A DNA stretch of 64,000 bases from Alkalihalobacillus sp. CinArs1 (GTDB lineage: Bacteria; Bacillota; Bacilli; Bacillales; Guptibacillaceae). Shown here piece by piece: positions 1 through 64,000 of this stretch; the stretch's first letter is position 1, and each line of letters begins with the position of its first letter. The notes beneath the pieces are model-generated. The model did not search any database. It was not told the DNA's origin and worked only from the letters and a program-made list of their open reading frames with translations. The DNA is taken from contig NZ_CANDOB010000002.1 of NCBI RefSeq assembly GCF_947387515.1, positions 868,001-932,000 on the forward strand, read 5' to 3'. Made by a program: the position numbers and the translations under genes.

Positions 1-84
1 TTTTATCATCAAAATTTAATGTTTTTTACAAGTAGTATGTGGGTATTCCTCCTTATAGACTAAGACCTTTAAGGTGGGATTATA

Positions 85-2880
85 ATGGGGAAAAGCACGA
101 ATAAGGGGACGAAGCAGCCTAGAAAACGTACTTTCTTAAGATACATAGCATTGAGCATGGTGTTTATCATGATATTTGTATTATCTTTTGGTGGCTATAA
201 TACGTATGCTTATATCAATGATGCACCTAAACTTGATGAGAAAGAGTTAAACCTTGCTCAGTCTTCAACGATTTACGATCGAGATGGAAATAAGATAAAA
301 GATCTTATCGGTAAGGAGCATAGAAAAACAGTAGCATTTGAAGACATTCCAGACCACGTCGTGAACGCGTTTATCGCAGTAGAAGATGTGAGGTTCTGGG
401 ATCATAGCGGCGTCGACGTGAAACGAATAGGCGGTGCGATTCTTGCGAATATCAAAGAAGGTTTCGGCGCAGAAGGCGCGAGTACGATCACACAGCAAGT
501 CGTGAAGAACATGCTTCTTGAACCTGAGAAAACGATGAAGCGAAAAGTCCAAGAAGCTTATCTTGCAATTGAGTTAGAAGAAGAGTATTCGAAAGAAGAA
601 ATCTTCGAAATGTATGTGAACAAAATCTATTTTGGTAATGGAGCATACGGTGTCGCAACCGCAGCTGATACATACTTTGATAAGAATTTGGATGAATTAA
701 CGACTGGTGAAGTTGCTCTATTGGCCGGATTACCACAAAGACCTTCTGGATATGATCCATACAAACATGAAGATCTTGCGGAAGAGAGAAGAGGAACCGT
801 CCTCTATCTGATGGAGAAACACGGTTTCATTAGTAAAGAGGAACGAAAAGAAGCAGAATCTGTAGCAGTATCTGACTTGATTGTCGAGAAGAAAGCACCT
901 TCTACGACCAATGACGCGTTTATTGATCAAGTGATCGTAGATTTGAAGAAAGCAGGAATACCTGAAACAGCACTTTTTACAGGCGGCTTGGAAATCCATA
1001 CGACACTCGATCAAAATGCACAGCAAGTTGTTGATGATGCCCTCACAACGGATAAGGCAGTAGCGTATCCAGATGAGAAGTTTAAAGCTGGTATTGTGTT
1101 GATCGATACACAAACAGGTAAGATCAGAGCTATAGGTGGAAATCGTAACTCTGAGAAGAAAGATGTTCAAAAAGGGTTCAACTATGCAACACAATTAGAG
1201 CGTCAGCCTGGATCGACGATTAAACCTATATTAGATTATGCTCCTGGTATTGAAAAACAAAAGTGGTCTACGAACAAACAGTTCGTGGATGAAGAGCTTG
1301 AACTAAATGGAAAAGAATTTAGCAATTGGAACGATGAGTACCATGGCAGTGTATCCATTAGGACTGCATTACAGTGGTCATATAATATCCCAGCCATCAA
1401 GGCATTCATGGAAGTCGGTGGGGAAGAAGCGAAAGCATTCGCTGAAAATCTAGGAATCTCGATCGACCATACTTATCCTTCATATGCGATTGGAGGGTTC
1501 AATAAAGGGATATCTCCATTAGAACTTGCTGGAGCATACGCATCCTTTGGCTCTGGAGGAGTTTTTCATGAACCTTATAGCGTAGAGAAAGTCGTGTATC
1601 CAAATGGGAAAGAGTTGAATCTAGCATCTGAGGGAAGCCGTGCCATGAGTGAAGGAACAGCTTACATGATCACAGATATGCTTCGCACTGTAGTAAAAGA
1701 TGGGACGGGTATGCAAGCGAGCATTCCAGGTCTTGACGTAGCTGGAAAAACTGGTACGACGAACTTACCAGAAGAAATCAATGCTGAAGGAACTTCAGAT
1801 TCGTGGTTCTCAGGTTATACGACTAATTTTACGGCAGCAGTATGGACGGGTTATGATCAAACAACGGCAGAAACGTTTATAAAAAAGAAGGATGACGACA
1901 TCGCAAAATTGTTGTTTAAGCATGTGATGGCAACAGTATCGACCGATGTAGAAACAGCAGCTTTTGAGAAACCAGATTCTGTTGTAGAGTTAAAGATCGA
2001 CAAGAATTCAGGCTTGCGAGCAAACTCAAAGACTCCTAGTTCAGAAACGATTACTGAACTATTCTTCAAGGGTGAGGAACCAGAAAAAGCAAAGCTGCCT
2101 GAACCAAAACCGAAAAAAGAAGAGAAAAAGAAACCAGCTCCTCCTAACAATAGCGATAAAAAGGAAGCAGAAAAAGACAAAGAAACGAATGAACCTGAAG
2201 AGTCCTCTGAAACAAATGAACAGAGTAATTCTTCTGAAGATGCAAACGAAGAGAACAGCGGTGAACAAGGTTCAGAAGAGACCGAAAGTGAAGAAGACAC
2301 CGAGAGTTCTGAATCAGGAGATTCAGGAAGTGAAGAAGGATCAGGGTCAGGAGACTCTGGAGGTGAAGATGGCTCAGGAACAGGAGACTCTGGAGGTGAA
2401 GATGGCTCAGGAACAGGAGACTCCGGAGGTGAAGATGGCTCAGGAACAGGAGACTCCGGAGGTGAAGATGGCTCAGGAACAGGAGACTCCGGAGATGAAG
2501 ATGGTTCAGGATCAGGAGACTCTGGAAGTGAAGAAGGTACAGGAGGCTCAGGATCAGGAGACTCTGGAAGTGAAGAAGGTACAGGAGGCTCAGGATCAGG
2601 AGACTCTGGAAGTGAAGAAGGTGCTGGCTCAGGGTCAGGAGAATCCGGAAGTGAAGAAGGTGCTGGCTCAGGGTCAGGAGAATCCGGAAGTGAAGAAGGT
2701 GCTGGCTCAGGATCAGGAGACTCCGGAAGTGAAGAAGAAACTGATGGCTCAGATTCAGGAAACACTCGAAATGAAGAGGGTTCAGCAGAACCGGGAAACG
2801 GAAGCTCTAAAACTGATGAAGAGGATGAAGAATCAAACGATGACTCAACTGAAAATACGAAACAGTCTTCTAACGGCTAA
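85..2880 (+). CDS. Class A penicillin-binding protein (PonA/PBP1-like) with long acidic repeat tail
   Basis: Bifunctional enzyme that polymerises and cross-links peptidoglycan on the outer face of the membrane. A basic cytoplasmic stretch (residues 1-17) precedes one membrane anchor (about 18-42). The transglycosylase domain (about 60-240) carries catalytic Glu100 in an AVED motif and the STITQQ signature. The transpeptidase domain (about 335-620) shows Ser377-T-I-Lys380, Ser432-Y-Asn434 and Lys555-T-G-T. The plan and local motifs match Bacillus PonA, but I see no fibronectin-type region before the tail. From about residue 690 the protein is low-complexity Gly/Ser/Glu/Asp, encoded by tandem repeats. 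The start has an AAGGTGG site upstream. It is convergent with gerP. Confidence 0.93.
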   Translation: MGKSTNKGTKQPRKRTFLRYIALSMVFIMIFVLSFGGYNTYAYINDAPKLDEKELNLAQSSTIYDRDGNKIKDLIGKEHRKTVAFEDIPDHVVNAFIAVEDVRFWDHSGVDVKRIGGAILANIKEGFGAEGASTITQQVVKNMLLEPEKTMKRKVQEAYLAIELEEEYSKEEIFEMYVNKIYFGNGAYGVATAADTYFDKNLDELTTGEVALLAGLPQRPSGYDPYKHEDLAEERRGTVLYLMEKHGFISKEERKEAESVAVSDLIVEKKAPSTTNDAFIDQVIVDLKKAGIPETALFTGGLEIHTTLDQNAQQVVDDALTTDKAVAYPDEKFKAGIVLIDTQTGKIRAIGGNRNSEKKDVQKGFNYATQLERQPGSTIKPILDYAPGIEKQKWSTNKQFVDEELELNGKEFSNWNDEYHGSVSIRTALQWSYNIPAIKAFMEVGGEEAKAFAENLGISIDHTYPSYAIGGFNKGISPLELAGAYASFGSGGVFHEPYSVEKVVYPNGKELNLASEGSRAMSEGTAYMITDMLRTVVKDGTGMQASIPGLDVAGKTGTTNLPEEINAEGTSDSWFSGYTTNFTAAVWTGYDQTTAETFIKKKDDDIAKLLFKHVMATVSTDVETAAFEKPDSVVELKIDKNSGLRANSKTPSSETITELFFKGEEPEKAKLPEPKPKKEEKKKPAPPNNSDKKEAEKDKETNEPEESSETNEQSNSSEDANEENSGEQGSEETESEEDTESSESGDSGSEEGSGSGDSGGEDGSGTGDSGGEDGSGTGDSGGEDGSGTGDSGGEDGSGTGDSGDEDGSGSGDSGSEEGTGGSGSGDSGSEEGTGGSGSGDSGSEEGAGSGSGESGSEEGAGSGSGESGSEEGAGSGSGDSGSEEETDGSDSGNTRNEEGSAEPGNGSSKTDEEDEESNDDSTENTKQSSNG
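2371..2736. repeat. Coding minisatellite in the PBP tail (33, 42 and 39 bp units)
   Basis: Tandem in-frame repeats fill this stretch without gaps: five 33 bp units (2371-2535), two identical-looking 42 bp units (2536-2619) and three 39 bp units (2620-2736). All share a core encoding Gly-Ser-Gly-x-Gly-(Asp/Glu)-Ser-Gly followed by two or three acidic residues. Units of one size are nearly identical at DNA level, which suggests recent expansion. All unit sizes are multiples of three, so copy-number change would keep the frame. Confidence 0.9.
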
Positions 2881-2886
2881 TGTTGA

Positions 2887-2924
2887 AAACCTCCAGATTA
2901 CATCTGGAGGTTTAGTTGTTTTTC
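2887..2924 (+). terminator. Terminator of the PBP gene
   Basis: An 11 bp stem (AAACCTCCAGA / TCTGGAGGTTT, 2887-2897 and 2903-2913) is followed by a T-rich run, directly after the PBP stop codon. Confidence 0.8.
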
Positions 2925-2930
2925 GTATGT

Positions 2931-2954
2931 AAAATACCGCCGCTTTGGCGGTAT
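2931..2954 (-). terminator. Terminator of the gerP operon
   Basis: ATACCGCC / GGCGGTAT (2934-2941 and 2947-2954) forms a GC-rich hairpin. Read on the minus strand it is followed by a TTTTACA tract, immediately after the stop codon of the last gerP gene. Confidence 0.75.
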
Positions 2955-3169
2955 CAAGATGGAGGGGCTAACGGTACATATGGGCTAAATTCAGACTGAG
3001 ACTGTTGAGATTCAAATTCTGGAGCTGGCTCTGTATACGCTCCAGTATTGTAAAGGTTAGAAAGAGGTTTGATGACACCTGCACTACCAATTTGAAGAAC
3101 TGAAGAGTTTGAAATTCCTTCTACTCTAAGCTGATGAATGACGATGTTTTGATTTACAAAGAAATTCAA
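2954..3169 (-). CDS. gerPB: Spore germination protein GerPB, displaced to the operon end
   Basis: 71-residue GerPB-like protein. GerP proteins act in the inner spore coat and are needed for germinants to pass through it. The N-terminal MNFFVNQ start, the SNSSVLQIGSAG motif and the proline-rich end (PLAPP) match what I recall of B. subtilis GerPB (77 residues). The start is TTG at 3169, 14 bases after the stop of the gerPF-like gene, with a weak GGGAG/GAAGAG site. In B. subtilis gerPB is the second gene of the operon; here the space between gerPA and gerPC is only 65 bp and holds no gene, and gerPB comes last. Function should be conserved, but its position and weak start may change its dosage. 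Confidence 0.85.
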   Translation of the reverse strand: MNFFVNQNIVIHQLRVEGISNSSVLQIGSAGVIKPLSNLYNTGAYTEPAPEFESQQSQSEFSPYVPLAPPS

Positions 3170-3183
3170 GGCTCTTCAGCTCC

Positions 3184-3399
3184 CTAATTATTTGCGGTGA
3201 TATCTTGGTCAGCGATGTCAGGATCAAATGAGTTCGTCATACTGAATCCATTGTTTACAACATGAAAATCCCCAGTATTAAACCCTCCTGAACCTGCGTA
3301 CGTTTTCGAAGTCGATTTTGGTGTTGTATTGAAGCTGTCCCCGAAGTTTACGACTCCCCCTGCGCTGTTGATTTTTACTGGACCTACAATAGAAGGCAT
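3184..3399 (-). CDS. gerPF: Spore germination protein GerPF (GerPA/GerPF family)
   Basis: 71-residue member of the GerPA/GerPF family. It has the MPSIVGPVKINS start, a Gly-rich STSKTYAGSGGFNTGD centre and a DPDIADQD end. It is a coat-localised germinant permeability factor. It is paralogous to the gene at 4703-4924, and the A versus F labels rest on operon position because the two belong to one family. An AAAGGATG ribosome site lies before the ATG. It follows gerPE by 61 bp and precedes the relocated gerPB. Confidence 0.8.
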   Translation of the reverse strand: MPSIVGPVKINSAGGVVNFGDSFNTTPKSTSKTYAGSGGFNTGDFHVVNNGFSMTNSFDPDIADQDITANN

Positions 3400-3460
3400 G
3401 GATAAACATCCTTTGCAGTGATAGTTATACCGTATACTATGTCTAATCTAGGGATATGTT

Positions 3461-3850
3461 CTACTTATCCTCTTCAGGATCAGAGAAGAATTCACGAATG
3501 TTCTTTACTCTCGCTTCGCTTCGAATAAATTGCGTGGAACCTACGTGTAGAACAGAAGAAGCTGCAACACCGATAATATCGACTCCGCCTACTTTGATTA
3601 CGGGGTTTTCTTGAATCGTTATTTGTTCCACACACTCTGTAATAACAGGGAGAGGAATCTCTTGAGAATAAATAGGAAATTCGGATAAATCCTTTGCTTC
3701 ATCGCCTTTAAAGATGGGTAACTCTCGTTGCACGGCGAATACCTGCGATTCAGGAGTAACTTGGTTGCTGTCCCCTATCTGCACTGTTGCTGCAAGGTCT
3801 ACGGACGCGACGCGAATCCAGTTAACGAGTGAAGCTCTAGAAGGGATCAT
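3461..3850 (-). CDS. gerPE: Spore germination protein GerPE
   Basis: 129-residue protein, very close to the 128 residues of B. subtilis GerPE. The ATG at 3850 overlaps the gerPD stop as ATGA, which indicates translational coupling. A longer open frame reaches 3919, but it would run through most of gerPD and lacks a ribosome site. Internal motifs (IGDSNQ, SSVLHVGSTQ) resemble the short hydrophobic/Gly motifs shared by GerPB, GerPD and GerPE. It is part of the mother-cell gerP operon. Confidence 0.85.
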   Translation of the reverse strand: MIPSRASLVNWIRVASVDLAATVQIGDSNQVTPESQVFAVQRELPIFKGDEAKDLSEFPIYSQEIPLPVITECVEQITIQENPVIKVGGVDIIGVAASSVLHVGSTQFIRSEARVKNIREFFSDPEEDK

Positions 3851-4023
3851 GTCGTAATCGGCACAAATGGTCTTGTGACGATTAATGATTCTGGAGGTGT
3901 ATCGAATATTGATGAGCATGCGACAGTTTGCGTATCTCCGATCAATACGACTGATGAGCTCGCTACGGCCATGATCGAAAGCTGACCTACTGAAAGTCCT
4001 CTATTTATGACGGTGTACTTCAA
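3847..4023 (-). CDS. gerPD: Spore germination protein GerPD (58 residues)
   Basis: Short gene found by reading the minus strand between gerPC and gerPE. It starts with TTG at 4023, overlapping the gerPC stop (TTGA), and ends with TGA overlapping the gerPE ATG (ATGA). The product is 58 residues, the length I recall for B. subtilis GerPD. It begins MKYTVINRGLSVGQL and has SSSVVLIGD and IFDTPPESLIV motifs typical of this family. The four-base overlaps on both sides argue for a coupled C-D-E translation block. Confidence 0.88.
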   Translation of the reverse strand: MKYTVINRGLSVGQLSIMAVASSSVVLIGDTQTVACSSIFDTPPESLIVTRPFVPITT

Positions 4024-4637
4024 TGTGGTTCCATCCCCTTCGGTAAGTTTTTAATGAAAGCTTCCATTCCCTTTACGACATCCCGCTTGATTTTTGTTAC
4101 GATTTCTTCCGTCACTTCTTCATTCGTTGCTGAAGAAGAACGAGTGCTCGAATCGTTCAAATAATGATTGATTCTTTGATCGAGCTGTTTTTGTATATCG
4201 TTTAATATAAAATGACGATAAGGATCGTCGAGAGGGTAATTATATTGTTTTTCCAATTCCATTAGTTGAGGCAACGCATCCCTCTGCATATAAGATTGGA
4301 CGTTCTGTTGAATGGCTTGAATGGCTTCTGGTGAAGCTGCTGGAGCATTTGGTCCTTGTGGCTGACCATTGACCGTAAAGTCTTCTAACATTTCTCCATT
4401 TGCGCCTGGCGTCAGTCCGATGTTAAGGGTACCATCCAACCTTTCTATTTTAAGTTGGTCAAATTTATATTCAACTTTTTCAATATTTGTTTTAGGAGAT
4501 TGCGCTTGCTCTTGCATTTTTAACTCGAGCCGCTTGATCTTTTTTTCAAGCTTGCTGATTCGATTGTCTTGTTGGGCAATAGTTTCTTGCATCCGTTGCA
4601 GTATCGCGTATAAGTTATCGTTTGGATACATAGACAA
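4020..4637 (-). CDS. gerPC: Spore germination protein GerPC
   Basis: 205 residues, the same length as B. subtilis GerPC. Residues about 10-45 form a predicted coiled coil (QRMQETIAQQ, ISKLEKKIKRLELKM). A Gly/Asn-rich segment follows (LNIGLTPGANGEM), then a helical C-terminal half. It is a component of the gerP system that allows germinants through the spore coat. The ATG at 4637 lies 65 bp after gerPA, with no gerPB between them. The stop overlaps the gerPD start. Confidence 0.9.
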   Translation of the reverse strand: MSMYPNDNLYAILQRMQETIAQQDNRISKLEKKIKRLELKMQEQAQSPKTNIEKVEYKFDQLKIERLDGTLNIGLTPGANGEMLEDFTVNGQPQGPNAPAASPEAIQAIQQNVQSYMQRDALPQLMELEKQYNYPLDDPYRHFILNDIQKQLDQRINHYLNDSSTRSSSATNEEVTEEIVTKIKRDVVKGMEAFIKNLPKGMEPH

Positions 4638-4702
4638 TCCTCTCCCGTATAGGAATCTTACTTCAGTCTATGCTGTAACTGATAATAGGTGTTCGCCCTA
4701 TT

Positions 4703-4924
4703 TTAGATATTTGCAACCACGTTCTGATCTGCAACATCGGAATCGTTTACTGTCGTTACGCTGTAGGAACTACTTACGTTAAGTCCGTTTCCTGTATTGA
4801 ATGAACCTGCACCAGCAAATGTTTTCGCTGTGCTGATAGGAGATACGATAAACACGTCACCGACATGAAATACTCCGCTACTACCGATGCTGTTTACTTT
4901 GATTGCTCCAACTAATGCCGGCAT
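4703..4924 (-). CDS. gerPA: Spore germination protein GerPA (GerPA/GerPF family), first operon gene
   Basis: 73 residues, beginning MPALVGAIKVNS, with STAKTFAGAGSFNTG and DSDVADQNVV motifs of the GerPA/GerPF family. It is the promoter-proximal gene, so gerPA by position. A clear AAAGGATG site precedes the ATG. A sigma-K-type promoter lies about 30-60 bp upstream, consistent with the known late mother-cell expression of gerP in Bacillus. Confidence 0.82.
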   Translation of the reverse strand: MPALVGAIKVNSIGSSGVFHVGDVFIVSPISTAKTFAGAGSFNTGNGLNVSSSYSVTTVNDSDVADQNVVANI

Positions 4925-4955
4925 GATTTCACATCCTTTTTCTAGCGTCTCTTGT

Positions 4956-4984
4956 TACTGTATGCGATAAAACGGGCTAATGTT
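4956..4984 (-). promoter_or_regulatory. Sigma-K-type promoter of gerP
   Basis: On the minus strand AACA (4984-4981), a 16-base spacer, then CATACAGTA (4964-4956). The -10 fits CATANNNTA exactly and the -35 fits the short AC-containing sigma-K element. It lies about 32 bp upstream of gerPA. Confidence 0.72.
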
Positions 4985-5067
4985 CAGACAAGTGATTGGG
5001 CGGATCCATCCTCTTGTATCGAAGGGTCATCAGCATATTTAATAAAGATCGTTTCTTCTTTGAATAT

Positions 5068-5095
5068 TTGACTTCCTTCTGATAAAAAATAGTCT
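5068..5095 (+). promoter_or_regulatory. Possible sigma-A promoter of the DUF4397 gene
   Basis: TTGACT (5068-5073), a 16-base spacer, then TAGTCT (5090-5095), about 34 bp before the start codon. The -35 is good and the -10 is poor. Confidence 0.4.
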
Positions 5096-5128
5096 CGTCA
5101 GATAATAGAAGAAAAAGGATGTGTTTGT

Positions 5129-5788
5129 ATGAAGATGATCGCCTCATTACTCTTAACCGTATGTATGGTAATGGGATTAACCCAGATCACTCAAGCTGGC
5201 GAACAATCAAACGTAAGAGTGATTCATGCTTCTCCAGATGCGCCAGAGGTAGATGTCTATGTGGACGGGAAACCTGCTTTTGAAGGAGCGACGTTCCAAG
5301 CAGCAACGGACTATGCATCCGTAACACCTGGTGAAAGGAAAATACAAGTGTTTCCTTCATCTGCGGGAGGAAAAGGGGATGCAGTCCTCGAGAAAACATT
5401 AACGATCGGCAGCGGCAAAGACTATTCTGTTGTTGCTTTAGGAAAGCTTTCTGACCTTTCATTGCTTGTTTTAGAGGATGAGACAGCGACTTCAGAGAAA
5501 GCGGGTATCCGCGCTGTTCATGCTTCGCCAGACGCGCCGGCTGTCGATATCGCTGTAAAAGATGGAGATGCAATCATCAGCGATCTGTCGTTCGGTAAAT
5601 CTTCCGACTACAAGACGGTTGACCCAGGGACGTATGATCTTGAGATTAGACCTGCAGGGAGTAGTCAATCCGTTTTAGATTTACCGAATATTCCTGTTGA
5701 AAGTGGGCAGAATTATACTGCGATAGCAGTAGGTTTCCTAGAAGATGAACCTAGTTTGAACGTTGTTCTTGTAAAAGACGGTAATTAA
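5129..5788 (+). CDS. Secreted protein with two DUF4397 domains
   Basis: 219 residues. An N-terminal signal peptide (about 1-23, ending near QAGE) is followed by two tandem DUF4397-like domains. Each starts with the family's VRVIHASPDAPEVDVYVDG-type motif (residues about 29 and 130, the second AVHASPDAPAVDI) and forms a beta-rich fold. The role of the family is not established; extracellular or cell-wall location is inferred from the signal peptide. An AAGGATG site precedes the ATG. It is a single-gene unit with its own terminator, divergent from gerP. Confidence 0.85.
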   Translation: MKMIASLLLTVCMVMGLTQITQAGEQSNVRVIHASPDAPEVDVYVDGKPAFEGATFQAATDYASVTPGERKIQVFPSSAGGKGDAVLEKTLTIGSGKDYSVVALGKLSDLSLLVLEDETATSEKAGIRAVHASPDAPAVDIAVKDGDAIISDLSFGKSSDYKTVDPGTYDLEIRPAGSSQSVLDLPNIPVESGQNYTAIAVGFLEDEPSLNVVLVKDGN

Positions 5789-5794
5789 CACACG

Positions 5795-5824
5795 ACCGCA
5801 GCGATTCCGCTGCGGTTCTTTCTA
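5795..5824 (+). terminator. Terminator after the DUF4397 gene
   Basis: ACCGCAGCG / CGCTGCGGT stem with an ATTC loop, followed by TCTTTCT. Confidence 0.75.
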
Positions 5825-5846
5825 TCCAATATTAGGAGTGAATTGC

Positions 5847-6098
5847 ATGCACACAAAGCAAACCGTTCGTTATATTTGCGAACAGTATCAAAGCGGAAAT
5901 CACTATTATTATAAACAGGAGCTCATTACTCATGATTCCTGGCAAAATCCTTCTTCTATCCAATGGTCGGCAAGACGTCCGATCACGCGGAAAACCTTTC
6001 AAGCTAAAGAAAAAGAAGGGTATAAGACGCTCGTAATAAAAGTAGAGAAAGCGCCTGCAGAAATTCTCTTATTCACGAAGCGAAAGGAGAGCGTTTAA
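5847..6098 (+). CDS. Small hypothetical protein (83 aa)
   Basis: I do not recognise this family. The product is 83 residues, soluble, rich in Tyr, Lys and Gln (a YQSGNHYYYKQE segment) and mixed in secondary structure, with no membrane segment. The start at 5847 was chosen because AGGAG at 5834-5838 is eight bases upstream; an in-frame GTG at 5838 would overlap that site. It precedes a DUF2188 protein by about 50 bp and may be cotranscribed with it. Confidence 0.6.
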   Translation: MHTKQTVRYICEQYQSGNHYYYKQELITHDSWQNPSSIQWSARRPITRKTFQAKEKEGYKTLVIKVEKAPAEILLFTKRKESV

Positions 6099-6146
6099 AA
6101 TAGGGCCGGAAGTGGTATTAACTTTTCAAAAAGGAGGTGGTTCTAA

Positions 6147-6353
6147 TTGAAGACGATTTATCACGTTCAGAGCCATCGTGATGAGAAGTGGCAAGTGAAA
6201 CGAGAAGGAGCTGAACAAGCTACCAAAACGTTTTCTACAAAAGAAGAGGCCTATCAGTTTGGAAGAGAGCTTTGTGATTCTAATAGACCCTCAGAGCTTA
6301 TCATCCATAAGTTAGACGGTGAAATCGAGGATAAAAGCCTCTATAATGACTAG
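6147..6353 (+). CDS. DUF2188 family protein
   Basis: 68 residues with the DUF2188 pattern: an N-terminal YHVQSHRDEKWQVKREGAE segment, a THR/Lys-rich TFSTKEEAYQFGRELC helix and an ELIIHKLDG strand ending in Asp-Gly. Members are small proteins of unknown role. The start is TTG at 6147, supported by a near-perfect AAGGAGGTGG site at 6131-6140. No signal peptide is present, so the product is probably cytoplasmic. Confidence 0.75.
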   Translation: MKTIYHVQSHRDEKWQVKREGAEQATKTFSTKEEAYQFGRELCDSNRPSELIIHKLDGEIEDKSLYND

Positions 6354-6442
6354 TAAATTTCGTTCGGGCGTACATATTTTTCAGCTTTTGAATAAATATA
6401 GTAGTACTAACTACTACTTTTAGATGAAAGAAGGGAACTGCG

Positions 6443-6925
6443 ATGGATTTTATTAGTCCCTCAGCTGGAAGAGTGACGGTCGAACAAGTTACCGGATTAA
6501 TCGAGTCATATACGAAAGAAGACCCTAAAGCGACTTATCGCATTGTTATAGGTACTGATTCTCAAACAACACGTAAAACGACGCAATTCGTAACTGCCTT
6601 GATCATCCACCGGGTAGGAAAAGGAGCAAGAATCTTCTACCGAAGAGAAAAACACAAACCCATTCATGAATTGCGACATCGTATCTATAAAGAAACTGAA
6701 ATGAGTCTCGAGCTTATGGAATCGTTAAAGGAAGAAGGAATCGCTGAACTTTTAAAGAAATGGCCGATCGAAATTCATCTTGATGTAGGAAAACAAGGTG
6801 AAACGCGTAAGATCATCCAAGAGGTTGTTGGTTGGGTAACAGCAGTAGGGTACATTGCCCGTATTAAACCGTACTCATATGGAGCGAGCAGTGTTGCTGA
6901 TCGTTATACGAAATCCATAAGTTAA
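6443..6925 (+). CDS. YkuK-like protein (DUF458, RNase H-like fold)
   Basis: 160 residues resembling the YkuK/DUF458 family, which is considered RNase H-like. An acidic-containing strand ([10 protein letters not shown], about 33-42) lies near the N-terminus. Two further segments with family-like acidic positions follow ([11 protein letters not shown] near 110 and the C-terminal [14 protein letters not shown]). The activity of the family is unknown, and in some spore formers members are sporulation-associated. An AGAAGGGA site precedes the ATG. It is followed by a strong terminator and then moaA. Confidence 0.75.
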
Positions 6926-6948
6926 ACTGGCCATGCCAGTTTTTTTCT
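6924..6948 (+). terminator. Terminator after the ykuK-like gene
   Basis: AAACTGG / CCAGTTT stem with a CCATG loop and a run of seven T; it begins inside the stop codon. Confidence 0.8.
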
Positions 6949-7044
6949 TTGGACAATCCTAATAAATTTGGGGTTATGGCTGGAAAAATATGCACGAACC
7001 CTTTAACATTAACCTTACTACCACATTGTGAAAGGAGTGAGGTT

Positions 7045-8064
7045 ATGGCTCGTGAGCAAAAGGTTTATGATCGCTATCAGCGTCCGCTACGAGATTTACG
7101 AATCTCTGTAACCGATCGATGTAATTTTCGCTGTCGCTATTGTATGCCAGAGGAAACGTTTGGTCCAGATTACGAATTTTTACCAAAAGCAAGTTTATTG
7201 AGTTTTGAGGAAATCACAAGACTTGCGAAGGTATTTGTGGGAATGGGAGTCGAGAAGATCAGACTTACTGGAGGAGAACCCCTCCTTCGAAAAGACTTAT
7301 CTGTTTTAGTACATATGCTTTCATCGATCGATGGAATAAAAGATATTGCTCTTACAACGAATGCATCTTTACTAAAGAAGCATGCTGTGAGCTTAAAAGA
7401 AGCGGGCTTAGATCGTGTCAACGTAAGCCTCGATGCGATTCATGATGAAACGTTCGGGAAGATGAATGGAAGAGGAACAAAGATCAAGCCGGTCCTCGAT
7501 GGGATACAGGCAGCAACGGATGCTGGCCTCGGAGTAAAGATTAATATGGTCGTACAAAAAGGTGTGAATGACCACGAGATCATCCCGATGGCAGCGTACT
7601 TTCGACACAGCGGACATGTCGTGAGGTTCATTGAGTATATGGATGTGGGAAATTCAAACGGGTGGAAATTTGACCATGTCGTAAGCAAAAAAGAGATCGT
7701 AGATGCTATTTCTGACCTGTACCCTTTGGAAGAGGTCGAACCTGCTTATTATGGAGAAGTTGCGAATCGTTTCACATACCTCGATGGAGCTGGTGAAATC
7801 GGTGTGATTTCTTCTGTAAGTGATTCATTTTGTGCGAATTGCACGCGTGCGAGATTATCAGCGGATGGAGCTCTTTATACCTGTTTATTTTCATCCAAGG
7901 GGACAAGTCTTCGAAATCCATTGCGAAACGGTGCGACTGACAGTCAGATGGCAGATCTTCTCCATTCCGTTTGGAAGGGACGAGACGACCGCTATTCTGA
8001 TGAACGAACGGAAGAAGGAGTCGAAAAGCGAGAAAAGATCGAAATGTCCTTCATAGGTGGGTAA
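7045..8064 (+). CDS. moaA: GTP 3',8-cyclase MoaA
   Basis: Radical SAM enzyme that starts molybdenum cofactor synthesis by converting GTP to 3',8-cyclo-7,8-dihydro-GTP. 339 residues, the usual length. The N-terminal [4Fe-4S] motif is Cys26-x3-Cys30-x2-Cys33. The C-terminal cluster that binds GTP is Cys263-x2-Cys266-x13-Cys280. The protein ends in Gly-Gly, as MoaA does. The start at 7045 has an AAAGGAGTGAGG site; an upstream in-frame extension to 6949 has none. It forms an operon with fdhD, five bases downstream. No other moa or moe gene lies here, so the rest of the pathway must be elsewhere. Confidence 0.95.
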
Positions 8065-8069
8065 AAGAG

Positions 8070-8858
8070 ATGAACAGTAGCAAGAGAAGAATCGTTAGCT
8101 ATCAGGATGGAACGTTTGTTGAGAAAGAAGATACGATTGCGTTAGAAAAGCCGCTTACGATTAGAGTGAACGGTTTGGAGTTTGCAACGGTTGTGTGTAC
8201 TCCTGATGATCTTGAGGAATTGGTCATTGGTTTTCTTGCTTCAGAAGGTGTTGTGACATCTCATAAAATGATTGAAGAAATGCTTTTCAACGATGGACAA
8301 GGAATAGTGAATGTGAAAGCTAAAACGAACGTTTCGCTTGAAACAAAGGCATATACAAAAAGAAAAATCAGTTCATGTTGCGGAAAGAGTCGACATTTTT
8401 ATTTTGAAAGTGATTCGAAAACTGCTAGAACGATCATGAACGCGCCTACTTTGTCGGCTGAAGATTGTATAAAGTACATGAGCACGTTACAAGATGAATC
8501 TTCGACCTTTCATTCCACTGGTGGTGTTCATAATGCTGCTCTTTTTAACCGTGAAGAAATGATTGCGATTCGAACAGACATCGGTCGTCACAATGCGTTA
8601 GATAAAATATATGGATATATGCTTCAGAATGAGGTGCCACCGTCTCAATTAGCAGTAGCCTTCAGCGGACGGATTTCGTCAGAGGTCGTAATAAAACTAT
8701 CCAAAATGGGAATCGGAGTTCTCTTATCTAAATCTGCACCTACAGATCTCGCTTTACGTCTTGCAGAAGATTTAGAGATCACAACAGTCGGATTTATAAG
8801 ACGAGGCGGATTTAACGTTTATACGAGAGCCGACCGAATCAAGCTACGCTCAGAGTAA
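8070..8858 (+). CDS. fdhD: FdhD, formate dehydrogenase sulfurtransferase
   Basis: 262-residue FdhD. The family passes sulfur from a cysteine desulfurase to the molybdenum cofactor of formate dehydrogenase, which activates that enzyme. The key cysteine loop is Ser-Ser-Cys103-Cys104-Gly-Lys-Ser. The family motifs TGGVHNAAL and DIGRHNALDK are intact, as is the FSGRISSEVV segment. It directly follows moaA, so cofactor synthesis and insertion are co-expressed. The structural formate dehydrogenase genes are not in the window. Cytoplasmic. Confidence 0.94.
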   Translation: MNSSKRRIVSYQDGTFVEKEDTIALEKPLTIRVNGLEFATVVCTPDDLEELVIGFLASEGVVTSHKMIEEMLFNDGQGIVNVKAKTNVSLETKAYTKRKISSCCGKSRHFYFESDSKTARTIMNAPTLSAEDCIKYMSTLQDESSTFHSTGGVHNAALFNREEMIAIRTDIGRHNALDKIYGYMLQNEVPPSQLAVAFSGRISSEVVIKLSKMGIGVLLSKSAPTDLALRLAEDLEITTVGFIRRGGFNVYTRADRIKLRSE

Positions 8859-8873
8859 ATTCTGAGCGTTTTT
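8846..8873 (+). terminator. Terminator of moaA-fdhD
   Basis: ACGCTCAGA / TCTGAGCGT (8846-8854 and 8861-8869) followed by T5; the 5' arm lies in the last fdhD codons. Confidence 0.8.
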
Positions 8874-8884
8874 CTATCTGTTTC

Positions 8885-8914
8885 GCATGTTCTTGTGTGT
8901 ATCGGCTCATACTA
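8885..8914 (+). promoter_or_regulatory. Candidate sigma-G (forespore) promoter
   Basis: GCATG (8885-8889), an 18-base spacer, then CATACTA (8908-8914). This fits the sigma-G pattern (GHATR, about 18 bases, CATnHTA) and lies 35 bp before the start of a small membrane protein. Confidence 0.55.
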
Positions 8915-8948
8915 CGATACATATAGAGTAATGAAAGGCGGATTGGTG

Positions 8949-9221
8949 ATGGGTTGGACGATTGCTATGCTTCTTTGGGCATTTGGAATATTGTTCGTTG
9001 CAAGTCCAAGGGTATTGTTCCATAAACTTGAATTAAAGAAATCAGATACAGCCAATCATTCAAGAGCATCTAGAAACTCTGATCGAGGAGAAAGTATCCT
9101 GTTCTTTCTTGAGACGAAAGCACTCGATGCGATACCATGGTGGATCGTGACGCTCTTTTGTGTGTTTACTGGCTTAATCCTCATCGTACTTGGTGTGATC
9201 GCACTTGTTTTTTCATACTAA
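8949..9221 (+). CDS. Small two-helix membrane protein (90 aa)
   Basis: Unrecognised. There are two hydrophobic segments (about 2-22 and 67-90) separated by a charged, Ser/Arg-rich linker, so a hairpin membrane topology is likely. The start at 8949 has an AAAGGCGG site seven bases upstream; earlier in-frame starts at 8931 and 8895 lack one. The upstream element resembles a sigma-G promoter, so expression in the developing forespore is possible. It is a monocistronic unit between fdhD and the sulfatase-type enzyme. Confidence 0.7.
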   Translation: MGWTIAMLLWAFGILFVASPRVLFHKLELKKSDTANHSRASRNSDRGESILFFLETKALDAIPWWIVTLFCVFTGLILIVLGVIALVFSY

Positions 9222-9353
9222 AACGAAACCTTCTCAGCAGATCATTCGTTTAACTAGTAATGTGAAAACAAGGGTAGCCGTTTGGTCTCCCTCTATTAGT
9301 GGTATTAATGTATAGAATAGAACGATACAGGGAGACGTAAGGGGTTGGAGTAG

Positions 9354-11192
9354 ATGGAAGTAGAGAAAAGGAAAGAGCGAATATGGCAATTCTATTTTAT
9401 ATTAGTAGCACTGTTATTTGTGAAAACATATGTTGTCTACCGCTTTGAGTTTTCATTAACGATGACCGGGATTGGAGAAGAGCTGTTGTTGTTTATCAAT
9501 TCACTAGGAGCAATTTCTTTGCTGCTTGGGATCGGCCTTTTTAAGAAACATTCAAAACCAGGGCTGATGTTAGCAGTTTATTTTTTGTTATCTGTGATTT
9601 TATATGCAAATGTGCTCTATTACCGGTTTTACATAGATTTTATAACGGTGCCTGTTCTTTTCCAGTTTGGTAACGTAGGTGGATTGAGTCAAAGTACGGT
9701 CGAACTGATCAACTGGTATGATCCTTTACTTGTCTTAGATTCGTTCGTATTGTTTTGGCTATTGAAAAAGTGGAAGATTCATGGGACTTCCTTATCTAGC
9801 AAGCTAAAGAAGCGAACAGCTTATCTTGCATCGGGAATGTTTCTCGTGACAGCTGTGTTTGCGATTATGCTCCATCCATTACTATTTGAGAAATCCTACG
9901 ACCGTGAGCTATTCGTGAAGTCGTTAGGAGCTTATACCTATCACGTGTACGACGTAGCTTACCAATCGATCACATCTTTAAATAGCGTTTTCGCGGACGA
10001 TACAGATATATCTGAAATACAGGACTTTGTAGATAAGAACAGTGTAGACCGGTCTTCTTTCTTCGGTGTTGCAGAAGATAAGAACATTATTCTTATTTCA
10101 CTTGAGTCCACTCAAGCATTTATGATGGAAGAAGAAGTTGAGGGCAAAGAAGTTATGCCATTCTTGAACAGCTTAAAAGATGAGAGTTTTTACTTTCCGA
10201 ATTTCTATCACCAGACTGCACAAGGAAAAACGTCAGATGCTGAATTTATGATCGATAATAGTTTGTATCCTCTTGCAGGAGGTTCGGTCTTCGTTAGGAA
10301 ACCAGAAAACAACTTTCATTCTCTTCCGCTAGTATTGAAGGAGGAAGGGTATACGACGACATCATTCCATGGCAATGACCGCCAGTTTTGGAATCGTGAA
10401 GAAATGTATGAAACACTAGGTTATGATCGTTTTTATTCAAAGAAAGATTACGATGTTACAGATGAGAATTCAATCAACTATGGACTGAAGGATATCCCCT
10501 TCTTTGAACAGTCTATTCCTTATCTGAAAGAGCTTGAAGAACCTTTCTCAGCAAAATTTCTCACGCTCACAAATCATTTCCCATTCTTGCTAGAAGAAGA
10601 AGACACGTATATCCCATTACCAGAGACGAGCCAAAGCGTTGTGAATCGCTATTTTGCAACTGTTCGGTATGAGGATGAATCGATCAAAAAGTTCTTTGAA
10701 GACTTAAAAGCAGAAGGGCTTTATGAAGACTCAATCTTTGTTCTGTACGGGGATCATTACGGGTTATCTGAAACGTACAATAACGCGATCGGTGAATACC
10801 TCGGTAAAGAAATCGGTCCAGTAGAGCACATTCAGCTTCAAAAAGTACCGTTGATCATCCATATTCCAGGTCAAGAGGGAAAAGTATTTGACACCGTTGG
10901 AGGGCAGATTGACCTTAAGCCGACTATCCTTGAACTCCTGGGTGTTGAAGAGGAGAATGGCTTGAATTTTGGTAGAAGTCTCTTAGCACCTGATCGAAAA
11001 AACCTTGTGATCTTACGTGACGGAAGTTTTGTGACCCAGGATTATGTGTATACGAAGAACACATGCTACAACAAAGAAACGGGAGAGAAAACGAATCGAA
11101 ACAAATGTGCAAGACACTTCGAACACGTACAAGATGAGCTAGATTATTCTGATCGCGTGATTTACGGCGATCTTCTCCGATTTATGAAGTAA
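9354..11192 (+). CDS. Lipoteichoic acid synthase-family phosphoglycerol transferase
   Basis: 612-residue LtaS-type membrane enzyme that transfers glycerol phosphate from phosphatidylglycerol to build lipoteichoic acid. The N-terminal half has about five transmembrane segments (about 13-185) and is followed by an extracellular sulfatase-fold domain (about 235-612). Candidate catalytic features are Glu251 in SLEST, the nucleophile Thr293 in the GKTSDAEF motif, and the metal-binding Asp467-His468 (YGDHYG). The length is close to that of B. subtilis YvgJ (a primase) and a little shorter than LtaS, so synthase versus primase is not settled. It is monocistronic, with a strong terminator. Confidence 0.9.
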   Translation: MEVEKRKERIWQFYFILVALLFVKTYVVYRFEFSLTMTGIGEELLLFINSLGAISLLLGIGLFKKHSKPGLMLAVYFLLSVILYANVLYYRFYIDFITVPVLFQFGNVGGLSQSTVELINWYDPLLVLDSFVLFWLLKKWKIHGTSLSSKLKKRTAYLASGMFLVTAVFAIMLHPLLFEKSYDRELFVKSLGAYTYHVYDVAYQSITSLNSVFADDTDISEIQDFVDKNSVDRSSFFGVAEDKNIILISLESTQAFMMEEEVEGKEVMPFLNSLKDESFYFPNFYHQTAQGKTSDAEFMIDNSLYPLAGGSVFVRKPENNFHSLPLVLKEEGYTTTSFHGNDRQFWNREEMYETLGYDRFYSKKDYDVTDENSINYGLKDIPFFEQSIPYLKELEEPFSAKFLTLTNHFPFLLEEEDTYIPLPETSQSVVNRYFATVRYEDESIKKFFEDLKAEGLYEDSIFVLYGDHYGLSETYNNAIGEYLGKEIGPVEHIQLQKVPLIIHIPGQEGKVFDTVGGQIDLKPTILELLGVEEENGLNFGRSLLAPDRKNLVILRDGSFVTQDYVYTKNTCYNKETGEKTNRNKCARHFEHVQDELDYSDRVIYGDLLRFMK

Positions 11193-11200
11193 GATGATGT

Positions 11201-11231
11201 AAAAAGGTTACCAATCGTGGTAACCTTTTTA
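11201..11231 (+). terminator. Terminator of the LTA synthase-like gene
   Basis: Perfect 12 bp stem, AAAAAGGTTACC / GGTAACCTTTTT, with a six-base loop. Confidence 0.85.
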
Positions 11232-11260
11232 ATAGGACTAAAGGTAAGGAGTTTGAGTGT

Positions 11261-11515
11261 ATGGATATTCAACGTTTGCAAATACTTGCTGAAGTAATTC
11301 GAGAATACAAAACAGCGATTCATATGGATCAAAGGAAGGATGAGATCGGTAGTGAAGTTCTTGAAATCATTATGAACTCACAAGATCTTGTACTATATGG
11401 TCATGTGAAGAGAGCGAAAGAGATCGACCGCTTTCCTGGTGAGGCGATCAAGCACCTCGACGAAGCTACCGCATATCTCCATGACAAGATCGATGAGCAA
11501 ATGCGTCATCATTAG
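11261..11515 (+). CDS. Small helical hypothetical protein (84 aa)
   Basis: Not recognised. The 84-residue product is charged and probably all helical (segments 3-20, 27-42, 47-58 and 62-80), with no signal peptide or membrane segment. A GTAAGGAG site precedes the ATG. It lies between two terminators, so it is expressed alone. Confidence 0.6.
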   Translation: MDIQRLQILAEVIREYKTAIHMDQRKDEIGSEVLEIIMNSQDLVLYGHVKRAKEIDRFPGEAIKHLDEATAYLHDKIDEQMRHH

Positions 11516-11527
11516 AGTTAAGCTAAG

Positions 11528-11560
11528 AAAGCACTTCCAGAAAACGGTCGTGCTTTTTAT
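11528..11560 (+). terminator. Terminator after the small helical protein
   Basis: AAAGCAC / GTGCTTT stem around a 15-base loop, followed by TTATTTT. The loop is larger than usual. Confidence 0.55.
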
Positions 11561-11610
11561 TTTGTGAAAAAAGCGAATACTTAGTATGTTGCAGGAAGTT
11601 GTACAATTTG

Positions 11611-11640
11611 TTGCATTTTGTCGTAAAAAAATGATATATT
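11611..11640 (+). promoter_or_regulatory. Sigma-A-type promoter of the amino-acid ABC genes
   Basis: TTGCAT (11611-11616), an 18-base spacer, then TATATT (11635-11640), 36 bp before the start codon. Confidence 0.5.
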
Positions 11641-11676
11641 TTTAACTGTTTAGTATATTAAAGGGGGATTACTAGT

Positions 11677-12522
11677 ATGTCTACGTACATAAAACGATTG
11701 GTACCTATGTTTGTTGTAGGACTACTCGTGTTAGCGATAAGTGCTTGTTCGAATGACGAACAAAGCGAAGAAACGACTTCAAAGTGGGATGAAATCAAGG
11801 AAGAGGGCAAACTTGTCGTTGCAACTTCAGGAACGCTTTACCCAACTTCGTATTATAAAGAAGGTTCTGATGAGATCACTGGGTATGAAGTAGAAGTTGT
11901 AAAGGAAATGGCAAAGCGCCTTGAGCTTGAAGTTGAATTTAAGGAAATGGGCTTCGATGGCATGCTGACAAGTCTAAAGTCAGGTCAAGTCGACCTTGCA
12001 GCGAATGACATTACAGATACGGAAGAACGTAAAGAAAAGTTTACTTTCTCTGAGCCTGTAAAATATTCTTATGGAACAGCGATCGTTCGTAAAGATGATC
12101 TGTCAGGCATCGAATCACTAGACGATCTTGAAGGGAAAATCGCTGCAGGCGCATCTACCACAGTTTATATGGAGATCGCTCGAGAGAATGGTGCTGAAGA
12201 GAAAATCTATTCAAATGCTACCAACGAACAATATTTACGAGACGTTTCTACAGGTCGTACGGATATCATTTTAAATGATTATTACCTTCAAACGCTCGCT
12301 TTAGCTGCATTTCCTGAACTAAATATCACGATTCACCCAGACATCAAGTATCTACCAAACAATCAAGCGATCGTGATGAATAAAGGAAATGACGAGCTTT
12401 TAGAAAAGGTTAATGAAACGATCAAGGAAATGAAAGAAGACGGTACGCTGAAAGAGATCTCTGCAGAGTTCTTCAACGGTGCAGATGTTTCAGTAGAGCC
12501 TGATGTTGATTTTGAGCAGTAG
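11677..12522 (+). CDS. Amino-acid ABC transporter substrate-binding lipoprotein
   Basis: 281-residue family 3 solute-binding protein. Its lipobox (LAISAC) marks Cys24 for lipid attachment, so it sits on the outer face of the membrane. The body shows the polar amino-acid pattern: GKLVVATSGTLYP, YEVEVVKEMAKRL, and GFDGMLTSLKSGQVDLAANDIT with an Arg-containing DTEERKEKF. It resembles the cystine/amino-acid binders TcyA and TcyJ, but the ligand cannot be read from sequence. It is 16 bp upstream of a permease gene. No ATPase gene follows. Confidence 0.88.
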   Translation: MSTYIKRLVPMFVVGLLVLAISACSNDEQSEETTSKWDEIKEEGKLVVATSGTLYPTSYYKEGSDEITGYEVEVVKEMAKRLELEVEFKEMGFDGMLTSLKSGQVDLAANDITDTEERKEKFTFSEPVKYSYGTAIVRKDDLSGIESLDDLEGKIAAGASTTVYMEIARENGAEEKIYSNATNEQYLRDVSTGRTDIILNDYYLQTLALAAFPELNITIHPDIKYLPNNQAIVMNKGNDELLEKVNETIKEMKEDGTLKEISAEFFNGADVSVEPDVDFEQ

Positions 12523-12538
12523 AAGGGTGTTGTAACAA

Positions 12539-13216
12539 ATGGGGAATTTTCAACCTGAAAACCTATTTGATGCAGATCTTGCGATAAGATCGTTTCCCTA
12601 TGTGATTCAAGGCCTAGGGTTAACCATGTTGATTTCGGTGGTCGGAATGATCGTCGGCCTGATCCTCGGCTTGTTTCTAGCTCTCGGTCGAATGTCGAAG
12701 GTCAAAATGTTACGGTGGCCAGCTCGGTTGTACATTTCGTTCATGAGGGGGACACCGATTCTAGTGTTTCTCTATATATTGTACTTTGGACTTCCGATGG
12801 CAGGAATTGAGTTTTCGGCCATAACAGCTGCGTTGATCGGATTCAGTTTGAACAGTGCAGCTTACATGGCTGAGATTCAGCGTTCTGCGCTATCTTCGAT
12901 TGAAAAAGGACAATGGGAAGCATCAACAGCACTCGGAATGTCCTACTGGCGAACGATGAAAGAGGTCATTCTACCTCAAGCAACCAGGATTGCGATCCCT
13001 CCTTTATCGAATGTGATGCTAGATTTGATCAAGGCATCCTCTCTAGCGGCCGTTATTACAGTGCCAGAGCTGCTCCATCATGCTCAAAGAGTCGGAGGGC
13101 GCGAGTTCGATTTCATGACACTTTATATTTTGGTTGCCTTCATTTATTGGGGTGTTTGTGTCGCCGTGTCATTCATACAAGAATTGCTAGAGAAGCGGTA
13201 TTATTATGTGAACTAA
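12539..13216 (+). CDS. Amino-acid ABC transporter permease (His/Glu/Gln/Arg/opine family)
   Basis: 225 residues, about five transmembrane helices. The N-terminal PYVIQGLGLTMLIS segment and the motif FMRGTPILVFLYILYFGLP are typical of polar amino-acid permeases. The EAA loop (EASTALGMSYWRTMKEVILPQA, about 126-147) contacts an ATPase. It pairs with the binding protein just upstream. The operon stops here at a terminator, so the cognate ATP-binding subunit is missing from the locus and must be borrowed from elsewhere. Confidence 0.9.
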   Translation: MGNFQPENLFDADLAIRSFPYVIQGLGLTMLISVVGMIVGLILGLFLALGRMSKVKMLRWPARLYISFMRGTPILVFLYILYFGLPMAGIEFSAITAALIGFSLNSAAYMAEIQRSALSSIEKGQWEASTALGMSYWRTMKEVILPQATRIAIPPLSNVMLDLIKASSLAAVITVPELLHHAQRVGGREFDFMTLYILVAFIYWGVCVAVSFIQELLEKRYYYVN

Positions 13217-13242
13217 ATCCCTGCATTAGCAGGGATTTTCTT
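13215..13242 (+). terminator. Terminator of the amino-acid ABC pair
   Basis: AAATCCCTGC / GCAGGGATTT stem with an ATTA loop, then TCTTT. Confidence 0.78.
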
Positions 13243-13357
13243 TAGAGAAAAGTATCAAAAAATTACCAAAATACTCTTTTCTATGTCGTAAAAGTCATTG
13301 AATGTGTGATACCATTTACATAGGAAATTGCCAAACGTGAAGGGAGAACGACACAGC

Positions 13358-14083
13358 ATGAAAAAACAAATAAGTATGCTAGTCCTGTTAGCAGCCCTCT
13401 TACTAGCTGCTTGTTCAAACAATGAAGGTGACACGCAAGAGAAAGAAACTTCCGAGAATGATACGGTGTCTATGGAAGAAACGCAAAAACAACTCGAAGC
13501 AATGAAGGTTGAAGAAGATAAAATAGTTGCGACTGTTAACGGTGAAGAAATTAAAGGGAAAGACTACAATTCAATGTTGATGCAAACCCAACTACGTTAT
13601 ACGATGGAAGGAAAAGACCCTTCTGAAAGTGAAACTGCCGAGACGATTAAGAATGAAGTGATGGACAACCTGATCGGTCAGGAACTTCTATTGCAACAAG
13701 CTAAAGAAGAAGGCTATAAAGCATCTGATAAGGAAGTAGAAACAGAGCTTGAACAAGTGAAGTCACAGTTTCAAAGTGAAGAGCAGTTACAAGAAGCTTT
13801 GAAAAAGCAAGGGCTAACACTTGAACAGCTTGAAACTCAATATGAAAACATTGTTGTAGTCGATAAATATGTAGAAGAGAAAATTAACACGCCAGAAGTC
13901 ACTGAAGAAGAAATGAAGGCATTTTACGATGAGCAGTTTACAAAGGACGCGGACAACCCGCCATCTTATGATGAAATGAAAGACCGAATCAAGAGCTACC
14001 TTGAAGAAACAAAGCTTCAAAAAGAAGTTCAAGAGCTTAGAGAAGAGCTGAAAGAAAAAGCAGAAATAGAAGAGATGATCTAG
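13358..14083 (+). CDS. SurA N-terminal-domain lipoprotein
   Basis: 241 residues with a lipobox ending at Cys19 (LLLAAC). An acidic linker leads into a SurA-type N-terminal chaperone domain: VNGEEIKGKDYNSML, then DNLIGQELLLQQAKEEGYKAS and a long helical region to the end. It resembles PrsA/SurA foldases but has no parvulin-type peptidyl-prolyl isomerase domain between the helices, so it is probably a chaperone for exported proteins only. The start at 13358 is the Met of the signal peptide, preceded by AAGGGAG at a rather long 12-base spacing. Confidence 0.78.
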   Translation: MKKQISMLVLLAALLLAACSNNEGDTQEKETSENDTVSMEETQKQLEAMKVEEDKIVATVNGEEIKGKDYNSMLMQTQLRYTMEGKDPSESETAETIKNEVMDNLIGQELLLQQAKEEGYKASDKEVETELEQVKSQFQSEEQLQEALKKQGLTLEQLETQYENIVVVDKYVEEKINTPEVTEEEMKAFYDEQFTKDADNPPSYDEMKDRIKSYLEETKLQKEVQELREELKEKAEIEEMI

Positions 14084-14109
14084 GTCAGCCAACAAGCTGA
14101 CCTTTTTTT
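14082..14109 (+). terminator. Terminator of the SurA-like gene
   Basis: AGGTCAGC / GCTGACCT stem with a six-base loop, followed by T6 or more; the 5' arm is in the stop codon. Confidence 0.82.
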
Positions 14110-14129
14110 ATGAAGCAGGAGGTAATGAA

Positions 14130-14762
14130 GTGGAGAATGTAATTATAGAAATTCGTGCGTATGTTCAACAAAAGCTTGAAAGTGAAGGGAGCGGCCATGA
14201 CTGGTCACATATCGATCGTGTAACAAAGTATGCAAAGACGATTGCTGAAGCAGAGGGTGCCGATGGATTCGTTTGTGAAGTGGCCGCACTCGTTCATGAT
14301 CTTGTTGATGATAAGCTTGGTGATCCTGAAGAAGGGATACGAGAAGTCGAACATCTTTTAAAGAAAGTTAGCACTAAAGAAACAGATCATATCTTAAACA
14401 TCATCTCCACCATCTCTTTTAAGGGAGGAGGGATGCCGCCAGTTGAGAGCCTTGAAGCAAAAGTTGTGCAGGATGCAGATCGGTTGGACGCTATCGGAGC
14501 GATCGGAATTGCACGAACGTTCGTGTACGCTGGATCCAAGGGGGATCAGATGTATGACCCGCACCTTCCACCTAGAGAAGCCATGTCGGTATCAAGTTAT
14601 CGGAAAGGACGTTCTACAGCAATCAATCATTTTTATGAAAAGCTGTTAAAGCTAAAAGGCACGATGAACACGAAAAAAGGAAAAGAGCTAGCAGAAGAGC
14701 GCCACAAATTTATGGAGGCATTTCTTGATCAATTTTATAACGAGTGGGAAGGAAAAGGATGA
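14130..14762 (+). CDS. HD-domain phosphohydrolase (YpgQ-like)
   Basis: 210-residue HD-domain protein. The metal ligands are a His near 23 or 27 (GHDWSH), His56-Asp57 (ALVHDLVDDK) and Asp117 in QDADRLDAIG. This layout and length match the YpgQ/YedJ-type family, of which B. subtilis YpgQ is a nucleotide pyrophosphohydrolase. The substrate here is inferred only. The start is GTG at 14130, with AGGAGGT at 14117-14123. Cytoplasmic. Confidence 0.85.
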   Translation: MENVIIEIRAYVQQKLESEGSGHDWSHIDRVTKYAKTIAEAEGADGFVCEVAALVHDLVDDKLGDPEEGIREVEHLLKKVSTKETDHILNIISTISFKGGGMPPVESLEAKVVQDADRLDAIGAIGIARTFVYAGSKGDQMYDPHLPPREAMSVSSYRKGRSTAINHFYEKLLKLKGTMNTKKGKELAEERHKFMEAFLDQFYNEWEGKG

Positions 14763-14789
14763 ATAATTGACTCTTACTAGTACAAACTG
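14760..14789 (+). promoter_or_regulatory. Candidate sigma-G promoter of sspH
   Basis: TGAATA (14760-14765), a 17-base spacer, then CAAACTG (14783-14789; five of seven match CATACTA). The -35 overlaps the preceding stop codon. Confidence 0.42.
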
Positions 14790-14816
14790 AAAACAAAAGA
14801 CGAGAGGATGTTTTTA

Positions 14817-14996
14817 GTGGATGCAATGAGAGCCAAGCAAATATTAGCTTCAAAAGAAGAGATTCAAGTCCTTCATAACGGAAACCCAGTCTGGTTGACT
14901 AGCGTAAACGAGCAGAAGGAAACAGCGAGAATTCATGAAACAGATCGACCAGATCATGAGCATGATGTTTCGCTGTATCAGCTATTTGAACAGTAA
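14817..14996 (+). CDS. sspH: H-type small acid-soluble spore protein
   Basis: 59 residues from a GTG start at 14817, the length I recall for B. subtilis SspH. GAGAGG at 14802-14807 gives nine-base spacing to this GTG, whereas the in-frame ATG at 14808 touches the ribosome site. The sequence MDAMRAKQILAS, then VLHNGNPVWLTSVNEQKETARI and an acidic Asp/His/Glu end, is diagnostic of the H-type SASP family. These are minor forespore proteins. A sigma-G-like promoter lies upstream. Confidence 0.85.
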   Translation: MDAMRAKQILASKEEIQVLHNGNPVWLTSVNEQKETARIHETDRPDHEHDVSLYQLFEQ

Positions 14997-15197
14997 TCGA
15001 GAGCTTCTAGGATCCGGATGACCTGTTCTTAGAATGTCCAGAAAGCTTTAATAGCTATCTACAACTATTATAGTTAGATTACCCGCTTCAACTTCTGGTT
15101 TTAAGTTCATTAGAATTAAAGAAAAATCAACTTTAAATGGAAGTTACATGAAGATAGCATAATTAGACGGACAGTTTAAATTGATTTAATTGTATTC

Positions 15198-15371
15198 TAG
15201 CAGGAGTGAAGACCTCTTGACTCCCGTGGTCCAACGGGCGTTCGAGACTCTGAGTGGACCGGTTTTGTCCACTTGGAGGCTCGGGCGTTCGTCCACAGGA
15301 AAGCAAGAGGTATTCAAACTCCTGCGGCATAGGGACCACAAAAAGAACCTGTTCACTTGGTTCTTTTTTTA
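15198..15371 (+). ncRNA. Candidate structured non-coding RNA with pseudoknot and terminator
   Basis: A gene-free stretch (14997-15647) contains a dense nest of complementary segments. P1 is 15200-15207 with 15318-15325 (GCAGGAGT / ACTCCTGC). P2 is 15212-15219 with 15304-15311 (ACCTCTTG / CAAGAGGT). P3 is 15223-15227 with 15234-15238 (CCCGT / ACGGG). P4 is a long arm: 15243-15246 with 15280-15283, 15248-15250 with 15276-15278, and 15253-15259 with 15267-15273. The P3 loop GGTCC (15228-15232) pairs with GGACC at 15333-15337, making a pseudoknot just before a 10 bp terminator (15340-15349 with 15359-15368, then T7). The 3' terminator points to plus-strand transcription. The flanks 14997-15197 and 15372-15600 show nothing I can support. 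I know no family that fits; a 6S-like RNA is a weak alternative. Confidence 0.68.
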
Positions 15372-15647
15372 TGATCAGGAAGGTATTCATAATATAGTAA
15401 GATTGATGTGTTTTGTTCATATAAAGCAATTCTATACTTCAAAATGCATGGATTCCTGTTTTTTGGGGAATAAGACAAATAAGTAATTTAAATGACTTTC
15501 TTATAACATTCTTGATAAATAGGTTGCGGCGAAGCTTGTCTAATTTATGCACTATATGCAAAGTAATTAGAAGTTTAGTCGAATGCGTTTTGATTCCACT
15601 CACTATTGGGCATAATGGTTATGTGTTCGATTGAGGAGGAATGCAGA

Positions 15648-15797
15648 ATGTATGAGTATGAAGCAATCATCGAGAAGAAACGAAAAGAAATGTTCGATAT
15701 AGCTGGACGGTATGGATTTGCTTCTGAAAAAACGATTCGCTGCAGTCAGGAGTTAGACCGGTTGTTAAATGCTCTTATGCAACGCCGGACTACGTAA
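15648..15797 (+). CDS. Spo0E-like sporulation regulatory phosphatase
   Basis: 49 residues from the ATG at 15648, which follows a GAGGAGGAATG site. It has the Spo0E family layout of two short helices, with the SQELD signature (residues about 33-37) followed by LLNAL. Family members dephosphorylate Spo0A~P and delay sporulation. The immediate neighbourhood (a PAS histidine kinase 420 bp downstream) fits a role in the phosphorelay. In B. subtilis the Spo0E-like gene yisI also lies near gerP, but orthology is not proven. Confidence 0.82.
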   Translation: MYEYEAIIEKKRKEMFDIAGRYGFASEKTIRCSQELDRLLNALMQRRTT

Positions 15798-15866
15798 TAA
15801 GCGGGTTAGAGAAATTAGAGGTAAATATTTTTCTTCCTGTGTGGGTTAATTAAGGAGGAAATCATC

Positions 15867-16106
15867 ATGAAAATTGACCTTAAAGCAATTCTAAACGAAG
15901 AGTTGTTTGATTGGATACAAGAACACCCTAAGCGAAATCAATTAATAGAATCGATCGAAGGCAGTATCTTTCAATCCATCGTACAATTTCGAGAATGCAA
16001 TGATATTAATTATAATGGGAACGATGATTGGACGTTGTATGCTCTTCGAAATGAACAAATGTGGAAAGACGAAGTTGATCCACTTAACGAATGCAAAAGC
16101 CGTTAA
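15867..16106 (+). CDS. Small hypothetical protein (79 aa) between spo0E-like and kinase genes
   Basis: Unrecognised soluble protein of 79 residues with helical N-terminal (KAILNEELFDWIQEHP) and central parts and a Trp/Asn/Asp-rich end (NYNGNDDWTLYALRNEQMW). TAAGGAGG precedes the ATG. It lies 69 bp after the Spo0E-like gene and ends in a terminator, so the two may be one transcript. A regulatory link to the kinase downstream is only positional. Confidence 0.6.
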   Translation: MKIDLKAILNEELFDWIQEHPKRNQLIESIEGSIFQSIVQFRECNDINYNGNDDWTLYALRNEQMWKDEVDPLNECKSR

Positions 16107-16126
16107 TTAGACACGGCTTTTTTTGT
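16096..16126 (+). terminator. Terminator before the kinase gene
   Basis: AAAGCCGT / ACGGCTTT stem with a nine-base loop containing the stop codon, then T5. Confidence 0.78.
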
Positions 16127-16144
16127 TGGATTTTTTTAAGAAAA

Positions 16145-16172
16145 GCAGGATAAAAACCTAATCTTGTAGAAA
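16145..16172 (+). promoter_or_regulatory. Candidate sigma-H promoter of the PAS kinase
   Basis: GCAGGATAA (16145-16153) fits RnAGGAwWW fully; a 12-base spacer leads to GTAGAAA (16166-16172), one mismatch from RnnGAAT. It lies 45 bp before the kinase start. Confidence 0.5.
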
Positions 16173-16216
16173 AGTGTAGGAAGATAATGATTTTACCATA
16201 AATTGGGGAGGAAATA

Positions 16217-18079
16217 ATGGTCAAACAGTCAGAGAATATTCTCATAGAAAAACACCAGCTTCATGAGCTACATCGAGAATACGAGAAGTATCTGTCTCTC
16301 TTTACCCATTATCCTGGTATGATCTATTCTCTAAACCTCGATGGACTCGTCAAAAATATGAATAAGTTTGGTGAACAGTTTGCTCACAAAAGTGGTGAAA
16401 CTGTTATTAACAAACATTATACAGAATTTATTATTCATCAAGATCGAGAGGAAGTCGACAAAGCATTTAGAGATACGCTAGCAGGACAGATCACTCAAAT
16501 TCAAACGACCCTCTTACACGAAGTAAGAGTTACAGTAGATGTGGAGATCATTACGATTCCAGTCTACATAGATAATAAAATTGATGGTGCATTTAGTATC
16601 GTACGAGATATTACGTCAGAAAGAGAGACAGCCGTAGCTCTAAGAGAAAGCCAGGAGAAATACAGACTTATTGCTGAACATACTTCAGAGCTCATAAGTT
16701 TAGTGAATGTTGAGAGTGATCGTGTGATCTACGCATCTCCCTCCCACGAAACAATTCTTGGTCATCCACCACATTATTACCTGGGTGAATCCATCGAACT
16801 CGATGTGTATCCTGATGACCAGAGAAGTATCGTTGATTTATTAAAGGATGATCCACTTGATCACTCACCAGCTGTTGTAGAATTTCGAAGAAAACATGCC
16901 GATGGATCGTGGCTATGTCTTGAGGATCGGGCAACCCTTATTCCTGCAGGAGTGGACAGTGAGAGAACACTCGTTGTCGTAACAAGAGATATTACAGAGA
17001 AAAAAGAAGCGGAGCGAGAATTAAAGCAGACCCTTAAACAGCTGAAGGATATGAAGTATGCGTTAGACGAAAGTGCGCTCGTATCGATTACAGATAAGCA
17101 AGGAAGAATTACATCTGTCAATAACCGGTTTTGTAAAACCTCTGGCTATTCAAAAGAGGAACTGATGGGTAAAGAACATAAGATATTAGATTCAGGGTAT
17201 CATCCCCCTGCTTTTTTCCATGAGATGGAGAAGAAGATCGCCAATGGAGAAGTTTGGAAAGGTGAAATAAACAATCAAAAGAAAGATGGAGAAATCTTTT
17301 GGGTCGATACGACAGTGGTCCCTTTTCTAGATGATAAAGGAGAACCCTATCAATATGTTTATATTCGAAAAGACATAACGAATCGAAAACAAACCGAAGA
17401 ATTCCTAAGAACATCTGATAAACTCTCGGTCATTGGTGAACTTGCGGCTGGAGTCGCTCATGAAATCAGAAATCCACTCACATCATTGAAGGGGTTTACA
17501 CAAATTCTTAAATCTAGGCTTTCTGATGAAAGTGATCAAGAATTTATTAAGATCATGATGTCTGAGCTCGATCGAATCAACATGATCGTAAACGAATTTA
17601 TGGTATTGGCAAGGCCTCAAGCCGTTTCTTTTGAAAAAGCAAATATTCTCGATCTTATTGAGAATGTGCTGACATTAATTGAAACACAGGCGATCTTAAA
17701 CAATGTACAAATCTACACACGGCTTATTAATACAGCCCCATCCATTACATGCAGTGAAAATCAAATCAAGCAAGTCTTGATCAATGTGATGAAAAATGCG
17801 ATAGAAGCCATGCCAGACGGTGGGGAAATCGTTGTATCCGTTTATGTGGACTCTAAAGATATTATGATTGAAGTGAAAGATAACGGCACAGGCATACCAG
17901 ATCATCAATTACCTCATGTAGGCGAACCGTTCTACACAACCAAGAAAAAAGGGAATGGACTTGGACTCATGATCTGTAGAAGAATTATTCAAAACCATCA
18001 AGGTGAGCTTACGTTTGAAAGTGAAGAAGGGATCGGAACAACCGTCTGCATCAAACTACCAATAGAGCTGCACAAATAA
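16217..18079 (+). CDS. Soluble multi-PAS sensor histidine kinase (sporulation-kinase type)
   Basis: 620 residues with no membrane segment. Three PAS regions (about 20-140, 150-265 and 280-395) are each followed by PAC-type ends such as DITSERE, DITEKKEAE and DITNRKQTE. The HisKA domain has His415 in GVAHEIRNPLTSLKGF. The HATPase domain has the N box (NVMKNAIEAM), DNGTGIP, and the F and G boxes up to GNGLGLMICRRI. No response regulator gene is adjacent, so it is an orphan kinase, as KinA and KinE are. With the sigma-H-like promoter and the Spo0E-like neighbour, feeding Spo0F/Spo0A is the best inference. The signal sensed is unknown. Confidence 0.88.
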   Translation: MVKQSENILIEKHQLHELHREYEKYLSLFTHYPGMIYSLNLDGLVKNMNKFGEQFAHKSGETVINKHYTEFIIHQDREEVDKAFRDTLAGQITQIQTTLLHEVRVTVDVEIITIPVYIDNKIDGAFSIVRDITSERETAVALRESQEKYRLIAEHTSELISLVNVESDRVIYASPSHETILGHPPHYYLGESIELDVYPDDQRSIVDLLKDDPLDHSPAVVEFRRKHADGSWLCLEDRATLIPAGVDSERTLVVVTRDITEKKEAERELKQTLKQLKDMKYALDESALVSITDKQGRITSVNNRFCKTSGYSKEELMGKEHKILDSGYHPPAFFHEMEKKIANGEVWKGEINNQKKDGEIFWVDTTVVPFLDDKGEPYQYVYIRKDITNRKQTEEFLRTSDKLSVIGELAAGVAHEIRNPLTSLKGFTQILKSRLSDESDQEFIKIMMSELDRINMIVNEFMVLARPQAVSFEKANILDLIENVLTLIETQAILNNVQIYTRLINTAPSITCSENQIKQVLINVMKNAIEAMPDGGEIVVSVYVDSKDIMIEVKDNGTGIPDHQLPHVGEPFYTTKKKGNGLGLMICRRIIQNHQGELTFESEEGIGTTVCIKLPIELHK

Positions 18080-18105
18080 GCGTCCATGCGGGCGCTTATT
18101 TATAT
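18074..18105 (+). terminator. Terminator of the kinase gene
   Basis: AAATAAGCG / CGCTTATTT stem (18074-18082 and 18093-18101) with a ten-base loop. Confidence 0.7.
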
Positions 18106-18116
18106 GAGAAGAATTC

Positions 18117-18145
18117 TTTACAAACATAAAGTAAGCGCTTACAAT
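18117..18145 (+). promoter_or_regulatory. Sigma-A promoter overlapped by a cre-like site
   Basis: TTTACA (18117-18122), a 17-base spacer and TACAAT (18140-18145). The spacer and -10 are overlapped by AGTAAGCGCTTACA (18130-18143), a near-perfect palindrome one base short of the CcpA cre consensus. Repression by CcpA in the presence of sugar would be expected. Confidence 0.6.
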
Positions 18146-18192
18146 ATAAGAAAGATATTTTCTGAATAGTTAAATAAAAGGATGTGTTGAGA

Positions 18193-18330
18193 GTGAGAAG
18201 CGAGACGAAATACCGACTCCTTGCCTTTGAAAAGTTCAACGCTGAGAATTGGAAAGAAGACAATCGCCTTTTTAATTATTCAATCGCAACTCTTGCAGTA
18301 CTGATTTATGGCATCACATACTTATTGTAG
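18193..18330 (+). CDS. Small membrane protein (45 aa), probable CcpA target
   Basis: Short frame below usual gene-finder limits. A GTG at 18193 (or TTG at 18187) follows AAAGGATG. The product has a charged N-terminal half (Lys/Glu/Asn-rich) and one C-terminal hydrophobic segment (about 27-45, YSIATLAVLIYGITYLL), so it should be tail-anchored in the membrane. It has its own promoter with a cre-like site and a terminator, which supports a real gene. Function unknown. Confidence 0.55.
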   Translation: MRSETKYRLLAFEKFNAENWKEDNRLFNYSIATLAVLIYGITYLL

Positions 18331-18342
18331 AAATTGTATATA

Positions 18343-18377
18343 AAAAAGGCACTTCCTCAAAAAGGGGAAGTGCCTTT
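18343..18377. terminator. Bidirectional terminator between the small gene and sulP
   Basis: AAAGGCACTTCC / GGAAGTGCCTTT stem with A-rich and T-rich flanks usable from both sides. Confidence 0.8.
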
Positions 18378-18381
18378 CCAT

Positions 18382-19845
18382 TTAAGACGCAACTTTATCT
18401 GAATTATTATCGGATAGTTTGTTCATCAATGTTGTACTTGCTTCATTCAAGCCAACGAACTTAACAGAAATGCCGTTTTGAACAAATTTTGCATGAATCT
18501 TATCGATCGCACCAACTGCTGAATCATCCCAGAGGTGAGCATCTGATAGTGAGATCTCAACACGGTCGATGTTTTCTTTATAGTCAAATGCTTTCACGAG
18601 ATCAGTGACCGAAGCGAAGAAGATTTGACCAGAAACTTCATAGATTCTGCGATTATTCGCATCATCAAGTGTGCTGTTAACATGAATCTTAGAGATTTTT
18701 GCAGCAAAGAAAATAGCGCTCAAGAGGATTCCAGCAAGTACGCCGTTTGCAAGGTTGTGCGTGAATAATACGGTTAATACCGTCACGACCATTACCGCTG
18801 CATCTGTTTTTGGCAGGCGGTGTAAGTTTGTAAGTGATGACCAGTCAAACGTTCCGACTGATACCATGATCATAACCCCAACAAGAGCCGCTAGTGGAAT
18901 CTGACTCACGATATCTCCCATCACAAGGATCAAGAACATTAAGAACGAACCGGCAACTAGTGCAGAAAGACGGCCTTTACCACCAGACTTAACGTTGATG
19001 ACAGATTGTCCAATCATTGCGCAACCAGCCATACCGCCAAAGAAACCTGTTACGATGTTTGCAACACCTTGCCCTTTTGCTTCACGGTTCTTGTTACTAT
19101 CTGTATCCGTCATATCATCAACGATCGATGCTGTTAGGAACGACTCGAGAAGTCCTACAAGAGCAAGCGCTAATGAGTAAGGGAAGATGATCATTAGTGT
19201 TTCAAGGTTAAATGGAACAGAAGGGATAAAGAATGCTGGGAGTGCTTGGGTAAGCTCACCCATGTCTCCAACTGTACGTACTCCGCTTCCTGACATAATT
19301 GCGATGATCGTAATCACAATTATGGCAATGAGTGGGGAAGGGACAGCTTTTGTAAACCTTGGTAAAAGGTAAATGATTGCAAGAGCTCCAGCGACCATGA
19401 GATACATCGGCCAAGATTCTCCAACGAAATGTGGCAGCTGTGAGCTAAAGATCAGGATAGCCAGGGCATTTACAAAGCCTACCATAACCGAACGAGGAAT
19501 GAACTTCATAAATTTACCGACTTTCAAGACTCCCATAGCAATCTGCAAGATACCAGTTAAGATCGTTGCTGCAAATAAATACTGCAGTCCGTGATCGGCG
19601 ACAAGAGTAACCATCAATACAGCCATTGCACCTGTTGCTGCAGAGATCATTCCAGGTCTTCCACCAGTAAACGAAATGACGACGGCGATAGAGAATGAGG
19701 CGTACAATCCAACCATTGGATCGACTCCTGCCATTATAGAGAAAGCAATGGCTTCCGGGATAAGAGCAAGCGCTACGACTAGGCCTGCCATCACGTCACC
19801 ACGGACGTTCCCAAACCATTCACTTTTTAATTGTTGAATTGACAA
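18382..19845 (-). CDS. SulP-family anion transporter with STAS domain
   Basis: 487 residues from a TTG start at 19845, which has AAAAAGGAAGTG upstream; the longer frame to 19908 lacks a ribosome site. The membrane domain (about 10-385) has the SulP signatures [19 protein letters not shown] and GLYASF, and a [15 protein letters not shown] segment. The STAS domain (about 390-475) ends the protein, with the [18 protein letters not shown] motif. SulP carriers move sulfate, bicarbonate or other anions; the B. subtilis relatives are YbaR and YvdB. The substrate is not deducible. Monocistronic. Confidence 0.92.
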
Positions 19846-19913
19846 ATAATACACTTCCTTTTTCTGCGTATTCCTTTCCTCCCCGGAAAGGTGAACCGGA
19901 CAAAACAAGGTGA

Positions 19914-19942
19914 ATTATACGCAGGAAATAGGAATGTGACGA
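19914..19942 (-). promoter_or_regulatory. Promoter of the sulP gene
   Basis: Minus strand TCGTCA (19942-19937), a 17-base spacer, then TATAAT (19919-19914). A CCTTTCC/GGAAAGG inverted repeat lies in the leader at about 19873-19891. Confidence 0.55.
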
Positions 19943-20022
19943 GCCCCTAATAGTGCCGTGTAAGCGAACTCATGCTTAAAATACTTAAATATGCGTCGGT
20001 TTTCTCTGTTTTTCATTAGATT

Positions 20023-20790
20023 TTAACTTTTTGGGGGTGAAAATTGAAATGTGCGGTGTTCAACAGACGTTGCTTCATAAGCTGATGCGATCCCATCTTT
20101 TTGAACAAGCTCTTTTGGAACGCGCTTTATTTGAATTGAAAAACGCTCGTCTGTTGGAATCAGTGGATGTGATAATTGAATCGTATGGTCATCCTTCCAA
20201 TTAGCGAGTATGCGTTCGTCCTTTTCAAGAAAATAAAACGACTGTGAAAAGCCTTCTTTAAACCACGTAAGTTCGTTTTCTTTCGTGACACCTGGTTCTT
20301 GAAAGCATACATATAAGGAAAGATCGTCGAAAAATTGAAGGAGCTGAAAGTGAAATGTAAAGAGGTCTTCCTGGACCTCGAAGTCATGTAGCAAATCTTT
20401 TTGGCGTTTGCTTTCATGATTGTAAAAGCTGACCCCTCTTCGCGAAGTAGCTTGTTTGAAGAAGGATTGATAATGTTTACTGCAAAGGTATGCAGCGTAT
20501 GAGCTGTAGTTTAAAACCTCTTCGATTCCCTTTTGGTAGTAATCGAGCTTGATCGGAAGAGGGTAGTCCATGAAAGAGAATGGGAACTTTTCATCGTCAT
20601 TCCATATTGGAACCGAATCCAGCGTTTTCCATCCACGATCGTGATGGTGAATCGCATAGAGAACATCATATTGATATGAAAGGTCTGGCCAGTACGTTCG
20701 GTTTAGCTTCTTGGCAAGCTGTCCTGATAGAAGCGCATGTTCGTGCTGCCTGATCATGACAAAGCAGTCATTATGTTCATAGACGATCAT
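20023..20790 (-). CDS. DUF3891 family protein
   Basis: 255 residues. The N-terminal part (VMIRQHEHALLSGQLAKKL, then LYAIHHHDRGWKTLD) has conserved His, Arg and Asp residues typical of DUF3891, including a His-His-His-Asp cluster that suggests a metal site related to HD-type folds. Many aromatic residues follow (FPFSFMDYP, FFKQATSRRGVSFY). No signal or membrane segment is present. The enzymatic role is unknown. AAAGGATGAGTGG precedes the ATG. It lies downstream of the PrcB-like lipoprotein gene on the same strand, separated by a hairpin. Confidence 0.78.
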   Translation of the reverse strand: MIVYEHNDCFVMIRQHEHALLSGQLAKKLNRTYWPDLSYQYDVLYAIHHHDRGWKTLDSVPIWNDDEKFPFSFMDYPLPIKLDYYQKGIEEVLNYSSYAAYLCSKHYQSFFKQATSRRGVSFYNHESKRQKDLLHDFEVQEDLFTFHFQLLQFFDDLSLYVCFQEPGVTKENELTWFKEGFSQSFYFLEKDERILANWKDDHTIQLSHPLIPTDERFSIQIKRVPKELVQKDGIASAYEATSVEHRTFQFSPPKS

Positions 20791-20815
20791 CCACTCATCC
20801 TTTCGAAAGGTTTAG

Positions 20816-20847
20816 AAAGCTCCGCCTAGTTAGGGGAGCTTTTTTTG
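20816..20847. terminator. Hairpin between the PrcB-like and DUF3891 genes
   Basis: AAAGCTC / GAGCTTT stem extended by CCTA/TAGG. The long T run is on the plus strand, so it is a weaker terminator for the minus-strand genes. Confidence 0.5.
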
Positions 20848-21272
20848 ATTTCCTGAAAGTTAATACGTGCATTCGTATGGTCGATCTTAGCGATTGTGAA
20901 AGGTTTCGTAATAGCCTGGGTCACCATGTCATCTTTTTTAGGGTCCGTCGTATAGTATGTAACGAGCAGCTTGTTTCCTTCTTTAGTTATATTATCGATT
21001 GTGACCGAGTACCCTCCTGTTGGCATTTCACCTCGCGTAATAATGATATAAAGGTGATCTCCTGAAGGAACGGCGAATGTCGCTCTTTCAATCCATTTTT
21101 GTTGCAAAGTGGTCTGTATATCGTTTGGTGCATTATTCATTTGGACGATTTCAAAATCAATCTCCTCAGACACTTCTTCACCCCCATTTGTATCTGTTGG
21201 CTCAGCATTGTTCTGACAGCCAGAGATAACGAAAGCGATCACAATTGTAAGTAAAAGAATAATGTGACGCAC
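20826..21272 (-). CDS. PrcB-domain-like lipoprotein
   Basis: 148 residues from a GTG at 21272, preceded by GTAAGGAGG; an upstream ATG at 21296 has no ribosome site. Signal peptide and lipobox end at Cys19 (FVISGC). The C-terminal half (ATFAVPSGDHLYIIITRGEMPTGGYSVTI, then LLVTYYTTDP) fits the protease-complex-inhibitor PrcB C-terminal-type domain, with its TGGY motif. Surface-exposed and membrane-anchored by lipid. The partner protease is not evident here. Confidence 0.75.
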   Translation of the reverse strand: MRHIILLLTIVIAFVISGCQNNAEPTDTNGGEEVSEEIDFEIVQMNNAPNDIQTTLQQKWIERATFAVPSGDHLYIIITRGEMPTGGYSVTIDNITKEGNKLLVTYYTTDPKKDDMVTQAITKPFTIAKIDHTNARINFQEIKKSSPN

Positions 21273-21455
21273 TGATCTTTCTCCCTCCTTACACATGCCT
21301 CTATACATGTGCTAGTATGTTTAAGTTTAGCGAAAATTAGATGAAATGGAAAGGGTTTACCTTGTTATACGGTTACATTACTTATTGAATGGGTAATGAA
21401 CCTATGGAGATAATAATCAACCATGGAGTTAAAATGACAAGGAAGGGGACTTGAT

Positions 21456-21674
21456 ATGCAGAACGCAATTCTTGAATTTCTAAGAAATGTTGAAGAACCA
21501 GTTTCTACTCATGAAATCATGGAGTATTTATCAAACAAAGGGTATAGCCCTGATGAAGAGGAACTTGTAAGGGCAATAAAAGAAATTCCGCCAACAAAAA
21601 TTCAAACAGAATTCGACGCATCCGTGGTGGATCCGGCACCATCAGTGTTATATAAGGCTGGGCCAGAAGCTTAA
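21456..21674 (+). CDS. Small winged-helix-like hypothetical protein (72 aa)
   Basis: 72 residues. ILEFLRNVEEPVSTHEIMEYL followed by YSPDEEELVRAIKEI looks like a short winged-helix-type DNA-binding fold, but no family is recognised. AAGGAAGGGGA precedes the ATG. It ends one base before the stop of a convergent 32-residue frame. Confidence 0.55.
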   Translation: MQNAILEFLRNVEEPVSTHEIMEYLSNKGYSPDEEELVRAIKEIPPTKIQTEFDASVVDPAPSVLYKAGPEA

Positions 21675-21675
21675 T

Positions 21676-21774
21676 TTACTTCTTGCGACGAAACACATCG
21701 ACTAAGTACAATCCAAACAGTAAAAAGAAAAAAAGTCCGATAGCAATCAATACGTCCATTACAATCGATAGCAT
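21676..21774 (-). CDS. Possible 32-residue single-span membrane protein
   Basis: The frame from ATG 21774 has AAAGGATG eight bases upstream. It encodes a hydrophobic span (VMDVLIAIGLFFFLLFGLYL) and a basic end (VFRRKK), so N-out/C-in topology is likely. It is too short to prove from sequence alone. It stops one base from the convergent winged-helix-like gene. Confidence 0.45.
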   Translation of the reverse strand: MLSIVMDVLIAIGLFFFLLFGLYLVDVFRRKK

Positions 21775-21909
21775 GTGTGACATCCTTTCAGGTGAAGGTT
21801 TCCTTTTAGTGTAACAAACTGTTTAGAAAGTTTGTGTGATTCTTCATCCAACAAGAGAAAGAAAATGCTATACTAATAGCATTGAGTTAAGGGATGGAAG
21901 GATGTCAGC

Positions 21910-22428
21910 ATGAAACGAATCAAGTTTAACGGTACAACGTTTATCATTGTTTTCTTTATCGTATTTGTTATCGTCGGAGCCACAAACGTTTTGATGAGTG
22001 ACGGCAAAATGAACACGAGTGAGTATGTTCTAAGTGAAGATCAAAAGGATGTCGTATCTCGATCTGAAACACAACCAAAAATTCCAGTAGGGGGATTACT
22101 AAATAGTAAGCTGATCGATAACCAAGTTTCTTTAGTCGCTAAACTTCGATACAGCGGTGAAAAAGATGGTTCGTTTAAAGTGATCAATGGTGAGATGTTG
22201 AATTATCAAATTACAAAGCATAAAACGGATGAAGTTGTGATCCCTTTTGGCTCTGAAGAACCAACGGATACAGTCGACGTAACACCAAAAGAAGTGATTG
22301 AAGGACAAGCACAGCTAACGCCAGAACTCGATCCCGGTGTATACCAAATTGAAGTCGCAGTTCCAATCGAATACGAAGGGGAAAAGGAACAGTTCGTATT
22401 CCGTATTCCTGTTGAAATTCAACCTTAA
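21910..22428 (+). CDS. Membrane-anchored extracytoplasmic protein of unknown function (172 aa)
   Basis: One N-terminal membrane span (about 9-30) with a short basic cytoplasmic start, then an extracytoplasmic beta-rich domain (about 55-172) ending in GVYQIEVAVPIEYEGEKEQFVFRIP-like strands. No family is recognised. ATGGAAGGATG gives the ribosome site. It has its own terminator. The next gene (22512) has the same architecture and may be functionally related. Confidence 0.65.
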   Translation: MKRIKFNGTTFIIVFFIVFVIVGATNVLMSDGKMNTSEYVLSEDQKDVVSRSETQPKIPVGGLLNSKLIDNQVSLVAKLRYSGEKDGSFKVINGEMLNYQITKHKTDEVVIPFGSEEPTDTVDVTPKEVIEGQAQLTPELDPGVYQIEVAVPIEYEGEKEQFVFRIPVEIQP

Positions 22429-22456
22429 AAACAGCAGAACATCTGCTGTTTTTTTT
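22427..22456 (+). terminator. Terminator
   Basis: AACAGCAGA / TCTGCTGTT stem with an ACA loop and T7. Confidence 0.82.
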
Positions 22457-22511
22457 AGTTGAAATCAAAACGTATGCTAAACTAGAAGGAACAACACATA
22501 GGGGGATAAGA

Positions 22512-23867
22512 ATGAAGAAACTCAATCTATATAAAATAGTCGGAATATTAATTACATTCGGATTGTTTCTGGTGATCTTCAACTTTCTGCAAAATAGAGA
22601 GCCGAATTTTGAAGTGAACTCAAAAGCATTTGATGTCGTTGAGTCTGCAGAAGCACTTGATGATCACATGAATCAAATGATCCCCCAATTCAAATTAGCG
22701 AAAGAGCTCGACCTTATCAATACATACAATAAATCTATTCCGATTCTCGACTTGGATCGAGAGTTGATCATACACGAAGCGATGGTGGTAGCATACGGTG
22801 GAATCTACCTATCTTATTCCTTTTCGCTTAAAGAAGAAGACATGCCGTTCGACCTCCCGCAGCTTTCCATTGGAAGTATTAGCTATAGAGATGGATCAGG
22901 CGCAAAAAAATCAGAGTATGTGGAGCAACATCTCATTCAATCACAGAAACCGATAGTAAATGAATACCGTTTATATCAAGCCGTTATCTTGACCCCTGAA
23001 AGTAACCTGAATTTTATTACTGAAGAAGAAATGGACTTACTCAATTTGGAGGAATTAACGTTAAAAGACATCGTAGTAAGCCATGGTGAAAAGAAAAAAA
23101 CACTGAACGATGTGACGTTAAAGGTGGAAAAGGGTTATAAAGGAACACCTTTTGCAGAAGCCGATTTAGATCAAGCGTTGCAAGTGGGAGATGGGACCAT
23201 TGAGTTCGAAAAATTTACAGCTTCCTACACAAAAAATAAGCTGTATTTTGAATCAGACTTAAATGATCTCTCCTACATCTTAGTTAATGAGCAGGTTGGA
23301 GACCATACCTTTCAAAATCGGTACAAAGTCGAAAATGAAGGTGATCGTTTCTCAATAACGATGCAACCTTTTCAAGAGTTACAAGAGAAGTTGAATCTTG
23401 AAATAGCGGGAATTCTTAGGGATAAAACTGGCTCGGTTGAATCAACATTAAGTTCTGAAGAGTTAACGAAGCTAAAAGATGGCGGTGTTGTAGAAGCAGG
23501 TAATTATGGTGGAGTCTCTTATGGGATCAGTATGAGAGCGAGAGGATCGTCGCACGCTCTTGCTCTTTCTTTAGAGGCGCAAGATTCCGTTGAACACGAT
23601 GTCATTCGAATGCTACATATGATTAATGAAAACGAGATCAGTCAGTTTCCATATAAAGAAGATTTCATCACTCTTTCCATTAAAGATCGGAATGGCGATG
23701 ATATCCTCATCTATGATATTGAAGAGTCAGATACAGGTTTTCTCATAAACCTCGATATGGGCCATGCCACATCGTTATCTCCAGTAACCGTTAAGCTATC
23801 TTACCTTCCTGACATTGTGCGTGTAAGGGAAAAGGTAAGCGCCTCATTAAAATTGTTAAAAAAATAA
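22512..23867 (+). CDS. Membrane-anchored protein of unknown function (451 aa)
   Basis: One N-terminal membrane span (about 8-27) followed by a large extracytoplasmic region rich in beta segments and charged residues, with no cysteine pairs and no catalytic motif I can identify. The overall look (single span plus long beta-rich ectodomain with internal similarity between 60-215 and 290-440) recalls DUF4179-type ectodomains, but I cannot confirm that. AGGGGGATAAGA precedes the ATG. No sigma factor or protease gene lies beside it. Confidence 0.6.
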   Translation: MKKLNLYKIVGILITFGLFLVIFNFLQNREPNFEVNSKAFDVVESAEALDDHMNQMIPQFKLAKELDLINTYNKSIPILDLDRELIIHEAMVVAYGGIYLSYSFSLKEEDMPFDLPQLSIGSISYRDGSGAKKSEYVEQHLIQSQKPIVNEYRLYQAVILTPESNLNFITEEEMDLLNLEELTLKDIVVSHGEKKKTLNDVTLKVEKGYKGTPFAEADLDQALQVGDGTIEFEKFTASYTKNKLYFESDLNDLSYILVNEQVGDHTFQNRYKVENEGDRFSITMQPFQELQEKLNLEIAGILRDKTGSVESTLSSEELTKLKDGGVVEAGNYGGVSYGISMRARGSSHALALSLEAQDSVEHDVIRMLHMINENEISQFPYKEDFITLSIKDRNGDDILIYDIEESDTGFLINLDMGHATSLSPVTVKLSYLPDIVRVREKVSASLKLLKK

Positions 23868-23953
23868 ATTTTAAGGTTTTGAAACTAGAAAACCGGGTAT
23901 AGTTAGTATCAAACCCCCTAAGTAATGATGTTTCACATTGATTTTCCCCCTTT

Positions 23954-23986
23954 TTGCCGTACTCTTCGAGTGCGGCAATTTTTTTG
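23954..23986 (+). terminator. Terminator
   Basis: TTGCCGTACTC / GAGTGCGGCAA stem (one G-T pair) with a TTC loop and T7. Confidence 0.8.
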
Positions 23987-24077
23987 TTAACCTCCTTATT
24001 CTGAAGCGTTTCCATAATGAAGTATTCGTGCTAATCTTTTAGGAAAGAGTAGAGATAGAAGTGAAAGGATGAAGCGA

Positions 24078-24533
24078 ATGGCAAAGAAAGATAAAGTTAC
24101 CGAATTGACAGAAGACTTAGCATCGTTTCTTAATGGCGAAAAACTCGTCATGCTATCGACGATCGACTATGAAACAAGCACTCCGAATGTTTCAGCTATT
24201 TCCTGGGTGAAAGCGTTGGATAAGAACAATATTCGTTTTTCCGTGACGAGTAACTCTAGAACGGTGGAAAATGTAAAAGGTAACAAGGGTGTCGTACTAT
24301 CCATCATCGGCTTAGAAACGGTATATTCTATTCAAGGGAACGCATCCATTTTAGAAAAGGCGATGAGCGGCGTTTCATTAAAACTTGCTAAGATCAACGT
24401 TGAAGTTGAGCAGGTGATCGAGTCTATGTTCTGGGGAGCCAAAATTACTGCAGACCCACAATTTGAAAAAACATACAACAAAGATAAAGCAGAAGCGCTG
24501 GATCTTGAGGTCTATACAGCTCTGATGAAATAG
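24078..24533 (+). CDS. Pyridoxamine 5'-phosphate oxidase-family flavoprotein
   Basis: 151 residues. The split-barrel FMN-binding fold is suggested by LNGEKLVMLSTIDYETSTPNVSAISWV near the start, then IRFSVTSNSRTVENVKGNKGVVLSI. This is the small, single-domain type seen in general-stress and heme-degradation-like relatives, not the biosynthetic PdxH. The start at 24078 is preceded by AAAGG at nine bases; the ATG at 24069 abuts that site. The substrate is unknown. Confidence 0.75.
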   Translation: MAKKDKVTELTEDLASFLNGEKLVMLSTIDYETSTPNVSAISWVKALDKNNIRFSVTSNSRTVENVKGNKGVVLSIIGLETVYSIQGNASILEKAMSGVSLKLAKINVEVEQVIESMFWGAKITADPQFEKTYNKDKAEALDLEVYTALMK

Positions 24534-24642
24534 CTTCCAACTTTCTATCGATCTTTATTTATGCTTTAATATAGAGTAAGAAATGCAATTCGTGCTGTCA
24601 CATTAAATGACACTCGCATCATGAAACGAGGTTGATTCCCAT

Positions 24643-25269
24643 ATGGAGTGGGGAATGATTATTGATTCTTTAAACGAAGAGACGATAAAAGAATGGCTTA
24701 ACCAGTATGCTGCACTTGGTCCATTGCCAGGCATCCTGCTACCGATGCTAGAAGCAGTGCTCCCGATATTGCCATTGTTTCTTTTTGTGGCCGGTAATGC
24801 TGCAGCCTACGGTTTTTGGTATGGGTCACTTCTTTCATGGTTAGGTGCATCCCTAGGTGCATTGCTCGTTTTTATTGTCGTAAGAAAACTTGCAAGACAG
24901 CGGTTCATGGGTTTGATCACAAGGCATAAGAAGATCGATAAGACGCTAAGGTGGATCGAGCGACATGGGTTTGGCATGGTGTTCCTCTTACTGTGCTTTC
25001 CATTCACACCATCAGCCCTCATCAACGTTGTCGCTGGACTTTCAAATATGAGTATCAGAAGTTTTGTACTAGCTGTTCTTCTTGGAAAAATGGTCATGAT
25101 CGCCATCGTTTCATTCATCGGACATGACGTGTTTTCGTTAATCCATCAACCACTGCAATTGGTGCTGATCGTCCTCGCCATCGGTTTATTATGGGGTGCA
25201 GGGAAGATCATCGAGCTCAAGCTGAATCAGCGACCAAGAAAAACAAGAATGGAAGATCAATCAAGATAA
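24643..25269 (+). CDS. TVP38/TMEM64 (VTT/DedA-like) membrane protein
   Basis: 208 residues with about five hydrophobic segments. The VTT motif region LPLFLFVAGNAAAYGFWYGSLLSWLGASLGA and the later FPFTPSALINVVAGLSNM, with its conserved Phe-x-Pro, identify the TVP38 family. Bacterial relatives belong to the DedA/VTT superfamily linked to lipid scrambling and membrane homeostasis. Two starts are possible (24643, or 24655 with GGAG six bases upstream). Basic C-terminal tail. Confidence 0.82.
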   Translation: MEWGMIIDSLNEETIKEWLNQYAALGPLPGILLPMLEAVLPILPLFLFVAGNAAAYGFWYGSLLSWLGASLGALLVFIVVRKLARQRFMGLITRHKKIDKTLRWIERHGFGMVFLLLCFPFTPSALINVVAGLSNMSIRSFVLAVLLGKMVMIAIVSFIGHDVFSLIHQPLQLVLIVLAIGLLWGAGKIIELKLNQRPRKTRMEDQSR

Positions 25270-25301
25270 GCCATGCCGGTAGCGGCATGGCTTTTGTTTT
25301 G
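25268..25301 (+). terminator. Terminator of the TVP38 gene
   Basis: AAGCCATGCC / GGCATGGCTT stem, then TTGTTTT. Confidence 0.8.
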
Positions 25302-25318
25302 ATGTTAGAGCGGTAATT

Positions 25319-25412
25319 TAGCCAATAAAATTCGATTTTGGCTAATAAAACTTAGATTTGGACAATAAAACATGATTTTAGCTAATAAATAGAGATTTTG
25401 GACAATAACAGG
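25319..25412. repeat. Five tandem 20 bp repeats (GCTAATAAA type)
   Basis: Units start at 25319, 25339, 25359, 25379 and 25399, exactly 20 bp apart; the last is partial. The core is T(A/G)G(C/A)(C/T)AATAAAA and the rest varies. There are no spacers and no reading frame. Confidence 0.8.
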
Positions 25413-25460
25413 TTTGTTTTAGGGTGTACTGCTTATTTCGCAGGAAGCTTTGGTAGAGAT

Positions 25461-25570
25461 ATCAGCGATAATTGGACGGATATCAGCGAAATTTTTGATA
25501 TATCAGCGATATTGATGGTTTTATCAGCGCTTTTTAAAATATATCAGCGAAAATGAGGATTTTATCGGCG
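25461..25570. repeat. Six ATCAGCG repeats spaced 20-21 bp
   Basis: ATCAGCG occurs at 25461, 25482, 25502, 25523 and 25543, and as ATCGGCG at 25564. Spacings are 21, 20, 21, 20 and 21 bp. A preceding AT pair is usual (ATATCAGCG). The family is different from the 20 bp repeats just upstream. Confidence 0.8.
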
Positions 25571-25585
25571 AACTGAGGTTTACAG

Positions 25586-25696
25586 GCTGCGACTCGCAGA
25601 AACTACGCTATTTCACTCTTTCAACTGAACACAAAGAACGTGTTCAATTTCAAGAGTTCCAATAGCTCCGTTTCTAACCGCTCGTCTCCGCTTTTC
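25586..25696. repeat. Hairpin module A (first copy of a 111 bp exact direct repeat)
   Basis: This 111 bp segment recurs without a visible difference at 25950-26060. It folds into a long interrupted hairpin: AGAAAC 25598-25603 with 25670-25675, GCTATT 25607-25612 with 25661-25666, ACTCTT 25615-25620 with 25652-25657, and TGAACAC 25626-25632 with 25640-25646. The apical loop is AAAGAAC. Confidence 0.88.
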
Positions 25697-25819
25697 ATGT
25701 CCAGCTGCGGTGGCCAGGCTCTCGAGACGCTTCAGCATTGTGGTTGAACACAAAAAGCGTGTTCATCCACAACGCTTCCAGCGCTTGTCGAGCCTAAACG
25801 GGCCACCTCCGCTTTTCGG
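25697..25819. repeat. Hairpin module B
   Basis: It starts ATGTCCAGCTGCGG and ends CCGCTTTTCGG. Pairings: GGTGGCC 25709-25715 with 25801-25807, GGCTC 25717-25721 with 25790-25794, TTGTGG 25738-25743 with 25767-25772, and TGAACAC 25745-25751 with 25759-25765. The apical loop is AAAAAGC. The ends resemble modules A and C, while the arms differ. Confidence 0.85.
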
Positions 25820-25942
25820 TATGTCCAGCTGCGGTGGCCAAATACTCCGGTAGTTTCAGAGGAGCGATTGAGACAAAAAGCGTCTCATTCGCTCCTCTTC
25901 CAACTCCCTGCGTATTTAAACGGGCCACCTCCGCTTTTCGCT
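25820..25942. repeat. Hairpin module C
   Basis: Same boundaries as module B (TATGTCCAGCTGCGG ... CCGCTTTTCGC) with new arm sequences. Pairings: GGTGGCC 25833-25839 with 25923-25929, AATAC 25841-25845 with 25912-25916, AGAGGAGCGA 25858-25867 with 25889-25898, and TGAGAC 25869-25874 with 25882-25887. The apical loop AAAAAGC is the same as in B. Confidence 0.85.
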
Positions 25943-26060
25943 ATGTCCAGCTGCGACTCGCAGAAACTACGCTATTTCACTCTTTCAACTGAACACAAAG
26001 AACGTGTTCAATTTCAAGAGTTCCAATAGCTCCGTTTCTAACCGCTCGTCTCCGCTTTTC
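25943..26060. repeat. Hairpin module A' (second copy of module A)
   Basis: It carries the TATGTCCAGCTGCG boundary and then repeats 25586-25696 exactly from 25950, ending four bases before the cotJC stop codon. Modules B, C and A' start 123 bp apart. Confidence 0.88.
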
Positions 26061-26063
26061 GCA

Positions 26064-26633
26064 CTAGAAGTACTTCTTCTTATCCCTCTCTTCCTTCAGA
26101 ATCTCCACAGCTTCTCTAAACCTTTGGGAGTGGACGATTTCTCGTTCTCTTAGGAAGGCGAGGGAGTCGTTTAGGTCTGGGTCGTCGGAGAGGTCGATGA
26201 TCCATTGGTAGGTGGCTCGGGCTTTTTCTTCGGCGGCGATGTCTTCGTAAAGGTCAGCGATCGGGTCGCCTTTTGCTGCGATGTAGCTTGCTGTCCATGG
26301 GACGCCGGCTGCGTTTTGATAAAAGAGTGCTCTGTCGTGGTTTGCGTAGTGCGCGCCGAGTCCAGCTTCTTTCATTTGGTCAGGTGTTGCATCTTTCGTT
26401 AGTTTATAAACCATCGTTGCAATCATTTCGAGATGAGCGAATTCTTCTGTACCGATATCGGTTAGAAGTCCTACGACTTTATCTGGGATCGTGTAACGTT
26501 GATTTAAGTATCGGAGGGCAGCGGCGAGTTCGCCATCTGCGCCTCCGTATTGCTCGATTAGAAACTTCGCAAGCATCGGATTACATGTGCTTACTTTCAC
26601 TGGATATTGAAGCTTTTTTTCATAGACCCACAA
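26064..26633 (-). CDS. cotJC: Spore coat protein CotJC (manganese catalase family)
   Basis: 189 residues from a TTG at 26633, the length I recall for B. subtilis CotJC, beginning MWVYEKKLQYPVKVS. A GTG two codons earlier is too near the AAAGG site. The di-manganese catalase fold residues are visible: Glu in YGGADGELAAALRYLNQRY, Glu/His in IGTEEFAHLEMIATM, and Glu/His in IAAEEKARATYQW and EREIVHSQRFREA. Last gene of cotJABC, made in the mother cell and built into the coat. Its stop codon lies four bases from the hairpin-module array. Confidence 0.93.
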   Translation of the reverse strand: MWVYEKKLQYPVKVSTCNPMLAKFLIEQYGGADGELAAALRYLNQRYTIPDKVVGLLTDIGTEEFAHLEMIATMVYKLTKDATPDQMKEAGLGAHYANHDRALFYQNAAGVPWTASYIAAKGDPIADLYEDIAAEEKARATYQWIIDLSDDPDLNDSLAFLREREIVHSQRFREAVEILKEERDKKKYF

Positions 26634-26653
26634 AAGCACTCATCCTTTCCAAA

Positions 26654-26920
26654 TTAAACTTGCCACGGCCATGGGGTATCATTCCAGTTCCACGGGTAGC
26701 TGCTGTAGCTTAATCCGTACTGTAGAAGAGGTCCGTAATCTTTTTCATACCTCTTCCTTAATTGCTTCCTCAATTTTGCAAACTCATTGAACTGCTTGAT
26801 CGCATCGATGTCATTCGGGTGGGTGTCGAGGTAGAGCGTTAGTTCTAACAGCACAAAGTCAGTAGCCTGAAGCTCTTCGAGTAACTCGTAATACTCGTTC
26901 GGTAGCTGTTTGTGCTTCAT
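26654..26920 (-). CDS. cotJB: Spore coat protein CotJB
   Basis: 88 residues. The YYELLEELQATDFVLLELTLYLDTHPND segment, the following LRKQLRKRYEKDYGPL and a Trp/Pro-rich end (YPWNWNDTPWPW) are typical of CotJB. It is required with CotJA and CotJC as a coat sub-assembly. It starts two bases after the cotJA stop and ends about 20 bp before cotJC, so the three are one transcript. Confidence 0.92.
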   Translation of the reverse strand: MKHKQLPNEYYELLEELQATDFVLLELTLYLDTHPNDIDAIKQFNEFAKLRKQLRKRYEKDYGPLLQYGLSYSSYPWNWNDTPWPWQV

Positions 26921-26922
26921 CG

Positions 26923-27132
26923 TTAGCCCTCCTTATTCTTTTCGTAAGGGTCATAGAACACTTTCCAGAGCGTTCCTGCTGCGAGCGCTTCTCGTGGCGA
27001 AAACTGCTCGAGTCCTGGAGGTTGGAAACCTAAGTAAAGGTTTGGAGGCGTAGAGTAAGATTTCACTCGAATCGGCTTACACGGGTCAAAGGGGCTAATA
27101 TAAGGTTCGTAATATTTCCTATTGGTGTACAT
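26923..27132 (-). CDS. cotJA: Spore coat protein CotJA
   Basis: 69 residues from the ATG at 27132, which has AGGAGGGGAACG in front; an open frame extends upstream to 27228 without a ribosome site. The pattern YISPFDPCKPIRVKSYSTPPNLYLGFQPPGLEQFSPREAL and a GTLWKVFYDPYE end identify CotJA. First gene of cotJABC. A sigma-E-like promoter lies about 40-65 bp upstream, in line with mother-cell expression. Confidence 0.9.
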   Translation of the reverse strand: MYTNRKYYEPYISPFDPCKPIRVKSYSTPPNLYLGFQPPGLEQFSPREALAAGTLWKVFYDPYEKNKEG

Positions 27133-27169
27133 CGTTCCCCTCCTAAAAATTCGATTGGCTACCTTATTA

Positions 27170-27198
27170 GATGTATGTTTTTTCCTTATAAAAGATGT
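27170..27198 (-). promoter_or_regulatory. Candidate sigma-E promoter of cotJABC
   Basis: Minus strand ACATCTT (27198-27192), a 14-base spacer, then CATACATC (27177-27170). Five of seven and seven of eight positions fit the sigma-E consensus. Confidence 0.45.
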
Positions 27199-27208
27199 TC
27201 GCTCCATG

Positions 27209-27239
27209 AAAAAAGCACCTCCACTCATTGGAGGTGCTT
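27209..27239 (-). terminator. Terminator upstream of cotJA
   Basis: AAGCACCTCCA / TGGAGGTGCTT stem with a CTCAT loop; on the minus strand a TTTTTT run follows. Confidence 0.8.
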
Positions 27240-27246
27240 GGCTGGC

Positions 27247-27444
27247 TTACATTTTGTTTACGGTGTTATTCCATTTAGCTAACGCGTTTTTTAATTCGTG
27301 AAGATCTAACTCAAACGGATAGTTGTTGTGGACGCTCGTTTTCTGTGATTCATCGAGCTTTTCGTAACTATGCACAAATTCTGTCATATCTCTCGTAATC
27401 CGGTTGAGCTCCCATTTAAATGTATCCATCTCTTTATTTTCCAT
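27247..27444 (-). CDS. Small helical hypothetical protein (65 aa)
   Basis: No family recognised. From the ATG at 27444 (AAAGGAG nine bases upstream) the product is a charged, likely helical protein (FKWELNRITRDMTEFVHSYEKL and LDLHELKNALAKWNNTVNKM). No signal peptide. It is divergent from addB and has its own terminator before cotJABC. Confidence 0.6.
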   Translation of the reverse strand: MENKEMDTFKWELNRITRDMTEFVHSYEKLDESQKTSVHNNYPFELDLHELKNALAKWNNTVNKM

Positions 27445-27633
27445 GTCCAAAACTCCTTTTCAAAAGTTGTGCTTAGTACTCTATACCCTTACAGTTTTCC
27501 CTGAAACCTACTGAGACGATCACTCAATAATTGGAAAACAGAATGCGAACGTATCTTCTTATGAAGTCTATTAAATTGCGAAAAAACGTGAGATAATGGG
27601 ATAGTTAGTACACGTGTACGGGAGGAGAAACGA

Positions 27634-30600
27634 ATGGGAGTTCAATTTATTATAGGTCGATCGGGGAGCGGAAAAACCGATCACTGTCTTACTGACATTC
27701 AGCGTGAGTTGACCGAACGTCCTCTTGGGGAGACGATGATCTACTTAGTTCCAGAACAGATGACGTTTCAGTCAGAGTATGAGCTCGTACATAACCGTAA
27801 TTTAAAAGGCATGATTCGTGCTCAAGTGTTCAGTTTTACACGTCTTGCATGGAAAGTCCTTCAAGAGACAGGTGGTATGGCGAGGCCGCATTTAACGTCT
27901 GTCGGTACGAGTATGATGCTTAGACATATTATTGAAGAAAATAAAGCACAACTGAGAATTTATCAACGCTCGTCAGACAAAACAGGCTATATCGATCAGT
28001 TGAATGATATGGTCACTGAATTTAAGCGCTACTGCCTCGAGCCAGATCATATAAAAAGTTACGCTGATGATTACTATACAACCGACGATCGAAGTCTTCT
28101 ACGAGACAAGCTCTATGACCTTCACCTTGTATACGAAGCATTTCAACGAGCGATGATCGGTCATTATTTAGATTCGGAAGATTACCTTCAGCTGCTAGCT
28201 GAGAAAATCTCTGAATCACAGTATCTAGAGAATGCCGCGATTTGGGTGGATGGGTTCCATAGCTTTACACCTCAGGAGCTTCTCGTTTTACAAGCTTTGA
28301 TGAAAAAAGGTGCGGATATCACGTTTACCATCACGATGGATACCGAAATGAATCCAGCTTCTGTCCATGAACTAGATCTTTTTCACGAGCCAGCGACAAC
28401 GTACCAGACCCTTTTTCAAATGGCGAATGAAGAAGGGATCGACGTAAAGGCACCAGAGCTACTAACCAACCAAAAGAGGTACCAAAACAACGAGCTTCGT
28501 CATTTAGAAGCAAATTACGGAGAACGCCCTCCTGTCTTTTATACAGGAGAGCTTCAGCATATAAAAGTCAATCATGCGGTGAATATTCGATCTGAAGTTG
28601 AAGCTGCAGCAAGAGAGACGCTCAGGCTTGTACGAGACGAAGGCTATCGATACAGAGATATCTCTGTGATGGTCAGGGATATGTCAACGTATTACGAGCT
28701 TGTTGAAACGATTTTTACAGATCATGGAATCCCTATCTTCTCTGACCAAAAACGGACGATGCTCCATCATCCTTTGATCGAGCTTATACGATCGAGTCTC
28801 GATATCATTCAGTATCACTGGAGATATGAAGCTGTTTTCCGCTGTGTGAAAACAGAGCTTCTGTTCCCTGACGACACGGAGAATAGCAAAGCAGATCTTA
28901 GAAATCGGATGGATGAGCTCGAAAATTATGTGATTGCAAAAGGGATCAAAGGATACCGGTGGAGATCAGGAGAGCGGTGGAAGGCGAATATCTATCGTCA
29001 ACTAGAGGATAAAGAAACCGTAACGTCTGATGAAATCGAGCGAATGGAAGAACGATTGAACGAAACGAAAGAATGGGTTTCGAACCCTTTAGAAAAATTC
29101 GAGCGTATGATGAAACAAGCAAAGACAGTACGCGAGAAGTGTGAAGTTCTATACTATTTCCTTGAAAACTGTAATGCTGCTGAAAAAGTAGATCGGCTAA
29201 AAGAACACGCTGAGAAAGCGGGACAATTAACGAAGGCGAGAGAGCATGATCAAGTTTGGGATGCAGTCATCGCTCTTCTCGATGAAACGGTCGAATTGAT
29301 TGGAGACCAGGAGTTATCGATCGAACAGTTTACGAAACTATTAGAAGCTGGTATCGAAAGTATGAAGTTTGCACTTGTTCCCGCTTCTCTCGACCAAGTG
29401 GTGATCGGAAGCATCGACCGGACCCGTTTTACAAATGTAAAGTGTGGATTTCTGCTCGGCGTGAACGACGGGGTGTTACCAGCAAAACTTCAGGATGATG
29501 GACTTTTAAGTGAACAAGATCGAGAAAAGCTTGAAGAACAAGGGATTCAGCTTGCTCCAGGCTTGAAGCGGCGATTACTAGATGAAGAATTCCTAATCTA
29601 TCACGCCCTTTCAACACCATCAGAGAATTTATGGGTGAGCTGTCCACTTGCGGACGGCGAAGGGAAAGGCCTACAGCCTTCGATCGTTATGAATCGAATG
29701 CAGGAAATGTTCAGAGATCTATCGATTGGACTGAAGTTTGCTGAACCTGGCGAGGAAGCAGATGACGAACTCTCATTCATAACGAATCCGCTAAAAACGA
29801 TCGGAAGGCTTACTGGCCAACTGAGACAGTGGCACAGGGGCTATCCGATCGATGCGATCTGGTGGGATGCGTATAACTGGTTCGTTGAAAACAGCGATCG
29901 CGAGAGTAGTAAACTGAGATTAGTAGAAAGCTTGTTTTATCGAAACAAAGCGACTAACCTTTCTCGTGAAACGAGCCGTGAGCTATACGGTTCGAAAATC
30001 CAGGCGAGTGTCTCAAGAATGGAGCGGTATCAGTCTTGTGCGTTCTCTCAATTCGCTTCACATGGCCTTAAGTTAAAAGAGCGCTCCACCTTTAAACTAG
30101 AAGCGCCGGATATCGGTCAGCTTTTTCATGCATCACTAAACATGCTTGCTGAAACAATCAAGCAACGAGACTGGGATTGGAGTAAGCTTTCGACGAATCA
30201 ATACTATGAGCTTTCAGGAGAAATCGTTGAACAGCTCGCGCCAAGGCTTCAAAATGAAATTCTGCTTAGCTCGAATCGCTATCACTATATTATGAGGAAG
30301 TTAAAGCAAGTCGTTGGGAGAGCTTCGTCTGTACTCGGACAGCAAGCAAAGCGAAGCGGATTTCAGCCTGCTGGGCTTGAACTTGCTTTTGGTCCTGGAG
30401 AAGCGATACCACCGATTCAATTTAAACTTAAGAACGGCGTTACGCTGCAGCTCATCGGACGGATCGATCGAGTCGATCAGGCGTTTAAAGAAGATCAGCT
30501 CCTCTTGAGGGTCATCGATTACAAATCGAGCGGAACTTCGCTCGATCTATCAGAAGTGTACTTTGGCCTTGCACTACAGATGCTCACATATTTAGATGTC

Positions 30601-31140
30601 GTGATTTCTTATTCTCATCTATGGCTAGGAAGAGAAGCGGCAGCAGCTGGTATGCTTTATTTCCACGTTCATAATCCGATGCTTCAAACGTCTTCACCAG
30701 CTCAATCAGCCATACAAAGGGAGCTTTTCAAGAAGTTTAAGATGAAAGGCTTGTTACTTGCTGATAAGGATGTCGTTAGCTTGATGGACGATACGATCGA
30801 AAGAGATAAGTCAGATATCGTACCGGCAGCGCTGAAAAAAGATGGGAACTTTACAAAGAACTCATCTGTCCTTTCATCTGAAGATTTTGATGCGCTTAGG
30901 GCATATACGAGAAAGACGATCCAAAGAATTGGAACAGATATTTCGGACGGTAAAATCGATATCGATCCATACAAAATGAAAGATAAGATTCCGTGTACGT
31001 TCTGTTCATACCGATCGTTCTGTCAGTTTGACCAGGCGATGGAAGACAATTCGTACAAAGTGATCCCAGTAAAAGACGATGAAACGATTTTAAGAAATAT
31101 GAGAGAGAAAGGAGAGGGCACGGATGACGGAGTACATTAA
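27634..31140 (+). CDS. addB: ATP-dependent helicase/deoxyribonuclease subunit AddB
   Basis: 1168 residues. AddB is the Chi-recognising, nuclease-bearing partner of AddA in double-strand break resection. The Walker A-like GRSGSGKT is at residues about 8-15. The iron-sulfur cysteines that staple the C-terminal nuclease domain are all present: Cys802, Cys1121, Cys1124 and Cys1130, almost the same numbers I recall for B. subtilis. The nuclease motif is LLRVIDYKSSG. A GGAGGAG site precedes the ATG. The 3' end overlaps addA by 17 bases, so the subunits are coupled. Confidence 0.97.
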   Translation: MGVQFIIGRSGSGKTDHCLTDIQRELTERPLGETMIYLVPEQMTFQSEYELVHNRNLKGMIRAQVFSFTRLAWKVLQETGGMARPHLTSVGTSMMLRHIIEENKAQLRIYQRSSDKTGYIDQLNDMVTEFKRYCLEPDHIKSYADDYYTTDDRSLLRDKLYDLHLVYEAFQRAMIGHYLDSEDYLQLLAEKISESQYLENAAIWVDGFHSFTPQELLVLQALMKKGADITFTITMDTEMNPASVHELDLFHEPATTYQTLFQMANEEGIDVKAPELLTNQKRYQNNELRHLEANYGERPPVFYTGELQHIKVNHAVNIRSEVEAAARETLRLVRDEGYRYRDISVMVRDMSTYYELVETIFTDHGIPIFSDQKRTMLHHPLIELIRSSLDIIQYHWRYEAVFRCVKTELLFPDDTENSKADLRNRMDELENYVIAKGIKGYRWRSGERWKANIYRQLEDKETVTSDEIERMEERLNETKEWVSNPLEKFERMMKQAKTVREKCEVLYYFLENCNAAEKVDRLKEHAEKAGQLTKAREHDQVWDAVIALLDETVELIGDQELSIEQFTKLLEAGIESMKFALVPASLDQVVIGSIDRTRFTNVKCGFLLGVNDGVLPAKLQDDGLLSEQDREKLEEQGIQLAPGLKRRLLDEEFLIYHALSTPSENLWVSCPLADGEGKGLQPSIVMNRMQEMFRDLSIGLKFAEPGEEADDELSFITNPLKTIGRLTGQLRQWHRGYPIDAIWWDAYNWFVENSDRESSKLRLVESLFYRNKATNLSRETSRELYGSKIQASVSRMERYQSCAFSQFASHGLKLKERSTFKLEAPDIGQLFHASLNMLAETIKQRDWDWSKLSTNQYYELSGEIVEQLAPRLQNEILLSSNRYHYIMRKLKQVVGRASSVLGQQAKRSGFQPAGLELAFGPGEAIPPIQFKLKNGVTLQLIGRIDRVDQAFKEDQLLLRVIDYKSSGTSLDLSEVYFGLALQMLTYLDVVISYSHLWLGREAAAAGMLYFHVHNPMLQTSSPAQSAIQRELFKKFKMKGLLLADKDVVSLMDDTIERDKSDIVPAALKKDGNFTKNSSVLSSEDFDALRAYTRKTIQRIGTDISDGKIDIDPYKMKDKIPCTFCSYRSFCQFDQAMEDNSYKVIPVKDDETILRNMREKGEGTDDGVH

Positions 31141-34100
31141 AAAACCAGAAGGTTCCCACTGGACGGATGCACAGTGGGATGCCATCGCGGCTAGAAATCA
31201 GGATGTGCTGGTTGCAGCAGCTGCAGGCTCTGGAAAAACAGCGGTATTAGTTGAACGCATCATTCGAAGACTCGCGGATGAGAAAGACCCAGCAGAGGTA
31301 GATCGGATTCTTGTCGTTACATTCACGAATGCTGCTGCAGCTGAAATGAGACACCGCATCGGTGAAGCACTCGAAGGGAGATTAAAAGAAGATCCCTCTT
31401 CGCTCTATTTACGAAGACAGCTATCCATGCTTAACAGAGCTTCCATCTCAACGCTCCATTCTTTCTGCATGGAAGTACTTCGTCGCTATTATTATGAAAT
31501 CGATCTTGATCCTGCTTTTCGGGTAGCTGATCAAACGGAAGCGGCTCTTCTTCGAGAGGAAGCGATGGAGGAGTTATTCGAAGAACAGTATAGCGGTGAG
31601 AACGAAGCGTTCTTTGACCTAGTCGACAGGTACAGCAGCGATCGAAGCGATGTTGACCTTCAACAGCTCGTCGAAAAGCTGTATCACTTCTCCTCGAGTC
31701 ATCCATGGCCAGATCAATGGTTGTATGAAAGTGTCGCTCAGTATGAAAATGCCGGGAAAGTGGCATTTGATGAACTCGTTTGGGTGAAGGAATTAAAGAA
31801 AGATGTCATTCTTCAGCTTGAAGGTATGAAGGAGCTCCAAGAAAAATCGATCGAGCTCGCATCTTCATCAGATGGTCCTGAACCGTACCTCGAAACGTTA
31901 CAGTCTGAGCATAAGATGGTACTAGATGCCTTATCCTCAGCTCAAGCAACCTGGTCGTCATTAGCATCTAGCTTTGAAGCTTTTCATTTCGGTCGGTTGA
32001 AACCATGTAAAGGCGATCAGTATGATACTGCCAAAATCGATGCAGTCAAAGGGATGAGAGACAAAGTTAAGAAGACGATTCAGAGTTTGCAGGAAGAGTT
32101 GTTCCAGAGAACTCCTGAAGAGTACGTGGAAGATCTTGAACAGTTAGCGCCTGTTCTAGGTACGTTATCTGAGCTCGTTAAGCAGTTCAGAGAACGGTAT
32201 ACGCTTCTGAAAAAAGAAAAAGGGCTCGTCGACTATAGTGACCTCGAACATTATTGTCTTGCCGTACTACTCAACAAGGATTCTACCCCGGAAAATCCAA
32301 TCCCTTCGAATGCAGCTCGTGAATATCAAACGCAGTTTGCTGAAGTGTTGATCGATGAATATCAGGATACGAATTCAGTTCAAGAAACGATTTTGAATGC
32401 GATCAGTCGAAGTGGTGAAGAAGCGGGAAACCGGTTCATGGTAGGCGATGTGAAGCAAAGTATCTATCGCTTTCGTTTAGCAGAGCCAGGTTTATTTCTC
32501 TCTAAATATAAGACGTTCGGGCGTTCATCAGACGCCCCTTCAAAGCGAATCGATCTTGCCCGTAACTTTAGAAGCCGTGAAGAAGTTCTTAACGGGACGA
32601 ACTACATCTTTAAGCAAATCATGGATGAGCGTGTTGGTGAAATCGAGTACGATGAAGCTGCTGAGTTGATTCCTGGTGCCAGCTACCCTTCTTCAGAAGC
32701 GGTCGTTCCAGAAGTTCATCTGATCGACCAGAGTTCAGAAGGAGAAGATCAGGAAGAGGATGTCGAAAAGGTGCAGCTCGAAGCACGATTAATGGCATCT
32801 CGCATCAAGACGATGATGGGGAAAGGTGAAAGAGAGCGTGCGAAAGTATACGACCGAAAAGAAGAGCGCATGAGACCGGTTGAGTACAGAGATATGGTCA
32901 TCCTGCTTCGCGCGACGGCGAGCTGGGCTCCGGTCATCCTTGAAGAGTTAAAACAGGCAGGGATTCCTGCATACTCCGATTTAGCAACAGGTTATTTTGA
33001 AGCGACAGAAGTAGCTGTCATGATGAGCTTACTTAACGTGATCGATAACCCGTATCAAGATATTCCGCTCGCATCCGTGCTTCGTTCTCCTATTTTCGGT
33101 CTAACAGAGGAAGAGCTGGCTCAGATTCGAATTCATGAGAAAAATGGGAATTACTTTGAAGCACTACAAACGTATGCAGACGATGAGTCAGATGAGCTTG
33201 CAGACAAGCTTTCAGAATTTCTAGAGAAGCTAAATCAATGGAGGGATCAAGCGAGACAGTCTTCTCTTGGAGAATTGATTTGGCAGTTGTACCGTGAAAC
33301 GAATTATTATGAGTTTGTAGGGGGAATGCCAGCGGGCCTTCAGCGTCAGGCAAACCTGAGAGCACTTTACGATCGTGCGAGACAGTATGAAGCAACGTCG
33401 TTTCGAGGCTTATTCCGATTTCTACGCTTTATCGATCGTATGAAAGAGCAAGGTGGCGATCTTGGGACTGCTAGAGCGCTCGGTGAACAGGAAGACGTTG
33501 TGAGAGTGATGACCATCCATAAAAGTAAGGGACTTGAGTTTCCGATCGTTTTTGTGGCAGGGATTGCAAAACAGTTCAATTTGAGAGATATGGTCAATCC
33601 GATGCTGATGCATAAAGAGCTTGGGGTAGCTTCCAAATTCATCGACCCTATCAATCGCATCACATATCCAACGCTACCGTATTTTACTCTTCAAAAGAGA
33701 ATGCGACTCGAGATGCTTGCTGAAGAAATGCGTGTGTTGTATGTTGCATTGACGAGAGCAAAGGAGAAGCTCTATTTGATCGGTACCGTAAAAGAGTGGG
33801 AAAAAGAGCTCTTATCCTGGACAGGCGCTTCAACAGAAGAATGGTTGCTTTCTGATTTTGAACGTTCCAAAGGAAAATCATATTTGAGCTGGATTGGCCC
33901 TTCGCTACTTCGTCATCGAGATTTAGCACAAATTGTTGATGACGTGGCAGATATTAAGAAGCCAACTCCTGTCTTTAATCATACGTCAAGGTGGGACCTA
34001 GCGATTCACTCTGCAGCCGATTTTGCAGAAGTGGAATCTGAAGATGTTGCGAGGCAAGAAGAGTATGAGAAATTACTTCAGTCAAAAGAGACGATTCCTG

Positions 34101-34843
34101 AACGTAGCACACATCGAGATGAAGTCGTAAACCGACTCAGTTGGACGTACCCCCACACGGCAGCGACTGAAACGAAATCCAAGCAGTCTGTCACTGAAGT
34201 GAAGAGGCAGAGGGAAGTGTTTTCTGATGAGCGTAGTGACTCAACGATCGTAAGTGGGTTTAAACAGTCGCTAAAAGAGCGCCCTCGCTTCCTACAAAGT
34301 AAAAAGCTCACACCGGCTGAACGAGGAACGGCGATGCATGTTGTGATGCAACACTTGAATGTTACGAATGTAACGGATGAAGATGCAGTAAGAGATTTAA
34401 TCGCTCGACTAGAACAAAAGGAATTATTAACATCTGAACAAACAGATGCGATTGATGCGAACCAGATTTTGCAGTTCACGCAGTCATCTCTAGGTAAGAA
34501 GATGAGACACGCAAAAGCGATTCACAAGGAAGTTCCTTTCAGCCTTGGTGTTGATTCCACTTGGATTTATGATGATTTTGAAGGTGAAGAGGAGACGGTT
34601 GTCTTACAAGGTGTCATCGACTGTATCATCGAAGAAGAAGATGGCCTAATCCTAGTCGATTATAAGACAGATGTGATTCAAAACCGATTTAGTTCAGAAG
34701 AACAAGTCGAAACGACCATGAAAAATCGCTATTCAACACAGTTGAAATTATACGAAAAAGCAATCGATGAAATATGGAATCTCCCTTGTAAAGAAAAAGT
34801 ACTTTACTTTTTCGATGGTGGACGATCGATTACGATCGATTAA
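31124..34843 (+). CDS. addA: ATP-dependent helicase/nuclease subunit AddA
   Basis: 1239-residue UvrD-type helicase with a C-terminal RecB-family nuclease. Walker A is AAAAGSGKT (31-39). The DEYQDTN Walker B and the VMTIHKSKGLEFP motif are intact. The nuclease site includes Asp1166 (GVIDCI) and Asp1179-Tyr-Lys1181 (VDYKTD). Together with AddB it unwinds and degrades DNA ends until Chi and then loads RecA. The ATG lies within the end of addB, after a GGAGAGGG site. A hairpin separates it from sbcD. Confidence 0.97.
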   Translation: MTEYIKKPEGSHWTDAQWDAIAARNQDVLVAAAAGSGKTAVLVERIIRRLADEKDPAEVDRILVVTFTNAAAAEMRHRIGEALEGRLKEDPSSLYLRRQLSMLNRASISTLHSFCMEVLRRYYYEIDLDPAFRVADQTEAALLREEAMEELFEEQYSGENEAFFDLVDRYSSDRSDVDLQQLVEKLYHFSSSHPWPDQWLYESVAQYENAGKVAFDELVWVKELKKDVILQLEGMKELQEKSIELASSSDGPEPYLETLQSEHKMVLDALSSAQATWSSLASSFEAFHFGRLKPCKGDQYDTAKIDAVKGMRDKVKKTIQSLQEELFQRTPEEYVEDLEQLAPVLGTLSELVKQFRERYTLLKKEKGLVDYSDLEHYCLAVLLNKDSTPENPIPSNAAREYQTQFAEVLIDEYQDTNSVQETILNAISRSGEEAGNRFMVGDVKQSIYRFRLAEPGLFLSKYKTFGRSSDAPSKRIDLARNFRSREEVLNGTNYIFKQIMDERVGEIEYDEAAELIPGASYPSSEAVVPEVHLIDQSSEGEDQEEDVEKVQLEARLMASRIKTMMGKGERERAKVYDRKEERMRPVEYRDMVILLRATASWAPVILEELKQAGIPAYSDLATGYFEATEVAVMMSLLNVIDNPYQDIPLASVLRSPIFGLTEEELAQIRIHEKNGNYFEALQTYADDESDELADKLSEFLEKLNQWRDQARQSSLGELIWQLYRETNYYEFVGGMPAGLQRQANLRALYDRARQYEATSFRGLFRFLRFIDRMKEQGGDLGTARALGEQEDVVRVMTIHKSKGLEFPIVFVAGIAKQFNLRDMVNPMLMHKELGVASKFIDPINRITYPTLPYFTLQKRMRLEMLAEEMRVLYVALTRAKEKLYLIGTVKEWEKELLSWTGASTEEWLLSDFERSKGKSYLSWIGPSLLRHRDLAQIVDDVADIKKPTPVFNHTSRWDLAIHSAADFAEVESEDVARQEEYEKLLQSKETIPERSTHRDEVVNRLSWTYPHTAATETKSKQSVTEVKRQREVFSDERSDSTIVSGFKQSLKERPRFLQSKKLTPAERGTAMHVVMQHLNVTNVTDEDAVRDLIARLEQKELLTSEQTDAIDANQILQFTQSSLGKKMRHAKAIHKEVPFSLGVDSTWIYDDFEGEEETVVLQGVIDCIIEEEDGLILVDYKTDVIQNRFSSEEQVETTMKNRYSTQLKLYEKAIDEIWNLPCKEKVLYFFDGGRSITID

Positions 34844-34847
34844 CATG

Positions 34848-34880
34848 CTGGCCGGGCTCATGTCCGGCTAGCTTATTTAT
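34848..34880 (+). terminator. Hairpin/partial terminator between addA and sbcD
   Basis: GCTGGCCGG / CCGGCTAGC (one G-T pair) followed by TTATTTATT. The weak T tract may allow read-through into sbcD. Confidence 0.55.
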
Positions 34881-34918
34881 TCAAACATACATAATCAACT
34901 AGCAGAGGAGTGAACACG

Positions 34919-36079
34919 ATGAAGTTGCTTCATACGGCAGATTGGCATTTAGGAAAAACGCTTGAAGGACGAAGCAGATTACCTGAACAAAAAGCATTTC
35001 TTGATGAGCTCATCACCATCGCTGATGACGAAGAGGTGGATGCGATCTTGATGGCAGGAGACGTCTTCGATACGGTCAATCCTCCAGCAGCTGCAGAAAC
35101 GTTATTTTACGATGCGGCTGTTAAGCTCACGCAAAACGGCGAACGTCCGCTGATCATTATTTCAGGTAATCATGATAGTCCAGATCGTCTAGCGGCATCT
35201 CGCCCACTTGCTGATCGAAATGGGATCACGATCATCGGTTTTCCAACAGCAGAACGCCTTCAATTAACAGTTCGTAATGGACAAACGCTTTCGATCGCTG
35301 CTCTTCCGTACCCTTCAGAATCACGATTAAACGAATGCTTAACAGAAAGCCAGGAAGAAGGCGTCCTTCAGCTCGCTTACGACGATCGGGTGGAGAAGTT
35401 GTTTAATGACCTTTCCTCAGATGTTCCTGACGATGCAGTTCATATTGCGATGAGTCATATCTATGTTGCAGGAAGTAGAGAAACGGATTCAGAAAGGCCA
35501 ATTCAAGTAGGAGGGGCTTACACCGTCTCTGCGAACTCGTTACCGAAGGAGGCGCAGTACGTTGCACTTGGACATCTCCACCGTCCTCAAACCATTACAA
35601 GAGGTTCTGCTCTTGCTCGTTACGCTGGTTCACCTCTTGCTTACAGCTTTTCTGAAGCAAGTCATGCGAAGTCGGTTACGTTAGTCGAGGTGGAGCCTGG
35701 TGGGCTCGCACATATTGAGGAAGTTCCTCTTAATGCAGGGAAACCTCTTGTGAAATGGGTTGCAGATCAAGGCATCGAGCAGGTCTATACCTGGCTTGAA
35801 GAAGGAAAAGATCAGGATGCCTGGGTCGATCTTGAAGTGCATTTAAACGATACGCTTTCGATCGAGGAAATCCATAGGCTTCGGAGCAAGCATGACGGGT
35901 TCATTCATATTCGTCCCGTTTTTAATAAAAGTGAAAAGAAGGATACCGCGGCAAAATCAAGTCTTCCGATCGATGAACTGTTCAAACGGTTTTATGAACA
36001 GCAAACGGATGGAGGCGAGCCGGATGATGAGCTCGTTCGCTTGTTTTTAGAGCTTTCTCACGGTGATGAAGATGAGTAG
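34919..36079 (+). CDS. sbcD: Exonuclease SbcCD subunit D (Mre11-like nuclease)
   Basis: 386 residues from the ATG at 34919, with AGAGGAG eight bases upstream (an in-frame GTG at 34910 overlaps that site). The phosphoesterase motifs are complete: HTADWHLGK near the start (Asp8, His10), AGDVFD, ISGNHDS, SHIYVAGSRE and GHLHRPQ. With SbcC it forms the Mre11/Rad50-type complex that opens hairpins and cleans blocked DNA ends. It ends 18 bases before sbcC. Confidence 0.95.
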   Translation: MKLLHTADWHLGKTLEGRSRLPEQKAFLDELITIADDEEVDAILMAGDVFDTVNPPAAAETLFYDAAVKLTQNGERPLIIISGNHDSPDRLAASRPLADRNGITIIGFPTAERLQLTVRNGQTLSIAALPYPSESRLNECLTESQEEGVLQLAYDDRVEKLFNDLSSDVPDDAVHIAMSHIYVAGSRETDSERPIQVGGAYTVSANSLPKEAQYVALGHLHRPQTITRGSALARYAGSPLAYSFSEASHAKSVTLVEVEPGGLAHIEEVPLNAGKPLVKWVADQGIEQVYTWLEEGKDQDAWVDLEVHLNDTLSIEEIHRLRSKHDGFIHIRPVFNKSEKKDTAAKSSLPIDELFKRFYEQQTDGGEPDDELVRLFLELSHGDEDE

Positions 36080-36097
36080 GAAAGGAGGAAACCACTT

Positions 36098-39000
36098 GTG
36101 AAACCATTACGATTATCTGTATCAGGTCTTCATAGTTTTAGAGAACCACAGGTTGTAGATTTTGAAGCGCTCTGTCAAGGAGGCGTTTTTGGTATTTTTG
36201 GCCCGACTGGAAGTGGAAAATCTTCCTTGCTCGATGCGATGACGCTCGCATTGTACGGGAAGGTCGAACGTGCGACGAACAATACGCAGGGAATCATGAA
36301 TCATGCAGAAGATACGTTGTCCGTGTCATTTACCTTTGAACTCAGTGAAGGGGTTCATTACCGTGTCGAGCGGAGCTACAAGCGTTCTGGAGACATATCC
36401 GTACGCTCAACGACCTCTCGTCTAGTAGAAATCACTGATGAAGAAAGCGTTTTGGCAGATAAAGATCGCGATGTATCTCAAAGAATTCAAGAAATTCTTG
36501 GATTGACGATCGATGATTTTACTCGTGCCGTCGTTTTACCACAGGGGAAATTTGCCGAGTTTCTTTCGTTAAAAGGTACTGAAAGACGTCAGATGCTTCA
36601 GAGGCTGTTTCAGTTAGAGAAATATGGCGATCAGTTCAACCGCAGACTGAAGGCCCGAGTCGATAAAGAAAAAAGCGTGTTGAATGAGCTTACAGCAGAG
36701 CAAACGGGTCTAGGAGATGCTTCTAAGGAGCACCTGAAGGAAGCGAAGGAATCGTTAAAAAGCGCTGAGCTAGCAGCTGAAAAAGCGAATGAAGAGCTTG
36801 AGGCATCGAAGAAACGAAGAAACGATGCAGAGAGAATCTGGTCACTTCAGAAAGAGCATACGGAATTATCGAATAAGAAATCGAAACTTCTATTGAAAAG
36901 TGAAGAAATGGATCATCTTAAGAAGAAGATCAAGCGGTCGTTTGCGGCTTCAGCACTCAAGCCATATCTGGATACGCTAGAATCGACCGAAAAGGAAGAA
37001 AAAGAAGCGCGTCTCCGTTATGAGCGTACGAAAGCAATTTTAACTGAAGCGAAAACGTACTATGAAGATGCGAAGAAAAAGCATGATGATAGTAGAGCGA
37101 AACAACAGAGTGAAGAACCACAATTGATCAAAAGGTTGAATGACCTCGAACGTGGAATAAAGCTTGAGAAAGAAGTAGATGAGCTTAAAACGATACGAGA
37201 AAGAAATCTTGTAAAATGGAACAAGATCAAAGAAGACGATGACGAAACGAACAAAGCCATGACACAGGCTGAGCACGATTTAAACGTTGCGAGAAACTTA
37301 CAAGAGGATTTAAATCGCAAGCTCGACGGTCTTCAGGTTCCGAATGACGAACGAAAGCGTCTTTCGACAGCGCAGCAATTAAAGCATGAGTACGAAGGTG
37401 CTAAGAAGCAGATCGATGAAGTGATAGAGGAAGAACGGAAAATCAACGAAGAAAAAAACTCTTTAGAAGCTTCGCAGTCAGATTTGAATATGAAGCTCAC
37501 AAAAGCGAAAGAAAGCTATCGTACCTTTTTCAAAAGAGTGTTGAGAAGCTATGAAGGTGTATCAGCATGCAAAACAGCGGTAGACCAACGTATAGCAAGA
37601 TTAAGTAAAGAGATTCATGACGCTTATCAAAAGCTTGAGAACAGTCGGACTCATGCGATCGCGATCAAGCTTGCTTCAGAACTGCAGGATGGAGACGCGT
37701 GCCCTGTTTGTGGAGCAACCGAGCATGTTGATCTTGCAGATGGAGAAGACGAGACACTTGAATGGCAACATAAAATCGAGCAAACGGAGCAGCAGAGAGA
37801 GGCTTTTAAAGATAGCCTTTTACATGGAAAGCAGTTGCAATACAAGCTCGAACAGCTCTCTGATCAAATGCTCGACCTTGATGAGGGTGTGAAAGATATC
37901 ACTTCCGATCAGCCTGTCGAGTTGTCGGACGATCTCCTCACCGAAATGAAATCATTCACTCAAGATGTACGTGAGCTTGAAGAGTACATCAGAAAACTAG
38001 GGAAAGAACTTCAGGAGTACAACACGGCTGTATCAAAAAATACCTACAGACTCGATCAGGTCAATCATAACCTGTCCGCCATCTTAGAAAAGAAGCATAC
38101 GCTTTCTGTCAGAGCGGATGAAATAAAGGAACGTATGATGGAAGAACTTTCCTTTACGATTGATGAAGTTGAAGAGACAGTAACAAAGCTTCAGGAGATG
38201 GATGGCGAAGCCGAAGTCATTCGAGAACGCCTTTCAAAAAGCATTCCATACATCGAGAAGAAAGAAGAACGTTTTGCTAGTTTACAAGAAAACGTTCAAG
38301 CTCTCTCTGTTCAAAAAGCGGAAATCAAGAGTATACTTCAGCAAAATAAAGAACAGTTAGAACGACTTGAACGAGACCTTCAAGAACTAGTAGGTGAAGG
38401 ATCAGCGCATGAATCTTATATTCAAGTTGAACAGAGATTAACGGATCTACGTGCTGCAGAAAAGGCGGCTCAAGAAGAATTAACGAAAAAGAGTGAACAC
38501 TACCAAAGCGCAGAAAGACAGGCTGCATCTGATGACCACTATGTTAAGGACGTACGTGAACGTTTGGAAAAAGCGAGATCTGCTTACGAGGAAGAACAAG
38601 AGGAATCGATCTTCCAAGATCGCGAGAGTGTGAGAGAAGCAGACGTTTCGAAACACTCTCGAGAAAAGTGGGAAGAAGAGGTGGAATCGCACGATAGAGA
38701 ATGGAATCGCGTGATCCATGGAATTGAAGAACTCGAAGCAAGACTCGGTGGAGAGAAGATTACAGAAGAAGAATGGAAAGAAGCGGAGGATGTTCTGAAG
38801 CAAAAGCAGAAAGCGAGGGACGATGCCCACTCGCATGTTGCGGCAAGTCGTCATCATCTAGACGATGTTACGAAACGCCATGAACGCTTTATGGAGTTAG
38901 AAAGCGATCGAAAGAAAACGAGTGATGAGCTTGAGAAGCTAGGCAAACTTCAAGCTGTATTCCGAGGCAATAGCTTTGTAGAGTTTATCGCATCAGAACA

Positions 39001-39439
39001 GCTCGAGCAGGTAAGCCTCGACGCTTCACAGAAACTAGGAGATCTAACGGGTCAACGGTATGCGCTTGAAGTTGATTCTTCTGGTGGATTCCTGATCAGA
39101 GATGATGCGAACGGAGGAGTGAAGAGACCTGTTTCAACGCTATCAGGTGGAGAAACATTTTTAACTTCACTTTCATTAGCCCTCGCATTATCGGGACAAA
39201 TTCAGTTGAGAGGCGCACATCCGCTACAGTTCTTCTTTCTGGATGAAGGGTTCGGTACGCTTGATGAAGGCTTACTAGATACGGTGATCACATCGCTTGA
39301 GAAGCTGCAAACAGAAAGCCTTTCAGTTGGCGTGATCAGTCATGTACCTGAATTACGAGCGAGACTTCCTAGGAAGCTGATCGTCACCCCGTCTGAGCCT
39401 TCAGGTAAAGGAAGTAGAATCGAACTAGAAACTTTATAA
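36098..39439 (+). CDS. sbcC: Exonuclease SbcCD subunit C (Rad50-like ATPase)
   Basis: 1113-residue SMC-like ATPase. Walker A is GPTGSGKSS near residues 33-41. Two long antiparallel coiled coils surround a zinc hook, Cys535-Pro-Val-Cys538. The signature LSGGET and Walker B FFLDEGFGTLD are near the C-terminus. Partner of SbcD. The start is GTG at 36098, with AAAGGAGG nine bases upstream. SbcCD cuts long DNA hairpins; the window also contains a hairpin-module array about 10 kb away, a coincidence worth noting only. Confidence 0.95.
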   Translation: MKPLRLSVSGLHSFREPQVVDFEALCQGGVFGIFGPTGSGKSSLLDAMTLALYGKVERATNNTQGIMNHAEDTLSVSFTFELSEGVHYRVERSYKRSGDISVRSTTSRLVEITDEESVLADKDRDVSQRIQEILGLTIDDFTRAVVLPQGKFAEFLSLKGTERRQMLQRLFQLEKYGDQFNRRLKARVDKEKSVLNELTAEQTGLGDASKEHLKEAKESLKSAELAAEKANEELEASKKRRNDAERIWSLQKEHTELSNKKSKLLLKSEEMDHLKKKIKRSFAASALKPYLDTLESTEKEEKEARLRYERTKAILTEAKTYYEDAKKKHDDSRAKQQSEEPQLIKRLNDLERGIKLEKEVDELKTIRERNLVKWNKIKEDDDETNKAMTQAEHDLNVARNLQEDLNRKLDGLQVPNDERKRLSTAQQLKHEYEGAKKQIDEVIEEERKINEEKNSLEASQSDLNMKLTKAKESYRTFFKRVLRSYEGVSACKTAVDQRIARLSKEIHDAYQKLENSRTHAIAIKLASELQDGDACPVCGATEHVDLADGEDETLEWQHKIEQTEQQREAFKDSLLHGKQLQYKLEQLSDQMLDLDEGVKDITSDQPVELSDDLLTEMKSFTQDVRELEEYIRKLGKELQEYNTAVSKNTYRLDQVNHNLSAILEKKHTLSVRADEIKERMMEELSFTIDEVEETVTKLQEMDGEAEVIRERLSKSIPYIEKKEERFASLQENVQALSVQKAEIKSILQQNKEQLERLERDLQELVGEGSAHESYIQVEQRLTDLRAAEKAAQEELTKKSEHYQSAERQAASDDHYVKDVRERLEKARSAYEEEQEESIFQDRESVREADVSKHSREKWEEEVESHDREWNRVIHGIEELEARLGGEKITEEEWKEAEDVLKQKQKARDDAHSHVAASRHHLDDVTKRHERFMELESDRKKTSDELEKLGKLQAVFRGNSFVEFIASEQLEQVSLDASQKLGDLTGQRYALEVDSSGGFLIRDDANGGVKRPVSTLSGGETFLTSLSLALALSGQIQLRGAHPLQFFFLDEGFGTLDEGLLDTVITSLEKLQTESLSVGVISHVPELRARLPRKLIVTPSEPSGKGSRIELETL

Positions 39440-39448
39440 GGTTAAGCG

Positions 39449-39482
39449 AGCTGCTGAGAGTATTCTCGGCGGCTTGTTGTTT
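39449..39482 (+). terminator. Terminator of the sbcDC block
   Basis: AGCTGCTGAGA / TCTCGGCGGCT stem with G-T pairs and a GTAT loop, then TGTTGTTT. Confidence 0.6.
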
Positions 39483-39590
39483 AGACAGAGACAATAAATG
39501 TAAAGAATTGAAGAAAGAGACTGTCAAATTAACGCATTTTATGTAAAAATATGATTAGTAGTTGAGGTAATTAATGTAGGAGGAACATGG

Positions 39591-40241
39591 ATGTTGCACT
39601 CTATGAAATTAGGAAAAGGAATTGTGAGGCCTTTTACTCACTTTCGAACATTACGTTCGGCTTACCGTATAAAAGGCTCGTGGTGGCGTCTTTTTTTACT
39701 TGCGTTACTTGCATTTCTCGTAACGGCAGCGACAACATTTTTGAATATCAAATACGCTGGTGAGCTGCCAGAGTATGCGGGGCTAGCCTCAAGTGAGAAG
39801 CTGCTATTCGTATTGAGTGAAGTGATCTCAGACGGCATTTTAGCAATACTTGTCTTTTTATCTATCATTCTTGTAGGCGCTCTCTTGTTTTGGCCGTTCT
39901 TTCAGGATGTGGGGTATAAAAGATTAGCGTTTATACATAGTTATGGCGTGTTTATTTTGTTGATTGGGATGATCTTGCAGCTGCCATTTATTATGTTTCT
40001 CCATGAACCTTCATATATCTCACCTTTTAGTATCGGTGTTTATATCGATCTTTTCGTGGATGATTCATTCTGGCTTTATTTTAGCTATAGTCTATCGTTG
40101 TTTTTTGTATGGCTCATCATCGTACAGTATGCTGCCATATACCAATCGACCTCTCGAAGAAGAGGATACATTGTTACCTGGATCATCATTCTAGACATCG
40201 TGCTTGCTTTCGCGATGGCATATATACGAACGGCATTTTAA
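39591..40241 (+). CDS. YknW-like (Yip1-family) membrane protein
   Basis: 216 residues with about five transmembrane helices and little outside them, as in Yip1-domain proteins; B. subtilis YknW is of this kind and helps assemble the YknXYZ transporter. AGGAGG lies seven bases before the ATG. The next gene encodes a YknX-like membrane-fusion protein, which supports the assignment. Genes for the ATPase (YknY) and permease (YknZ) do not follow. Confidence 0.68.
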   Translation: MLHSMKLGKGIVRPFTHFRTLRSAYRIKGSWWRLFLLALLAFLVTAATTFLNIKYAGELPEYAGLASSEKLLFVLSEVISDGILAILVFLSIILVGALLFWPFFQDVGYKRLAFIHSYGVFILLIGMILQLPFIMFLHEPSYISPFSIGVYIDLFVDDSFWLYFSYSLSLFFVWLIIVQYAAIYQSTSRRRGYIVTWIIILDIVLAFAMAYIRTAF

Positions 40242-40260
40242 ATGAGAGGTGGATTTCGTC

Positions 40261-41391
40261 TTGAACCGTAAGTCGGTCTTAGTCAGTATAAGTGTCGGTC
40301 TGCTTCTTGTGATCTTCGTAACTGTAAACACTTTTGTTATCCATCGTGTTCTTGCAGGTGAGAAGAAGCTCGAAACGGTATCGGTCAAAAAAGAAACGTT
40401 TGAAGATTTACATAGCTATGAAGGTCTCCTTGTTCCCCAAGATGAAGAAGTAGTCTACTATGAAAAGTCGAAGGGCGATATCTCAGCATTTTTGGTGAGT
40501 GAAGGAGAAGAAGTTTCAGTAGGAACCGCACTGTTTGAATATGAAGCAGAGAACGATGTGAATGTATCAGATCTAAAAGCAGAAGAAAACAAAGTAGAAA
40601 CAGAGATCGATGTGTTGGATGATCAACTTGATGACCTTTCTTCACAGGCTTCAACCATACAACTTAATTCTGAGTTGAATGAGGAAGAAAGGATTCAACT
40701 CCTACTCGGGATCGATGAACAAATACGAGAGACCGAGTATAAAAAGCGTTTAGCAGAGTTAGAAGGGAAAGAGCTCGATCGTAAAATCCAGGAAGCCGAG
40801 AGCAGTGACGTTGAACGAGAAGTAGAGTCATCTCTTAAAGGGATTGTTGCTGAGTTAAACCGAACACCTGAAAATGGAGAAGCTGTAGCGAAAGTATTGT
40901 CGAACGAGCTTGCTGTTCAAGGGTCTGTTTCTGAACTCGACCTTCCCTTACTATCTGTCGATCAAGAAGTGACGATCAAAGCGCCTGCGTATCCTGGCCA
41001 ATCACTAACTGGGCGTATCACACTGATTGAAAACCGTCCGTACACCATCGAAGAGGGAACTAGCTATTTTAACTTTACTGTCTTGATGGAAGGAACAAAC
41101 GAAATGAAAGAAGGCACGCACGTAATGATAGAAGTGCCGCTTCATCAAAACGTAGATGCCCCGGTCGTTCCTGAGGAGAGCATCATCATGAAAGATGATA
41201 AATCGTATGTAGTTGTCGTAGAAAAGGATAAGCTCGAGCTAAGAACGATTGAAACTGGAAGAAGTAAAGAAAACGCAGTTGAAGTGATATCTGGTCTTAA
41301 TGTTGAAGAGAACGTGTTAAAACGACCAAGAGAAGAGTTTACTGAGCTGCTATCTGAGAATAAAGAAAACGATCCTGAAACAAAAGGATAG
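40261..41391 (+). CDS. YknX-like membrane-fusion (HlyD/RND adaptor) protein
   Basis: 376 residues from a TTG at 40261, preceded by GAGAGGTGG at eight bases; the GTG at 40249 overlaps that site. One N-terminal membrane span (about 7-26) is followed by a lipoyl-like half-motif (VPQDEEVVYYEKSKGDISAFLVSEGEEV), a charged coiled coil (about 85-190), a beta-barrel region (VTIKAPAYPGQSLTGRITLI) and a C-terminal membrane-proximal domain. Length and plan match B. subtilis YknX (377). It would link an ABC permease to the outside, but none is encoded next to it. Confidence 0.78.
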   Translation: MNRKSVLVSISVGLLLVIFVTVNTFVIHRVLAGEKKLETVSVKKETFEDLHSYEGLLVPQDEEVVYYEKSKGDISAFLVSEGEEVSVGTALFEYEAENDVNVSDLKAEENKVETEIDVLDDQLDDLSSQASTIQLNSELNEEERIQLLLGIDEQIRETEYKKRLAELEGKELDRKIQEAESSDVEREVESSLKGIVAELNRTPENGEAVAKVLSNELAVQGSVSELDLPLLSVDQEVTIKAPAYPGQSLTGRITLIENRPYTIEEGTSYFNFTVLMEGTNEMKEGTHVMIEVPLHQNVDAPVVPEESIIMKDDKSYVVVVEKDKLELRTIETGRSKENAVEVISGLNVEENVLKRPREEFTELLSENKENDPETKG

Positions 41392-41395
41392 AGAG

Positions 41396-41424
41396 AAGAC
41401 CTGCAACCTGCAGGTCTTTTTTAA
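41396..41424 (+). terminator. Terminator of the yknWX-like pair
   Basis: AAGACCTGCA / TGCAGGTCTT stem with an ACC loop, then T4. Confidence 0.82.
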
Positions 41425-41450
41425 ACATATCGTGAAGGGAGAATGAAAAT

Positions 41451-42329
41451 TTGAAATACGTATCATTTCTTTATGAGAAAGAACAGCGGTTTGGAGTTTG
41501 GTTAGAAGAAGAGGAAAAGGTTATCGATTGCTTCAAGTATTTCAAAGATAAAGGAAAACAAATTTCAACCTTAGTCGATTTGATCAAGAACGATATGCAT
41601 GATGAGATGATAAACCTTCTTGAAAAAAATGATCAGTATAGCATCTCAATAAACGAGATTACGCTATTGGCTCCAATCCCGAAGGTGAATAAGAATGTCT
41701 TATGTGTTGGCAAAAACTACAGAGATCATGCGATCGAGATGGGAAGTGAAAAGGATATTCCATCTGACCCTATGATTTTTACAAAAGCACCGACAACCAT
41801 CTCGAATCCGAATGAGGTGTTGTCTTTCTCACAAGACGTTTCGGAGCAGCTAGATTATGAAGGTGAGCTAGCGATTGTTATTGGAAAGGATGGGAAGAGG
41901 ATTTCTCGTGAAGATGCGATGGAGCATGTCTTCGGATATACCATCGTGAATGACATCACGGCTCGTGATCTTCAGAAAAAACATGGACAGTTCTTTATCG
42001 GTAAAAGTCTTGATCAGTCATGTCCGATGGGACCAGCCATTCTTCACCGAAGTGCGATCGAAGACCCTCATCAGCTGAATATCGTTACAGCGATTAATAA
42101 TGAGGTGAGGCAAAACGGAAATACAAGCGATCTTATCTTTGATATTCCAGAGCTCATATCGGTACTTTCAAAAGGAATGACGCTCGAAGCAGGTGACATT
42201 ATCGCAACGGGGACGCCTTCGGGGGTTGGAAAAGGGTTCAAACCTCCTAAGTTCTTAAGAGATGGGGATAAGATTACGATTTCTATTGAAGGAATTGGTT
42301 CCCTTCAAAATGAAATAAGTATAGGGTGA
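41451..42329 (+). CDS. yisK: YisK-type fumarylacetoacetate-hydrolase-family protein
   Basis: 292 residues. The central and C-terminal two thirds match what I recall of B. subtilis YisK closely: VGKNYRDHAIEMGSE, QLDYEGELAIVIGK with metal-binding Glu residues, FGYTIVNDITARDLQKKHG and the TGTPSGVGKGFKPPKFL end. YisK is an oxaloacetate decarboxylase of the FAH superfamily and also interacts with the cell-shape protein Mbl. The N-terminal 60 residues diverge. The start is TTG at 41451 after GAAGGGAG. It is followed by an aldehyde dehydrogenase gene 66 bp on. Confidence 0.88.
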   Translation: MKYVSFLYEKEQRFGVWLEEEEKVIDCFKYFKDKGKQISTLVDLIKNDMHDEMINLLEKNDQYSISINEITLLAPIPKVNKNVLCVGKNYRDHAIEMGSEKDIPSDPMIFTKAPTTISNPNEVLSFSQDVSEQLDYEGELAIVIGKDGKRISREDAMEHVFGYTIVNDITARDLQKKHGQFFIGKSLDQSCPMGPAILHRSAIEDPHQLNIVTAINNEVRQNGNTSDLIFDIPELISVLSKGMTLEAGDIIATGTPSGVGKGFKPPKFLRDGDKITISIEGIGSLQNEISIG

Positions 42330-42395
42330 GCGTTTAACAGCTCGTTAAAAAAGGAAATGTATGGCGAGATTCCAGTTTATCAGGAGGGTTAGCAA

Positions 42396-43820
42396 ATGGA
42401 GAAGTTGCATTACATTAACGGAGAATGGACAGGTCACGATTTAGAAAAGATCGAAGTAAGAAACCCAGCAACAAATGAAGTGGTTGGATCAGTTCCACTC
42501 GGTGGGAAGTCTGAAACGAAAAAAGCAATCGAAGCTGCACATGATGCATTTCCTGCATGGTCTAATCTTACTGCATACGAACGAGCTTCATACTTAAAGA
42601 AACTTCACGCTCTCATGATGGAGCATGAAGAAGAGTTAGCAGAGCTAATGACGAAGGAGATGGGGAAACCTCTTCATGAATCGAAGGGGGAAGTCGCTTA
42701 TTCGGCTTCATTCGTTGAATGGTTTGCTGAAGAAGGGAAGCGCGTATATGGGCGCACGATCCCTCCACATAAAGAAGGTAGAATGATGGAAGTTCGAAAG
42801 CAGCCTGTCGGTGTTGTCGGTGCGATTACACCATGGAATTTTCCAGCTGCAATGATTGCGAGGAAGCTTGCACCCGCGCTTGCTGCAGGCTGTACGTTCG
42901 TGGTCAAGCCACCTTCTGCAACGCCCCTAACTGCAGTTCGACTCGTTGAACTATGTGAAGAGGCAGGGATTCCGAAAGGCGTTGTGAACCTTGTTTCAGG
43001 GAAATCTTCAGAGGTTGCTGGAGAACTGATGAGTAATCCTCACGTGAGAAAGATGACGTTCACAGGTTCAACTGAAGTCGGGAAGAAGCTGATGGAGCAA
43101 GCTTCTGAAACGGTTAAAAACATTTCGCTCGAGCTTGGTGGCCATGCGCCGATCATCGTACTCGATGATGCCGATATCGAAAAAGCTGTTGACGGTGTCA
43201 TCGCTTCAAAATTTAGAAACGGTGGGCAAACGTGTATTTGTGGTAACAGGGTTTATGTACAAGAAAAGATTCACGACGAGTTCGTAGAACGGTTCGTAGA
43301 GAAAACGAAAGCGTTAAAAGTCGGTAATGGTCTTGAATCTGGAACTGATATCGGACCGATGATCGATAAAGATGGATATGACAAAGTTGATAAACATGTG
43401 AAGAACGCTACGAGCCAGGGAGCAACAGTTGCACTTGGAGGCGAAGGATACGAAGAGAACGGATGCTACTTCTATCGACCTACGATCTTGAAGGACGTTA
43501 CACCTGGTATGCTGATCATGAACGAAGAAACGTTTGGTCCAGTGGCGCCGATTCAAAAAGTGTCTACTGATGAAGAAGCGATCAAGTATGCAAATCAAAC
43601 ACCTTTTGGACTTGCAGCGTACGTATTCAGTGAAAGTGTGCGAAGAGGCAATGCTGTCGTTAACGGTCTCGATTATGGAATCGTTGGATGGAATGACGGC
43701 GTTCCTTCTGCTGCGCAAGCACCGTTCGGTGGAATGAAACAAAGTGGACTTGGACGTGAAGGTGGACATGAGGGAATCGAAGCGTATCTAGAAACAAAAT
43801 ATGTTTCGATCGGATTATAA
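42396..43820 (+). CDS. Succinate-semialdehyde-type aldehyde dehydrogenase (GabD-like)
   Basis: 474-residue NAD(P)-dependent aldehyde dehydrogenase. Catalytic Cys280 lies in NGGQTCICGNR and the general base Glu246 in SLELGGHAP. The cofactor-binding region contains TPWNFPAAM and TFTGSTEVGK. The QTCICxNR context is typical of succinate-semialdehyde dehydrogenases, but other semialdehydes are possible. CAGGAGGGTT precedes the ATG. It follows yisK and converges with rocD; ornithine breakdown also yields a semialdehyde, so a shared catabolic theme is possible. Confidence 0.88.
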   Translation: MEKLHYINGEWTGHDLEKIEVRNPATNEVVGSVPLGGKSETKKAIEAAHDAFPAWSNLTAYERASYLKKLHALMMEHEEELAELMTKEMGKPLHESKGEVAYSASFVEWFAEEGKRVYGRTIPPHKEGRMMEVRKQPVGVVGAITPWNFPAAMIARKLAPALAAGCTFVVKPPSATPLTAVRLVELCEEAGIPKGVVNLVSGKSSEVAGELMSNPHVRKMTFTGSTEVGKKLMEQASETVKNISLELGGHAPIIVLDDADIEKAVDGVIASKFRNGGQTCICGNRVYVQEKIHDEFVERFVEKTKALKVGNGLESGTDIGPMIDKDGYDKVDKHVKNATSQGATVALGGEGYEENGCYFYRPTILKDVTPGMLIMNEETFGPVAPIQKVSTDEEAIKYANQTPFGLAAYVFSESVRRGNAVVNGLDYGIVGWNDGVPSAAQAPFGGMKQSGLGREGGHEGIEAYLETKYVSIGL

Positions 43821-43828
43821 CATTGAAA

Positions 43829-43855
43829 AAAGCCCCGCTGGCTAAGCGGGGCTTT
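43829..43855. terminator. Bidirectional terminator between gabD-like and rocD
   Basis: AAAGCCCCGCT / AGCGGGGCTTT, an 11 bp GC-rich stem with A-rich and T-rich sides. Confidence 0.87.
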
Positions 43856-43859
43856 AATT

Positions 43860-45053
43860 TTATGCTGAAAGTACCTCTTTAATTTGATCGATCGCCCAGT
43901 TTAGGTCTTCTTCACTGATGATAAGAGGAGGTGCGAAACGGATTACCGTCTCATGCGTCTCTTTACAGAGAAGGCCTCTTTCTTTCAACTTTTCACAGTA
44001 AGGGCGTGCAGCTTCATGAAGTTCAACGCCTATGAATAGGCCACGGCCGCGAACTTCTTTGATCACCGGATTGTTGATTTCTTTTAGTTTCTGCTGAAAA
44101 TAGTTTCCGAGCTCAAGAGAGCGATCGGCAAGCTTTTCATTTTCAAGCACTTCGATCGAAGCGATTGAAACAGCACAAGCTAGCGGATTACCTCCAAACG
44201 TAGAGCCGTGAGAGCCCGGAGTGAATACACCGAGGACGTTACTGTTTGCTGCAACACAAGAAATAGGGAAGACCCCGCCTCCAAGTGCTTTACCAAGGAT
44301 GTACATATCAGGCTCTACGTCATCCCAGTCACAAGCGAACTTTTTCCCTGAGCGGCAAAGGCCCGCTTGGATCTCATCAGCAACGAAGAGAACGTCATGT
44401 TTTTTACAATATTCATAAGCTTCTTTTAGGAACCCTTCTGGAGGGATGTTGATCCCTGCTTCACCTTGAATCGGTTCAAACAAGAAACCAGCCGTATTCG
44501 GTGTGATCGCTTTCTTCAATGCTTCGATGTCTCCGTATGGAACGAGTTTGATACCAGGAAGCATCGGTCCATATCCGCGCTGATATTCTTCTTCAGAAGA
44601 TAGAGAAACAGCTGTCATCGTACGACCGTGGAAGTTTCCTTCGCAAGCGATAATTTCTGCTTTGTCCTTTTCTACACCTTTTACTTCGTAAGCCCAGCGG
44701 CGCATCGCTTTCACAGCTGTTTCTACAGCTTCAGCACCTGTATTCATCGGCAACACCATGTCCTTGTTCGTAAATTCTGAAATCTTACGATAAAATGGTC
44801 CGAGCTGGTCATTGTGAAATGCTCTAGAAGTTAATGTGACGCGATCGGCTTGGTCTTTAAGAGCCTGGATGATCTTAGGGTGTCTATGCCCCTGGTTCAC
44901 TGCTGAATACGCACTGAGCATATCCATGTAGCGATTCCCTTCTGGATCCTTAACCCAAACTCCCTCTGCTTCTGCGATGACGATTGGTAATGGATGATAG
45001 TTATTAGCTCCGTATTGCTCTGTCATTTGAATAATGTCTTGTGTTTGTACCAT
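43860..45053 (-). CDS. rocD: Ornithine aminotransferase
   Basis: 397 residues, PLP-dependent. It converts ornithine plus 2-oxoglutarate to glutamate semialdehyde plus glutamate in arginine/ornithine catabolism. The PLP lysine is Lys255 ([10 protein letters not shown]). Other fold-type I markers are [18 protein letters not shown], the GNFHGRT motif and DEIQAG with the cofactor-binding Asp. The length fits RocD (401 in B. subtilis). A GGAG site precedes the ATG. An extended -10 (TGTTATAAT) is upstream; I see no sigma-L-type -12/-24 element, unlike the roc genes of B. subtilis. Confidence 0.95.
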
Positions 45054-45097
45054 GATACTCCGTCACTCCCGTCTATTTATTCATGTCACACTCCATT

Positions 45098-45106
45098 ATT
45101 ATAACA
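45098..45106 (-). promoter_or_regulatory. Extended -10 promoter of rocD
   Basis: Minus strand TGTTATAAT (45106-45098), a full TGnTATAAT element about 45 bp upstream of rocD; no good -35 is seen. Confidence 0.5.
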
Positions 45107-45219
45107 ATGAAATCGCATCCTTCATATCGTTTGAGTCAAAATAATCTGATAGTTTCCAAGAGAATCCATCTTCATGATAAGATAGAAGCGTTGTAATCAT
45201 TCTGAGGAGGAACATCACT

Positions 45220-45570
45220 ATGCTTCATGCTCATTATACTGCATTCGGATTAACGCTATTGGTCTTTATCATTAGCTACTTTCTTATGAGAAAAGGGAAG
45301 GCGAAAGGGCAAAAGATCACTCATATGGTGCTCCGAACGTTGTACGTCTTAACATTGATCTCCGGAATTATACTAGTTTCTGGATATAATTTTTGGGGAC
45401 CTTCCATCGTAAAAGCAGTCCTAGCGATCTGGTTGCTTTCATCTATGGAAATGATACTCGTAAGAGGAAAGAAGGGGAAATCGATCTGGCCGTTTTGGCT
45501 GCAATTTCTATTTGCATTCTTTCTTGTCTTTTTTTATGGGTATTCTGTACTACATCTATATCAGCTGTAG
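45220..45570 (+). CDS. yisL: YisL-family membrane protein (DUF1516)
   Basis: 116 residues with four transmembrane helices. It has the YisL length and the HMVLRTLYVLTLISGIILV and YNFWGPSIVKAVLAIWLLSSMEMIL segments. Function unknown. In B. subtilis yisL lies next to yisK and near asnO, the same set found here within 10 kb. TGAGGAGG precedes the ATG. Own terminator. Confidence 0.88.
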   Translation: MLHAHYTAFGLTLLVFIISYFLMRKGKAKGQKITHMVLRTLYVLTLISGIILVSGYNFWGPSIVKAVLAIWLLSSMEMILVRGKKGKSIWPFWLQFLFAFFLVFFYGYSVLHLYQL

Positions 45571-45573
45571 ACA

Positions 45574-45600
45574 AAAACCGCCAATACGGCGGTTTTTTTA
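45574..45600 (+). terminator. Terminator of yisL
   Basis: AAAACCGCC / GGCGGTTTT stem with an AATAC loop and T7 tail. Confidence 0.82.
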
Positions 45601-45601
45601 T

Positions 45602-45628
45602 TAAACAAATGGTTTTTTCTTCCGATAT
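45602..45628 (+). promoter_or_regulatory. Candidate sigma-D (motility) promoter
   Basis: TAAA (45602-45605), a 15-base spacer and TCCGATAT (45621-45628), one base from the sigma-D consensus TAAA-N15-GCCGATAT. It lies about 150 bp upstream of the GGDEF-EAL gene. Confidence 0.5.
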
Positions 45629-45776
45629 AAGGAATAGGGTAATAGACATATTTTTGCTTTAAAGGTATTCGGGCCCCTATACTTTTTGTTATTATGGACG
45701 TAACTAAACGTCATTATATTACATAGAGACGGAAATCGAACGTATACTATCATTTAACATGCAGGAGATGAACGAA

Positions 45777-47525
45777 TTGGATGGAGGAACAAAGGCATTA
45801 TCTCACTTGATAAAGGCATCAACAGAAGAGTTGGAATCGTTGGCAGCGAGTTTGCAGCAGTCTGAGCAACGTTATAACTCCTTATTTGAACAAAATCCGA
45901 ACCTCGTTTATTCTGTTGATGTTTTCGGTAAGATTACCAGCGTGAACCCTGCTCTTAAACCATTGTTAGGCTATAGGCCCGATGAGGTGATGAGCAAATA
46001 CTCTCTAGATTTCGTAAGTCAAAATGATTATTCAAAAACAAGAGAAAAGTTTGAACTCGCTTTGAACGGAAATGCTCAGTCATATGATGTGCATTTAATC
46101 CACAAGTCTGGCGAAAGCGTTCTTTTTACCATAACGAATATTCCTATTATCGAGAATGGGGAAGTCGTTGGCGCATATGGAATCGGTAAAAATATCATGA
46201 GGCAGCTTAGAGCAGAAGAAAAAATAGCACACCTTGCTTATTATGATGTCCTTACCGAACTACCTAATCGTCTCTTATTTGAGAATCTATTACAAGAATC
46301 TCTTAAAGCACCTGATGAGATGGTAGCTGTTATGTTTGTAGATTTAGATCGTTTCAAGCTTATCAATGATAGTCTTGGTCACCACCAAGGAGACCACATA
46401 TTAAAACTCGTTACAGCGAAGTTGAAAGAAGCCGTTCAAGATGATGCCGTGTTAGCACGGTTCGGTGGCGATGAATTCACGTTGATTCTTTCAGGTATAA
46501 AAGCCGAGAATGAAGCCTTGTGTTTAGCAAAGAAAATCATCGATGAACTTAAAGAGCCGATCGTGTTTAACGATGTGGAATACTTCATGACGGTAGGAAT
46601 CGGAATAAGTATGTTCCCTCATGATGGTGTCGATATGGATGAATTGATGCGAAATGCTTATATCGCATTAGACCGAGCGAAAAAGCAGGGCGCAAATCAT
46701 ATTGAATTTTACACAGATGAGATGAATGACCAGGCGTTTGAGAGGCTGGAGCTAGAAAGCTATTTACGCAGAGCCATCGAGAAGGAAGAACTCACGCTAT
46801 TCTATCAGCCTCAAGTGAATTTAGATGAACAGAAGATTTATGCCTGTGAAGCCTTGATCAGGTGGAATCATCCAAAGTTGGGCTTAGTATCACCTGCACA
46901 GTTCATCCCGCTTGCTGAAGATACGGGTCTTATTGAAGAGATCGGTATCTGGGTATTAAATGAAGCTTGTATGCAAACGAAAATGTGGCAGGATCTCGGA
47001 TATGAGCACCTTTCGATCTCTGTGAACGTCTCGGGTAGGCAATTCCAGAGCGAACATTTTGTGGAATCTGTTCGTGACGCGCTTAACAAGTCTCAGCTAT
47101 CGCCTCATTCACTACATTTAGAAGTAACGGAAAGCACAACGCTCGTGAACACAGACTATAGTATTTCGATGCTAAAGCAGTTGAGGAAGATGGGGATCAA
47201 AGTCTCGATCGATGACTTTGGCACTGGCTACTCTTCACTTAGTTATCTAAAGGACTTTCCGCTCGATATTTTAAAGATCGATCAATCGTTTATTCGCAAT
47301 TTGAAGGAAAATAGTGCGGACGCAGCGATTGTAAAAGCGGTGATCACAATGTGTGAAGGGCTGAATTTATCGATCGTCGCGGAAGGGATCGAAACAGAGG
47401 AACAGGGCGAAATCGTCAAACGATTTGGATGTAATTTCGCGCAAGGGTTCTTTTATAGTAAACCTTTAAACAAAGAACACTTTGAGAAATTACTTACGTC
47501 TCGTAAATTCCCGCTCGCAACGTAA
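45777..47525 (+). CDS. PAS-GGDEF-EAL cyclic-di-GMP turnover protein
   Basis: 582 residues from a TTG at 45777, chosen because AGGAG at 45763-45767 is nine bases upstream; in-frame ATGs at 45759 and 45768 overlap or touch it. A PAS domain (about 25-145) precedes GGDEF (about 155-315), with the active-site motif RFGGDEF and the DLDRFKLINDSLGH signature, and EAL (about 325-570), with CEALIRWNHP, the SIDDFGTGYSS loop and DQSFIRN. Both catalytic motifs look intact, so it could make and break cyclic di-GMP. No membrane span. A sigma-D-like promoter suggests a motility link. Confidence 0.9.
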   Translation: MDGGTKALSHLIKASTEELESLAASLQQSEQRYNSLFEQNPNLVYSVDVFGKITSVNPALKPLLGYRPDEVMSKYSLDFVSQNDYSKTREKFELALNGNAQSYDVHLIHKSGESVLFTITNIPIIENGEVVGAYGIGKNIMRQLRAEEKIAHLAYYDVLTELPNRLLFENLLQESLKAPDEMVAVMFVDLDRFKLINDSLGHHQGDHILKLVTAKLKEAVQDDAVLARFGGDEFTLILSGIKAENEALCLAKKIIDELKEPIVFNDVEYFMTVGIGISMFPHDGVDMDELMRNAYIALDRAKKQGANHIEFYTDEMNDQAFERLELESYLRRAIEKEELTLFYQPQVNLDEQKIYACEALIRWNHPKLGLVSPAQFIPLAEDTGLIEEIGIWVLNEACMQTKMWQDLGYEHLSISVNVSGRQFQSEHFVESVRDALNKSQLSPHSLHLEVTESTTLVNTDYSISMLKQLRKMGIKVSIDDFGTGYSSLSYLKDFPLDILKIDQSFIRNLKENSADAAIVKAVITMCEGLNLSIVAEGIETEEQGEIVKRFGCNFAQGFFYSKPLNKEHFEKLLTSRKFPLAT

Positions 47526-47533
47526 CGGAATCT

Positions 47534-47574
47534 AACCACCTATTGAATCGAATTGGTTCAATAGGTGGTTTTTT
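47534..47574 (+). terminator. Terminator of the GGDEF-EAL gene
   Basis: AACCACCTATTGAA / TTCAATAGGTGGTT, a perfect 14 bp stem, then T4. Confidence 0.85.
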
Positions 47575-47654
47575 ATGTTAACGCACACAAGAGCCTCAAG
47601 CTGTTTATTCCCCTCAATTGAAGGGAAGAGAAGGGTATTAACGAGGTGATAGAG

Positions 47655-48983
47655 ATGCGATACGATGTCTTGATTATTGGAGGAGGAATCGCAGGCCTGA
47701 CCCTTGCTGTGAAACTTGGTCAGAGCAATGTGAAGACCCTGCTCGTAGAAAAAGATAAGAAAAGCGGCTTGATTTATAAAGGAGAACTTTTACAGCCGAA
47801 GAGTCTTGATATCTTAGATCGAATCGGCCTGCTTGAGAAGGTGAAAGCAAACGGAGTTGTTCTTCCATCCATTCAATTTCATGAATTTGAACGACTCGAT
47901 GATTCCTCTCTTAAGAAGTTAAGTGAAAATGAATTTCGCTATGACGTGATCGATTCACCTTATAACACTTCCTTGATGATCCCGCATGAAAAGTTAAAAG
48001 AGCTTTTGTTTGAAGAGGCATCGAAGTACGACTCGGTCGAGCACATTCAACCAGCTAAGTTTACAGGATTTACAGATGAGGATCCTGAAAAGAAAAAAGC
48101 GCTGATCGAGACGAAAGAGGGCAGTCTTGAAGTTCAAGCGAAATTTTATATCGGTGCTGAAGGAAGAGCATCACCAACCAGAAGTGCCATGAACGTAGAG
48201 ATGAAGAAAACAACCTACAACCATCAATTTCTAACGGTATCGTTTCCTCGTCCAGATAGCCTTGATCAATCGACGATCATTACGACACAGAATCGTTTCC
48301 TAGGGCTATTTCCTTTACCGAATAACGAGGTCCGCAGCGTATTATTGATAAAGCCTGGGGAGTTTAAGACGATGCGTAAAGAAGGGCTCGATTCGTTTTA
48401 TCGTGCATATTGTGAACTCATCCCTGAATTAGATGGGTATGTGCAACAGATCGATTCTTGGAAAAAGATACAGCTCATGATCCCAGTAAGACACAATGTC
48501 TCGCAGTATGTGAAAGAGAATATTATTTTGACTGGAGACGCCGCGCATAGTGTTCATCCTATGGCTGGTGAAGGAATGAACCTTGCTATTCAAGACTCTG
48601 ATGTTCTTGGGGAGCTCCTTTGCTGGATGTTTAAGACGAACCAAACGGATTGGAATCACCTTGAATGGTACGAAAAAGTAAGAAAGCCAAGAGCGGAATT
48701 TGTTTCTCGTCTCAGCCATCAGGCGGCATTACTATATTCATTTCCGTACCGCACATGGCAAAGGCTTAGAATAAAAGGCGTGCAGCAAACGGAACATTCG
48801 TCCGTTCTACACTACAAGCAGATGCTCAATACTTCTGGCTTAGGAATTTGGAAGTTTACTATTTGGGATCGGATGAAGCAAGCTGGTCTCCTTCCGGCTA
48901 GGAGCAATACGAAGAAAATTTCAGCCAAGGAACATAGCGTGATTTTTAACAAAAAAGATGATTATCCATGGAACGTTGGTTAA
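47655..48983 (+). CDS. FAD-dependent monooxygenase (UbiH/PHBH type)
   Basis: 442 residues from the ATG at 47655, which has GAGGTGAT upstream. The N-terminal dinucleotide fold is DVLIIGGGIAGLTLAVKL, ending at LVEKD. The second FAD motif, GDAAHSVHPMAGEGMNLAIQDS, is typical of p-hydroxybenzoate-hydroxylase-like flavin hydroxylases. It lies 19 bp upstream of a methyltransferase gene, so the pair may hydroxylate and then methylate one small molecule, as in quinone or polyketide tailoring. The substrate is not known and no scaffold-making enzyme is adjacent. Confidence 0.85.
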   Translation: MRYDVLIIGGGIAGLTLAVKLGQSNVKTLLVEKDKKSGLIYKGELLQPKSLDILDRIGLLEKVKANGVVLPSIQFHEFERLDDSSLKKLSENEFRYDVIDSPYNTSLMIPHEKLKELLFEEASKYDSVEHIQPAKFTGFTDEDPEKKKALIETKEGSLEVQAKFYIGAEGRASPTRSAMNVEMKKTTYNHQFLTVSFPRPDSLDQSTIITTQNRFLGLFPLPNNEVRSVLLIKPGEFKTMRKEGLDSFYRAYCELIPELDGYVQQIDSWKKIQLMIPVRHNVSQYVKENIILTGDAAHSVHPMAGEGMNLAIQDSDVLGELLCWMFKTNQTDWNHLEWYEKVRKPRAEFVSRLSHQAALLYSFPYRTWQRLRIKGVQQTEHSSVLHYKQMLNTSGLGIWKFTIWDRMKQAGLLPARSNTKKISAKEHSVIFNKKDDYPWNVG

Positions 48984-49002
48984 TGAATAAGGAGGAGATA
49001 GG

Positions 49003-50001
49003 ATGAATGAAATTAAAAAGATCTGGCGTGCAAGAAAATGGATGAAAAGCAACGAGCCTTTCCTTTACGCCTGGCATGCGCACGTAGGCTATGTGCATGA
49101 TCTTTTCGATGAATTCGAACATGGCGCTACAGTCAGAGACGTAGCGAAGAACCGTGGTATGAACGAGCTGCTTCTAACGAGATGGGCAGAAGTAGGAGTT
49201 GCGATCGGACACTTGAAGAAAGAGAAAGATGGCACGATTCGCTCAAAGAAAAACATGGTTGAATCCATGTCGAAAAGCAGTGACCAGGATGTTGGCGTAT
49301 TGTTAAAAGAGATGATGGAGTTACATATTCCGATTCTCCTCTCTTACTCTGATCTATTGATAGGAGATGACTATGCTTCATACAAAGACGATGATTACGC
49401 AGGCACAGTAGCGGCTACTTCAAGCTTTATCGAACGTTTCGCATTTCCGAAGGTTTATCAATGGCTACAAAAGGTAGATGCAAAGTCTGTCGTTGATTTC
49501 GGAGCTGGGTATGCAGGCTACCTTTCTAGAATCGGTGCTAAAGAAGAAAATATGAGACTCGTAGGAATCGAGAAGAATCGGCAAGTGTGTTTAGATGCTG
49601 AATCACATATTCCGTACCGATTAAAATCATCGATCGATCTTTATCCTGAAGATATGATGAGTTGGAAATGGGATGGCGAACGTTTTGACGTTGCGATGAT
49701 GAATAATCTTCTATACTACTTTGCACCAGATGAAAGGTCTCATCTCTTTCAAAAAGCAAGTGAGGTCACGAATGATCACGGATCGCTTATCATTATTTCA
49801 CCTCTTCATGAATCAGATCACGGGCATGCATTCTCAGCAGCATTCAATAGTTTTATGAGTGCTCATAGTAACTTACACCAGCTCCCAACTAGCACCGAAA
49901 TGATCGAGATGGCAGCGCGTGCTGGTTTTGGACTGAAGCACATGAAACCGATCGTGAAAGAAGGGGCTTGGTACTGTTTAACGTTCCAAAAAGCGTCATA
50001 A
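49003..50001 (+). CDS. SAM-dependent methyltransferase
   Basis: 332 residues. The N-terminal helical part (about 1-120) resembles the dimerisation/winged-helix part of small-molecule O-methyltransferases. The SAM-binding motif I is VVDFGAGYAGYLSRIG (about 164-179), followed by VGIEKN (acidic end of strand 2) and FDVAMMNNLLYYF. AAGGAGGAGATAGG precedes the ATG. It is co-transcribed with the FAD monooxygenase upstream and followed by a terminator. The acceptor is unknown. Confidence 0.82.
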   Translation: MNEIKKIWRARKWMKSNEPFLYAWHAHVGYVHDLFDEFEHGATVRDVAKNRGMNELLLTRWAEVGVAIGHLKKEKDGTIRSKKNMVESMSKSSDQDVGVLLKEMMELHIPILLSYSDLLIGDDYASYKDDDYAGTVAATSSFIERFAFPKVYQWLQKVDAKSVVDFGAGYAGYLSRIGAKEENMRLVGIEKNRQVCLDAESHIPYRLKSSIDLYPEDMMSWKWDGERFDVAMMNNLLYYFAPDERSHLFQKASEVTNDHGSLIIISPLHESDHGHAFSAAFNSFMSAHSNLHQLPTSTEMIEMAARAGFGLKHMKPIVKEGAWYCLTFQKAS

Positions 50002-50003
50002 GG

Positions 50004-50029
50004 GAACCCTGTAGAGGGTTTCTTTTTTT
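50004..50029 (+). terminator. Terminator of the monooxygenase-methyltransferase pair
   Basis: AACCCT / AGGGTT core stem with a GTAG loop, then TCTTTTTTT. Confidence 0.72.
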
Positions 50030-50097
50030 ATGATTTTCAATCACAAAACCTGGGCTCCTGCATACGTTAAAGAGAGTATGGATTGGAGGGGAAGCCT

Positions 50098-51945
50098 TTG
50101 TGTGGAATAACCGGGTGGGTAGATTGGAAGCAGGACCTGACACATAAAGAAAGCGTACTTCAACAGATGGCTAGCACCCTGTCAAAGCGTGGACCAGACG
50201 ATACGAACTGTTTCGTGAATAGACACTGTGGTTTCGGTCACACGCGTCTTATCGTTGTAGACCCGTCCGGCGGAAGCCAGCCGATGTCACGGGAACATCT
50301 TAATCAGAAATATACGATTTGTTATAATGGAGAGCTTTATAACACAGAAGATTTACGCAGTGTATTGCTTACAAAAGGCTATACGTTTCGCTCTCATTCT
50401 GATACAGAAGTGCTATTAACATCCTATATCGAATGGGGTGAAGACTGTGTCGATCATTTGAACGGAATCTTCGCATTCGCCATTTGGGATGAACTTAGAA
50501 AACAACTGTTCCTTGCAAGAGACCGTCTTGGGGTAAAACCTCTTTTCTATCGATCTAGCGGACCATCCTTACAGTTTGGTTCAGAGCTTAAAGCGATTCT
50601 TGCGCACCCAGATGTGAAAACAGAAATCGATCGAGAAGGGTTACAAGAAATATTTGGACTCGGACCATCGCGCACCCCTGGCCACGGCGTCTTTCGTGGA
50701 ATCAATGAGCTTCGACCTGGATTTGCCATGGTCTTTAATCAAAGCGGGTTGAAAACATGGCGCTATTGGGACGTTAAGAGTGCGGAACACACAGATGACC
50801 TTGATACAACCGTCGAAACGGTTGGGAATCTCTTGAAGGACTCCATAAAACGCCAGCTTGTCGCGGATGTTCCCGTGTGTACATTCTTATCAGGTGGAGT
50901 TGACTCGAGTGCGATAACGTCTGTCGCGCAATCGGCGTTTAAAGATGACGGAAAAGGCATCCTTCGTTCATTTTCTGTCGATTATGTAGATAACGATAAA
51001 TACTTTAAAAGCAGTGAGTTTCAGCCGAATTCAGACGCGCCTTGGATTCGGAAAGTTTCATCGGAGCTTGGTACGGACCATAGTAACTGCGTCATCGATA
51101 CCGATCAGCTCGTGCACCATTTAAAAGAAGCGGTCATCTGCCGTGACCTGCCTGGTATGGCTGATGTTGATTCATCGTTATTATGGTTTTCAAAACAAAT
51201 CAAACAGCAAGCAACGGTTGCGCTATCCGGTGAGTGTGCAGATGAAATCTTTGGCGGGTATCCATGGTTTCATAAGCCAAAGCTACTCGACCAAGAACAG
51301 TTTCCTTGGATGCGTTCTACTCTTGAACGTCAGGCAATGTTAAAAGAAGATATTAGAAACAAGTTAAAGCTCGAAAGCTATGTTACTGAACGGTACAGAG
51401 ATACGGTCAAAGAAACGCCAACGCTCGATGGTGAAAGTGAACTTGAGGCGAAACGAAGAGCACTCTTCTATTTGAATTTGAATTGGTTCATGACCACTCT
51501 CCTCGAAAGAAAAGACAGAATGAGTATGGGCGCAAGTCTTGAAGTGCGTGTACCTTTTTCTGATCACAGAATCATCGAGTATGTGTGGAACGTTCCCTGG
51601 GAAATGAAGATGCTCGATGGAAGAGAGAAAGGTCTTCTTAGAAAAGCGATGACAGGAGCATTGTCACATGACGTCCTTTATCGTAAAAAAAGTCCCTACC
51701 CAAAAACGTATAACCCTGCTTACACGAAAGCGGTGAAGACGTGGCTAACAGAGACGCTTGCAGATAAACAGGCGCCAATCCTCGATCTGATCGACCGAAA
51801 AGTCGTTCAGGATATCTTAGATACGGATGGAAAAGCTTTCAAAGTTCCATGGTTTGGCCAGCTTATGGCAGGGCCGCAGCTCATCGCCCATCTTGCACAG
51901 ATTAATTTTTGGTTAGAGCATAATAAGATTAATCTTGTCGATTGA
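50098..51945 (+). CDS. asnO: Glutamine-hydrolysing asparagine synthetase (AsnO type)
   Basis: 615 residues from a TTG at 50098. Starting there places the glutaminase nucleophile directly after the initiator (Met-Cys-Gly-Ile-Thr), as this family needs; the TTGGAGGGG site is eight bases upstream. The N-terminal glutamine amidotransferase domain (1-210) has GFGHTRL and NGELYN. The synthetase domain carries the ATP-loop FLSGGVDSS, then SGECADEIFGGYPW. The length fits B. subtilis AsnO (YisO), the sporulation-associated enzyme. Reaction: aspartate plus glutamine plus ATP to asparagine. Confidence 0.93.
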   Translation: MCGITGWVDWKQDLTHKESVLQQMASTLSKRGPDDTNCFVNRHCGFGHTRLIVVDPSGGSQPMSREHLNQKYTICYNGELYNTEDLRSVLLTKGYTFRSHSDTEVLLTSYIEWGEDCVDHLNGIFAFAIWDELRKQLFLARDRLGVKPLFYRSSGPSLQFGSELKAILAHPDVKTEIDREGLQEIFGLGPSRTPGHGVFRGINELRPGFAMVFNQSGLKTWRYWDVKSAEHTDDLDTTVETVGNLLKDSIKRQLVADVPVCTFLSGGVDSSAITSVAQSAFKDDGKGILRSFSVDYVDNDKYFKSSEFQPNSDAPWIRKVSSELGTDHSNCVIDTDQLVHHLKEAVICRDLPGMADVDSSLLWFSKQIKQQATVALSGECADEIFGGYPWFHKPKLLDQEQFPWMRSTLERQAMLKEDIRNKLKLESYVTERYRDTVKETPTLDGESELEAKRRALFYLNLNWFMTTLLERKDRMSMGASLEVRVPFSDHRIIEYVWNVPWEMKMLDGREKGLLRKAMTGALSHDVLYRKKSPYPKTYNPAYTKAVKTWLTETLADKQAPILDLIDRKVVQDILDTDGKAFKVPWFGQLMAGPQLIAHLAQINFWLEHNKINLVD

Positions 51946-51966
51946 TCGCTCAGAATAACATCATTG

Positions 51967-52000
51967 AAACCACACCTTTGAGAACAGGTGTGGTTTCTTC
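51967..52000 (+). terminator. Terminator of asnO
   Basis: AAACCACACCT / AGGTGTGGTTT stem with an eight-base loop, then CTTC. Confidence 0.75.
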
Positions 52001-52116
52001 ATGATTCTTACTACCAACAAAATTCTGATATGCGAAGAATCGAAAAATGATAAAGTAATAAAAGAAAGTGTTCTATAGATGCGTCGAGCAGCGAAAAAAC
52101 GGAAGAGGTGCAGCTG

Positions 52117-52593
52117 ATGATCCTAGTGAGTTCTTGTTTAGCTGGGTTAGAAGTAAGATATGATGGAAACCATAGTTTACATTCAAAAGTCAGGAGATTA
52201 GTAGAACATAAGAAAGCCGTTACAGTATGTCCTGAATTACTAGGCGGGTTCGGAACGCCAAGAGAGCCCGCTGAAATCATAGGAGAGAGCGGAGAAGACG
52301 TTTTAGACGGTAATGCTAGAGTCGTTGATAAAACAGGAAAGGATGTGACCGCTTCATATATTGAAGGTGCGGAAAAGGCATTGGAAATAGCGAAGCGAGT
52401 AGGTGCCACTACCATAATTTTGAAAGAGAATAGTCCATCCTGTGGAAGTTCAATGATTTATAATGGGGAATTTAACGGCAAAAAGGTTGTAGGGGACGGC
52501 GTTACGTCTGCGCTATTAAAACGAAACGGTTTTACAGTCATTTCAGAGAAACAATTTGTAGAAGGTAATGGATCTCCTTCAGTAGAATCGTAA
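52117..52593 (+). CDS. DUF523/TudS-like protein
   Basis: 158 residues from the ATG at 52117, which has GAGGTG upstream. It shows the DUF523 cysteines that in TudS-type enzymes hold an iron-sulfur cluster for thiouracil desulfuration: SSCLAG (Cys near 7), VCPELLGG (Cys near 46) and ENSPSCGS (Cys near 110). B. subtilis YbbK is a relative. The activity here is inferred. It is followed 32 bp later by a Crp/Fnr regulator without a terminator between them. Confidence 0.8.
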   Translation: MILVSSCLAGLEVRYDGNHSLHSKVRRLVEHKKAVTVCPELLGGFGTPREPAEIIGESGEDVLDGNARVVDKTGKDVTASYIEGAEKALEIAKRVGATTIILKENSPSCGSSMIYNGEFNGKKVVGDGVTSALLKRNGFTVISEKQFVEGNGSPSVES

Positions 52594-52625
52594 TCCATTG
52601 CTAAGAGACTGAAGGGGGGACTCTT

Positions 52626-53210
52626 ATGAAACACATCCTTATCAACTATATGAAAAGATACTCTGATTGTACTGAAGAAGAATTGAACAAAATTGCATCC
52701 AATGTGCCTATTGAAGAGTTTTCAAAAGGGACCGTTTTGCTACAGCAAGGAGAAATGCCTGAGAAATGTTACTTTATTTTAAAAGGCTGTATTCGTAAAT
52801 ATTCAGTTAGTGAATGTGGAAAAGAAACGACTTTCAAGCTTTACACAGAGGAGCAAAGCGTAACCATCTTTAATCAGCATGCAGCAGACAAGTCATCACG
52901 GTATCGTTTAGAATGTGTGGAGGATTGTGTCCTTGTTGTTGGAGACCTTTCAGAAGAGCGTGCTGCATATGAAGAGAATCCTGGTCTTGAAGCGATGATC
53001 CTAAATATGGTTCAAGGTGACTTAGGAGAAATGCATGATGAATTTGCTAGTTTTATGTCTTCTTCTCCTGCAGAGCGGTACAAAGCTCTCCTTGCGAAAA
53101 GGCCGGAGCTTTTAAAAAGAATTCCACAGCATCAGCTTGCTAGTTATTTAGGAATGACGCCTGAATCATTTAGCAGAATAAAAAAACGATTAGGGAGTTT
53201 GAAGGGATGA
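52626..53210 (+). CDS. Crp/Fnr-family transcriptional regulator
   Basis: 194 residues. An N-terminal cyclic-nucleotide-type beta barrel (about 15-120, with GTVLLQQGEMPEKCYFILKG) is followed by a helical segment and a short C-terminal helix-turn-helix (IPQHQLASYLGMTPESFSRIKKRL). No N-terminal cysteine cluster as in Fnr. The sensed ligand is unknown. The 3' end overlaps the convergent DUF4386 gene by 21 bp. An Fnr-like palindrome sits at that gene's promoter, so it is the obvious candidate target. Confidence 0.85.
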   Translation: MKHILINYMKRYSDCTEEELNKIASNVPIEEFSKGTVLLQQGEMPEKCYFILKGCIRKYSVSECGKETTFKLYTEEQSVTIFNQHAADKSSRYRLECVEDCVLVVGDLSEERAAYEENPGLEAMILNMVQGDLGEMHDEFASFMSSSPAERYKALLAKRPELLKRIPQHQLASYLGMTPESFSRIKKRLGSLKG

Positions 53211-53912
53211 GCGGTTAACTTTTGGTTTGATTCCATTAATCAATAGCCACATACCGAACCCTAATTCACCGATTATCATCGGCAGACTAAGGAACATCTC
53301 GATCATACCTGTAATCTCTTCATATTGAGGAGTGAGGTTATACATCGAGTGAATCAGCATGTAGCTTCCTCCAGCGATAAGTAACAATAAACTGATCACC
53401 TTCGGAATAAATGCCGCCTTCATCGCAACAGTACCTACGGCCAATAAGTGAATACCAAATACGATTAATCCAATGGACCACGTTGTTTCAAAACTTTCAA
53501 TCTGTCCCATGACTTGTGCTGCTAGATCTCGTGTTACAGTCGAATCGTTCTGTATGAGGGTGGTGACTCTACCTAACTGAAAAACTGCTACGGCAAGAAT
53601 CGAGGTATATAAAAGCCGAATCCCCCCAGCGACTAGTGCAAATGAACGGTGGACGGGTTTTAAAACCATGTAAAATGCCCATGAAACGATGATGTCAGTG
53701 AGGATAATGATCCCCCATCCTACAAGTTCAAAATGAAATAACAAAAGAGAGCTTTGTAACTTATTCAAAGTAGCCATTGCATCATCATTCATTACCAAAG
53801 AAGTATGAGCAAATCCATATGAAAAGAAAGCGGCTAGCGTCATAACGATTAAGCTGACTCCAGCAATGATGGCTGGTCGCGGGTTCACTTCTTGAGTGTT
53901 TACACGTTTCAT
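53190..53912 (-). CDS. DUF4386 family membrane protein
   Basis: 240 residues with about six transmembrane helices; the RPAIIAGVSLIVMTLAAFFSYGFAH start and LVGWGIIILTDIIVSWAFYMVLKPV segment fit DUF4386. Function unknown. The start at 53912 has GTAAGGAGG upstream; the frame extends to 53966 without a site. The promoter (TTGATT, 17 bases, TACAAT on the minus strand) is overlapped by an Fnr-type palindrome, so it is probably controlled by the neighbouring regulator. Confidence 0.8.
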   Translation of the reverse strand: MKRVNTQEVNPRPAIIAGVSLIVMTLAAFFSYGFAHTSLVMNDDAMATLNKLQSSLLLFHFELVGWGIIILTDIIVSWAFYMVLKPVHRSFALVAGGIRLLYTSILAVAVFQLGRVTTLIQNDSTVTRDLAAQVMGQIESFETTWSIGLIVFGIHLLAVGTVAMKAAFIPKVISLLLLIAGGSYMLIHSMYNLTPQYEEITGMIEMFLSLPMIIGELGFGMWLLINGIKPKVNRSSLQTP

Positions 53913-53950
53913 AATAACCCTCCTTACTTTACACCTATCATACCTGAGAG

Positions 53951-53980
53951 ATTGTATTTCACACATTGACTTAAATCAAT
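53951..53980 (-). promoter_or_regulatory. Promoter of the DUF4386 gene overlapped by an Fnr-like box
   Basis: Minus strand TTGATT (53979-53974), a 17-base spacer and TACAAT (53956-53951). The palindrome ATTGACTTAAATCAAT (53965-53980) fits TTGAT-N4-ATCAA with one mismatch and covers the -35, a position suited to repression. Confidence 0.6.
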
Positions 53981-53996
53981 AAGTGAAAAATAGTGA

Positions 53997-54025
53997 TTTA
54001 CAATTGTTAAGAGATTTGGTAATAT
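53997..54025 (+). promoter_or_regulatory. Promoter of the T-box/MFS transcript
   Basis: TTTACA (53997-54002), a 17-base spacer and TAATAT (54020-54025), placing the transcript start just before Stem I of the T-box. Confidence 0.65.
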
Positions 54026-54040
54026 CTTCACAAATAAGCT

Positions 54041-54312
54041 GCGATGAAGAGAAGAGTAGATCATGCTATCTTTTTACAGAGAACTCCGGTTGCTGAAAAG
54101 GAGGAAGGATACGTGATCGAACCAAACCTCTGAGCTTTACATCGGATCCGACTGGTGATGGTGTAACGGGAGCTCCCGTTATCGAGATAGGGTATACGCA
54201 ATGTTAAATTGCCGTACCTGATAAGTTCGGTATGGTGACATATCGATAAACTGAGGTGGCACCGCGATACTTCTCGCCCTCAAGACAAAAGTCTTGGGGG
54301 TGAGATTTTTTT
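54041..54312 (+). promoter_or_regulatory. T-box riboswitch, specifier read as CAA (Gln)
   Basis: Stem I base pairs CGATG (54042-54046) with CATCG (54140-54144). It contains the AGTA element (54055-54058), AGAGAACTCCGGTTGCTGAAA and AGGAG distal parts, and the GAAC-CAA-ACC specifier loop. CAA is at 54123-54125. The T-box AGGTGGCACCGCG is at 54254-54266; its TGGC would pair with a tRNA ending GCCA, that is discriminator G, which fits tRNA-Gln. AAC (Asn, two bases on) is the alternative. The terminator is CTCGCCCTCAAGAC (54273-54286) with 54291-54304 and T7; TGAGG/CCTCA can form the antiterminator. Uncharged tRNA should switch on the MFS gene. Confidence 0.9.
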
Positions 54313-54349
54313 ATTGTTTCAATAAAAAATATGTAACGGGGTGTGTATG

Positions 54350-55564
54350 ATGAAGGGAATTACTAAGGATCATGTTATCTTATTGGTCAGCATCGGATTA
54401 TCCAACGTTGGAGGGTGGATTTATCATATCGCACTTAACTTGATCATTCTCGACATGACAAAATCAGTGCTAGCAATCACAGCTCTATATACTTTAAAGC
54501 CGCTCGCATCGCTTCTTACGAACGGGTGGTGTGGTACCTTGATCGACCGCTTGAACAAACGAGCGTTAATGATCGGATTAGCTCTTTTTCAATCTGTCGT
54601 TATAGGATTTCTACCTTCACTAAGTTCGATTGGTTGGATCTTCTGCATGGTTCTTTTAATCAACATGACAAGTTCCATATATCAGCCAACATCGATGGTA
54701 TACCTTACAAAGTTCATTCCGGCTAAAAATAGGAAGGCTTTCAATTCGATCAGAAGTCTCGTAGATTCTGGTGCCTTTATTATTGGGCCGGCTATAGCGG
54801 GATTTCTGTTTATCGTAGGAACGCCTACGTATGCGATCTATATAAACGCTCTTGCCCTCGCAGTTTCTGCTGTCATTATGATGGCCCTCCCTGATGTTGA
54901 ACGAAGTGTTAAGGCAAAGCTAAACCTGTCATTCCGTGTGATGGTGGAAGATTGGAAGGTTGTGTTTAACTATTCTAGGAAGGCATCTTACATTGTCGCG
55001 ATCTATTTCTTATTTAGTGCAATCACGATCATGACGTGGGGGACGGATTCACTAGAAGCTGCGTTTTCAAAAGAAGTGTTGCACTTAACGAATAGTACGT
55101 ATGGTTATCTTGTAAGTATTTCAGGCGTAGGAATCCTAATCGGTGCGACCGTTAATACCCTTCTCATCAAAAAGCTAACAACATCATGGTTATTAGGAGG
55201 GGGGACGGTCGTTCTCTCGATAGGCTATATCGTCTATGCTTTATCAGGTGGCTTTGGAATGGCGAGTGTTGGGTTCTTTACGTTATCGTTCGCACTTGCT
55301 TTTGCAAACACAGGGTTCGATACATTTTATCAAACGAACGTTCCAGTCGAAATAATGGGAAGAATCGGGAGTTTATTTGGTTTTATCGAATCACTTCTCA
55401 TTATTATCGTGATGGGAATAGTTGGACTAACGGCAGAAGTGATTTCAATTCAGTTTGCTGTTGTTGGAGGCTCGGTTGTCATGTTCCTCTTATCGCTTCC
55501 ACTGATTGTTTTGAGCGTGATGCCATCCAAAGTGGACTATTATTCAAGTACGGCCTCATCATAA
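54350..55564 (+). CDS. MFS transporter under T-box control
   Basis: 404 residues with 12 predicted transmembrane helices in two halves of six and a basic central loop. GWCGTLIDRLNKRALM near helix 2-3 is the MFS loop motif A equivalent. The family is that of drug-type or macrolide-type exporters (MFS_3 plan), but the T-box implies a link to an amino acid. ATGs at 54347 and 54350 are both possible; the second has better spacing to GGGGTG. It is the only gene downstream of the T-box and it converges with glnK-amtB. Confidence 0.85.
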   Translation: MKGITKDHVILLVSIGLSNVGGWIYHIALNLIILDMTKSVLAITALYTLKPLASLLTNGWCGTLIDRLNKRALMIGLALFQSVVIGFLPSLSSIGWIFCMVLLINMTSSIYQPTSMVYLTKFIPAKNRKAFNSIRSLVDSGAFIIGPAIAGFLFIVGTPTYAIYINALALAVSAVIMMALPDVERSVKAKLNLSFRVMVEDWKVVFNYSRKASYIVAIYFLFSAITIMTWGTDSLEAAFSKEVLHLTNSTYGYLVSISGVGILIGATVNTLLIKKLTTSWLLGGGTVVLSIGYIVYALSGGFGMASVGFFTLSFALAFANTGFDTFYQTNVPVEIMGRIGSLFGFIESLLIIIVMGIVGLTAEVISIQFAVVGGSVVMFLLSLPLIVLSVMPSKVDYYSSTASS

Positions 55565-55570
55565 AAAGAA

Positions 55571-55599
55571 AAAACCGCTCAGGTTACGAGCGGTTTTCC
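55571..55599. terminator. Bidirectional terminator between the MFS gene and amtB
   Basis: AAAACCGCTC / GAGCGGTTTT stem (55571-55580 and 55588-55597), loop AGGTTAC. Confidence 0.82.
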
Positions 55600-55603
55600 T
55601 ACT

Positions 55604-56992
55604 TTATTGGGTTTGAGACTCTTTTACTTTCGGAGATTCTAACCGATTCAATCGATCGACAAGTCCATGACCAAAGCCAGCGCCAGTGGAAAGACTATTG
55701 CTTGAGTTGATCGCTCCACGAACTTCATAAGCTGTTGATCCATGCTCTGAGAAGTCGAGTCCTTGAATTTCTTCTTCTCTTGAAACGCGGATCGATGAGA
55801 AGCGTGTGTAAACGAAGAGGAACAAGCCAACTGTCGAGAACGTCCACGCCATGACGGCTAGAATTCCAATTGCTTGAACACCTAGAAGAGCAGCGCCGCC
55901 TCCATAGAAGAGGCCGCCGTCTATTGCGAAGAGCCCTACAGCGAGCGTACCCCACACACCACATACACCGTGAACCGCGATGGCACCAACTGGATCATCG
56001 AGCTTCACACGACGGTCGATCAACTGAACCGCTTCGATCAAGATAACCCCTGCGAAAAGACCGATTGCAATCGCTCCGATCGGTGAAACGCTCGCGGTAC
56101 CAGCAGTGATACCAACAAGCCCTGCCAGTGCACCGTTAAGCGTTAGTGAAGCATCGATCTGCTTGTATTTGATATAGGAATAAAGGGCACTTGAGATAAC
56201 GCCACCAGAAGCGGCTAATAGAGTCGTTGCGACGATAGAAGGAATGAGTGCGTCACTAGCAGATAATGTACTACCAGCATTGAAGCCAAACCATCCGAAC
56301 CAAAGAATAAATACGCCTAGAGCACCAAGTGGAATATTGTGACCTTGAATAACGTTTACTTTACCGTTTGAATATTTCCCAATACGACCACCTAAGAACG
56401 TAACTGCAACAACTGCACCAAGAGCACCTGTAAGGTGGACGACCGTTGATCCTGCAAAATCAGTAAATCCTAGTTCGGCTAACCATCCGCCACCCCAGAT
56501 CCAGTGACCAACTACTGGGTAAACGAAGCCTACCATTGCAACGGTGATCGCAATATAGCTTATAAGCTTCATACGTTCAGCAACAGCACCTGATATAATC
56601 GTCGCACACGTTGCAGCAAACACGGCCTGGAAAACGAAGAACCCAATTTGATCAGACTGACCGGCGAGAAAGAATCCATTACTGCCAATAAAGCCAGAAG
56701 CAGATTCACCGAACATAAATGCATATCCGATTACAAAGTACAATACTGCTCCAATCGACATCGTCATCAAGTTTTTCATCAAAATATTCAGTGCGTTTTT
56801 CGAGCGGGTGAAACCTGTTTCTACCATCGCAAACCCTGCATGCATGAAAAACACGAGGAATGCTGCGATCATAACCCAAACCGTGTCGATGGACTGACTG
56901 AGTGCTGTAACCGCAGATGCATCTGTGGCAGCAAAAGCCTTTCCACTTGATAAGAGAATAATAGCTGCAAAGAGAACTGATACTTTTTTCAT
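55604..56992 (-). CDS. amtB: Ammonium transporter AmtB/NrgA
   Basis: 462 residues. An N-terminal cleavable signal-type segment (1-21, ending SGKAFA) precedes the 11-helix Amt core, as in the signal-bearing AmtB class; B. subtilis NrgA (404) lacks it. Core motifs are FMHAGFAMVETGFTRSKN, a GHWIWGGGWLAELGFTDFAGSTVVH stretch with pore residues, and an IAVHGVCGVWGTLAVGLF stretch with pore histidine. The C-terminal cytoplasmic tail binds P-II protein. It lies 22 bp after glnK and the two form one operon. Confidence 0.93.
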   Translation of the reverse strand: MKKVSVLFAAIILLSSGKAFAATDASAVTALSQSIDTVWVMIAAFLVFFMHAGFAMVETGFTRSKNALNILMKNLMTMSIGAVLYFVIGYAFMFGESASGFIGSNGFFLAGQSDQIGFFVFQAVFAATCATIISGAVAERMKLISYIAITVAMVGFVYPVVGHWIWGGGWLAELGFTDFAGSTVVHLTGALGAVVAVTFLGGRIGKYSNGKVNVIQGHNIPLGALGVFILWFGWFGFNAGSTLSASDALIPSIVATTLLAASGGVISSALYSYIKYKQIDASLTLNGALAGLVGITAGTASVSPIGAIAIGLFAGVILIEAVQLIDRRVKLDDPVGAIAVHGVCGVWGTLAVGLFAIDGGLFYGGGAALLGVQAIGILAVMAWTFSTVGLFLFVYTRFSSIRVSREEEIQGLDFSEHGSTAYEVRGAINSSNSLSTGAGFGHGLVDRLNRLESPKVKESQTQ

Positions 56993-57014
56993 GACGTAAC
57001 CATCCTTTACTGTT

Positions 57015-57356
57015 TTATTTAAAAGCAGTTAGACCGTGTTCACCAGACCGGATACGAATGACATCTTCTACGGGATAAACGAAGATCTTTCCGTCTCCTA
57101 CCTGTCCAGTGGAACAAACATCGCGAATTGTTTTGACAACATGATCGAGTAGATAATCTTCAAAAATAAGTTCAACTTTCACTTTCGGCTGGAGATCGAC
57201 TTCGAAATGACTTCCTCTGAATAATCCAGTTTGCTTTTTTTGGAGACCACAACCCGCTACTTCTGAAACAGTCATCCCTGTAATCCCTTCATCACGTAAC
57301 CGATCTCTTAAGTCCTGAAATGATTCAGGACGAATAATCGCTTCGACTTTTTTCAC
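57015..57356 (-). CDS. glnK: Nitrogen regulatory P-II protein GlnK/NrgB
   Basis: 113 residues from a GTG at 57356 with GGAGG upstream. It has the P-II start KKVEAIIRPESFQDLRDRL and the ATP-binding loop TGQVGDGKIFV. The T loop reads CGLQKKQTGLFRGSHFEVD, with Phe at position 51, where proteobacterial P-II proteins carry the uridylylated Tyr. Covalent modification there is therefore not expected. It should sense ATP/ADP and 2-oxoglutarate, bind AmtB and gate ammonium uptake. A GlnR/TnrA box lies 17 bp upstream. Confidence 0.93.
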   Translation of the reverse strand: MKKVEAIIRPESFQDLRDRLRDEGITGMTVSEVAGCGLQKKQTGLFRGSHFEVDLQPKVKVELIFEDYLLDHVVKTIRDVCSTGQVGDGKIFVYPVEDVIRIRSGEHGLTAFK

Positions 57357-57372
57357 CTTTTCGGCACCTCCA

Positions 57373-57439
57373 TGTGAGTTAATCTAACAAACTAATTTTT
57401 CTATATGCTTATATTATGCTGAACAGCGTATAAGTTCAA
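57373..57439 (-). promoter_or_regulatory. glnK-amtB promoter with downstream GlnR/TnrA box
   Basis: Minus strand TTGAAC (57439-57434), a 17-base spacer and TAATAT (57416-57411). TGTTAGATTAACTCACA (57389-57373) fits the GlnR/TnrA consensus TGTnAN7TnACA perfectly and lies at about +15 to +31, a repression position. Confidence 0.72.
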
Positions 57440-57566
57440 GCTTATTTTTAGAAAATTTAAAATACTCTGTAAGGTAATCTGACATGGATGGAATTCTAAA
57501 TTCGTATAAGTGCAGGCTGGGTAGAGGTGGTTGCGCTTTCACAATATGGAAGTGTTTTTTGAACAC

Positions 57567-57601
57567 AAAAAAGCTCCTGGAATAAAATCCAGAAGCTTTT
57601 T
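57567..57601 (-). terminator. Terminator of the GH13 gene
   Basis: AAAAAGCT-C-CTGGA / TCCAG-A-AGCTTTTT stem; on the minus strand it is followed by TTTTTT. Confidence 0.75.
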
Positions 57602-57605
57602 GCGA

Positions 57606-59426
<1,821 letters not shown>

Positions 59427-59515
59427 TTAGATTAAATGTAGAAGATTATAGAGAACTAGTCAAATCCCTTTATAAACGAAAGAAATGTAGAATAAAAAAA
59501 TTTCAAAAAAGTTTG

Positions 59516-59583
59516 TGCAAACGGTTGCTAAAAATTCCGCTACATGTATAATTAGTTATAGAAAGTTAGTGCAATCGTTTTCA
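59516..59583 (+). promoter_or_regulatory. mdx promoter with two flanking cre/LacI-type operators
   Basis: TTGCTA (59525-59530), a 16-base spacer and TATAAT (59547-59552). TGCAAACGGTTGCT (59516-59529) covers the -35 and TGCAATCGTTTTCA (59570-59583) lies about 18 bp after the -10. Both fit the CcpA/LacI-family operator with central CG. The regulators are probably CcpA and the downstream LacI-type protein. Confidence 0.75.
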
Positions 59584-59626
59584 CGATTCAGCATAACTAT
59601 CGTAAAAATTAGAGGGGGTTTAGGAA

Positions 59627-60910
59627 ATGAAAAGGTTTTTTGCCTTATTTCTAACACTGGTCTTAGCAATCGGCGTACTCGCTGCTTGTGGTCCGCAAAA
59701 CAATGAAAGCGCTTCTACGAACGAAGGCGGAGGTTCTGAAGGAGACGCTGATGCTAACAAACCTGAGAAACTAGTTGTATGGGAAGATAAAGATAAAGGC
59801 ATTGCGCTTGAACCAGCAATTAAGAGTTTCGAAGAAGAATATGGTATTAAAGTTGAATTTAAGGAACTAGGAATGGCTGATGAAATCAGAGAGCAAATTC
59901 GTCTTGATGGCCCAGCGGGTACTGGTCCAGACGTTCTAACTCTACCTCATGACCAAATTGGACAAGTTGCTGTAGAAGGATTGATCTCTCCAATCGAAGT
60001 GGATCAAGAAGTTGTTGATCGTTACACTGAATCTTCTATTCAAGCACAAACATACGATGGTAAGCTTTATGGACTTCCAAAAGCGACTGAGACACCAGTA
60101 TTTATTTATAACAAAGCAATCATGGACGAAGCTCCAGAAACAATGGATGATGTATACACATTCGCAAAAGATTACACAAAGGACAAGCAGTATGGTTTCC
60201 TTGCACTTTGGGATAACTTCTACTTTGCGAACGCAGTCCTAGCTGGATACGGCGGTTATGTATTCGATCGTTCTGATGAAGGTCTGAACCCAGAAGATAT
60301 TGGTTTAGCAAACGAAGGTGCTGTTGAAGGTACAGAATATATCGAGAAATGGTACACAGAAGGTTTATTCCCTAAAGGTCTTATCGGTGAAAACGGTGGA
60401 TCTACGATGGATGGTCTCTTTAACGAAGGAAAAGCTGCATCTGTTATGAACGGTCCATGGTCTTTCCAAGGATACAAAGATGCTGGAATCGAGATCGGTG
60501 TAGCACCGATGCCTAAACTTCCTAACGGAGAAAATTTCAAGACGTTTATCGGTGTTAAAGGCTGGCATGTAAGTAACTTCTCTGAGAACAAAGAGTGGGC
60601 TACTAAGCTAGTCGAATGGGTAGCAAATGCAGAAAACGGTAAGATTCGTTATGAAGAAACTGGTGAAATTCCTCCAGTTAAATCTCTTATCGAAGATCCT
60701 GTAATCGCTGACAACGAAGCTGCTAGCGCAGTTGCAATTCAATCTCAGTACGGTACTCCAATGCCTAACATTCCTGAAATGGCAGAAGTTTGGGGACCAG
60801 CAGCATCTGCACTTCAATTAGTAGCGACTGGAAAACAAGATCCTAAGCCTGCACTTGAAGAAGCTACGAAAACAATCAAGTCTCAAATCGAACAAAACCA
60901 CAGCAATTAA
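59627..60910 (+). CDS. mdxE: Maltodextrin-binding lipoprotein MdxE
   Basis: 427-residue family 1 solute-binding protein. Lipobox at VLAAC with lipid-bearing Cys21, then a Gly/Ser/Glu linker to about residue 48. The mature part begins LVVWEDKDKGIAL and has the MalE-like aromatic sugar-site motifs GFLALWDNFYFANA, MNGPWSFQGYKDAGI and a Pro-rich GTPMPNIPEMAEVWGPA end. It delivers maltodextrins to MdxFG. An AGAGGGGG-type site precedes the ATG. First gene of mdxEFG, downstream of the double-operator promoter. Confidence 0.92.
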   Translation: MKRFFALFLTLVLAIGVLAACGPQNNESASTNEGGGSEGDADANKPEKLVVWEDKDKGIALEPAIKSFEEEYGIKVEFKELGMADEIREQIRLDGPAGTGPDVLTLPHDQIGQVAVEGLISPIEVDQEVVDRYTESSIQAQTYDGKLYGLPKATETPVFIYNKAIMDEAPETMDDVYTFAKDYTKDKQYGFLALWDNFYFANAVLAGYGGYVFDRSDEGLNPEDIGLANEGAVEGTEYIEKWYTEGLFPKGLIGENGGSTMDGLFNEGKAASVMNGPWSFQGYKDAGIEIGVAPMPKLPNGENFKTFIGVKGWHVSNFSENKEWATKLVEWVANAENGKIRYEETGEIPPVKSLIEDPVIADNEAASAVAIQSQYGTPMPNIPEMAEVWGPAASALQLVATGKQDPKPALEEATKTIKSQIEQNHSN

Positions 60911-60928
60911 GGTAAAGAAAACTAAAAG

Positions 60929-60956
60929 CGGTACTCCGGAAACGGAGTGCTGCTTC
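60929..60956 (+). terminator. Hairpin between mdxE and mdxF
   Basis: AGCGGTACTCCG / CGGAGTGCTGCT with a GAAA tetraloop and no T run. Such stem-loops after binding-protein genes usually stabilise the upstream mRNA and lower permease expression, so it is not a full terminator. Confidence 0.65.
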
Positions 60957-61005
60957 TCACTTTAAAGGGTGACAAAGTGAGGGGAGAAAGGGGATTGCCA
61001 TCACG

Positions 61006-62289
61006 ATGGAGGCAAATGGAAGTCAAACTAAACATCGAAAAATTGCATTAGCATTGTCCCTCATACCAGGGTTGGGTCAATTTTATAACAAGCAGCTTTT
61101 GAAAGGGTTAATGTTCTTTATTCTAACCATTTCCTTTGCGGTTGCTTTTGCTGATCTAATCAATATCGGCCTATGGGGAATCGTTACGCTAGGAGAAAAG
61201 TTACCAAGAGATCACTCCATTTTCCTTTTAACGCAAGGGATCATCGCGGTCCTAGTCATTGCGATCGGGTTGTTGATCTACTTCTTGAACCTTCGGGATG
61301 CTTACTTGAACGGAAGAAATCGTGACCTTGGCATTCCACTTAACTCAGTAAGAGAACAGTATCGAAATGTTTCTGAGCAAGGTTTTCCTTATTTAATGCT
61401 TGCACCTGGATTCTTTCTATTAATCTTTGTTGTTATTTTTCCAATTCTTTTCGTAATTCTACTATCGTTTACAAACTATGATCTTTATCACTCGCCACCT
61501 GCTAATCTAGTAGACTGGATTGGCATCCAAAACTACATCGACATCTTTAGTATGGATATTTGGCGTAATACGTTCTTAGACGTATTCTCATGGACGATCG
61601 TCTGGACGTTCGTCGCAACAACTGGTCAAATCGCAATCGGTATTTTCCTAGCCGTCTTGATGAACCAGAAAGACCTTAAATTCAAAGGCATCATTCGAAC
61701 AATTTTCATTTTGCCATGGGCAGTACCGGCTTTCGTATCGATCCTTGTTTTTGCAGGAATGTTCAACGAAACGTTCGGTGCCATCAACAATGACATCTTA
61801 GCTGCATTTGGGGTAGACAGTATTCCGTGGTTAACGGATCCGTTCTGGACCAAAGTAGCTTTAATACTCATACAATTTTGGTTAGGCTTCCCTTTCATCT
61901 TTGCGATGGTTACGGGTGTACTTCAGTCGATTCCAAACGAATTATACGAAGCTGCAACAGTCGATGGTGCTTCGATCTGGCAAAAGTTCAGAGCGATTAC
62001 GCTCCCAATGATTCTTTTCGCGATCGCACCGATTCTGATCACACAGTATACGTTTAACTTTAACAACTTTAACGTGATCTATCTGTTCAATGGAGGTGGA
62101 CCTGCTGTTTCAGGTCAAACTGCTGGTTCGACTGATATTTTGATCTCATGGATCTATAAATTGACGTTTACTTCAGCACAGTATGGTAAAGCTGCAGCAA
62201 TTACCATGATCCTTTCCGTGATCGTGATCGCGGTTGCATTGTGGCAGTTTAGAAGAACGAAATCATTCCAAGAAGAGGATATGATGTAA
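61006..62289 (+). CDS. mdxF: Maltodextrin ABC transporter permease MdxF
   Basis: 427 residues. A cytoplasmic start is followed by a short hydrophobic hairpin region (IALALSLIPGLGQFYNKQLLKGLMFFI) and MalF-type helices. The EAA loop is EAATVDGASIWQKFRAITLPM (about 313-333). It forms the channel with MdxG and receives sugar from MdxE. The ribosome site is poor (AAAGGGG at 12 bases). The operon has no ATPase gene; in B. subtilis mdxEFG also lacks one and uses the shared MsmX ATPase, so the same is expected here. Confidence 0.92.
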   Translation: MEANGSQTKHRKIALALSLIPGLGQFYNKQLLKGLMFFILTISFAVAFADLINIGLWGIVTLGEKLPRDHSIFLLTQGIIAVLVIAIGLLIYFLNLRDAYLNGRNRDLGIPLNSVREQYRNVSEQGFPYLMLAPGFFLLIFVVIFPILFVILLSFTNYDLYHSPPANLVDWIGIQNYIDIFSMDIWRNTFLDVFSWTIVWTFVATTGQIAIGIFLAVLMNQKDLKFKGIIRTIFILPWAVPAFVSILVFAGMFNETFGAINNDILAAFGVDSIPWLTDPFWTKVALILIQFWLGFPFIFAMVTGVLQSIPNELYEAATVDGASIWQKFRAITLPMILFAIAPILITQYTFNFNNFNVIYLFNGGGPAVSGQTAGSTDILISWIYKLTFTSAQYGKAAAITMILSVIVIAVALWQFRRTKSFQEEDMM

Positions 62290-62290
62290 T

Positions 62291-63133
62291 ATGAGTACAA
62301 AAATGCAGAACACCATCCGTTTAACACTGTCCTATATTGTTATTGCTATCGCTTGTATCATCATCCTATATCCAGTAGCATGGATTGTCGGTTCTTCCTT
62401 CAATCCGGGTGATAGTTTGTCTGGTTCATCGATCATTCCTGAAAATGCAACGCTTCAGCACTACAAAGATCTTTTCAATACTGCTGAAAGTGATTACTTA
62501 CTTTGGTATTGGAATACACTGAAGATCTGTATCATCACGATGGTCATTGCGGTCGCTATGATTTCTTGCATGGCATATGCGTTTTCACGCTATCGTTTCG
62601 TTGGACGTAAAAATGGTCTGATGACATTCTTGATCTTGCAGATGATTCCTAACTTCGCAGCATTAATCGCGATCTATGTCCTTGCTTATATCACAGGATT
62701 CCTTGATACACACTTTGCGTTGATCCTTGTTTATGCTGGTGGCTTGTTGCCGATGAATACGTGGCTTGCGAAAGGGTATCTTGATACGATTCCGAAAGAG
62801 CTCGATGAGTCGGCTCGTATCGACGGTGCAGGACACTTCCGAATTTTTTGGCAGATTATCTTGCCACTTGCAAAGCCGATCCTAGCAGTTGTAGCACTAT
62901 TTAGCTTCATCACACCATTTACTGATTTTATCCTTGCACAGATTATTTTGAGAAGTGAAGAGAAATTTACACTAGCAGTGGGATTATATCGAATGATTTC
63001 TGATCAGTTCGGAAATGAGTTTACAACCTTCGCAGCGGGCTCTGTTCTCATTGCAATCCCGATCTCCATTCTATTCCTATCGCTACAGCGTTACTTTATC
63101 TCCGGTCTAACAGCAGGAGGAACAAAAGGGTAA
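62291..63133 (+). CDS. mdxG: Maltodextrin ABC transporter permease MdxG
   Basis: 280-residue MalG-type permease with six membrane helices. The EAA loop here reads DESARIDGAGHFRIFWQIILPLAKP (about 175-199), and the last helix ends SLQRYFISGLTAGGTKG, as usual for MalG. It starts two bases after mdxF, so translation is coupled. Partner of MdxF. Confidence 0.93.
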   Translation: MSTKMQNTIRLTLSYIVIAIACIIILYPVAWIVGSSFNPGDSLSGSSIIPENATLQHYKDLFNTAESDYLLWYWNTLKICIITMVIAVAMISCMAYAFSRYRFVGRKNGLMTFLILQMIPNFAALIAIYVLAYITGFLDTHFALILVYAGGLLPMNTWLAKGYLDTIPKELDESARIDGAGHFRIFWQIILPLAKPILAVVALFSFITPFTDFILAQIILRSEEKFTLAVGLYRMISDQFGNEFTTFAAGSVLIAIPISILFLSLQRYFISGLTAGGTKG

Positions 63134-63138
63134 GTCAT

Positions 63139-63187
63139 AAAGGAGGAAGAGGAATTAGGTGAATGCCATCTTCTTTCTCCTTTCTTA
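63139..63187 (+). terminator. Possible terminator after mdxG
   Basis: AAAGGAG-GAAGA (63139-63150) pairs with TCTTC (63169-63173) and CTCCTTT (63177-63183), a bulged stem followed by CTTAATT. Weak T tract. Confidence 0.5.
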
Positions 63188-63208
63188 ATTCATTTTGTAC
63201 TTTAAAAG

Positions 63209-63222
63209 TGGAATCGTTTACA
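63209..63222 (+). promoter_or_regulatory. cre/LacI-type operator before mdxR
   Basis: TGGAATCGTTTACA fits TGNAANCGNWNNCW and resembles the two mdxE operators; it lies 80 bp before the regulator start. Confidence 0.6.
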
Positions 63223-63301
63223 ATAAGAAAGTAACAAACAACGGAAGAAGCTTGACCGGTGTGACTGGCAGCGACTTGCCTGTTGTTCAGGAGGGAAACC
63301 A

Positions 63302-64000
63302 GTGGCAGTAACGATTAAAGATGTAGCAAAGTTAGCAAATGTCGCCCCATCCACTGTTTCTCGTGTCATTGCAAATAATCCGAGAATCAGTGAAAAAACT
63401 AAGCGCCGCGTTCGTGAAGCGATGGAAGAACTCGGTTATCACCCGAACTATAACGCTCGTAGCTTAGCGAACAGAAGCACACAAACGCTAGGTGTCGTCA
63501 TGCCTAGTTCAGCAGATAAAGTGTTTCAAAACCCTTTCTTTCCAGAAGTCTTAAGGGGAATCAGCACAAAAGCACATGAAAATGAATTTACGCTTTACAT
63601 GTCGACCGGTTCCAAGGAAGAAGAGATTCTGGATGCTGTGAAAGGGATGGTTCATGGAAGAAGAGTAGATGGAATCGTCTTACTTTATTCTAGAATCGAT
63701 GACTCGATCATGAAGTTTTTAAAAGAAGAACAGTTTCCGTTTACAGTGATTGGAAAGCCGTTCAAGTATCCTGACGAAGTAACACATGTGGATAACGACA
63801 ACTTCAGGGCCGCAAAAGACGTGACGGAACATCTGATCGAAAGAGGGCATGAACGAGTAGCGTTCGTAGGTGGCCAGCTCGACTTAGTTGTGACGGTAGA
63901 TCGGTTGAGTGGCTATGAAAAAGCATTGCGTGAGGCAAATTTAACGTACCGCGATGAGTATATCGTGCATGTGGAGTTTCTGAAGGAAGGCGGACATGAA
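63302..64000 (+). CDS. mdxR: LacI-family regulator of maltodextrin genes (cut by window end)
   Basis: 233 residues are visible from a GTG at 63302 (AGGAGG upstream); the 3' end lies beyond the window. The N-terminal helix-turn-helix is intact: VTIKDVAKLANVAPSTVSRVI, then the hinge NYNARSLANRSTQTLGVVMP. A periplasmic-binding-like sensor domain follows (NPFFPEVLRGI, VDGIVLL, HVDNDNFRAA, HERVAFVGG). By position and operator pattern it is the counterpart of B. subtilis MdxR (YvdE), which responds to maltodextrins. The name rests on context. Confidence 0.85.
   Translation, partial: MAVTIKDVAKLANVAPSTVSRVIANNPRISEKTKRRVREAMEELGYHPNYNARSLANRSTQTLGVVMPSSADKVFQNPFFPEVLRGISTKAHENEFTLYMSTGSKEEEILDAVKGMVHGRRVDGIVLLYSRIDDSIMKFLKEEQFPFTVIGKPFKYPDEVTHVDNDNFRAAKDVTEHLIERGHERVAFVGGQLDLVVTVDRLSGYEKALREANLTYRDEYIVHVEFLKEGGHE

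Follow-up and report, generated by a model that had tools for sequence, protein, structure and literature searches.

A tandem array of hairpin repeats beside a cotJC-like gene is one locus of an interspersed repeat family of the Bacillales

Organization of the locus

The window analyzed here is a stretch of 64,000 nucleotides of Alkalihalobacillus sp. CinArs1 (contig NZ_CANDOB010000002.1, positions 868,001 to 932,000); all positions are counted from its first letter. Positions 25582-26060 are occupied by four head-to-tail imperfect hairpins (A, B, C, and A') of 115-118 bp each, and the genes flanking them are convergent (Table 1), as the original prediction had described. The array sits 3' of the terminator-like hairpin of a VTT/DedA-type gene and faces a gene of the Mn-catalase family, which we take to be cotJC-like given that CotJC is a Mn-catalase-like protein. 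Its closeness to the end of the latter gene was correctly noted, with 3 nt separating the array from the stop codon (26064-26066). The letters of this gap vary, while its length is 3 nt in nearly all species compared.

Table 1 Features at the array locus (positions within the window; R1, covariance model of the unit)
Feature	Position	Strand	Evidence
VTT/DedA-type membrane protein gene, upstream, same strand as array	24643..25269	+	ORF; Pfam VTT_dom E 1.1e-23
Terminator-like hairpin of VTT/DedA-type gene, GCCATGCCGG...CGGCATGGCTTTTG	25270..25301	+	Direct sequence reading
Unit A (type A)	25582..25696	+	R1 102.7 bits, E 6.7e-31
Spacer ATG between units A and B	25697..25699	+	
Unit B (type B)	25700..25817	+	R1 121.5 bits, E 4.7e-37
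Spacer GGTATG between units B and C	25818..25823	+	
Unit C (type C, GAGAC/GTCTC apical stem)	25824..25939	+	R1 106.4 bits, E 4.3e-32
Spacer GCTATG between units C and A'	25940..25945	+	
Unit A' (type A), last of array, 3' end = CTCCGCTTTTC	25946..26060	+	R1 109.4 bits, E 4.4e-33
3-nt gap, array 3' end to stop codon of convergent gene	26061..26063	.	
cotJC-like gene (Mn-catalase family), convergent neighbor	26064..26639	-	ORF; Pfam Mn_catalase E 6.6e-77

On recheck, the reported 111-bp identity of A and A' was exact (25586-25696 and 25950-26060); the first approximately 5 nt of unit A are diverged and the rest is identical to A'. Both quoted arm pairs were also correct: that of unit C (25858-25867 with 25889-25898) lies in an inverted repeat of 94% identity (25858-25874/25882-25898), and that of unit B (25738-25743 with 25767-25772) was seen in the fold.

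Several other repeats and motifs were observed nearby. A tandem motif of roughly 20 bp, TTTTGGCTAATAAAA/TTTGGACAATAAA, occurs four times at 25316-25409, in the stretch that separates the array from the upstream gene, and similar motifs lie upstream of arrays at C1:1487933, C1:1505806, and C2:1256005. Spaced TATCAGCGA repeats with a period of about 20 bp follow at 25458-25570, and clusters of the related TATCCGCGAAA / TCGCGGAAT were found 5' of congener arrays (L185, L187, L191, L193, L197). No Rfam 15 family matched the array; the only match at E ≤ 1 was to FsrA, outside the array in the upstream terminator region (25267-25342, minus strand), and at 22 bits versus a gathering threshold of 80 it is probably due to chance. 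Elsewhere in the window, a T-box leader was found on the plus strand (54035-54284, 105 bits).

Folding and unit architecture

The whole array, as RNA, folds beyond its shuffles (z -11.4). Single modules gave z-scores of -4.7 to -8.2 as RNA and -3.3 to -6.6 as DNA relative to shuffles, with unit B at -59.6 kcal/mol as RNA (z -7.0; z -5.9 as DNA) and unit C at z -8.2 as RNA. Each unit is one long interrupted hairpin, in the family mostly of 110-119 nt, with near-invariant ends (TCYAGCTSC... at the 5' and ...YTYCGCTTTTC at the 3' side). An apical loop (ACAAARRNCGT), an internal loop (TTC/TCC), a TAAAC bulge, and two mismatches near the hairpin base are likewise near-invariant; the arms vary and are compensated.

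Units are mosaics of nested stem modules, in which one inner stem can be found with differing outer stems. Swaps of these modules usually take both arms. A smaller number of units are chimeras with arms that do not pair, the junction being close to the apical loop. Such chimeric units, with unpaired arms of different types, were seen as the first unit of L226 (894-1008), the first unit of L228, and the second unit of L204. In some arrays, almost all units bear an end mark peculiar to that array, for example TCCGCATTTC in genomes G009 and G005.

Occurrence across genomes

By blastn, 34 matches were found in the genome itself and matches were present in 13 of 13 congeners. Similar hairpins in other Bacillaceae had been mentioned in the original prediction, and a covariance-model search for further copies had been suggested; the model (R1; 116 positions, 41 pairs) recovered copies in abundance, there and in relatives. 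The genome itself holds 45 copies at 18 sites and the 13 congeners hold 54-103 each, so that the 14 genomes of the genus span 45-103. The family was present in 60 of 81 genomes of an order-wide sample, often with at least 20-45 copies per positive genome. At the phylum level, 2 of 199 genomes matched, both of them from this order, and no copy was found in any sampled genome outside it. A DNA-pattern scan of named genomes, confirmed using R1, identified copies in Pseudalkalibacillus, Metabacillus, Priestia, Mesobacillus, Neobacillus, Rossellomorea, Planococcus, Lysinibacillus, Domibacillus, Jeotgalibacillus, Halobacillus, Bhargavaea, and others. Copies of P. hwajinpoensis scored with R1 like those of the congener G006 and were identical to them at one locus, so the genus of the window is probably Pseudalkalibacillus (now Guptibacillus in NCBI). 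Plasmid and phage records gave no match to the repeat.

An assembly artefact or a purely local tandem duplication would account for the 111-bp identity of A and A'. We give this explanation practically no weight for the array, and it is refuted for the family, since orthologous arrays occupy the same junction in the separately assembled 14 genomes of the genus and copies occur throughout the order.

Literature searches by repeat sequence and for Bacillales hairpin repeats returned nothing relevant. The family is thus apparently new both to Rfam and to the searchable literature.

Compensatory changes in the stems

Covariation was scored in sets of 29, 142, and 120 distinct copies. Paired cells amounted to 89-91% and the covariation score was 0.48-0.67 across the three sets, two of whose alignments were fitted to the model and so biased towards it (alignment A2 was not). 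Scores were 0.18-0.19 in shuffled controls and at most 0.15 in slid controls. The proposed covariation check was therefore strongly positive, and the idea that the fold is what is kept or copied gains support from arms that differ and yet stay complementary.

The kind of pairing was examined in columns with at least 80% Watson-Crick pairs. G.T and A.C were equally frequent there (37 each of 4,659 cells), and other mismatches were commoner than either. In the second set G.T and A.C numbered 44 and 51, and in the order-wide set 37 and 72. Double changes of transversion type were at least as many as those of transition type. Since no Rfam families were found in the congener stretches, rRNA served as the wobble control: in 5S and part of 23S rRNA of a congener, counted similarly but on single sequences, G.U made up 15% and 11% and A.C numbered 0 and 1 (G.U:A.C of 5:0 and 20:1). 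The most similar, and hence youngest, pairs of copies differed mostly by single mismatches, and older pairs mostly by compensated double changes.

Because G.T equals A.C, with no excess of wobble pairs, pairing is kept strand-symmetrically, in the manner of a DNA hairpin. On these sequence comparisons it is probably kept as DNA by selection or correction, and constraint on both RNA strands could mimic such wobble-free pairing. A structured RNA, or an mRNA 3'-end element that stabilizes or terminates transcripts of the neighboring genes, would agree with the stable RNA folds and with the many copies that start just past a stop codon, where they would occupy the 3' UTR of the opposite-strand gene. 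We nevertheless judge it very unlikely: the equality of G.T and A.C contrasts with the 11-15% G.U of rRNA, no Rfam match was found, and more than 40% of arrays lack an opposite-strand gene at their 3' end.

Genomic context of the arrays

Placement was analyzed for 161 non-redundant arrays, with ORFs called by a simple longest-ORF rule under which single gaps may err (an apparent GroEL stop was missed in L275). Relative to the element's orientation, flanking genes were arranged as ++ (64), +- (44), -- (44), and -+ (9). The expected enrichment at convergent gene ends was thus borne out in comparison with divergent ones (44 versus 9), yet 67% of arrays lie between co-directional genes.

Placement is polar. 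Where an opposite-strand gene lies beyond the 3' end, 66 of 87 arrays had that end at -10 to +6 nt from the gene's stop codon, and a distance of 7-40 nt was never observed. Array 5' ends served as the internal control: beside a same-strand gene, they came this close to the stop codon in 1 of 99 cases (P ~2e-30, only a guide because orthologous sites in several species count repeatedly). The rule held in each subset: 25/28 in the related genomes G007 and G010, 25/34 in the genome itself and its relatives, and 21/31 in other genera alone (control 1/33). Abutment was read directly from the sequence at cotJC, atpD, and atpG. No sequence-specific target was seen by eye at the 3' junction.

On the sense side, a terminator lay between the gene's stop and the array in 84 of 106 cases (15 in shuffled sequences). 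Operon-like spacing without a terminator was found for 25 of 44 antisense (--) but only 10 of 56 sense (++) arrays (P 6e-5). Antisense arrays occur within operons, including the atp operon. The rrn operons carry the repeat in the 23S-5S spacer, as near-identical single units that follow the 23S 3' end at a distance of 5 nt and precede the 5S gene, again in antisense orientation. Single units of this type were noted at about 2201-2316 on the minus strand, with flanks alike, in L352, L353, L356, L362, L372, L374, and L381; the spacer location was verified in L352 and L356, and L087 is a similar case from Neobacillus.

These contexts bear on an earlier suggestion that the array forms a transcript-end structure for both neighbors. 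That suggestion is supported only in part. Abutment to stop codons stood, although it concerns the stops of opposite-strand genes only; arrays are also found in 23S-5S spacers and within the atp operon, and the lack of wobble tolerance speaks against one strand alone acting as RNA.

They also bear on a host-beneficial polar block, in which tandem copies would stop RNA polymerase traveling in the sense direction and so shield a gene on the other strand against antisense transcription, or keep read-through away from a promoter. In keeping with this, the 3' end abuts sites that could be protected (antisense stop codons, or positions mostly <100 nt before starts), CGCTTTTC is retained by 122 of about 150 last units, and the cotJC site is conserved in 14 species. 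The units resemble intrinsic terminators in that a GC-containing hairpin has a run of T's on one side. They differ in their 117-nt length, in lying antisense inside operons, and in the end itself: the tail is UUUUC, with four U's only, and the hairpin base (AGC/GCU) is weak and holds the two conserved mismatches. Furthermore, same-strand upstream genes are usually already terminated (the 84 of 106 above), an RNA terminator would tolerate wobble, and -10 boxes at the 3' side in ++ contexts were not enriched (25 versus 21.8 in shuffled sequences). We therefore regard such a block as unlikely.

Stability of sites and exchange of units

The sites are old. That at cotJC is occupied in 14 of 14 species of the genus, with the 3-nt junction in nearly all; in G008, a 5'-truncated unit is all that remains. 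At atpG-atpD, about half of the 14 species carry the repeat, always at the stop codon.

Units, in turn, are replaced. The related complete genomes G007 and G010 share 22 pairs of non-rrn arrays with common flanks, and in 10 of these 22 the last unit was closest to a non-orthologous unit. Orthologous flanks are thus kept while units match elsewhere, which means stable sites with exchanged units; copying, which the identity of A and A' had suggested, is in this sense upheld as copying or exchange between arrays.

Most arrays are preceded by a 5'-truncated unit (37/63 in one set and 48/59 in another), probably because deletions enter from the neutral 5' side and not from the gene-bound 3' side. 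These lead units prompted a model of reverse transcription with 5' truncation, which was rejected because RVT_1 is lacking in 10 of 14 genus genomes; it was detected in four and not in the genome itself. Deletions that start in neutral DNA are a simpler explanation of the ragged 5' side, as exemplified by G008. Polarized growth of arrays at the 3' end was also considered and dropped, as identities between orthologous arrays were equal for first (0.78) and last units (0.80).

Transposase genes and signs of mobility

Neither a recent insertion with target duplication nor a mobilizing enzyme was identified among the arrays and genomes analyzed. With respect to MITE features, unit ends pair imperfectly and junctions, inspected by eye, have no consistent target duplication.

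The original prediction had offered a REP-like element moved in trans and had pointed to a Y1/REP-associated transposase gene. Genes of this kind are present: Y1_Tnp was found in 14 of 14 genus genomes, several of RAYT length, and three Y1 genes tested scored 57-76 bits against the NCBIfam REP-associated tyrosine transposase (cut-off 80). Selection on the hairpin at the DNA level would fit recognition of a single-stranded hairpin by such a Y1 (HUH) enzyme and copying in trans, as would the lean of arrays to the leading strand (45:18). No linkage to the repeat was found, however. Searches of 24 loci around Y1/RAYT-like genes of the genus yielded no unit (best E 0.81), whereas RAYT genes are described as REP-flanked (PMC2817692). 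Six element-bearing genomes (G026, G027, G057, G068, G080, G085) had no Y1_Tnp match, where past loss is possible; G027 has 29 copies on 2 contigs and G080 at least 45. Presence of the repeat and presence of Y1 showed no visible association, and the GTAG/CGTC tag of REPs is absent. Mobilization by a RAYT or Y1 enzyme of the genus thus appears quite improbable, and membership in the REP/RAYT system was not supported.

The orientation bias is not decisive, because it may only follow gene-strand bias. A strong replichore bias was discarded as a candidate property, the overall 45:18 being moderate.

As separate observations, the repeat does not flank the RAYT-like Y1 genes L246:2862-3575, L247:2844-3416, and L252:2679-3296. 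One RAYT-like family lies beside a dprA-like gene and another beside a D-isomer 2-hydroxyacid dehydrogenase-like gene.

Discussion

Our preferred reading, to which we assign a probability of roughly one half (0.52), is that the array is one locus of an order-wide, non-autonomous, recombining family of interspersed DNA hairpin repeats that is tolerated where transcription in its own sense is not interrupted. Recognition or copying of the unit, in replication or by some enzyme, would take place on a DNA hairpin that is single-stranded or extruded, and arm mismatches would be purged or compensated on both strands because the unit is handled in this form. Arrays would change mainly as units recombine homologously at their conserved ends and loop, with new sites arising rarely. 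Judging from its sequence, the sense strand, a hairpin with TTTT at its end, may impede RNA polymerase. Copies would then persist only where own-sense transcription stays uninterrupted, such as just past an opposite-strand stop, antisense in operons, or in the gap from a terminator to the next gene. Because the array sites look old, we infer mobility from copy number and the variably filled atpG-atpD site; a conserved function tied to fixed sites would leave much the same picture.

A bolder proposal is that the repeat represents a novel class of mobile DNA defined by its structure: a DNA hairpin of 117 nt with freely changing paired arms, its nested stem modules swapped between fixed arrays and its 3' end set antisense behind stop codons by a hairpin-specific enzyme that is neither Y1/RAYT nor a reverse transcriptase. 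We advance this tentatively, as a possibility on the doubtful side.

Imperfect hairpins of 60-150 nt are known from attC sites and VCRs, which have conserved ends and unpaired bases, have variable but complementary arms, and are recognized as folded single-stranded DNA. The present units share the conserved ends, the unpaired bases, and the variable yet complementary arms. Unlike attC sites, they have no RYYYAAC/GTTRRRY core at their ends as read and no gene cassettes between them. A strand preference is described for attC sites (PMC6393395).

REPs are 20-40 bp long and carry a GTAG or CGTC tag, and G.T pairs are often observed in their stems; GTAG repeats were reported from Proteobacteria, Cyanobacteria, Chloroflexi, and PVC, with RAYT genes flanked by REPs (PMC3733652, PMC2817692). 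The family resembles REP, BIME, and REPIN elements in forming intergenic, high-copy, clustered imperfect palindromes with compensated stems, mostly outside genes. It differs in its size of approximately 117 bp, its head-to-tail arrays, and its lack of a GTAG/CGTC tag, of wobble, and of Y1 linkage.

BOX, RUP, and SPRITE of streptococci are, as excerpted from their description, interspersed, predicted to fold, and over-represented between convergent genes, and BOX has a tandem internal module, with about half of its insertions core (PMC3049150). The present units are alike in being interspersed Firmicutes repeats predicted to fold. By that excerpted description they are set apart from BOX, whose architecture is boxA-boxB-boxC; the excerpt notes neither wobble-free covariation nor polar abutment to stop codons (PMC3049150). 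The repeat bcr1 is described as specific to the B. cereus group in the title of a paper cited in PMC2267715; compared by description only, it and related B. cereus-group repeats are alike in size, interspersion, and predicted secondary structure. Most likely, the family is REP/BOX-like in kind and not a member of the REPs.

The family is an abundant repeat spanning the Bacillales, apparently without an Rfam entry or a description in the searchable literature. Covariation without wobble makes it a clear example of a palindrome that is probably maintained at the DNA level, and the near-exact rule relating the 3' end to stop codons is a testable positional law for any mechanism to explain. Well-studied transcription units are affected, as copies are present in 23S-5S spacers, within the atp operon, and after the Mn-catalase-like gene of a cotJ operon. 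A longer related hairpin, TCTAGCTCCAGCGCCTACCCCCTCGAG...GGTGACCAAGGCGCTTACGCTTTTC, was found downstream of atpD in L213, which suggests that more sub-families exist that are weakly scored by R1.
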